Shown here one piece after another: positions 1 through 28,524 of a stretch of DNA of 28,524 bases (position 1 is the stretch's first letter; each line of letters starts with the position of its first letter). This DNA comes from a virus, in IMG/VR virus record IMGVR_UViG_3300032311_000368, positions 1 to 28,524 of that record. One strand, given 5' to 3'. The notes beneath the pieces are model-generated. The model worked only from the letters and a program-made list of their open reading frames with translations. It did not search any database and was not told the origin of the DNA. Made by a program: the position numbers and the translations under genes.

Positions 1-41
1 GTAGTTGTAATAGGATAAGGTGGAACTCTCATTACCTCCAT
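1..41 (-). CDS. Start of an unknown gene (partial, runs off the window)
   Basis: Three nt after the TAA of the acidic head-associated gene, an open frame starts with ATG at 41 and reads MEVMRVPPYPITT to the window edge. A second in-frame ATG at 32 is also possible. GGAGGT lies between the two ATGs, so it is too close to serve the second one well. The tight spacing and same orientation suggest the next gene of the head operon, which in phages of this layout is often a head-tail connector. Only 13 codons are visible, so no family can be assigned. Confidence 0.4.
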   Translation of the reverse strand, partial: MEVMRVPPYPITT

Positions 42-44
42 GAA

Positions 45-599
45 TTAGTTACCGAATTCCTTCGCAACTTCTTCTGGTGTAGCAATTCTGCAGTGATCTC
101 TTGTCAACCAAGCCTCGGCTGCCTTTGGAGAAAGAATGTTGTATCCGTTATAGACCTTGCCAAATTCTCCCCATGATGCGTTTCTTGTAGAAAATACTGC
201 AACCTTATCTGATGTAAGTGGTGCAGATGGTGCAGCAGGTGCTGCATGAACTTCTTGTTCAACTGGTGCATTCGATCCCAAGACTCCGTTATTGTCATAG
301 CCTAGTGATGGCTGTGGTGCAACTTCTGGTGCCTCTGGTGAACCGATAACATCGTTGTCTGATCCTGGCTCTCCTGGATGAACGTAAAGGAAAGGCTCTG
401 GGTCTTTCCATTGTGGTGTATCTTCAAGTTCAAGTAATTCTACATCGTTAACTTCGTCAACCATTGCTTGATCTTCTTCAGTCATTGCTGGTGCAGGTGG
501 TTCTGGTACTTCTAAAACTTCTGGGTTTTCTTCAACAATAGAAGATAGTTCTTCTTCTGAAAATGTCCCAGCAATTTCGTTATTTAGTTCTTCTGACAT
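45..599 (-). CDS. Acidic head-associated hypothetical protein
   Basis: A 184-residue protein encoded directly after the major capsid gene, with its own promoter and an AAGGAGG ribosome site before ATG 599. Residues 1 to about 75 are very acidic and rich in Glu, Pro and Val, so probably disordered. The middle is Ala/Pro-rich. The last 50 residues (from VAVFSTRNASWGEFGKV to EEVAKEFGN) look like a compact folded domain with conserved-looking Trp, Gly-Tyr-Asn and Trp-Leu-Thr motifs. Position suggests a head decoration, head-completion or minor capsid component. No enzyme motif is visible. A strong hairpin separates it from the capsid gene, so its expression is probably set independently of the capsid protein. 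Function is not established from sequence. Confidence 0.8.
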   Translation of the reverse strand: MSEELNNEIAGTFSEEELSSIVEENPEVLEVPEPPAPAMTEEDQAMVDEVNDVELLELEDTPQWKDPEPFLYVHPGEPGSDNDVIGSPEAPEVAPQPSLGYDNNGVLGSNAPVEQEVHAAPAAPSAPLTSDKVAVFSTRNASWGEFGKVYNGYNILSPKAAEAWLTRDHCRIATPEEVAKEFGN

Positions 600-628
600 A
601 AGTATGCCCTCCTTGTAGTGTTAATTGT

Positions 629-637
629 ATTATATCA
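629..637 (-). promoter_or_regulatory. Extended -10 promoter before the acidic head gene
   Basis: TGATATAAT on the minus strand, just downstream of the capsid terminator hairpin and about 30 nt before ATG 599. This leaves a short leader containing AAGGAGG. Confidence 0.5.
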
Positions 638-652
638 TTATAAAGTTAATAA

Positions 653-680
653 GGGGGCAGGAGAGTGAACTCCCGCCCCC
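653..680 (-). terminator. Strong hairpin after the major capsid gene
   Basis: GGGGGC (653-658) pairs with GCCCCC (675-680) and GGAG (660-663) with CTCC (670-673), with one A/C mismatch and a 6-nt loop. This is a 10-bp GC-rich stem. On the minus strand it is followed by a T-rich stretch (TTATTAACTTTAT) rather than a pure U-tract. It may terminate or attenuate capsid transcripts or protect their 3' ends. Confidence 0.6.
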
Positions 681-702
681 CATTAAAGGTACTGTTTACA
701 GA

Positions 703-1842
703 TTATGCATCTGCAGCAGCGTCAGCGAATGCAATGGCATCCTCTTCTTCCCACTGAATACCAAAGCGGACGAATACTGTGTATTCAATTGTGTCCTTCT
801 TTGCTACGTATTCACGGTTTACAGTGATGTCACGTTGCATACCCCATACACGGTTAGCAGGGAATGTCAAATCGATATATCCTGCTGGGTAGTAAGGGAC
901 TTCCTGAACTTCAATTCCAAGAACACGAGTTGTACGTGCTCCACCGAATGTCTGTCCAAGTCCGTCTAGATAGTTCTGACGGTTTGCTTGTGTGCTTCCT
1001 GGCATACGACCAGAGAATGCTTCTGCGACTGCATCAGCAAGGGTACCGTTATTCTTAACGATTCCTCCGAATGCATCTGTACCTGCGTAGAACTTAAGAT
1101 TGTTCTTAAGTGCACGGTACTTACGTGGCATTGCATTGATGATTCCCTGCATAACTTCAGGTGTCCAAGCATTATCTGCTACGGTTACAACTGATTCATG
1201 TGCGAATCCATTAGTCTTGGTCTTCTTTACGAAACCAGTCATGATGTTAAGGAATGGGGATGTTGAACCATCACCATTAATTGCCAAGTCTTCGATATCA
1301 TTTGCAAACGCATTTGTCATCAAACGTACTAGGTGATCCTCAAGAGCATCTCCTTCTACGCCATCTTCAAGTGCTTCAGCAGAAACTTCCCAGTCAAGAC
1401 GAATCTTCTTTGTAGTCAATTCAACCTTTGAGAATGTTGCTCCTGTGTTTGTGTATGTACCGTCTGCTTGTGCTGCTGAACGAATTACACGCTCTCCTAC
1501 GTTTACCTTTTCAAGTTCCATAGTATTTGCTCGCATTGTGACCTTACGGCCATCATTTGCAAGTACAGTTGCATCCCAAACATAATCGATAAAACGACGT
1601 GCCTGTTCAGGGCGCAGAATTCCAGATGCTGCAGTAGTCCCAGAAGGGTTTACGGCATTGGAACCAGATGATGAACCAATAGTTGCTACTGGTGCGTTAC
1701 CCAATGTGCTTGCGCCTGGGTTAGAAACTCCACCAATACCACCTGACACGAATGCGCCTTGGCCCTGATAAAGTCCTGGGGCTGTTCCGCCCACGTTACC
1801 AGATGTACCTGGTTGATTCTTTTCTATATTTTGTTCCGACAT
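703..1842 (-). CDS. Major capsid protein (HK97 fold)
   Basis: A 379-residue protein placed straight after portal, protease and scaffold, which is the standard capsid position. The first 75 residues are low complexity (Gly, Ser, Ala, Asn). The body contains RPEQARRFIDYVWDATVL and a long central segment from EVSAEALEDGVEGD to IEDLAINGDGS that resembles the spine helix and following loop of HK97-type capsid proteins. The C-terminal half is beta-rich (NREYVAKKDTIEYTVFVRFG). I chose ATG 1842 over the upstream TTG at 1857 because GGAGGTG sits 7 nt before ATG 1842 and would lie inside the coding region if TTG were used. A GC-rich hairpin follows the stop codon. The flexible N-terminus could be a target of the adjacent protease, but no cleavage site can be read from the sequence. 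Confidence 0.88.
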   Translation of the reverse strand: MSEQNIEKNQPGTSGNVGGTAPGLYQGQGAFVSGGIGGVSNPGASTLGNAPVATIGSSSGSNAVNPSGTTAASGILRPEQARRFIDYVWDATVLANDGRKVTMRANTMELEKVNVGERVIRSAAQADGTYTNTGATFSKVELTTKKIRLDWEVSAEALEDGVEGDALEDHLVRLMTNAFANDIEDLAINGDGSTSPFLNIMTGFVKKTKTNGFAHESVVTVADNAWTPEVMQGIINAMPRKYRALKNNLKFYAGTDAFGGIVKNNGTLADAVAEAFSGRMPGSTQANRQNYLDGLGQTFGGARTTRVLGIEVQEVPYYPAGYIDLTFPANRVWGMQRDITVNREYVAKKDTIEYTVFVRFGIQWEEEDAIAFADAAADA

Positions 1843-1866
1843 ATATTTCACCTCCAAGTGACTTTC

Positions 1867-2448
1867 TTACTTAAATAGATCGGTTGTTTTGAGGAAACTC
1901 CCGCCCCATAGGGATTTTTCAACCATTTCAGGCTGATCCTGTACAATCTCTCCGAGATCGCCAGACTTTCGGAAAGCAGTATCTTGCTCTACAAGTTCTA
2001 CACGCTTACCAAATTCATTAAATACATTTGTTGCTGATGCAAGATCTTTTGCAACTGCTTCAAATGAACTTTGTGCTACTTCAATGTCAACTTTAGTAGA
2101 CTTTAAAAGTTCTACTTCTGATTGCAATGACTTAACTATTTCTACTAGATCGCTAAAGGCTTTTTCAAGACCGTCATTAGTTTCTGTAACTGCTTCTGCA
2201 ATTGCTTCTGCGACTACGTCATCTGACTTAGGAGCCATTGGCTTCTTGTCTTCTGCTTCTTCCTCCGCTGCGTCAGCCTTTGGTTCGCACTCGCATGCGT
2301 CCATTGCTTTTCCGCAGTCTGCACATGGTGCAGCCTTTTCAACTTCTTGGATATTAGCATCTGCCTCTGGAGCGACCTCTGACTTTGCTACCTCTACTAT
2401 TGCTTCTGTTTCAATAACTTCTGCAACTGTTTCTGTCTTTTTTGTCAT
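1867..2448 (-). CDS. Nested in-frame scaffold protein
   Basis: Inside the protease gene, AAGGAGG (2457-2463) lies 8 nt before an in-frame ATG at 2448, an optimal ribosome site. Initiation here gives a 193-residue product identical to the C-terminal part of the protease, starting MTKKTETVAEV. It is acidic, has four Cys (42, 45, 52, 54) in a CxxC-x6-CxC pattern that could bind a metal, and has long predicted coiled-coil segments near residues 100 to 170. This is the arrangement known for lambda Nu3 within C and for other phages whose scaffold is the C-terminal part of the protease. The inference is that many scaffold copies are made per protease-scaffold fusion, and that the fusion is carried into proheads through the shared scaffold part. 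Confidence 0.7.
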   Translation of the reverse strand: MTKKTETVAEVIETEAIVEVAKSEVAPEADANIQEVEKAAPCADCGKAMDACECEPKADAAEEEAEDKKPMAPKSDDVVAEAIAEAVTETNDGLEKAFSDLVEIVKSLQSEVELLKSTKVDIEVAQSSFEAVAKDLASATNVFNEFGKRVELVEQDTAFRKSGDLGEIVQDQPEMVEKSLWGGSFLKTTDLFK

Positions 2449-3207
2449 AGGTTCTACCTCCTTGTTAATCTTAGAAGTATTAATGCCTTTAGCACTATCA
2501 ACTAAGAATTTTATCATTGTTACTTTTTCGTTATCCGTTTTTTCAACGAATCCTATGTTTTCCATTTGGCTTCCTGTTGTTGGGCTTAATTCATTTTCAT
2601 TCTCAGAAACCATAACGATGCCAGATTCTTTATCATAAAAAACATTTTCCAATACTGTCTCGTCTGCTTTAATAACATCTAGTCCATCAACTTTTTCTAC
2701 AGACATAATATTTGCAAACTGATTTGCTGGTGAATCAACAAGACTCAACTCTACCAAATCATACTGCTTAATAATTCTAATTGCTTTATCTGACTTTTCA
2801 TCATAGCCGTCATCCCACTTATTCATTCTTCCACCAATAGAAAAACCTTGAAGTGTTCCATCAAGTACTTTTTCCCAAGTATCCTGTGCACCTTTTGAAA
2901 CGTATGCAGATACATAAACTCCGTTATAAAACTTTTTTGTCTCTGGATCAAAATATTTGTCTGCTTTAAATGAAACCATTTTGCCTACTGCTAATGGTTG
3001 ATGCATTTCTCTAATGTTCCCACGAAACTTAGCAAAGGCTTCCATTGATGCTTCTGCAGTTACAATGTCATCTTGCTTATCAATGTTGTCAAGTGATGCA
3101 AAACCAGAAACGGTTCTTCTATTCTCATCAACTTTTGAGAATGGCATCGAGAGACGCAGATTTTCCCCATCTGAATTCCAATGGGCTTTAGATAGATTGT
3201 TCACCAT
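1867..3207 (-). CDS. Prohead serine protease with C-terminal scaffold region
   Basis: A 446-residue fusion of a prohead protease and a scaffold-like tail. Residues 1 to 170 match the HK97 gp4/XkdF-type protease: the likely catalytic His is H69 in REMHQP, the nucleophile is S123 in LQGFSIGG, and the domain ends in the characteristic LVELSLVDSPANQF. From about residue 250 the protein is acidic and predicted coiled coil (SDLVEIVKSLQSEVELLK). C295, C298, C305 and C307 form a CxxC-x6-CxC cluster. ATG 3207 has AAAGGGG upstream. The longer frame from 3264 would overlap the portal gene and is less likely. The protease would cut scaffold and capsid N-termini during head maturation. A second strong start inside this frame (2448) makes the scaffold separately. 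Confidence 0.85.
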   Translation of the reverse strand: MVNNLSKAHWNSDGENLRLSMPFSKVDENRRTVSGFASLDNIDKQDDIVTAEASMEAFAKFRGNIREMHQPLAVGKMVSFKADKYFDPETKKFYNGVYVSAYVSKGAQDTWEKVLDGTLQGFSIGGRMNKWDDGYDEKSDKAIRIIKQYDLVELSLVDSPANQFANIMSVEKVDGLDVIKADETVLENVFYDKESGIVMVSENENELSPTTGSQMENIGFVEKTDNEKVTMIKFLVDSAKGINTSKINKEVEPMTKKTETVAEVIETEAIVEVAKSEVAPEADANIQEVEKAAPCADCGKAMDACECEPKADAAEEEAEDKKPMAPKSDDVVAEAIAEAVTETNDGLEKAFSDLVEIVKSLQSEVELLKSTKVDIEVAQSSFEAVAKDLASATNVFNEFGKRVELVEQDTAFRKSGDLGEIVQDQPEMVEKSLWGGSFLKTTDLFK

Positions 3208-3238
3208 TATATTATAAACCCCTTTTATACATATCTCA

Positions 3239-4855
3239 TTATTCGGACAATTCAGACACATCAAACAAATCGTCTGACTTTCTTCCTTGTCCTTTAGGAT
3301 TTCGGCCAGCGACTGTGGTGGTGCTGTCAGAATTGTTATTTACTCTTTCGCCATCTCTAGCCCTATTAGCAGTGGCATCTGCTGCTTGCTGTGGCTTCAG
3401 ATCTAGTGGCTCATCCCCACCTTCTCTTTGTGGCATACCCAAAATAGAACGTGCTTCGTTTGGTGTCATAACTTGATTTTTGACATATCTTTCAAGAATT
3501 TGAGACTGAGTAATCTCATCAGTAAGCGTTAACTCATTAAACTTAAACTCAAGAATATCTGTCTTTTCTTTAATAACTTTGTTGATCATTTTTTCAAGTT
3601 GTGCCTGCGCTGGTCTTGCAACCTGCTCTTTAAATGTTCTATCTTGTGCTAATGCAGCAGCGATGGCTGCTGAGTCAGATCCGCCCAACTTTGATAGTGG
3701 AACTTGGTGAGCAACAAGAATATCATCACGGTTTTGCTTACGGTATTCTTTAAATGACCCTTCCTGAATTCCAGCCTCAATAGGCTCCATCTTAAACTCA
3801 ACTTTATTTGTATCAGAATCTGGAGGAAGTGGAATATAAAGAGTTCTATGAGACTGACCCTTAAGACCTGTCTGCAAGAATCTAAACATCTTATCTTCTG
3901 CATCTGCAGATAATTTTGCACCCTTTAATGTTACAACATATCTAGGAACAGCCTTATTTGAAAAATAATCAATATTGTACTGTGAGGCTAACTGGTCACC
4001 AATAAGTGATGATATTGCTGACATAATGTCTGGTACGCCATAAAATGTATTGAGTGGAGAGTACTGCTTGAAATGTATAATCTCATTTGGTCTTGGATCA
4101 TCAGTTACCATGTTCTGGTTTGATGCACCAAAGTTTTTGAAGTAAACAGTTTTATTACCAATGATTTGTATATAGCCATCTTTCAATCTTCTTACTCTAA
4201 TTGTGGTTGCTGGAATATGACCAACATAGCCAATTTCTCCACGTGTAGTTCTTCCAATTTCAAGATACCCATTACCAATTGCCTGGACATCTGTATAAAC
4301 CTTTTCCATGGTACTTGTCAATGAGTCATCATCATTAAGAGATTCTAGCCAGTCTCTCATTTCAATCTTTGCTCGTTCAATTCTTTTTCTTGCACGATCA
4401 GTTGCAGCACTATCAGTTGATGCTTCAAGTTTTAGCATTGTTCTTGGAGAAACCTCAAAATCATACCCAAGCCCTACAATGTTTTCAACCTTTGCATCAA
4501 TTGCTGCATGGTTTGCAAAAGATGTATCATAATAGTTTGCCAATTCATAAACATTCCACGGAGGAGTAATTACATCAAAAAGACCGTAGGCATTTCTAAA
4601 TACTGATCCAGGATTTATCTCTTTTGACTTTGCCCCATTAAGACCAACCTTGCCAGACCCTGAAGCCTCTAGGTATGAATCTGTTACTTCTGTTTTAGAT
4701 AGTCTTGCTGCTCTTCGTTTAAAGTTATTTGATAGCCCCGACAAATTTTTAAGATCATCCCATGATTTATTAAATGGGTCACTTGAAACAAAGGCATTTC
4801 GTTCATCTTGAATTTGATCAATTCTTGCACCAACTAGAATATCATCGTTGTCCAT
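3239..4855 (-). CDS. Portal protein
   Basis: A 538-residue protein of usual portal length, encoded just before the protease. Typical features are the N-terminal segment with YELANYYDTSFANHAAIDAKVENIVG, written here in parts (YELANYYDTSF, then AIDAKVENIVGLGYD), a stem/wing region containing PNEIIHFKQYSPLNTFYG, and a C-terminal MTPNEARSILGMPQREGG that is common in Phage_portal (PF04860-type) proteins. Portals form the dodecameric ring through which DNA is packaged. The start ATG overlaps the preceding stop as TAATG, with GAGGAA upstream, so translation is coupled to the unknown gene before it. The C-terminal 60 residues are polar and probably disordered. Confidence 0.9.
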   Translation of the reverse strand: MDNDDILVGARIDQIQDERNAFVSSDPFNKSWDDLKNLSGLSNNFKRRAARLSKTEVTDSYLEASGSGKVGLNGAKSKEINPGSVFRNAYGLFDVITPPWNVYELANYYDTSFANHAAIDAKVENIVGLGYDFEVSPRTMLKLEASTDSAATDRARKRIERAKIEMRDWLESLNDDDSLTSTMEKVYTDVQAIGNGYLEIGRTTRGEIGYVGHIPATTIRVRRLKDGYIQIIGNKTVYFKNFGASNQNMVTDDPRPNEIIHFKQYSPLNTFYGVPDIMSAISSLIGDQLASQYNIDYFSNKAVPRYVVTLKGAKLSADAEDKMFRFLQTGLKGQSHRTLYIPLPPDSDTNKVEFKMEPIEAGIQEGSFKEYRKQNRDDILVAHQVPLSKLGGSDSAAIAAALAQDRTFKEQVARPAQAQLEKMINKVIKEKTDILEFKFNELTLTDEITQSQILERYVKNQVMTPNEARSILGMPQREGGDEPLDLKPQQAADATANRARDGERVNNNSDSTTTVAGRNPKGQGRKSDDLFDVSELSE

Positions 4856-5241
4856 TATTCCTCATCTCCATAAAGAGCAATCGTGTCTTTTGCTGCTTGA
4901 ACTGCACCAAGGTCATTCATAGAAGGAATAAGTCCTGACTTAAAACGATCTACCTGTTCTGAGTATTCTTCTTCTGATACTCTTGTCAATCCTGGAACAA
5001 ATACCGCTGTTCCTTGTCCGTCATCCCCATAGTGCATTGCTGCTTTCTTTAACTCAGAGATTCTTCCAATATCATTTTTCATTGCTGGAATATTTAGTAC
5101 AGAGCCAGTTCCGTCTGTAAACCATTTACCATCAGACTTCTTATATACGTATAGACCCCAGTCATACATCTTATCAATGACCTGTCGTCTTACATTTTTT
5201 ACTATTGGCTCGCCAGTTTCGGGGTTAATTAATGAATCCAT
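4855..5241 (-). CDS. Unknown small head-operon protein before portal
   Basis: A 128-residue protein if it starts at ATG 5241 (MDSLINPETGEPIVKN). An ATG two codons earlier (5247) is possible, but it lies only 1 nt after the -10 hexamer TATACT, whereas ATG 5241 lies 7 nt after it, the spacing expected for a leaderless transcript. I see an N-terminal Asn-Pro-Glu-Thr-Gly motif, a Trp/Tyr-rich core (KMYDWGLYVYKKSDGKW) and an acidic C-terminus. It is the first gene of the portal-protease-capsid operon and overlaps portal by TAATG. No family is recognised. Position would fit a small packaging or head assembly factor, but that is inference only. Confidence 0.75.
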   Translation of the reverse strand: MDSLINPETGEPIVKNVRRQVIDKMYDWGLYVYKKSDGKWFTDGTGSVLNIPAMKNDIGRISELKKAAMHYGDDGQGTAVFVPGLTRVSEEEYSEQVDRFKSGLIPSMNDLGAVQAAKDTIALYGDEE

Positions 5242-5248
5242 AACCATT

Positions 5249-5257
5249 AGTATACCA
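5249..5257 (-). promoter_or_regulatory. Extended -10 promoter of the head operon
   Basis: TGGTATACT on the minus strand overlaps the stop region of the LamG-like gene. The hexamer TATACT is 7 nt before ATG 5241 and no ribosome site lies between them, so the head operon mRNA is probably leaderless. Confidence 0.55.
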
Positions 5258-5259
5258 TA

Positions 5260-8200
5260 TCAGGTAGAAGTCTGTACCCCTTGTTGCCATCTAACATCAG
5301 AATTTATAGAATATTGATAATTTCCAACTAATAACGGCAAAGAGTCATCAATAATGAACCTATTTGTACCTATAAATGTTTTATATAGTGTTTCTGGGTC
5401 TACCCCATAAAGGCTTGTTGTTGCAACAACTAATACCTCATCCCAGTTAAAGTCTAGATCCCAGAAGGTCCATTCATAAAGATCCTCTGGGTCATTTGTA
5501 ACTTTAACCCTAAACCAAGGCCTAGTCTGTAAGTCTCTAACTTCTGAAAGTCTGCTTGCATCATATAGAGATACGTTGTTAATTGTTACTGGTCCTGAAA
5601 CCGACATCTTTCCATTAATACCTTTTAGATTTAGAAGATCTGAGAAATAGATACCCAGCATATCCCAGTGTCCAGCCTGAATAACTGGCTCACGGCTAAC
5701 AATTCCATTAACATAAAAAGCAATACCACTTTCTACAATCCCTGTTGCAGCATTTACTGCATAAAGTTTTGCACGTTTTCCATCTGTTGTATTTGCAACT
5801 AAAAAGATATCTATAAATCTAGTTCCATTATCAAAACTTAAAATTTTAATTGGAGAGAATGGAAAAAACTCATAGTCATATCTTAATGAGAATTGTGCTG
5901 CCATTAAATTATACGAAGATGACTTAGATGAATTAATAGGAATTGCGATACCCCTGTCGGAACCATCTTTAAAATCACCCTTGATAGAAATTCCACTATC
6001 TCTTGTTAAATATAGATATGGAGTACTTTTCTTATAAATGCTATACGGGTTTGCAGTTTTGTAATCATAATAAAGTCCAGACTTTGTATATGGATAAATA
6101 TCAGTTCCAAACTTTGTTCCAATAGGATTAAAACCATCTTCGCTAAATGACTGAGATGATAACTGTAACTGTTTTATTGACATTGGCAAAGATAGCATTG
6201 ATCTTGTGATCATATCTACTGAAACAGAGATTGATATGTCTTCAAAATTTACGTCAAGTGGTGGATAAATAATCATTCCATCAACAACCTCATAGGCTGT
6301 ATTTATCCACTCTGAGCCTACTCTTACTGTTCCATTTTTATCTGGTGCTACTTGACGAACATATGCCGAGTCTGGAGTTTGACCAGATGCCTCAGTATAT
6401 TCAAAAGTTATTCTAGTTCTTATTGGATTTTCTGATGTATCATAAGAATATGTTTTTTCAGATCTGTTTTTTAAGTCTAAATAGTCATTATAGTTAGTAT
6501 AAAGTTGATTATTTAAATAGGCGTAACTGTTAAATTCTTCATTACTATATGCCTGTTTTAAGTCTTCATATTTCCAAGAGCCAGTGCTTTCAACTGTAAC
6601 AAATTTGCTTGGAGATGGGACAGAGATATTAAATTGTAAAAAGTCAAGATCATAATATGAATCCCCATATGAGTCATTTACATATTTACCAAAATAGGTT
6701 AATGGTAAAGTTGTTTTCCAGTATCCATGGCAGCCAATATCAATTTTAAATGACCCCATAAAATATTGAGGAAGCAAAGAGTATGAACTTACTACCGACC
6801 CAATTTTTGAAGAAACATAAGATGATACGTTTCCTCCATCTGCAAGTGTTGACCAAAAACTTGTATTATAAAATTGTGCATCATAGTCAAACTCTCCAAC
6901 CTGTGGGCCAGCGGAATAGTCATTAAACACGTTTTCATAATCTAATGGAACGCCTCTATCTGAAAAGCCATATGAGACTAAGTCAAGGGCATCTTTATTT
7001 GCAAAATGAATACCAAATATTTTGCCACTAAAGGTGCTTGCAAACTCTTTTGTTCCAGCAACGTATACCGAAAGTGCAGCCCTATTACCAAAAAGTGAAG
7101 CAGCGCTACTTCCAAAAGCGTCTATAAACTTATCAATACTTATTCCAGCAATAAAAGGAGATCCTGCAAGAACCCCCTCTGCAGAGTATACTGTTGAAAT
7201 ACTCTCTCCATTTTTAAATTTATACCTTAAAGTTTCTCCAACTAACTCTAAAGAAAAATAGTTTCCACTGGAAGAGTCTTCAATTCGAATTAAAACCTGA
7301 GCGTAACTTTTATGCTCTGCAATCTTAAATACTCCATAGACAGCCTCTGTCCTATCTGTTAGAATATTTAACTTATCAAAATGTATATATCCATTTGTTG
7401 ATGACCAACCTGCTGAAGGCCTCAACGTTAAAAAATTTCCATCGCTATCGTTCTGAATTGTAGAATTATCAAGATAAAAATTATCATAACTCTTGTTAGA
7501 AAAAACAAAATCAGGCAATTTATAGTTTGGAGTTGACAGAGTGTTATTTGTTACTGATAAGTTTGTGAAATATCCACTTGCCCAAGATCCTTGGTCTGGG
7601 TAGGAATAGTTGTTGGTGTATTTAGAAAATGGATAATCAATTACAGTAGATGTACCACCATACGAAGAGTTGAGAATTTCTGGATATTCAACGCCCTGAC
7701 CGTAGACAAATCTTCTTTTTGCAACCAAGGATGGAACCTTGTATGGGTATATTGCAATTGCATCAATATCAAACTGGGTTACTTCTTCGTATGAATAAAA
7801 GCCAATCCAGTCATTGTCAAAGTAAGTGTTTCCTATTTTTGTAATTTTATCTGGTAGAGATATACTGTCAATATCAATAGAAATTGAAATAACCTCATCC
7901 CCATTAATCAATAAACTTGTATTATTTATCCCCATTCTTAAGTCAACAAGCATTGGCCTATACCACTCATCTATTCCATACGATTTGGTATATTCCCCAA
8001 CTTTTAAAATTAAATTATTTTTGTATGCATATAGACCATCTTCTGATGCTACTGGACCAACAAGTCTCTTTGGGGTCGAACAATCTGCAAAAATTCTTAG
8101 CCAAAATTCTAAAGTTTTTTCTTCATATTTTCCAGACTCATTTAAAAAGCCACATCCTGGAAATATAAAAGATGGCTTGCCATCGCTATTTGGAATTATG

Positions 8201-8967
8201 TGCGTTACATTTGATGATCCGAATACTAGTGGAATTCCAGAGTTCTGTGCAAGAAGTCTATTATTATTTACAAGATAATACCCTGGAGAATTCTGCAACC
8301 CATATGATGGTGCTGGAATGGCATCATGCCCTGCCAAGGATCTAACAGTTGAAGGAACTTGAATTTTATTAACGCCCAGAGATTTTGCACTGAACTCTTC
8401 ATTCCATTGACCAACAGTTATGCCATTAACTAAAAACTTATAGTCATCTAGAACTCCTCCAGGAATATAAGATATCTTTAAGAATGGTCTAAAGTAAACA
8501 TCTTGTCTTGGAATTATGAATGTGTCAGAAACGTTAAGCCATTTTTTACCTATGTTTATATTAAAAACTTTAGAAATAATCTCAGTTGTTGCAGATGTTG
8601 AATCGTAGTATTCATACCCAATTTCAATACTACTCAAATATGTGCTGGGGGAATAGACATATCCTCCAATAGAAAATACTTTTAAATTTTGGTCAAAGTC
8701 TGTAAACTTACCAAAATCTGGGCTTGTTGCTTTAACGTATGTTTTATTTATTTCACCATTTAAACTTGAAACTACGCTATCTGAGAATGGTTCATTTTCA
8801 GATGTTCCAATTTCTCCAGATCCGTTTTCAATATCCCAAAGATATACAGATCTTTTTAACTCTGAACTAACAAAAGAAATGTAGTCTGCTGTATCATCAA
8901 GCGACCACATGGCTGTTGGTTGCTCAGAATAAATCTTTTCTGCATAGATATTTGATGGGTTAGACAT
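5260..8967 (-). CDS. Very large LamG-like structural (tail/adhesin) protein
   Basis: The largest gene here, 1235 residues, alone in its transcription unit with AGGAGAA before ATG 8967. It starts with IYAEKIYSEQPTAMWSLDD, a pattern seen at the start of concanavalin/LamG-like phage proteins. It contains at least one LamG-like stretch around residues 285 to 410 (EKTLEFWLRIF, then VDLRMGINNTSLLINGDEV, then KITKIGNTYFDNDWIGFYS) and probably another near 515 to 660. Composition is rich in Ser, Tyr, Asp and Asn with little helix, as in beta-sandwich adhesins. No catalytic motif, signal peptide or transmembrane segment is seen. It is probably a virion surface or tail protein that may bind carbohydrate. 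Its place between nucleotide metabolism and head genes is unusual for a tail protein. Confidence 0.7.
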   Translation of the reverse strand: MSNPSNIYAEKIYSEQPTAMWSLDDTADYISFVSSELKRSVYLWDIENGSGEIGTSENEPFSDSVVSSLNGEINKTYVKATSPDFGKFTDFDQNLKVFSIGGYVYSPSTYLSSIEIGYEYYDSTSATTEIISKVFNINIGKKWLNVSDTFIIPRQDVYFRPFLKISYIPGGVLDDYKFLVNGITVGQWNEEFSAKSLGVNKIQVPSTVRSLAGHDAIPAPSYGLQNSPGYYLVNNNRLLAQNSGIPLVFGSSNVTHIIPNSDGKPSFIFPGCGFLNESGKYEEKTLEFWLRIFADCSTPKRLVGPVASEDGLYAYKNNLILKVGEYTKSYGIDEWYRPMLVDLRMGINNTSLLINGDEVISISIDIDSISLPDKITKIGNTYFDNDWIGFYSYEEVTQFDIDAIAIYPYKVPSLVAKRRFVYGQGVEYPEILNSSYGGTSTVIDYPFSKYTNNYSYPDQGSWASGYFTNLSVTNNTLSTPNYKLPDFVFSNKSYDNFYLDNSTIQNDSDGNFLTLRPSAGWSSTNGYIHFDKLNILTDRTEAVYGVFKIAEHKSYAQVLIRIEDSSSGNYFSLELVGETLRYKFKNGESISTVYSAEGVLAGSPFIAGISIDKFIDAFGSSAASLFGNRAALSVYVAGTKEFASTFSGKIFGIHFANKDALDLVSYGFSDRGVPLDYENVFNDYSAGPQVGEFDYDAQFYNTSFWSTLADGGNVSSYVSSKIGSVVSSYSLLPQYFMGSFKIDIGCHGYWKTTLPLTYFGKYVNDSYGDSYYDLDFLQFNISVPSPSKFVTVESTGSWKYEDLKQAYSNEEFNSYAYLNNQLYTNYNDYLDLKNRSEKTYSYDTSENPIRTRITFEYTEASGQTPDSAYVRQVAPDKNGTVRVGSEWINTAYEVVDGMIIYPPLDVNFEDISISVSVDMITRSMLSLPMSIKQLQLSSQSFSEDGFNPIGTKFGTDIYPYTKSGLYYDYKTANPYSIYKKSTPYLYLTRDSGISIKGDFKDGSDRGIAIPINSSKSSSYNLMAAQFSLRYDYEFFPFSPIKILSFDNGTRFIDIFLVANTTDGKRAKLYAVNAATGIVESGIAFYVNGIVSREPVIQAGHWDMLGIYFSDLLNLKGINGKMSVSGPVTINNVSLYDASRLSEVRDLQTRPWFRVKVTNDPEDLYEWTFWDLDFNWDEVLVVATTSLYGVDPETLYKTFIGTNRFIIDDSLPLLVGNYQYSINSDVRWQQGVQTST

Positions 8968-8982
8968 AGGTTCTCCTAGTCT

Positions 8983-8991
8983 ATTTTATCA
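8983..8991 (-). promoter_or_regulatory. Probable extended -10 before the LamG-like gene
   Basis: TGATAAAAT on the minus strand, about 16 nt before ATG 8967, with AGGAGAA in the short leader. It is weaker than the other copies of the motif because the hexamer is TAAAAT. Confidence 0.4.
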
Positions 8992-9519
8992 CACAATGCG
9001 AGTAAACCAGCGTGGTGTTGTAAATCTTGTACCCGTAATTATCTCTTTGACCCCATGAACATATCTAGGCTGATCTGGGAAACACAACAAGTCTCCTGGC
9101 TCTGGCTTAATTGAAATTTGATAGTCTGGGAAATAAATTTCTCCGCCTTCATAGTCATCATTCAAATACACAAGAGTTGCAATATCGTTTGGCCTTGAAG
9201 AATCAAAATGCTCATGCATTCCATGACCTTCTTCAAATTTTGCAATATGAGTCTTATGTGGATTGAATGGTTCAAAAGATTCTCCATAAGTGCTTAACAC
9301 GTGGTTATAAACCTTAAGTGCATACTCTTGCATTAGTTCTAGGATAGAAGCATCATTTGCCTCAATCTCATGATATGTGTAAACCTTAAATTCTTTTTCA
9401 TTATTACCGTGCATAGTAAACCCATTAGGGAAATTCTTTGCATGGTTATAAATTTTTGCAGCATCGTCTGCATTCATAAAACCTTTAATGTGATGTATCT
9501 GTGACACGTAGTCCTCCAT
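8989..9519 (-). CDS. 2OG-Fe(II) oxygenase, prolyl-4-hydroxylase-like
   Basis: A 176-residue single-domain dioxygenase. The jelly-roll signature is clear: H104-x-D106 (EHFDSS) gives two iron ligands, H155 (YVHGV) the third, and R165 (GTRFT) would bind the 2-oxoglutarate carboxylate. Between them is the typical LVYLNDDYEGGEIYFP and a GDLLCFP strand. This pattern matches prolyl-4-hydroxylase/PKHD-type enzymes, which hydroxylate proline or other side chains using O2 and 2-oxoglutarate. The start overlaps the ribonucleotide reductase stop as TAATG, so both come from one mRNA. Substrate is unknown. Collagen-like and Pro-rich fibres elsewhere in the window are attractive candidates (inference). Confidence 0.85.
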   Translation of the reverse strand: MEDYVSQIHHIKGFMNADDAAKIYNHAKNFPNGFTMHGNNEKEFKVYTYHEIEANDASILELMQEYALKVYNHVLSTYGESFEPFNPHKTHIAKFEEGHGMHEHFDSSRPNDIATLVYLNDDYEGGEIYFPDYQISIKPEPGDLLCFPDQPRYVHGVKEIITGTRFTTPRWFTRIV

Positions 9520-11549
9520 TATTTCACCTTTATTTCGCAGTAGTCTGTTGTACAGTATGCCTCGCCCATTGCTTCTAGATTATCTACTCCATCGTAAATT
9601 GCTCCAAAGTCAATATGCTTCAACTTACCTACATAACCATTATACTCCTCTTCAGAGATCTGAGTATATGGCTGTTGTGGATATGTGTGATTTCCCATTG
9701 GAAGGAATGAGACTGCCTTTAATTGTCCCTCGTACATATGCAGTGCTGGAACAACATGCTTTGATTCTGTTTCCTTATCAAATGAAAGTGTTACAGAAAC
9801 CCCATTGTCAGACCAGTACTTCTGAGCAGTTGCAGCAAGTGCAATCTTTTCAAATAATGTGACATCTTTTTCAGATCTTGGATGACCTGATTTAATTGGG
9901 AAATATACTACTGAAGTATTTGCTGAAACAACATCATCTTCAATCGTATATCCTGCTGCCTTGAATAAATGAACCATTGGATCTGTATTTCCAAAACGAA
10001 TTGCACGAAGGAAGAAGTTTCCTCCAGGACCCCAGTGAACTCCAGGAGTTGCACCAGAAAGAATTGAAACAGATCCTGATGGTTTAACAGTTGTTACACG
10101 AATAGATTCACGAACACATAACCATTCAGAATACTGATTATCGTAATGACGAATCTTGTTGTATCCTTCATCCATCCACTCACGAACTGTTGGCAAACCC
10201 TTTAAGTCTGCAAAAGATGCAATGCCAGTAAGAGATGTTCCAATACGACGATTACGTTGCATAATTCCATTTGTTTGTTGCCAATGTGTTGGAACAAGAG
10301 TTACGGTCTTTCCATATAGGTATGCAAACTTCAGGGTACGCAGGAAGTCCTCCTTGGATTCATGACGGTTTAAGTGCACCTCTACAAGCGTACATAATTC
10401 GTAAGATTCCAATGGCTGCTCCGCACATGGATTAAATCCCATCACACGATAGTCTTTTCCATCTGGCGCATCCTTTAGTCTGCCATAATTACGAGCAACA
10501 TCAAGCCAGATAAACCCTGGCTCTCCATTTTCTGTAATTAAATCTACATAGTCTTCATACTCTGTTCCTACCTCTGCTGAGATAGAGTTATTAGACATCC
10601 AAGCCCACCCTGGATTATCTGAATCAAATGAGTTACGCTCTGGGAACATTTCTGAATTCTTTAGGTTCATGAATGTTTCATCCCCTGCACTTCCCAAAGC
10701 AAGGGTTGCAGATCTACGAACATTTCCTGATACAACACAAGTTCCGATAAGGTTGACCAAGTCTACGATGGCACGAGAATCTAGTGTCTCGCCTGCTCTG
10801 GAGCCTATTACACGGTCTATCTGGTCATGCAACTTAATAAGAGGTGCTGGACCTGATGCTACTCCTCCAAAGCCCTTTATGGCCGAACCAAGGGGTCTAA
10901 TAAGATCGTAATTAAATTTCTGAATGCTTTGATTTGCTCTTAAATAGGAGTTAATTAAAAGTCTAACAGATTCGACCCAGCCTTCACGGGTGTCTGGAAT
11001 TTCAAATACCTGTTCAGGTTCTGTTGGGGCATAGATTGAAAAATTCTTATCCTGTCCAACTGTATCAAACCCTACGCCAATTCCAAGCATAAGGGCATCC
11101 ATAACCCAAGCAAATAAGGCTCCTGGATCATTCTTATCAAGGTCTTTTGTAGACACCATTGCACAATTTTGAAGTGCTGCAGAGTTCTTCTTTTCCATAA
11201 CCATTGGAGTACCAAAAGCCCACATGCCACGTCCTGGGGGAGTCCACTTTAAATTAAACATTCTATCAAAAGCCTCTTGTGCTGATTTCTGAGCCTTGTA
11301 GTCATTCCAAGGTAGGCGATTCTCTTTTGCGTGGTTCTTCTGAACTGAATACATTCCCTCAATTACTCGACGACAAACTTCATGCCAACGCTCTTTAGTT
11401 CCATCTTCTTTCATTCTAGAGTATGTTCTAATGAAGGTGATTTCTCCAAGTGAATTCTCTGCTGCATCTTTAAAGCCAAAAGGGCTTTCAACATTCTTAT
11501 ACTTTTCAACAAAGTCTTCTGGAAGCCTAAAACTAAAGAAATCTGACAT
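9519..11549 (-). CDS. nrdJ: Adenosylcobalamin-dependent (class II) ribonucleotide reductase
   Basis: A 676-residue monomeric-type class II reductase, a little shorter than the Lactobacillus leichmannii enzyme. It reduces ribonucleoside triphosphates to deoxyribonucleotides for phage DNA synthesis. Visible motifs are LQNCAMVS with C129, the finger-loop N373-P-C375-x-E377 with C386 (NPCAEQP...ELCTL), and a C-terminal Cys pair C666/C671 (YCTTDYCE) that re-reduces the active site. All catalytic cysteines are therefore present. The start ATG 11549 has GAAAGGA upstream and its own promoter at 11585-11593, which overlaps a palindrome. It is followed by the prolyl-hydroxylase-like gene with a TAATG junction. 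The host or phage must supply cobalamin. Such reductases are frequent in phages. Confidence 0.95.
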   Translation of the reverse strand: MSDFFSFRLPEDFVEKYKNVESPFGFKDAAENSLGEITFIRTYSRMKEDGTKERWHEVCRRVIEGMYSVQKNHAKENRLPWNDYKAQKSAQEAFDRMFNLKWTPPGRGMWAFGTPMVMEKKNSAALQNCAMVSTKDLDKNDPGALFAWVMDALMLGIGVGFDTVGQDKNFSIYAPTEPEQVFEIPDTREGWVESVRLLINSYLRANQSIQKFNYDLIRPLGSAIKGFGGVASGPAPLIKLHDQIDRVIGSRAGETLDSRAIVDLVNLIGTCVVSGNVRRSATLALGSAGDETFMNLKNSEMFPERNSFDSDNPGWAWMSNNSISAEVGTEYEDYVDLITENGEPGFIWLDVARNYGRLKDAPDGKDYRVMGFNPCAEQPLESYELCTLVEVHLNRHESKEDFLRTLKFAYLYGKTVTLVPTHWQQTNGIMQRNRRIGTSLTGIASFADLKGLPTVREWMDEGYNKIRHYDNQYSEWLCVRESIRVTTVKPSGSVSILSGATPGVHWGPGGNFFLRAIRFGNTDPMVHLFKAAGYTIEDDVVSANTSVVYFPIKSGHPRSEKDVTLFEKIALAATAQKYWSDNGVSVTLSFDKETESKHVVPALHMYEGQLKAVSFLPMGNHTYPQQPYTQISEEEYNGYVGKLKHIDFGAIYDGVDNLEAMGEAYCTTDYCEIKVK

Positions 11550-11584
11550 GTATTATCGTCCTTTCAAAAACGGATTAAGTGTTA

Positions 11585-11593
11585 AGTATAGCA
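11585..11593 (-). promoter_or_regulatory. Extended -10 promoter of the reductase operon
   Basis: TGCTATACT on the minus strand, about 36 nt before ATG 11549. Its first base is shared with an AGAGTTTT/AAAACTCT palindrome, a possible operator or the end of the preceding terminator. Confidence 0.5.
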
Positions 11594-11617
11594 GAGTTTT
11601 CAAAAAAACAAAACTCT
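11593..11617. promoter_or_regulatory. Perfect 8-bp palindrome abutting the reductase promoter
   Basis: AGAGTTTT (11593-11600) and AAAACTCT (11610-11617) are separated by 9 nt, mostly A on the plus strand. The palindrome lies just upstream of the reductase -10 box. It could be an operator or an RNA hairpin. The right arm can also pair with AGAGTT at 11635-11640. Confidence 0.45.
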
Positions 11618-11640
11618 ACCTAAAGGTGTTATTGAGAGTT
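11601..11640 (-). terminator. Candidate terminator of the oxygenase operon
   Basis: Reading the minus strand, AACTCT (11640-11635) pairs with AGAGTT (in 11617-11610), closing a loop that itself contains ACC-TTTA-GGT. It is followed at once by TTGTTTTTTT. It begins in the stop codon of the 47-residue gene. The stem is short (6 bp outer), so strength is uncertain. Confidence 0.45.
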
Positions 11641-11782
11641 AGTTAAAACTCATACCTCTGTGTGCATCTTTTGTTTTTTTAGTAAGTTTATTAAATGTTA
11701 TAGTTTGTTCTATTCCAGTTACAGGACATTTCTGTACTATTGATCTGTATCCCAATAGGTGACGAATAAAGTTTTTAATCAT
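11639..11782 (-). CDS. 47-residue basic protein ending the oxygenase operon
   Basis: A short frame whose ATG (11782-11780) overlaps the TGA of the preceding oxygenase-like gene as ATGA, the usual signature of translational coupling. The product starts MIKNFIRHLLGYRSIVQKC and ends KTKDAHRGMSFN, 47 residues. It is strongly basic, with one Cys and a VTGIEQTITFNKL segment. No family is recognised. It fills the gap between the oxygenase-like gene and a candidate terminator, which supports it as a real gene. Function unknown. Confidence 0.6.
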   Translation of the reverse strand: MIKNFIRHLLGYRSIVQKCPVTGIEQTITFNKLTKKTKDAHRGMSFN

Positions 11783-12414
11783 AGAATTGGAACCCAATGT
11801 TGCTCTGGTGAGCCTTTCATATTTTGCAATGGAGATACATCATAGGCAATTGTAATTCTATCTTTTTCAAAAGGCCAGTTGCTAATACCATGAGCATGTC
11901 CAGTTTCAGAAAGGATTGCACGGTTATTAACATTAACATTTAAAAACTCTGTTTCTCCTGAAATCATATATTTTGTATATGAAGGTTCTGCATTGACACA
12001 GTAATATCCATGGAAATCTGGAGCGCCTTGCCCATTTAAATGATCATGAAGATATGTATTTGGTAGTGGCTCTGGCTTGCTATTCTTGTCAGCATTAAAC
12101 CATCCCTGAATCATATAGTTTTGACTTTTAGCATCGATGCCATAATATTCGCAGGCTTCTAAAACCATGTCGCTAATTGAGGAATATAGCGCTCTAATAT
12201 TCTCGTCATGGAACTGAAAAATATTATACTTTTCTCCTAGTTGAGTAGTAAATGATGCTCTATCTACTGACTCATAATCATTATTTTTTACCCCTGGAAC
12301 ATTTTCAGAAGAAAGTCTTTCTTTAAGACTTAAAAGAGAAGTCTCAAATTTTGGAAGATCTAGTTCTAGGTGTCTTTCAAAAAACTTATGATTTGGTTTT
12401 ACCATTGCTATCAT
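11779..12414 (-). CDS. 2OG-Fe(II) oxygenase-like protein, second of a tandem pair
   Basis: A 211-residue paralogue of the gene just upstream. Shared landmarks are the opening HKFFERHLELDL, QGWFN near residue 103, H123-D-H125 (YLHDHLN), FHGYYCVNAEPS, ILSETGHAHG with H173/H175, and R186 in DRITIAYDV. This resembles the 2OG-FeII_Oxy_5-type proteins common in aquatic phages, where an H-x-H or H-x-D pair and a distal His bind iron and an Arg binds 2-oxoglutarate. I chose ATG 12414 (MIAMVKPNHK) because it overlaps the previous TGA as ATGA. The longer frame from 12519 would overlap the paralogue by over 100 nt. Substrate unknown. Confidence 0.72.
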   Translation of the reverse strand: MIAMVKPNHKFFERHLELDLPKFETSLLSLKERLSSENVPGVKNNDYESVDRASFTTQLGEKYNIFQFHDENIRALYSSISDMVLEACEYYGIDAKSQNYMIQGWFNADKNSKPEPLPNTYLHDHLNGQGAPDFHGYYCVNAEPSYTKYMISGETEFLNVNVNNRAILSETGHAHGISNWPFEKDRITIAYDVSPLQNMKGSPEQHWVPIL

Positions 12415-13070
12415 GCTAAAGGAATCCAATGCTGCTCTTGATCCATTCCAAACTTTTGAATATCTCTTAATGGAATAACATCGTATGCAACTGTAATTCT
12501 TGGACCTTCCCAGTCCCAATCTGCCATTGAGTGTGGGTGTCCCATTTCAGAAAGGATTGCACGATCATTTTTGTTATGGTTCTCAATCTCTTTATCAAAA
12601 ACCTTATAGTATGTAATTGAAGGTTCTGCACTTACAGAATAATAACCATGGAAATTTGGAGCACCAGTTGGACCATGATCATGCCAATCAAGTTTACCCT
12701 TGCCAGCATGAGTAATATTAAACCAACCCTGAAGCATAAACTTTTCTTTTTCAAAGTCAACTCCATAGTAATCACAAGCCTCAATAGTCATGTCTTTAAC
12801 AGCCTTGTATAAATTATAAATACCAGTTGAGTGGAATTGGAAAACATTATACTGTCTCCACTTCATTGTTGACACACTATTAGATTGCTTCCATGCTTCG
12901 TTAGCCCCTACTGGAGTTACACCTACAACCTTTGCTTTTTCAATCTTTTCGTATCTGTCCTGTAGTTCTGATGCTAGGACTGATAGATTGTTATCAAGGT
13001 ATCTTTCAAAAAACTTATGTGGTTGAGTGGACTTGCTCACACTCTGAATATCCGTTGGATAGTTGTTCAT
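12411..13070 (-). CDS. 2OG-Fe(II) oxygenase-like protein, first of a tandem pair
   Basis: A 219-residue protein with GTAATAATG start context and AAAGGGAG upstream. Candidate iron ligands are H130 and H132 (DWHDHGP) and H178/H180 (EMGHPHS), with R191 (GPRITVAYDV) for the co-substrate. Between them is FHGYYSVSAEPSITYYKV, as in PF13759-type oxygenases. The first acidic ligand of the classic HxD motif is replaced by His in the last position (H-D-H), a point shared with its paralogue, so catalytic status should be checked. It heads an operon with its paralogue and a 47-residue gene, next to the sulfotransferase and Hint fibre genes, which points to modification of phage or cell-surface molecules. 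Confidence 0.72.
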   Translation of the reverse strand: MNNYPTDIQSVSKSTQPHKFFERYLDNNLSVLASELQDRYEKIEKAKVVGVTPVGANEAWKQSNSVSTMKWRQYNVFQFHSTGIYNLYKAVKDMTIEACDYYGVDFEKEKFMLQGWFNITHAGKGKLDWHDHGPTGAPNFHGYYSVSAEPSITYYKVFDKEIENHNKNDRAILSEMGHPHSMADWDWEGPRITVAYDVIPLRDIQKFGMDQEQHWIPLA

Positions 13071-13095
13071 TATTACTCCCTTTGCTATTTATACT

Positions 13096-13104
13096 AGTAT
13101 ACCA
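13096..13104 (-). promoter_or_regulatory. Extended -10 promoter of the tandem oxygenase operon
   Basis: TGGTATACT on the minus strand, about 25 nt before ATG 13070, between the sulfotransferase stop (13111) and the AAAGGGAG ribosome site. Confidence 0.5.
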
Positions 13105-13110
13105 TATTGA

Positions 13111-13827
13111 CTAAAGTGGCTTTGGATTGGATCTTTTTGCCATCTCATACAAAAGTATATCATGCTGATTTAGTTCTTTAATCCTATTAATCATTTTGTC
13201 AGTTATATTAAACCTTTTAGATGTACTTGAGTTAAACATCATATTTCTATGTTGAAAGTTTGGAACAAACCCATATGTCTTGCTCATATATCTAATTATG
13301 TCATCCAACAATATGCCTCTGGTCTCTATTGTATAGCAACTAATAGCGTCAACCTTTGCCTGCATAACTGACTCATCAAATGAATAGTCTTTGAGAAACC
13401 ACTCATTCATGGTCTTATCCATTATGCTTTTAGTACTGTTAAATCCTGCTTCATCTACAGTTCCCGTCAAAAATTTTGTTTGCATATCAGAAAGGTATGG
13501 ATATATCTCTGGATTATATAGCCACTGGTCAAATATCTTTTCAAGTTCCTCAAAACTTCTGGAGTTTTCATACATGAAAAAGAACCAACTAATAAACCTC
13601 TCAACTGGATCTCTTAATATTGTAAAAGATTTTAAATCTTTAATAAATAGATTAGGATAGTTTCCTAAGTGTCCAGAAATAAACTCAACATCTTTAAACA
13701 TGTCTGGACTAATGGCCCTATCATGATAAACAATTGCTGATTTTAGTTTATTGGTCTGAAAAGCCAAATGGACCGCAGATCTAATAAATAGGCCTGAAGT
13801 CCTTGGCGCATGATGATGATAAAGCAA
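13111..13827 (-). CDS. Sulfotransferase-family protein
   Basis: A 238-residue protein whose layout matches PAPS-dependent sulfotransferases of the Sulfotransfer_2/HNK-1 type. Near the N-terminus, HHHAPRTSGLFIRSA stands in for the 5'-phosphosulfate loop (usual form HIPKTxGTS, here with Arg for Lys). SGHLG follows at 51-55, then the 3'-phosphate motif TILRDPVERFIS at 69-80, which is very well conserved. The remainder is helical. It would transfer sulfate from PAPS to a hydroxyl or amine on a sugar or protein. The only available start is TTG 13827, because an in-frame TAA lies directly upstream. It begins 5 nt after the stop of the FGFSP/Hint fibre and shares its mRNA. The degenerate 5' loop leaves activity unproven. 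Confidence 0.75.
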   Translation of the reverse strand: MLYHHHAPRTSGLFIRSAVHLAFQTNKLKSAIVYHDRAISPDMFKDVEFISGHLGNYPNLFIKDLKSFTILRDPVERFISWFFFMYENSRSFEELEKIFDQWLYNPEIYPYLSDMQTKFLTGTVDEAGFNSTKSIMDKTMNEWFLKDYSFDESVMQAKVDAISCYTIETRGILLDDIIRYMSKTYGFVPNFQHRNMMFNSSTSKRFNITDKMINRIKELNQHDILLYEMAKRSNPKPL

Positions 13828-13832
13828 TTACA

Positions 13833-15185
13833 TCATGACTTACGATTGTGTACTACTAGGTTTCCAGCGATAAATGTATCTACTGGCTCCATGTCGAACT
13901 TATAAACTGTTGATGGAGTTTCATCAATTTCAATTGATGTTACTAGGATCTCATTGAAAGAGTGAAGATTGTAATCATATTCCATGACATAGTCTCCAAC
14001 TTCTAGAAGTCCTGTATTGATATATCCATAGATGCCATTACGCTTATATAGAATTCCTTGTACAGTTGAGTACTTCTTTGTTGAGTCTCCGTTTACTGTC
14101 AATGTTGCTGGCATTTCTTTTTCAACAATAGATGCAACATTTGTTTTAACAATTGCCTGATCTGTTAGTTGATTGAAAGCCAGTGTCATTGGATCTGATA
14201 CAGACTCATCATCCATTTCTCGGAATGAGTGTGCCCAGGCTTCTTGCCCAGTAACAACATCCTTTGCAGGAATCTGAATATATGTATCATCTGGACCAAC
14301 AACTGATACTAGAGTATCAGGGGCAATACATGCTCCTCCTGGAGAGAAACCAAATACGCCGAATGGTGAGAATCCAAACACTCCGAATGGAGAGAACCCG
14401 AATGGTGAGAACCCAAATACACCGAACGGAGAGAATCCGAATACACCGAACGGAGAGAATCCGAATGGTGAGAAGCCGAATACACCGAATGGTGAGAAGC
14501 CGAATACACCGAATGGGGAGAAGCCGAATACTGAGAACGGTACAAATGAGAATGTTGTAACAGATGCTGACCATGCAGACCATTCTGACCAACCCTGAGC
14601 ATTGTAGGCTCTAACACGGTATGTCTGTGCTGTTCCTGCTTCTTGTGCAATATTTGTTGTAAGAGCATTAAGTGTTGCAGTCTTTCCATCAGATGATTCC
14701 ACCTGATAGTTAGTAATTGCTTCGCCACCGTTATCTGCTGGAGCAGACCATGACACTGTGTCATAAGTTGCACCTGATGGTGAAGATGCTGTAACACCTG
14801 TTGGAGCATCAGGAACAGACTTTACATCTGCGTTAGTCTGTGCAGACGATACAGATGTTGTCTCTATTGCTGCTTGAGAGATTGCTGCATTTGCAAGAAT
14901 TGTGAATGCATATGCTGTACCTGCTCTTAGACCTGTAACTGTAAATGGTGAAGATGTTGCTGTGAACGTCTTTGTTCCATATACTGAGTTAGCGTAAATT
15001 GTATAAGAAGAAGGGGTAGCACCCATAATGTTCTTATTGAATGTAATCACGGCTGTTGATGAGAAGTATGCTCCACCAAAACCTGGGACTACGCTTACGA
15101 TGTAAGGTTGCCCTGGGGCTACACCCCAAAAACTTACTGCAGCCTTAGCAGATTTACCTGCTTTACCACCTTTACGAATTGCCAT
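13833..15185 (-). CDS. Fibronectin-III fibre with FGFSP repeats and C-terminal Hint domain
   Basis: A 450-residue mosaic. Residues 1-20 are basic. About 27-118 and 124-212 are two fibronectin type III domains (VPDAPTGVTASSPSG, then ITNYQVESSDG and YRVRAYNAQGWSEWS are diagnostic). Residues 222-284 are three copies of a 21-residue Phe/Gly/Ser/Pro unit built from FSPFGV and FGFSP. At C286, after SPGGA, a Hint (hedgehog/intein) domain starts (CIAPDTLVSV), with VGDYV near 396-400 and the closing GNLVVHN at 441-447. Only RKS follows. The block-B His expected after Thr is absent (STKKYSTV). Hint domains rearrange the peptide bond before their first Cys and can cleave, ligate or attach nucleophiles. 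It has a GGGAGAA ribosome site and sits between Ala-rich fibre and sulfotransferase genes. Confidence 0.85.
   Translation of the reverse strand: MAIRKGGKAGKSAKAAVSFWGVAPGQPYIVSVVPGFGGAYFSSTAVITFNKNIMGATPSSYTIYANSVYGTKTFTATSSPFTVTGLRAGTAYAFTILANAAISQAAIETTSVSSAQTNADVKSVPDAPTGVTASSPSGATYDTVSWSAPADNGGEAITNYQVESSDGKTATLNALTTNIAQEAGTAQTYRVRAYNAQGWSEWSAWSASVTTFSFVPFSVFGFSPFGVFGFSPFGVFGFSPFGFSPFGVFGFSPFGVFGFSPFGFSPFGVFGFSPFGVFGFSPGGACIAPDTLVSVVGPDDTYIQIPAKDVVTGQEAWAHSFREMDDESVSDPMTLAFNQLTDQAIVKTNVASIVEKEMPATLTVNGDSTKKYSTVQGILYKRNGIYGYINTGLLEVGDYVMEYDYNLHSFNEILVTSIEIDETPSTVYKFDMEPVDTFIAGNLVVHNRKS
14334..14522 (-). repeat. Three tandem 63-nt units encoding the FGFSP repeats
   Basis: Residues 222-242, 243-263 and 264-284 of the fibre are the same 21-residue unit, the last differing only at its end where GG replaces FG. 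Each unit contains two FSPFGVFG steps followed by a short FSPFG step. The DNA copies differ mainly at third codon positions. Confidence 0.85.
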
Positions 15186-15217
15186 ATGTTTCTCCCTTTT
15201 TTCCTATTAAATTTGTA

Positions 15218-16630
15218 TTACGCTGTCAAGTCGCCAGATACGATCCAAGTATTTGTATCACGCTTGATCAATGTTGCCATTGAGTAACGATCACGGAACT
15301 TGAGTCCTGGTGTATTAAGAATTGTAACTCCTGAAGCAGCAGCAATTGTTGTCTGGCCTGCTCCCTTTTGGAATACGTCGATTGAAGAACCGATATTAAA
15401 GGCAACTGAAGCATTTGTAGGAATTGTAACAGTGTTTGCTGATGCTGATTCCATTTCTACTACGTTTCCTTCATCTCCAAGTACTACTGTGTAAGAAGTT
15501 GTCTTATTGTTAAATGAAGCCAATGTTGCTGCTGTAAGTTCAGCCTTGCTTGCCTTTAGAGCAAGAGCATTTGTCATTGTTGTTGAGAAGTTTGCATCGC
15601 TACCAAGCGCTGCTGCCAACTCATTAAGTGTGTCAAGTGCTGCTGGAGCAGATGCTACAAGGTTTGAAACTGCTGTTCCTACGAACGCTGTTGTTGCTAC
15701 CTGTGTAGTGTTTGTTCCTGCTGTTGCTGTTGGAGCAGTTGGTGTACCAGTAAATGCTGGTGATGCAAGTGCTGCCTTAAGAGCGTCTGCTGTATCTACG
15801 TATGACTTAGTTGCAAGTGCTGAAGTATCAGCAATTCCGTGTACATTTGTAGTATCTGCTTCGTGTGTTGACACGGCATTGTCAGCATAAGTCTTTGTAG
15901 CAAGAGCAGATGTATCGGAGATTCCGTGTACGTTTGCTGTTGCTGAATTATGTGTTGAGATTGCTGTTCCACGGTTTGTGGCTTCAGTTGTTCCTACTGC
16001 ATCAGCATAAGCCTTTGTAGCAAGAAGTGCTGTGTCAGCAATTCCGTGTACTGCAGTTGTATCTGCATTGTGAGTATTAACTTCAGCAAGTGCTGCTGCA
16101 TCTGCCTTAGCCTGTGCTCCAGATGTTGTTTCTAGAATTGCTGTGTTTGCAATTCCATGAACATCTGTTGTATCAGAGTTATGAGTTGAGATTAATGTAT
16201 TAACACCTGATGTTGTAGCAAGTGCTCCAGTATCTGCAATTCCGTGTACTGCAAGTGTTGTACCATTGTGGCCAGATACCTGGTTTGTAACATAAGTAAC
16301 TGCATCTGCAAGTTCCTTAAGTGTATCAAGTGCTTCTGGTGCTGAGGCAATAAGGTTTGTAAGATATCCAAGAGGAATCTTTCCTGATCCATCAAGTGGT
16401 GCTACACCATTGGTTGCACCCTTTTGTGTTAGTGGGACGTAGTCATCAAGAGTACCGCCCAAGTCTTCTAAGTTCTTAAAGTAGGAGAGATCTGACCATG
16501 CATTAACGCCATCACCAATTTTGAACTGGTTGGTGTCTGTCTCGTATCCAATTTCTCCTGCTGCCAAAATTGGATCTGCTGCCGTCCATTGGGCTGCAGT
16601 TCCTCTGCGCTGTTGCATTCTAGTTGCCAT
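15218..16630 (-). CDS. Tail fibre with Mtd-like N-terminus and Ala/Thr-rich shaft
   Basis: A 470-residue fibre. The N-terminus (QQRRGTAAQW, then GEIGYETDTNQFKIGDG and WSDLSYF) matches the attachment domain found in major-tropism-determinant and many other tail fibre proteins. Residues 80-370 are a repetitive shaft with recurring (V/I)HGI(A/S)DT-ALATK-(S/A)YAD units and helical Ala-rich stretches, typical of trimeric fibres. The last 95 residues (SYTVVLGDEGNVVEM through TWIVSGDLTA) are a C-terminal beta domain also found at the end of the protein encoded at 23979-24629. The leader has a small ATCCG/CGGAT hairpin and AAAGGAGA before ATG 16630. It shares its mRNA with the Hint fibre and sulfotransferase. 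Confidence 0.85.
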   Translation of the reverse strand: MATRMQQRRGTAAQWTAADPILAAGEIGYETDTNQFKIGDGVNAWSDLSYFKNLEDLGGTLDDYVPLTQKGATNGVAPLDGSGKIPLGYLTNLIASAPEALDTLKELADAVTYVTNQVSGHNGTTLAVHGIADTGALATTSGVNTLISTHNSDTTDVHGIANTAILETTSGAQAKADAAALAEVNTHNADTTAVHGIADTALLATKAYADAVGTTEATNRGTAISTHNSATANVHGISDTSALATKTYADNAVSTHEADTTNVHGIADTSALATKSYVDTADALKAALASPAFTGTPTAPTATAGTNTTQVATTAFVGTAVSNLVASAPAALDTLNELAAALGSDANFSTTMTNALALKASKAELTAATLASFNNKTTSYTVVLGDEGNVVEMESASANTVTIPTNASVAFNIGSSIDVFQKGAGQTTIAAASGVTILNTPGLKFRDRYSMATLIKRDTNTWIVSGDLTA

Positions 16631-16645
16631 TTATATTCTCCTTTT

Positions 16646-16660
16646 ATCCGTTCTGCGGAT
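16646..16660 (-). promoter_or_regulatory. 5' leader hairpin before the 16630 fibre gene
   Basis: ATCCG and CGGAT form a 5-bp stem with a 5-nt loop directly upstream of the AAAGGAGA ribosome site. It may stabilise the mRNA or hold the ribosome site open. Confidence 0.35.
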
Positions 16661-16673
16661 GTCTTTCTGTACT

Positions 16674-16682
16674 ATTATAACA
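16674..16682 (-). promoter_or_regulatory. Extended -10 promoter before the 16630 fibre gene
   Basis: TGTTATAAT on the minus strand with an expected start near 16667, giving a leader of about 37 nt that contains the hairpin and AAAGGAGA. Confidence 0.5.
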
Positions 16683-16689
16683 TCAATTT

Positions 16690-17136
16690 TTAATTGAAGT
16701 TATCTACTGCTGAACCACCATCGAATGAATATTCCCAAGTATTTGAACTTGGAGATCCTCCATCGAGACCTGTTCCTTGCGGACTATTGAAACTTCCACC
16801 CTCACGGAATGTTGTAACAATAAATCCTGTTCCATCGATTGCTGTATCGTGGATATGCTCTGGTAGATTTAATGTGTCATCTATTGCAGCAAGTGTTACC
16901 CATCCTGCTGAAGAATAAACATTAACTCTATTTGTTAGAGAGTCTAGCCAAAGTGCACCCTCTGTTGGGTTAGAAGGAGCGGTTGCACCTGAAGCCATCT
17001 GACTTGACTTTGAATCTACATACGCCTTTGTTGCTGCATCAGAAGCAGATACTGGTGTTGCTACCTGTACTGTTCCCCCGAAAACTGCAGTTCCTGCGAC
17101 CTGTAGTCCATTTTTTACTTTGAAGTCTTTATTGAC
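16690..17136 (-). CDS. Short tail fibre/adhesin protein
   Basis: A fibre protein of about 149 residues. It opens TVNKDFKVKNGLQVAG, closely matching the N-terminus of the 703-residue fibre upstream (TVNKDFKIKNGLIVEG), so both probably dock to the same virion site. Then come ATPVSASDAATKAYVDSK and a PSNPTEGALWLDS...VYSSAGWVTL module that is widespread in phage fibres. The C-terminus is Gly/Ser-rich. The start is uncertain: a GTG at 17154 lies only 1 nt after AAAGGGG, whereas TTG codons a little downstream have normal spacing. TTG in the context TTGGCTACAGTC (near 17142) would give MATVNKDFK, aligning with the paralogue. The exact first base is approximate. Confidence 0.75.
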   Translation of the reverse strand, partial: VNKDFKVKNGLQVAGTAVFGGTVQVATPVSASDAATKAYVDSKSSQMASGATAPSNPTEGALWLDSLTNRVNVYSSAGWVTLAAIDDTLNLPEHIHDTAIDGTGFIVTTFREGGSFNSPQGTGLDGGSPSSNTWEYSFDGGSAVDNFN

Positions 17137-17177
17137 TGTAGCCAAAGTGATCACGCCCCTTTATTATTTTAATTTTG

Positions 17178-19289
17178 TTAAGCAATAAGAGTTCCAGCAA
17201 CGAATACATCTGATGATGCGTTAATTGTTGTTACCCGAATTCTTGCGTTAGCACCATCTACGTCTGCTGTAACTGTGGCAAGTGTGCCATTTGTTCCAAC
17301 AAGTGCGTATTCTGTGATAGCAATATTATTTGAAGTATCAAGTGTTAGAAGTAACTCTGAGATTTCAGTGTGTGTTCCATTCTTGATTTTTACAAGGACC
17401 TTAGCAGATCTGAAATCTGCATGTGCCCAAGAGAATGCTGTTGCTGTTGATGCTGTTGGAACTGCAACTGTTGCTGCGAATTCCTTTGCAATTGTACCCA
17501 ACTTGACTGCTAGGTATGTTGGTGATGCTGTTCCATCTCCATTTGCGATTGCTGTTGTTACAGATCCGCCAACTGCTGTAAGTGCACGAGCATTTGTGAA
17601 GTAGAGGTTTGAAGTTCCTTCTTCAATAGCGTCTGTATTAATTGCATTAACTGCTGCAGTGATTGCTCCAGAAGTTGCTGCTACTGCTCTTGCATCTGTA
17701 AAGTACTTGTTTGTTCCTTCTTCAATATCTGAAGTTGAAAGAGCATCTACGGCTGTAGTAATTGCTGAGTTACGTGCTGAGATTTCAGTTGTAATAAGTC
17801 CATCAGCATAAGTCTTTGCTGCATCACGCTTAGTTGATGCATCTGTTGCTGCTGCAGAAATTGCTTCTGACTTTGCTGTTGCAATATCAGTTGTAACTGC
17901 TGTCCGCAAAGTTGTATCTGCTGCTGTAGCAAATGCCTTTGCTGCGTCAGCCTTTGTAGTAGCATCTGTTGCTGCTGCTGAGATTGCTGCAGATTGTGCA
18001 GCATTTGCCTTGCTAGTTGCATCAGTTGCTGCTGCTGAGATTGCTGCAGATTGTGCAGCATTTGCCTTGCTAGTTGCATCAGTTGCTGCTGCAGACTGTG
18101 CAGCGTTAGCCTTTGAAGTAGCGTCTGCTGAAGCAGTTGCTTCTGCTGCAGACTGTGCTGCGTTGGCTTCTGCAACAGCGAATGCTGTAGTTGCAATTTG
18201 AGTTGTGCTTGTATCTGCTGCTGCTGTTGGGGCTGTAGGTACACCAGTTAGTGCTGGTGATGCTAGTGGAGCCTTTGTTCCAACAAGAGTTGTAAGATTT
18301 GAAACTGTGTCTGGTGAATTAGCAAGTGCTGCAGCCAATTCGTTAAGTGTATTAAGTGCTGCAGGGGCTGAATCAACAACGGCTGCGACTGCAGTTGTAA
18401 TTGCTGAGTTACGATTAGTTACTTCAGTTGATATTGCAGATGAAATAGCAGAGTTACGGTTTGTAACTTCTGTTGAGATCGCTGTATCTGTGTAACCGTT
18501 TGCTGAAGTTACTGCATCGTTAGCCTTTGTAGTAGCGTCAGATGCTGCTGCTGTTTGAGCAGCGTTAGCCTTAGTAGTTGCATCAGTTGCTGCTGCAGAC
18601 TGTGCAGCGTTAGCCTTAGTTGTAGCATCAGTTGCTGCTGCTGAGATTGCTGCAGATTGTGCAGCGTTAGCCTTTGAAGTAGCGTCTGCTGAAGCAGCGG
18701 TTGTTGCTGCTGTCTGTGCATCTGAAGCCTTTCCATCAGCATAAGACTTTGTTGCAAGAAGTGCAGTGTCTGCAATTCCATGAATATTTGTTGTATCTGA
18801 TTCGTGTGAAGAAAGTGCTGATGCTGCTGTTGCTTCTGCACCAGCCTTTGCTGCATCTGCCTTTGTAGTAGCGTCTGTTGCTGCTGATGCAATAGCCTGT
18901 GACTTTGCTGTAGCAACTTCTGCATCTGTAGCAAATGCTGTGTTAAGAGTTGTTGTAATTGTAACTCCTGCTGAACCATCAAAGTTTACTGTACCTGAAA
19001 CGTCTCCAGATAGAGCAATTGCTCTTGGTGTAGCAAGTGCAGATGCTGTTGATGCGTTACCAGTTAATGCTGCAGTAATTGTTCCTGCTGCAAAGTTACC
19101 TGATGCATCACGCTTTACTACCTTGTTTGCAACGTTAGCAGAATCTGCTCCGCCACCAGCAAGTGAAACGATGTAGTCAATGTCTGCTTGCTTCTTTGTT
19201 AGTACGTCTTGGCCACCGACTGTTGCGGATGAGCCTTCAACGATAAGACCATTCTTGATCTTAAAATCTTTATTTACTGTAGATGCCAT
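17178..19289 (-). CDS. Long Ala-rich repetitive tail fibre
   Basis: A 703-residue fibre starting MASTVNKDFKIKNGLIVEG, with AAGGAGA upstream of ATG 19289. After a short head domain (GNASTASALATPRAIALSGD), residues 130-540 are a long shaft of ATDATTKANAAQSAA-type repeats, interrupted by HESDTTNIHGIADTALLATK and by a NELAAALANSP/PLASPALTGVPTAP segment shared with the 470-residue fibre. Two NTDAIEEGTSNLYFTNARA-like motifs follow. The last 90 residues (FRSAKVLVKIKNG, then ITEYALVGTNGTLATVTAD) form a beta domain related to the C-terminus of the 148-residue protein just upstream. Heptad/hendecad-like Ala spacing suggests a trimeric coiled-coil rod. The DNA carries near-perfect tandem repeats that may change copy number. 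Confidence 0.85.
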   Translation of the reverse strand: MASTVNKDFKIKNGLIVEGSSATVGGQDVLTKKQADIDYIVSLAGGGADSANVANKVVKRDASGNFAAGTITAALTGNASTASALATPRAIALSGDVSGTVNFDGSAGVTITTTLNTAFATDAEVATAKSQAIASAATDATTKADAAKAGAEATAASALSSHESDTTNIHGIADTALLATKSYADGKASDAQTAATTAASADATSKANAAQSAAISAAATDATTKANAAQSAAATDATTKANAAQTAAASDATTKANDAVTSANGYTDTAISTEVTNRNSAISSAISTEVTNRNSAITTAVAAVVDSAPAALNTLNELAAALANSPDTVSNLTTLVGTKAPLASPALTGVPTAPTAAADTSTTQIATTAFAVAEANAAQSAAEATASADATSKANAAQSAAATDATSKANAAQSAAISAAATDATSKANAAQSAAISAAATDATTKADAAKAFATAADTTLRTAVTTDIATAKSEAISAAATDASTKRDAAKTYADGLITTEISARNSAITTAVDALSTSDIEEGTNKYFTDARAVAATSGAITAAVNAINTDAIEEGTSNLYFTNARALTAVGGSVTTAIANGDGTASPTYLAVKLGTIAKEFAATVAVPTASTATAFSWAHADFRSAKVLVKIKNGTHTEISELLLTLDTSNNIAITEYALVGTNGTLATVTADVDGANARIRVTTINASSDVFVAGTLIA
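17971..18084 (-). repeat. Perfect 57-nt tandem duplication in the fibre shaft
   Basis: Positions 17971-18027 and 18028-18084 are identical. They encode 19-residue ATDATSKANAAQ-type units. Degenerate copies continue to about 18130 and reappear near 18580-18700. Confidence 0.85.
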
Positions 19290-19305
19290 TTTTTATATCT
19301 CCTTA

Positions 19306-19752
19306 TTATGCCTTTAATCCCATACGTGCATAACGTACAGTGATTGGCTTGATCGCAGGATCTGGAGTAACTGTTAAAGTTACGGTATTTCCAGTGCGAG
19401 AGACAGTAATGGTTCCCATATTCCCATCGTTGTCGATAGTTCCAAATTCGTTAACAGATACATTTACTCCGTCAACCAAGATGGTCATTTCTGTAGCATA
19501 AAATTTATTTACGCCACCAGAATTCTTAGATATAGAGATAAGGTACTTTACCATTCTCCATTCAGTTGCATCGAAGTTATCAATTACTGATGCATTTTCA
19601 ATACCGTAGATGGTATTGTCATTATTGCCAAATACGCCTGCACGTGTTGCTTGTGCTGCTGTAGTGTCAATTAGATCTTCGTAATCTGCCTGTGATGGGC
19701 GATCACCAGTCTGGAATTTTTCTTTAAGTGCTGCGAGTGATATTTGGGCCAT
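19306..19752 (-). CDS. Tail fibre/baseplate-type protein
   Basis: A 148-residue protein. The first 35 residues (SLAALKEKFQTGDRPSQADY, then EDLIDTTAAQ) match an N-terminal module seen in many phage fibre proteins. Residues 65-148 (VKYLISISKNSG, TEMTILVDGVNVSVNEFGT, VTLTVTPDPAIKPITVRYAR) are a beta-sandwich like the C-terminal domain of the long Ala-rich fibre downstream. It is the first gene of that unit. TATAAT is 6 nt before the ATG and no ribosome site is present, so the mRNA is probably leaderless. Confidence 0.75.
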   Translation of the reverse strand: MAQISLAALKEKFQTGDRPSQADYEDLIDTTAAQATRAGVFGNNDNTIYGIENASVIDNFDATEWRMVKYLISISKNSGGVNKFYATEMTILVDGVNVSVNEFGTIDNDGNMGTITVSRTGNTVTLTVTPDPAIKPITVRYARMGLKA

Positions 19753-19758
19753 GTTGTT

Positions 19759-19767
19759 ATTATAGCA
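19759..19767 (-). promoter_or_regulatory. Extended -10 promoter, leaderless, before 19752
   Basis: TGCTATAAT on the minus strand with 6 nt (AACAAC) between the hexamer and ATG. The predicted transcript starts at or next to the ATG. Confidence 0.6.
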
Positions 19768-19774
19768 TTATTTT

Positions 19775-20032
19775 TTACAGAATATAATTGCTGTATCCAA
19801 TAATTGCTACTCCTATCGGTGCTGGATTCTGCCTTGTATATCCGTCTAAACCTATGTTAGATATACGCAGTCTGAAAGGCAAACTTTCATTTGCCAATAC
19901 TTTTCTTGGTACTGATGTTATTTCAAAGGCAATATTGTTTGCCTGATTAATTGTTAAATCTGCAACGGGATTAAGATTTATTAGTCCAACAGCAACTGCT
20001 GGGATAATTGTGGAAACAAGTCTGCTTGCCAT
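19775..20032 (-). CDS. Small structural-type protein of unknown function
   Basis: An 85-residue protein starting MASRLVSTIIPAVAVGLIN with a beta-rich C-terminus (FRLRISNIGLDGY, GVAIIGYSNYIL). The start overlaps the preceding stop as TAATG, so it is co-translated with the BppU-like protein. The N-terminal hydrophobic stretch (TIIPAVAVGLINLNPVA) is too short and polar at its end to be a certain membrane segment. A fold such as an immunoglobulin-like or baseplate domain is plausible. No family is recognised. Confidence 0.65.
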   Translation of the reverse strand: MASRLVSTIIPAVAVGLINLNPVADLTINQANNIAFEITSVPRKVLANESLPFRLRISNIGLDGYTRQNPAPIGVAIIGYSNYIL

Positions 20033-20439
20033 TAAGCCGTTCTATCAGTTACTTCTGCAATGACGTTCATAACGCCTCTGCAAACAGTCCAAACCACTAC
20101 TGGGTCTGATAACTGTACGTCAAAGATATCTCCTGTTGCTAAAAGTTTGCATTGCCCTGGTGTTAGGTATACTGTAAATTCCCCTGAAAGATCAAATGCT
20201 GTTTTTGATGGATTAGTTGAAAATAACAAAGATGCTCCACGTCTAAAATCTGCTTTGATTGAATAATCATTTGGATTAATAGCAATCTGCTTATCGTCTT
20301 CAACATAAATTCTAAATGATGCACTATCACCTTTAACAACTGTCCATCTTACAATTGGAGGGGCTGCTCCAATTTCAATCTCGCCATTAGCGTTAGTTGC
20401 CTGAGATGATGTGACTGTAGTTGTTCTTAAAGTTGGCAT
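20032..20439 (-). CDS. Baseplate upper-protein-like (BppU N-terminal type) domain protein
   Basis: A 135-residue protein with the pattern RWTVVKGDSASFRIYVEDD near the N-terminus and VWTVCRGVMNVIAEVTD at the end. The same pattern (x-x-KGD/RGD-x5-F/V then a Val-rich end strand) occurs in the proteins at 26850-27263 and 25680-26027, so the three are paralogues. It resembles the small beta-sandwich at the N-terminus of baseplate upper proteins, which anchors receptor-binding proteins. The hexamer TATAAT ends 6 nt before the ATG and there is no ribosome site, a clear leaderless arrangement. Confidence 0.6.
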   Translation of the reverse strand: MPTLRTTTVTSSQATNANGEIEIGAAPPIVRWTVVKGDSASFRIYVEDDKQIAINPNDYSIKADFRRGASLLFSTNPSKTAFDLSGEFTVYLTPGQCKLLATGDIFDVQLSDPVVVWTVCRGVMNVIAEVTDRTA

Positions 20440-20445
20440 GTTTAG

Positions 20446-20454
20446 ATTATACCA
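20446..20454 (-). promoter_or_regulatory. Extended -10 promoter, leaderless, before 20439
   Basis: TGGTATAAT on the minus strand, then CTAAAC, then ATG. I see no -35-like hexamer at normal spacing. It sits 4 nt after the stop codon of the preceding gene. Confidence 0.65.
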
Positions 20455-20457
20455 CGA

Positions 20458-20988
20458 TTACGAGAGGCCAGCAGCAAGTGCGCCCCAAGTACCATTTCCT
20501 TTTGCTTGAACTATTACTACTCCTGTAGTTGCAGCATGTCCAACAATTCCTACTGCTGCTCCTCCTGAATCGGGACGAGTCTTTGTTAATCCCCCGCCGT
20601 TGGCAACATATAAAACATCTCCTGCTAAAAATGAACTTGTGTTTACTCCTTCAACAACTCCAGCAACAACTACAACTCCATTAGAATTATTTCCAAGAGA
20701 TGTCTTTGTCAAACCTAAAATTGGTTTTGTAATTGTTGGGGTAGAAATAGCAATCTTAGTTCTTACAGTGCTATTGGCATCAACATTAGATCCTGTTGCA
20801 TAAACTGGATACCCTGCAGGAATTGTATTTCCAGTTTCATTTCTTACAAGTATCTCAAAATATGAGACACCAAGGGGTGGAAGAATTGTTTCTAATCTAT
20901 CAACAATAACTTTAATGTCATTAGTAATATCAACAGGATCAGAGTCCTCTGGATATGGGATTGAGTACTTAATTGAGTCTTTTGCCAT
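20458..20988 (-). CDS. Structural protein with fibre-like beta domain
   Basis: A 176-residue protein. Residues 1-40 (YSIPYPEDSDPVDITNDIK, VIVDRLETILPP) look like a fibre attachment segment with a short helix. The rest (FEILVRNETGNTIPAGYPV, GVVEGVNTSSFLAGDVLYVA, GIVGHAATTGVVIVQAKG) is a beta-rich domain found in many phage structural proteins and fibres. It is transcribed alone and probably leaderless, since TATAAT lies 8 nt before the ATG without a ribosome site. It diverges from the plus-strand muramidase gene. Confidence 0.65.
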   Translation of the reverse strand: MAKDSIKYSIPYPEDSDPVDITNDIKVIVDRLETILPPLGVSYFEILVRNETGNTIPAGYPVYATGSNVDANSTVRTKIAISTPTITKPILGLTKTSLGNNSNGVVVVAGVVEGVNTSSFLAGDVLYVANGGGLTKTRPDSGGAAVGIVGHAATTGVVIVQAKGNGTWGALAAGLS

Positions 20989-20996
20989 GATAAATA

Positions 20997-21005
20997 ATTA
21001 TACCA
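20997..21005 (-). promoter_or_regulatory. Extended -10 promoter, leaderless, before 20988
   Basis: TGGTATAAT on the minus strand with 8 nt between hexamer and ATG. It is back to back with the plus-strand muramidase promoter. Confidence 0.6.
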
Positions 21006-21024
21006 CGCTTAAACTTGACTTTTG

Positions 21025-21054
21025 TTGCCAAACCTAGTAAAATTATGTTATACT
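21025..21054 (+). promoter_or_regulatory. Promoter of the plus-strand muramidase gene
   Basis: TTGCCA (21025-21030), an 18-nt spacer and TATACT (21049-21054), with TG at 21046-21047 forming an extended -10. The transcript would start near 21061. Confidence 0.55.
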
Positions 21055-21063
21055 TATCAGTAG

Positions 21064-21079
21064 ACACCTAACAAGGTGT
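21064..21079 (+). promoter_or_regulatory. 5' leader hairpin of the muramidase mRNA
   Basis: ACACCT and AGGTGT form a 6-bp stem with a 4-nt loop at the predicted 5' end of the mRNA, upstream of AAGGAGG. It probably stabilises the transcript. Confidence 0.4.
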
Positions 21080-21102
21080 TATTGTTTTCTAAGGAGGAAA
21101 CT

Positions 21103-21657
21103 ATGATTAAATGGATCGAAAGAAACAAGGAAATCATCAGCATACTCAGTATTAGTCTGTTGGTTGGAACATCAATAAACGCTGCTAATGCTAATAATAC
21201 GAAAAATAATCTAAGCCTGGAACAGGCTCAGTCATCGCAAAACGCCTCGAAAGAGGTTTTTTTGGTTTCTAAGGCAAAAAGACTTGAGAGTTTTGAGAAT
21301 AAAACATCTCTAACCGATTTAGAACTAAAAGAACTTCTTAGCCTTGTTGGTTTCAAGGGCAATGATCTAGTCGTGGCTTGGGCTATTGCTAAGAAGGAGT
21401 CCAATGGACGTCCTCTGGCATTTAATGGCAATCATAAGACAGGGGACTCTTCATACGGAATGTTCCAAATCAATATGATTGACTCTCTTGGTCCTGACCG
21501 TAGAACCAAGTTTGATCTTCAGTCTAATGCTGAACTTTTCAACCCCGTCAAAAATGCAGAGATTGCATACTATATGACAAGTGGTGGAGACGACTGGTCT
21601 TCTTGGAAGGGCATTACGCCTAAGACTAAAGAGTGGATGTTAAAGTTCCCTCACTAA
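21103..21657 (+). CDS. Exported lysozyme/lytic transglycosylase-like muramidase
   Basis: A 184-residue protein on the plus strand among minus-strand fibre genes. Residues 1-30 form a signal peptide or signal anchor (ERNKE, then IISILSISLLVGTSI, then NAANA-NN as a likely cleavage site). The C-terminal domain has the SLT/lysozyme hallmarks: catalytic Glu E99 in AKKESNGRP, SYGMFQIN at 117-124 and the closing YYMTSGGDDWSSWKG. It would cut peptidoglycan glycan strands outside the membrane, either as the endolysin or as a virion-associated enzyme. ATG 21103 follows AAGGAGG at ideal spacing. A GTG 27 nt upstream is less likely because the ribosome site would then be coding. Its stop overlaps that of the convergent glycosyltransferase by 2 nt or so. 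Confidence 0.85.
   Translation: MIKWIERNKEIISILSISLLVGTSINAANANNTKNNLSLEQAQSSQNASKEVFLVSKAKRLESFENKTSLTDLELKELLSLVGFKGNDLVVAWAIAKKESNGRPLAFNGNHKTGDSSYGMFQINMIDSLGPDRRTKFDLQSNAELFNPVKNAEIAYYMTSGGDDWSSWKGITPKTKEWMLKFPH
21245..21263 (+). terminator. Terminator-like hairpin inside the muramidase gene
   Basis: CCTC-GAAA-GAGG followed by seven T residues, with AAAA just upstream that could extend the pairing. The GC stem is only 4 bp. It lies in the sense strand of codons about 48-54. Confidence 0.35.
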
Positions 21658-22610
21658 TCTCTTCTTGGTGGCATTCCAAAAGAACGATTAGAAATGAGTG
21701 CATGTGAAGAGTAGTTTGGTATAAAACTCAAGTATTTAGAAGAAATCCCAGTATGTTTAAAAAACTGCTGGGACTTTTCTATATCCACATCCAACCCACC
21801 AGACATTAGCAAAGAAAGCCTATCTGTAGACTCTTCAACATGTTTCCAATAATCATCTTTTCTATGATCTGCCCAAGGCCTTAAAGTTTTTCTTGTTATT
21901 GTTCCATCTGGTTGCCTATGAGACTGATGATGAAATACATCTCTGGTTCCAATTGAATAAATTGTCCAGCCCGCTGCAAAGGTCCTTAAGGAAAGAGAAA
22001 ATTCTTCTGTATTAAATGATTCATCTTTAGATATACCAACTTCATCGACCCATTTTTTTGGAGCCAAAAGGTAACAACATGTAGCCCAAAAAGATTTAAC
22101 CTCTTCATCTAACTCCATTTTTTTATATCCTGGAAATGTAAATCCTGGGACCAGGTCGGAATAATATTGTGCAAACATTGATGCTGTACTGCCAGTGTTT
22201 ATATTTATACTACCATTATTTGATATCTCATAATCTGCAGGGGCATACGCAATTATAAACTTGTTATTATTTTCTTTAAGTTTTTCATATCTTTCTATTG
22301 CAAGAATATCCCAATTTAAAGATGCATAGGTATGCGAGTCAAACTGAATAAAATATTCATACTCAATATCTACATTAGATGCTAAGTTCCTTGCCCAGCC
22401 AAGACCTCCTCGATATTCAGATAAATCATAGTGTAAATATCTTATTTGACTGTCTGGAATAAAAGAAAAATCAAATATTTTTAGGTCTTCTGACACCAAA
22501 GAAAAAAATAACTTATCTTTATTTTTTGCTGATTCCCATAGCGACTTTACTGTAAAATAAAACTCTGGGTCACAATAATTAACAACACTGACAACTATTT
22601 TTTCATACAT
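21654..22610 (-). CDS. GT60-like (Skp1 GlcNAc-transferase family) glycosyltransferase
   Basis: A 318-residue GT-A type transferase. The order of motifs matches the Glycosyltransferase (GlcNAc) family PF11397/GT60: SVVNYCDPEFYFTVKSLW at the start, RGGLGWARNLAS at 67-78, the metal-binding FIQFDSH with D91-S-H93 and NWD at 99-101, then WATCCYLLAPKKWVDEVG, E202/E203 in FNTEEFSLSLR, AAGWTIYS and VFHHQSHR at 225-232. Characterised members (Dictyostelium Gnt1) add GlcNAc to 4-hydroxyproline of Skp1. It starts directly after the stop of the PASTA/Hint fibre (TAAATG), so they are co-expressed. No signal or membrane segment is seen, so it acts in the cytoplasm. The acceptor is unknown. A phage fibre or cell-surface glycan is possible. 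Confidence 0.82.
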   Translation of the reverse strand: MYEKIVVSVVNYCDPEFYFTVKSLWESAKNKDKLFFSLVSEDLKIFDFSFIPDSQIRYLHYDLSEYRGGLGWARNLASNVDIEYEYFIQFDSHTYASLNWDILAIERYEKLKENNNKFIIAYAPADYEISNNGSININTGSTASMFAQYYSDLVPGFTFPGYKKMELDEEVKSFWATCCYLLAPKKWVDEVGISKDESFNTEEFSLSLRTFAAGWTIYSIGTRDVFHHQSHRQPDGTITRKTLRPWADHRKDDYWKHVEESTDRLSLLMSGGLDVDIEKSQQFFKHTGISSKYLSFIPNYSSHALISNRSFGMPPRRD

Positions 22611-23969
22611 TTACTTAGAAGCATACATGTTGTGGACTAGAATATCGTTTGCAAAATAAAGATCTTTTACTTCTGTATCGATTGAGACTGTTTCTACTGG
22701 AGAGTTTACGTACTGAATAGAATTAACCAATATAGTATCTCCCTCACTATCAACTACATAGTCCCCAACAACAACATTTTCCATTTGGGTAAACTTCCAC
22801 AGATCATCACGCTTTACAAGCATTGTGTGCTCATATGTAACCTTTAATTTATTATTTAATAAATAATATCCTTCCCAAGTTGATTTAATTATATTGGTAA
22901 CTGCTGTAGTAGTAAATGTTGCATCATCAAGATTATTTGATGTCCAAGAATCAAGGTATGAAGGATTTTCTTCATCTGGAATTGAAGATACGCTCAAAGA
23001 TAATAGTTCGTCTCCAACAACAAGATCTTCAATATTCTTATATGTTCTATCTGCAAGCAATATTGGAGTTCCATAAACAAGACATCCTCCACCACCAGGT
23101 GTGAAAGAAAATACGCTGAATCCAGTTATAAATCCAAATACGCTAAATCCTGCTGGTGTGAAAGAAAATACGCTGAATGTTGGTGCAAAAGAAAATACAG
23201 AAAATGCTGGAGTAGAGCATGAATCAATGCAGTAGTATGCTATTCCAGTTTGCTGTCCTGAACAGTTCAATACTTTAACTCTCATTGCAAGTCCGCAACA
23301 CTCTGAACGATATGCAGTTCCTGATGGGATTTCATCTGAATAACATGGAGTTGGCGTAGTTGGAGTAAAAGCAAATACGCTAAATGTAGGAGCAGGTGGT
23401 GTTGGTGTTGGTGTTGCTCCTGGACAGTTTCCTGGGAAACCAGATGAAGCAACACTATAACCAAGTGAAGGACAATAGGTTAGTTGTGGTACGCCACAAA
23501 ATGTGCGTCCCATGTTTCTTGGTGGACAAGTCTTTGCAGTACATGGATCATATTGATATTGATACCAAGTTCCATATCCATCAGCATCAACATTTACACA
23601 ATATCCAGCATCGTCATCTTGGCAGCAAGAATTATCTACTGGAGGAGTTGGGCTTACTGGCGATACTGGAGACACTGGGGACACTGGCGTTGGATCTGGG
23701 GTAAATCCAAAAACTGTAAATGCTGGGGCTGAGTAAGAATAGTACTGAATTGAAACAACTGTGTCATAGTCAACAGCAGTTCCTCCAGGAATTGATTGAG
23801 TGGCAACCTTTTGATCTAAATTAGATGTTTGAGTTGTTATTGGTGTACTAATTACTGCGGGAACAAGTCCAAGCGATTGCAACGTTGTTGATGCATTAGT
23901 ATATGATAAAGTTGAAAGGTCTGGTACTACAACCATACCCTTTCCAAATAGCCCAAGTGTAGTTAGCAT
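22611..23969 (-). CDS. PASTA / Pro-rich / Cys-rich fibre with C-terminal Hint domain
   Basis: A 452-residue mosaic. Residues 10-78 are a PASTA-like domain (VVVPDLSTLSYTNASTTLQS, GLVPAVISTPI, ATQSIPGGTAVDYDT). An AFTVFGFTP element and a (VSP)4 run at 96-107 follow. Residues 114-192 and 209-252 are two Cys-rich modules, each flanked by FSVFxFTP elements. Residues 255-292 contain four more FSVFxF elements. C296, after TPGGGG, opens a Hint domain (CLVYGTPILLADRTY, ADRTYKNIEDLVVGDELL) with the block-B Thr-x-x-His (VTYEHTML) intact and the end DILVHN at 442-447. MYASK follows. The missing Cys/Ser/Thr after HN argues against protein splicing and for cleavage or ligation. It forms one transcription unit with fibre genes and the GT60-like enzyme. 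Confidence 0.83.
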   Translation of the reverse strand: MLTTLGLFGKGMVVVPDLSTLSYTNASTTLQSLGLVPAVISTPITTQTSNLDQKVATQSIPGGTAVDYDTVVSIQYYSYSAPAFTVFGFTPDPTPVSPVSPVSPVSPTPPVDNSCCQDDDAGYCVNVDADGYGTWYQYQYDPCTAKTCPPRNMGRTFCGVPQLTYCPSLGYSVASSGFPGNCPGATPTPTPPAPTFSVFAFTPTTPTPCYSDEIPSGTAYRSECCGLAMRVKVLNCSGQQTGIAYYCIDSCSTPAFSVFSFAPTFSVFSFTPAGFSVFGFITGFSVFSFTPGGGGCLVYGTPILLADRTYKNIEDLVVGDELLSLSVSSIPDEENPSYLDSWTSNNLDDATFTTTAVTNIIKSTWEGYYLLNNKLKVTYEHTMLVKRDDLWKFTQMENVVVGDYVVDSEGDTILVNSIQYVNSPVETVSIDTEVKDLYFANDILVHNMYASK

Positions 23970-23978
23970 TTCTAAAAC

Positions 23979-24629
23979 CTACGCTATCAAATCGCCAACA
24001 AGGATCCAGGTGTTCTCTTCTATCTTAATAAGTGTTGCTCCTGAGTATCTTGCTGCAATCTTCTTATTAGAATTTTTGCTTTGAATAGTTACTCCAACAG
24101 CGCCAGCAATTGATGTAATTCCAACTCCGTAGCGAAGAATATCAAGTCTTTGACCAATTACAAATGGAGTGGTGCTATTTGCTGGAACTAAAATTTCATT
24201 TGCAGTATCGGAATTTGCAATAATTGTTCGACCAGCATCTTCGAGTGTAATTGTATATGTTGCTGTATTTGTCTTTGAAAGAAGTGGAGTTGAATCAGAA
24301 AAAGACCTCCAACTAGTTCCATCAAAGTATTGAATCTGATTAATAGGAAGACCTGCTGCATCATTTCTTACAAAACAGACAATTCCTTTTTTATTTTCTG
24401 CAGAAATATCAGCAAAAACTAAATCTCTGGCTGCTGGGTTTAAAAAGTTATTTACTCCAGCCTTTGCTTTTACAACAGTATCAAAAGTTACTGTACTTGA
24501 AAACCGCTGATCTGCTGACCAAGTATATGCTGCACCAGTATTAACTGCTCCTGCAATTGGGTGCCACTTATCTGTTGCTGAACTATAAATATATGCTACT
24601 TTAGATTCTGAATCAATAACCTTTGGCAT
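23979..24629 (-). CDS. Tail fibre protein with shared C-terminal beta domain
   Basis: A 216-residue protein. The N-terminus (MPKVIDSESKVAYIYSSA, then TDKWHPIAG) contains a short module for fibre attachment. The middle has NQIQYFDGTSWRSFSD. The last 90 residues (ATYTITLEDAGRTIIANSD, GQRLDILRYGVGITSIAG, TLIKIEENTWILVGDLIA) align with the C-terminus of the 470-residue fibre at 15218-16630. I chose ATG 24629, which overlaps the previous stop as TAATG. The longer frame from 24677 would overlap the previous gene by 48 nt. Followed by the PASTA/Hint fibre after a 9-nt gap. Confidence 0.78.
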   Translation of the reverse strand: MPKVIDSESKVAYIYSSATDKWHPIAGAVNTGAAYTWSADQRFSSTVTFDTVVKAKAGVNNFLNPAARDLVFADISAENKKGIVCFVRNDAAGLPINQIQYFDGTSWRSFSDSTPLLSKTNTATYTITLEDAGRTIIANSDTANEILVPANSTTPFVIGQRLDILRYGVGITSIAGAVGVTIQSKNSNKKIAARYSGATLIKIEENTWILVGDLIA

Positions 24630-25081
24630 TATGCACCAACCTTTACAAATGAAGTAGTAGAAGAATCGTAAACCCACATTTCAAGTGGAGACGTACCCTT
24701 TTTAATCCAAATTAAACCATTAACAAGTCCAGTAGTTGGTGCTGCTGTTTGATATTGAGAAGTTGCAAATTGAACCCCAGTTCCACCAGTTACATCTGAG
24801 TCTACCCAAATCATTCCATCAATAATTGATGATGGCTCATTTGCCGTATATGTGCTTCCAATACCTTTTGCATTAATAGCAGCAATATCTGTTTTAATGT
24901 CTTTAATGTGTCCCACAAGAGATGGCCTTACAATGTCTGCCTCTGATGCTGGAGGAGTCTTTGACCCGTAGTGATAGATTCGAAGCGCTTCTTGAATATC
25001 AGCAGCCTCGTCCATTCCAGGAACCTTGGTATTAAATACGCCTGTTCCGTTGTCTGTGTTGTCTATGTTTTTATTTGCCAT
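24629..25081 (-). CDS. Small fibre/adhesin protein
   Basis: A 150-residue protein with AAAGGTGA before ATG 25081. The N-terminal half (MDEAADIQEALRIYHYGSK, then VRPSLVGHIKDIKTDIAAI) is helical and looks like a fibre base. The C-terminal half has two EGxxWxD-type fibre modules (SSIIDGMIWVDSD and GLVNGLIWIKKG) ending VYDSSTTSFVKVGA, like the module in the short fibre at 16690. It is the first gene of the unit that includes the PASTA/Hint fibre and the GT60-like enzyme. Confidence 0.72.
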   Translation of the reverse strand: MANKNIDNTDNGTGVFNTKVPGMDEAADIQEALRIYHYGSKTPPASEADIVRPSLVGHIKDIKTDIAAINAKGIGSTYTANEPSSIIDGMIWVDSDVTGGTGVQFATSQYQTAAPTTGLVNGLIWIKKGTSPLEMWVYDSSTTSFVKVGA

Positions 25082-25098
25082 TTATTTTCACCTTTTCG

Positions 25099-25107
25099 AT
25101 TATACCA
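25099..25107 (-). promoter_or_regulatory. Extended -10 promoter before 25081
   Basis: TGGTATAAT on the minus strand with AAAGGTGA and ATG within the next 20 nt. The leader would be only about 10 nt. Confidence 0.6.
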
Positions 25108-25678
25108 CAGTAATCAGAATATGAACCTTACGGGTATCGGATATCTGAGACCATGTCCCTTCTGAAAGTTCTGCTGCCTTGATCGTAATTGGTAGAGTAA
25201 GAGTATCATTTGTAACAGTTACTGACCCAATAGAAATAGATGAGGCAATTGGGTTTGTTCCCACAATGCTGTGTTGAATATTAAAGTTTGCAGCAGTTAA
25301 GTTTTGATTGCTTGTTAAAGATGCAATTTTTTGAACATTAAAAGTAATTGTCTTTGATCCTGCAGAAAAAATAACATCTAGGTTTTCTGAATAAATTGCG
25401 GGATTAACTTTAAGTCTTGAAGTCCATCTATTACCACCAGGCTCAGAGATATACTCATACATATATGTATATTCAGAATCAGCCTTTGATACATTTATTG
25501 CCCAGTCACCAATATTTGGAACTTGGCTTCCTAAAGCCCCCGAGTTATTTGGGTTTTGATTTGAAGAAAAAATTTTACTTCCTCTTGTACCTGATGGACC
25601 AAAGTCAACATCTAGGTTTACTATGTCTGGACCACCAATTACAGTAATGTTATCTGTAGATAAAAGTAGTTCTGCCAT
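25100..25678 (-). CDS. Unknown beta-rich structural protein
   Basis: A 192-residue protein following the BppU-like gene with a TAATATG junction and GGAG upstream. The N-terminus reads LLLSTDNITVIGGPDIVNLD. The centre is rich in Gly, Asn and aromatic residues (DSEYTYMYEYISEPGGNRW). The C-terminus is beta-rich (SSISIGSVTVTNDTLTLPI, RKVHILITVV). No known family is recognised. Position and composition suggest a baseplate or fibre component. Its last codons overlap the promoter of the next unit. Confidence 0.6.
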   Translation of the reverse strand: MAELLLSTDNITVIGGPDIVNLDVDFGPSGTRGSKIFSSNQNPNNSGALGSQVPNIGDWAINVSKADSEYTYMYEYISEPGGNRWTSRLKVNPAIYSENLDVIFSAGSKTITFNVQKIASLTSNQNLTAANFNIQHSIVGTNPIASSISIGSVTVTNDTLTLPITIKAAELSEGTWSQISDTRKVHILITVV

Positions 25679-25679
25679 A

Positions 25680-26027
25680 TTATGCTCCAGTTACGTCTGC
25701 TGTTACAGTGACTGTTCCAGTTAGAAGTGTATAAATTTTTGTTGCGCCCTGAGTAATTTGAACATCATAAACGTACTCTGTTCCAGCAGTTAGAGTTCTT
25801 CCAGTGGCAGGTAAAATTGAGCAAGTAATATAACTATTATTTGAAGCAATGCTTGCTGTTGCTGCAACGGTAAATGATGGATTTTCTCCACGGGATGTAC
25901 TTATAGTAAAAGTTGCACCATAGTTTAAAAGAGAGAAAATGGCACCAGAAGAATCTTTAGGGTATATGTTGAACTCATATGTGTCACCCTTATAATAGTT
26001 AATATTGTATGTGCCTGGAAATGCCAT
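25680..26027 (-). CDS. BppU-like small baseplate protein
   Basis: A 115-residue protein with AGGAGGAA before ATG 26027. NINYYKGDTYEFNIYPKDSS near the start and TLLTGTVTVTADVTGA at the end match the paralogues at 20032-20439 and 26850-27263. The fold is probably a small beta-sandwich as in baseplate upper-protein N-terminal domains. The promoter lies so close that the ribosome site is at the very 5' end of the mRNA. Confidence 0.6.
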   Translation of the reverse strand: MAFPGTYNINYYKGDTYEFNIYPKDSSGAIFSLLNYGATFTISTSRGENPSFTVAATASIASNNSYITCSILPATGRTLTAGTEYVYDVQITQGATKIYTLLTGTVTVTADVTGA

Positions 26028-26042
26028 TATTCCTCCTGCTTA

Positions 26043-26051
26043 ATTATACCA
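26043..26051 (-). promoter_or_regulatory. Extended -10 promoter before 26027
   Basis: TGGTATAAT on the minus strand, with CAGGAGGAATAATG following. The expected start is near 26036, making a leader of about 9 nt. Confidence 0.6.
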
Positions 26052-26053
26052 TG

Positions 26054-26749
26054 TTAGAACGTTGAAATATAGATTGATTTCAAAACCGCCATAGAGTCTA
26101 GATCTGCTCTAAGTTGTGGAACTATGCCACTTGACTTATCGATGCTGTCATCTAGATAAAGCAGATGGGTTGTAGATAGTTCATAGTCATACTGGTATTT
26201 AAGGTTTGCAACAAAACTTGTAACAGCCTTACCTGTATCTGGGAAATACGATCTAGCCCAAACCTCAGTATTATTTCCATATGTCGATAAATCAAAAGTA
26301 TAGGTAATCCTAAGTTGTGAGCCAATATCTAAGTGTTTTAAGTTAATCCTACGAGTTTCAGGATTATATAAACTTATGTTGTCTTTTGGTAAATATTTTT
26401 CATTTGTTCCTTTACCAAGAGAGTCTACGTAAACATCTACCCATCCATCATCTCCCCGTGTTGCACCAAGTGAAAAATTTATAGGATTTCGATTATCATA
26501 ATTTGCCCATCCATCAGCAAATAAAGACTTTCCATCCTTGCCTGCTGGTCCACGTTCACCTTGCAAGCCAATAGGCCCCTGTGGGCCTGGCTGGCCGTCT
26601 AATCCCCTAGGTCCTGCTGGACCCTGTGGTCCTTGAACTGGAATATAAAGGCTACTATCGATAGACCCTATTTCTTGAGATTGCTGAACTTGGTCAGCAT
26701 AGTTTGTTTTTCTGCTACCAGGGAAATCTGTGCTTCTGCTTAGCGCCAT
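26054..26749 (-). CDS. Collagen-like tail fibre
   Basis: A 231-residue fibre. Residues 1-39 are a head segment. Residues 40-75 are twelve unbroken Gly-x-y triplets ([15 protein letters not shown], then [18 protein letters not shown]), which form a trimeric collagen-like helix in other phage fibres. The C-terminal 150 residues ([51 protein letters not shown]) form a beta-rich tip that likely contacts the receptor. Only one proline is in the y position, the others in x. The start overlaps the 33-residue gene's stop as TAATG. It is a candidate substrate for the prolyl-hydroxylase-like enzymes (inference). Confidence 0.82.
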
Positions 26750-26850
26750 TACTTCTTTACCTTGAAAGTTTGTGACTTTCCAGATTGGTAGGTGATCTTA
26801 ATTACAGATGGTAGATTATTTTTATTTTCAGAAACTTTAATTACTGGCAT
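26749..26850 (-). CDS. 33-residue basic protein between two fibre genes
   Basis: A very short frame bounded on both sides by TAATG junctions (ATG 26850, stop TAA 26749), so it is translationally coupled to the BppU-like gene before it and the collagen-like fibre after it. The product starts MPVIKVSENKNNLPSVIKI and ends TYQSGKSQTFKVKK. It is Lys-rich with a beta-like pattern. No family is recognised. The double coupling and the absence of other use for the gap support it as a gene. Confidence 0.65.
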   Translation of the reverse strand: MPVIKVSENKNNLPSVIKITYQSGKSQTFKVKK

Positions 26851-27263
26851 TAGAGAGATCCTCCAGTATAGGTAATATCACCAATTACTGATATCGTTCC
26901 AATGAGCGGAGTCCAGATAACATCTAGCGCATCTGTTGATCCATTAATTGTTACTTGAAGATCAAACATTAATTCTCCAACTTTAGATGCCCGACCCTTT
27001 CCCCAGTCTTTAGTTGTAGATGCTGGTGCGGTAATTGTGACAGTTCCAGGCGCTGGCTTGGTAACAGTTAAAATATCAATTAAATCTGTTGACTTCTCAT
27101 ATGCTGTTGAAATAAAATCCCAAGTAGTGATATTATATGGGGTAACTTCATCATCTTGCAAAAAACTAACAGTGATTGAAGATGTATCCCCTCTAACCAC
27201 AGACCATTTAATATTTACAGGGTCTGCTCCAAAAATTTCAGGGCCATAAGAAGAGGAACTCAT
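26850..27263 (-). CDS. BppU-like small baseplate protein
   Basis: A 137-residue paralogue of the proteins at 20032-20439 and 25680-26027: IKWSVVRGDTSSITVSFLQD near the N-terminus and WTPLIGTISVIGDITYTGGS at the end. It heads an operon with the 33-residue protein and the collagen-like fibre. TATAAT lies 8 nt before ATG 27263 and no ribosome site is present, so the mRNA is probably leaderless. It is likely an adaptor that anchors the collagen-like fibre (inference). Confidence 0.6.
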   Translation of the reverse strand: MSSSSYGPEIFGADPVNIKWSVVRGDTSSITVSFLQDDEVTPYNITTWDFISTAYEKSTDLIDILTVTKPAPGTVTITAPASTTKDWGKGRASKVGELMFDLQVTINGSTDALDVIWTPLIGTISVIGDITYTGGSL

Positions 27264-27271
27264 AATACTTG

Positions 27272-27280
27272 ATTATACCA
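27272..27280 (-). promoter_or_regulatory. Extended -10 promoter, leaderless, before 27263
   Basis: TGGTATAAT on the minus strand. A TTGGTA sequence lies 17 nt upstream of the hexamer and could act as a -35, but it is part of the adjacent terminator-like hairpin. Confidence 0.6.
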
Positions 27281-27288
27281 TAAAAAAT

Positions 27289-27333
27289 GACTAATACCAA
27301 GGTGGTGGGTATAAGACAACCAAGGTATTAGTC
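27289..27333. terminator. Long-stem bidirectional terminator-like hairpin
   Basis: GACTAATACC (27289-27298) and GGTATTAGTC (27324-27333) form a perfect 10-bp stem with a 25-nt loop. TTTT follows on the plus strand and ATTTTTT on the minus strand, so it could stop transcription in both directions. Confidence 0.65.
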
Positions 27334-27339
27334 TTTTAA

Positions 27340-27348
27340 ATTATACCA
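27340..27348 (-). promoter_or_regulatory. Extended -10 promoter directly upstream of the hairpin
   Basis: TGGTATAAT on the minus strand. The expected start is at about 27333, which is the first base of the hairpin stem, so a transcript of about 50 nt would consist of the hairpin alone. Confidence 0.5.
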
Positions 27349-27349
27349 T

Positions 27350-27414
27350 AAAACGGACAATACAGACATGATATTAAAGTTTACCAGATTGTTACAATTG
27401 AGAATGTCCGTTTT
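27350..27414. repeat. Inverted AAAACGGACA motif pair
   Basis: AAAACGGACA at 27350-27359 faces TGTCCGTTTT at 27405-27414 across 45 nt. A third copy is at 27820-27829. They could be operators in the control region. Confidence 0.45.
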
Positions 27415-27461
27415 GTTACTTTTAGAATAGATTGCCAGGTTTGGGATAGTGTATACTTAAA

Positions 27462-27520
27462 TATATATAAGAGAAAAGAACTATCTTTAAGGTTTGTATA
27501 TAGAAGATATCTTATATATA
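27462..27520. repeat. AT-rich 11-bp inverted repeat after the holin-like gene
   Basis: TATATATAAGA (27462-27472) and TCTTATATATA (27510-27520) can pair across 37 nt. It lies immediately downstream of the holin-like stop codon and may end its transcript, but such AT-rich repeats arise easily by chance. Confidence 0.35.
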
Positions 27521-27530
27521 GTATATAAAG

Positions 27531-27782
27531 TTACTTTGATTTTGTAATATACTCAATTAGAATATCATACATATGGTCCAACTTCTTTTCCATATCTTGT
27601 CTTCGGGTATCTGCTTCCCGCATTCTGATTTCTAATCTCGAAACCTGGTCTTTTAAACTTGATCCAGAATTCGGTTTAAGTTCGACGAGATAATGTTTAA
27701 CAAGCCACTTGATTCCAAATCCGATTGATGATACAATTGTTAGGATGGCTACGATTAGCGAAGCCCAGTCTTGTACTGTCAT
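27531..27782 (-). CDS. Holin-like single-span membrane protein
   Basis: An 83-residue protein from ATG 27782 (MTVQDWASLIVAILTIVSSI). Residues 6-30 form one hydrophobic transmembrane segment, followed by a basic turn and a charged helical C-terminus, residues 43-78, with coiled-coil character (VSRLEIRMREADTRRQDME). This layout is common in short phage holins and in phage membrane proteins of unknown function. ATG 27782 is preferred over 27830 because a TATAAT box is 9 nt upstream. It is far from the muramidase gene, so a lysis pairing is not proven. It diverges from the plus-strand ORF. Confidence 0.6.
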   Translation of the reverse strand: MTVQDWASLIVAILTIVSSIGFGIKWLVKHYLVELKPNSGSSLKDQVSRLEIRMREADTRRQDMEKKLDHMYDILIEYITKSK

Positions 27783-27791
27783 AATAAGATT

Positions 27792-27797
27792 ATTATA
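27792..27797 (-). promoter_or_regulatory. -10 box of the holin-like gene
   Basis: TATAAT on the minus strand, 9 nt before ATG 27782, with no ribosome site between. It faces the plus-strand -10 (27803-27808) across 5 nt. Confidence 0.45.
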
Positions 27798-27802
27798 AGG
27801 GG

Positions 27803-27808
27803 TATATT
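27803..27808 (+). promoter_or_regulatory. -10 box of the plus-strand DHH-like gene
   Basis: TATATT on the plus strand, 8 nt before ATG 27817. AAGGGG at 27797-27802 is too far from the ATG for a good ribosome site, so a leaderless mRNA is likely. Confidence 0.4.
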
Positions 27809-27816
27809 TAACAAAA

Positions 27817-28524
27817 ATGAAAACGGACATACTTGATACGCTGGAGCATTCTCAAAATTTAATTATATCTCCAGACATGGATGGTTTGGTGTCGGCGCAG
27901 TTATTAAATCGTTTTAACGGTTCGAAAATAGTTGGCACATATGACAAGAACATTCTTTGTTTAGCAGATGGCGTAAATCCAGATGAATGTTTGTTCGTCG
28001 ATTGCGATATGAATCGTCAAAATTATGTGTCACTCGGAAACCATATGCGACTGTTAAATGATTGTATGTCGGTTGAGTCTTTTAATCCGAATGTTCACTT
28101 CGGCGTCTCGACATATAGCGACAAGTTCCCATATGCAACTGCGTTTTTAATTTCGTTCGCAACAGAGGTTCAAACCTCCGCCTCTGACCTTATCCGCATG
28201 GCATACGCTGATTCAACCCTTAAGAATATGGAGTCTTACAGCGCTAACATGATTAATTGGTCAAAACGGATGGAACATCCTGCAGTAAAGTATATAACAG
28301 ACAATTCGGACATTGCAAAAGCAAATGATGTGCAAGCAAGGTTTGACTATATTCAGCAATCCTTCACATCTAAGCGATATGGCAAAGATCGATATATACA
28401 AACCCTAAATACGGCATTTGAAGAGCAAGGCGTAGCATATGAACCGCGTACAACTGGTAAAAAATATATGTGTGACAAAGTTGGCATAAATACGGTCATA
28501 AGGTATAATAGAGATATAATTTCA
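27817..28524 (+). CDS. DHH-phosphoesterase-like protein (C-terminus beyond the window)
   Basis: An open frame of at least 236 codons with no stop before the window end. The start reads MKTDILDTLEHSQNLIISPD, then MDGLVSAQLLNRF. The SPDMDGLVSA motif resembles motif I (DxDGxxSA) of the DHH phosphoesterase superfamily (RecJ/NrnA-like), and FVDCDMN, about 40 residues later, could be motif II. A canonical DHH triad is not seen: NHM stands where it would be expected, so the assignment is tentative and catalysis may be lost or altered. Codon use (several TCG, ACG, CGA and CGG codons) differs from the minus-strand structural genes, suggesting a different expression class or origin. It is transcribed divergently from the holin-like gene, with only 34 nt between the two ATGs. 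Confidence 0.7.
   Translation, partial: MKTDILDTLEHSQNLIISPDMDGLVSAQLLNRFNGSKIVGTYDKNILCLADGVNPDECLFVDCDMNRQNYVSLGNHMRLLNDCMSVESFNPNVHFGVSTYSDKFPYATAFLISFATEVQTSASDLIRMAYADSTLKNMESYSANMINWSKRMEHPAVKYITDNSDIAKANDVQARFDYIQQSFTSKRYGKDRYIQTLNTAFEEQGVAYEPRTTGKKYMCDKVGINTVIRYNRDIIS

Follow-up and report, generated by a model that had tools for sequence, protein, structure and literature searches.

The gene at positions 13833-15185 of the window (the whole 28,524-nt stretch of viral DNA analysed here) encodes a fibre-like protein that ends in a Hint-like domain, and it raises the question of what an autoprocessing fold would do at the tip of a phage fibre. The answer we prefer, with about as much conviction as doubt, is that the protein is a tail adhesin whose C-terminal, A-type-BIL-like Hint autoprocessing domain would free or cap the fibre end. 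The FSPFG repeat of this 450-residue protein is built of FGFSP and FGVFGFSP units and is followed by GGA and then by Cys286, from which 165 residues lead to the stop, ending in VVHN-RKS. An earlier reading made from the letters alone (the sequence-only reading) had called two FN3 domains, and Pfam fn3 indeed matched two stretches of the protein (E 1.4e-12); the Cys286 codon at 14328-14330 and the end of Asn447 at 13845 also lie where that reading had placed them, and the tail is RKS. The gene has the following features.

13833..15185, minus strand: fibre-like protein of 450 aa (ORF), with N-terminal region and FN3, FSPFG repeat, Hint and tail RKS
14568..14810, minus strand: best-scoring FN3 domain, residues 126-206 (Pfam PF00041, E 1.4e-12)
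14340..14546, minus strand: FSPFG repeat, residues 214-282
13845..14330, minus strand: Hint domain, Cys286 to Asn447 (AlphaFold model and PDB structure comparison)
14328..14330, minus strand: Cys286, Hint position 1 (nucleophile), invariant in 36/36 aligned Cys-type clusters
14145..14147, minus strand: Lys347 (Hint Lys62), candidate compensating residue, invariant in 5/5 clusters of the His-less clade
14058..14069, minus strand: block-B position, Ser-Thr-Val-Gln (SxxQ) in place of Thr-x-x-His (alignments)
13845..13850, minus strand: His446-Asn447, block G, kept in 36/36 aligned Cys-type clusters
13836..13844, minus strand: tail Arg-Lys-Ser after HN; Lys in 37/37 Cys-type cluster tails

Fold and setting of the fibre-tip domain

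Sequence libraries alone returned only sub-threshold Hint-family matches (Pfam Intein_splicing at 13.8 bits, below its cut-off of 35.8; no NCBIfam match to the protein at E 1), and the fold was settled by the predicted structure. The AlphaFold model of the domain (pLDDT 94.9, pTM 0.89) found its best PDB match in the Mtu RecA intein (5i0a; Z 18.7, rmsd 1.9 over 137 residues), and its residues 1-162 align from intein residue 1 (Cys1) to the last Asn. The top 20 PDB matches include inteins (best 18.7), the Hedgehog autoprocessing domain (1at0, Z 17.8) and BIL domains (Tetrahymena BIL2 6y75, 17.5; C. thermocellum 2lwy, 16.3), so that the proposed Hint domain at residues 286-447 is borne out by structure prediction and comparison. 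Pfam matched no S74 domain in the protein at E 1, an absence that weighs little by itself; in the structure comparison the alignment to Hint folds covers the entire domain.

The domain combines the horseshoe Hint fold with a Cys/Ser nucleophile at position 1 (Cys286), as expected of the HINT superfamily. The block-B Thr-x-x-His motif is usual in that superfamily, not universal; it reads SxxQ in this copy and TYEH in a second copy described below. Like type A BILs, both copies end in His-Asn with a non-nucleophile at +1, Arg448 here and Met448 in the second copy. A class 1 intein would have Cys/Ser/Thr at +1 and a C-extein restoring the host protein; only RKS follows HN, and the earlier statement that there is no C-extein nucleophile is correct, Arg448 occupying +1. 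Cys286 separates the domain from class 3 inteins, which have no Cys/Ser at position 1, and the three residues after the Hint leave no sterol-recognition region of the kind found in Hedgehog Hog domains. A selfish intein was rejected: there is no C-extein host protein, no room for an endonuclease, and only RKS after HN.

Comparison of the Hint with six close relatives (L001-L006) gave dN/dS of 0.09-0.16, by which pseudogene decay was rejected and the domain is judged to be under purifying selection. Other pairs gave 0.08 (L005/L006) and 0.33-0.35 (against L068, against L123, and L066/L123; dS above 1.2), and the value of 0.54 for L003/L004 comes from a pair too close to judge (dS 0.05).

Searching the whole window with this Hint revealed a second one (E 1.6e-8) at the end of another fibre-like protein. 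This protein and the tail fibre gene that adjoins the first Hint gene have the following features.

22611..23969, minus strand: second fibre-like protein, 452 aa, with PASTA, FxFTP repeats, Cys-rich cassettes and Hint
23745..23933, minus strand: PASTA domain, residues 13-75 (Pfam PF03793, E 3.6e-7)
22629..23084, minus strand: second Hint, Cys296 to Asn447, with complete TYEH and LVHN motifs, then tail MYASK
15218..16630, minus strand: tail fibre protein with Mtd_N domain, adhesin-module context (Pfam E 1.4e-14; PHROG tail fiber matches)

The neighbours of the Hint fibres are tail proteins, namely the Mtd_N fibre, further proteins with PHROG tail-fibre matches and a collagen-like protein. In a fused relative, L134, the N-terminus matches the tail proteins at 24629-25081 (E 6e-17) and 23979-24677 (E 8e-18), and a single chain runs from this tail-protein N-terminus into repeats and then a Hint. 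The tail-gene context and this fusion lead us to regard both Hint proteins as probable virion fibres. In its best matches the portal shares about 47% identity with portals of Streptomyces phages, and an actinobacterial host is plausible.

Two catalytic types among the relatives

Scans of viral contigs yielded 9, 7, 36, 17, the best 80 of 243, and 19 loci, partly overlapping, the best 80 of 243 being the Ser-type relatives that entered the analysis. The 180 tabulated Hint entries, which hold some places twice, reduce to 107 distinct C-terminal sequences in 65 clusters; viral contigs are the source of almost all of them. The placing of domain starts was partly manual, with Thr6 as the register, and was checked by MAFFT and hhalign; the column counts exclude L050 (misaligned, its own TFDH intact), and a 34-residue fragment (L009) and an ORF of phage NCTB lacking Cys1 were also set aside.

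Every one of the 65 clusters has Cys or Ser at position 1, and they fall into two types. The Cys type comprises 37 clusters, all ending in His-Asn and all with Lys in the tail; Cys1 and His-Asn are kept in all 36 that were aligned, with TxxH at block B in 31 and SxxQ or SxxE in 5. Seven of its 152 well-filled columns are invariant (36 clusters), and Cys1, His and Asn account for three of them. The Ser type keeps Ser1 and the block-B His in 28/28 clusters and ends in Asp in 27 of them and in Asn in one, the residue before last being H in 21, F in 3, Y in 3 and M in 1. Its invariant columns number 11 of 156, including Ser1 and the block-B His, and no further invariant His was seen among these 28-cluster columns. 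A Ser-type model showed the same Hint fold (pLDDT 92.4, Z 15.9), and inteins beginning with Ser1 are known, reportedly needing special activation (PMC10189870).

In a tree built with the catalytic columns included, a branch (99/96) sets the Ser type apart, and a clade lacking the block-B His, to which the 13833-15185 copy belongs, is nested in the Cys type (99/93) and adjoins a clade whose tail is a single Lys. Most simply, the block-B His would have been lost once, from a complete ancestor. Since the Cys/Ser divide is a single event on this tree, the co-occurrence of Cys1, HN and Lys represents conserved inheritance rather than repeated invention.

The tail after HN contains Lys in 37/37 Cys-type clusters and is a single Lys in 16. 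Counted over distinct tails, Lys is present in 21/21, against 10.1 expected from matched controls, 496 other C-termini of the same loci; the probability of Lys in all Cys-type tails is 4e-8 if these are independent and 4e-4 on 8 lineages. Among the Ser-type tails, Lys occurs in 8/28 against 14.7 expected. As Lys is frequent at C-termini of all kinds and these tails share ancestry, the excess in the Cys type is suggestive only. The tail Lys is of interest because Tetrahymena BIL2 is reported to join its cargo to a Lys side chain through an isopeptide bond (PMC8616854).

That both types retain the nucleophile speaks for an autoprocessing domain that works, in which the constant step would be activation of the fibre's last peptide bond. 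Because Ser1 and the block-B His, which serve the first half of the chemistry, are all that the Ser type keeps strictly, activation of the fibre end would be the conserved function. The Ser-type relatives seem built for the N-terminal step only, the one step that the Hedgehog autoprocessing domain is reported to use (PMC7664689); unlike that domain, the phage Hint has no following sterol-recognition region and has a His-Asn end. That related fibres carry two strict catalytic versions suggests that they process their own tips.

Activity of the 13833-15185 copy and competing explanations

The block-B His drives the first step in most inteins. Its register in the 13833-15185 copy was fixed by profile alignment to the RadA intein and by between-class hhalign (probability 99.3-99.9). 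The His-less clade holding this copy comprises 13 distinct sequences in 5 clusters, with Gln at the block-B position in 4/5 and Glu in 1/5, and it has a small Gly/Ala at -1. The first step reportedly failed in the H73A mutant of Ssp DnaB when Gly stood at -1, and bulky -1 residues rescued it (PMC6333167). Since this copy combines the lost His with a Gly/Ala at -1, its autoprocessing activity is doubtful, real as its fold and its kept Cys1 and HN are. Lys62 of the Hint (Lys347), invariant in all five His-less clusters and mostly Thr or Glu in the others, is a candidate for compensating the loss. A natural loss of the block-B His is also seen in the Tko CDC21-1 intein, where a Lys is reported to compensate (PMC7765530); that intein has Leu at -1 (PMC6333167), unlike the Gly/Ala of the His-less clade, for which Lys347 is a candidate equivalent.

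The self-cleavage or ligation predicted by the sequence-only reading therefore survives in part: the Hint fold, the kept Cys1 and His-Asn, purifying selection and the lack of Cys/Ser/Thr at +1 speak for it, and the missing block-B His and the Gly/Ala at -1 speak against it. Either reaction is more likely for the second copy (22611-23969), whose predicted greater activity follows from its full set of catalytic residues.

In the preferred reading, the Hint would fold at the fibre tip, and the fibre's final residue (Ala285 in this protein, Gly in relatives) would shift onto Cys286 as a thioester. Water or a tail amine would then break this thioester, the amine being either the alpha-amine freed after Asn447 cyclises or a Lys side chain, and the fibre would be left free of the Hint or capped with a short peptide. 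The Hint would then be a detachable C-terminal maturation domain, a role like that of the S74 tailspike chaperone (PMC7824862), which has a different fold. In the 13833-15185 copy, with Gln in place of the block-B His, one would expect this activation to be slow or conditional, or else to have the help of another residue, Lys347 being the candidate.

The domain might instead be an inert structural cap, that is, a stable C-terminal domain serving as a trimer cap or receptor-binding head whose catalytic residues are remnants. Loss of the block-B His in the clade of this copy would suit such a cap, as would the variable residue before last and the change from Asn to Asp in 27/28 Ser-type clusters, and 35 of the 83 ORFs that bear the repeat have no Hint at all. 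A pure cap would not need catalytic residues, and their strict retention (Cys or Ser at position 1 throughout the 65 clusters; Cys1, His and Asn among the seven invariant Cys-type columns) counts against this explanation, which we consider unlikely. A ligation device, in which the activated fibre end would be joined by an isopeptide bond to an amine elsewhere (the tail Lys of a neighbouring fibre, another virion protein or the host surface), draws on the Lys found in every Cys-type cluster tail and on the isopeptide bond formed by Tetrahymena BIL2 (PMC8616854). Phages also often carry two Hint fibres, and both Hints were of the same Cys or Ser type in 22/22 records in which both were read (the window counted). 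The acceptor is hypothetical, however, and 20 of the 28 Ser-type tails have no Lys. Nor is the pair needed. Seven records with a PASTA match carry a Hint on the FN3 fibre only, by which strict pairing of both Hint fibres was rejected; in the five of these that were read, chosen for this mismatch (G036, G028, G085, G049, G031), the PASTA ORF ends without a Hint, so one Hint per phage is enough there. Ligation is accordingly rated an improbable reading, below the cap.

Splicing of the A-type BIL kind would run through cyclisation of Asn447 and attack of the freed tail amine on the thioester, releasing the Hint and adding RKS, MYASK or a single Lys to the fibre. Type A BILs (2lwy, 6y75) resemble the phage Hint in fold, and the family profile matches 2lwy at E 8e-10; Cys1 and HN with a non-nucleophilic +1 residue are the A-type pattern, and BILs without a +1 nucleophile are reported to splice and cleave (PMC4031507). 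Cys1 and HN are co-conserved in the phage family, and the one-residue tail Lys of 16 clusters would suit such a product. Unlike those BILs, the phage Hints sit at the C-termini of fibre-like proteins, have a short Lys-bearing tail and a sister type that begins with Ser1 and ends in Asp, and read SxxQ at block B in the 13833-15185 copy. Splicing would have no evident purpose, the tails vary from 1 to 22 residues and this copy lacks the block-B His, and we consider it the least probable of these explanations. On a broader view, to which we likewise give little credence, fibre-tip Hints across a widespread phage group would be a covalent coupling device that passes the Cys1- or Ser1-activated end to a lysine amine (of the own tail, a neighbouring fibre or a receptor) and yields isopeptide-linked fibres, with the Cys and Ser types as two tunings and the His-to-Gln clade as a switched version.

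If the Hints work, phage tail fibres would possess an ATP-free, self-contained means of cutting or coupling their tips, a route beside the S74 autopeptidase. The natural variants of one fibre kind (complete, His-less, Ser1/Asp-ended and Hint-free) form a series for testing which half of the intein chemistry is needed, and they may supply new N-terminal-step domains for protein engineering.

Distribution of the fibre-tip Hint and observations on the locus

A C-terminal Hint on a phage fibre had been called unusual by the sequence-only reading, which does not hold as to frequency: the window itself carries two, and many more occur in viral contigs. A DNA pattern for FGFSPFGVFGFSP found 82 stretches with 83 ORFs in viral contigs. 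A Cys/HN Hint closes 22 of these ORFs and a Ser-type Hint 21. A further 35 have no Hint, their stop being seen 6-44 residues past the repeat, four are cut by the end of the locus and a stop interrupts one (L056). Because 35 of 83 natural repeat ORFs end without it, a Hint-less fibre is viable. Whole records carried a Hint in 45/50 and 23/48 cases, and five records (L059/L084, L082/L111, L086/L101, L103/L104, L052/L100) are free of Hints throughout, each of their two fibres having FNFAPWG as its end.

Among the papers listed from the open full-text literature, none gave an account of a C-terminal Hint on phage fibres, and we found no experiment on any family member and no virion proteomics. The arrangement is frequent, yet little described, the latter in keeping with this literature search. 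Pattern scans of genome contigs, which detect only sequences matching conserved peptide patterns, confirmed relatives in 0/33 (A1) and 0/19 (A4) candidate stretches and so pointed to no cellular origin or prophage host. BFVD holds similar uncultured-phage proteins named as FN3, PASTA or Hint domain proteins.

In a collection of isolated phages the Hint of the 13833-15185 protein had no match, and the whole protein matched 14 records through its FN3 region only. The second copy's Hint matched 56 records at E 0.01, of which 48 are Erwinia phages and two Acinetobacter phages; the match in Acinetobacter phage ME3 (H53) lies in the terminase gene and is presumably an ordinary intein. The jumbo phages Yoloswag, fHe-Yen9-02 and NCTB, and by match also Dickeya AD1 and Erwinia Y3, carry the same Hint subfamily. 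In NCTB, Yoloswag and fHe-Yen9-02, the records that were read, it closes a tail fibre and ends in HN and a Lys-bearing tail; these fibres differ in being collagen-like rather than of FN3/FSPFG build and in having TxxH intact. NCTB already bears the annotation 'contains intein domain'. In this phage a Hint also ends a 1304-aa protein, and the Hint-only ORF that lacks Cys1 (L019 6480-6941; 153 aa, end LVHN-KVD) lies between two tail fibre genes. Day et al. 2018 treat Yoloswag_102, Y3_104 and AD1_102 as tail fibres, and 'intein' and 'mass spectrometry' are absent from that text (PMC6143709). A 665-aa protein (L050/L146) has two Hint-like matches in one frame, the last ending VHN-KKF, and an N-terminal part of another kind.

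A sulfotransferase-like gene (13111-13827) lies directly after the first Hint gene and a GlcNAc-transferase gene (PF11397, 21654-22610) directly after the second, with a 2OG-Fe(II) oxygenase gene (8989-9519) near the Hint genes; a part for all three in fibre modification is possible. A linked modification enzyme was rejected, the PF11397 GlcNAc-transferase being present in only 8/47 related records. After the sulfotransferase-like gene, positions 11779-13070 hold two overlapping paralogous ORFs (42% identity over 209 residues), neither with a Pfam match at E 0.001.

The FSPFG repeat (69 codons) shows zero amino-acid changes against L001-L006 at dS 0.20-0.68, and zero again in 61 codons against L123 and in L066/L123 (dS 0.56 and 1.07); against L068 it differs (dN 0.07 in 66 codons, dS 1.1). 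The repeat is thus unchanged in 8/9 comparisons examined, the order of short and long units included, and is either more constrained than the flanking domains or homogenised. Among relatives of the PASTA fibre (L012-L018, L133-L145), the linker repeats are swapped wholesale (FxFTP, PT, VTP, TIN and QNT units), and the Cys-rich cassettes and Hints that flank them are similar.
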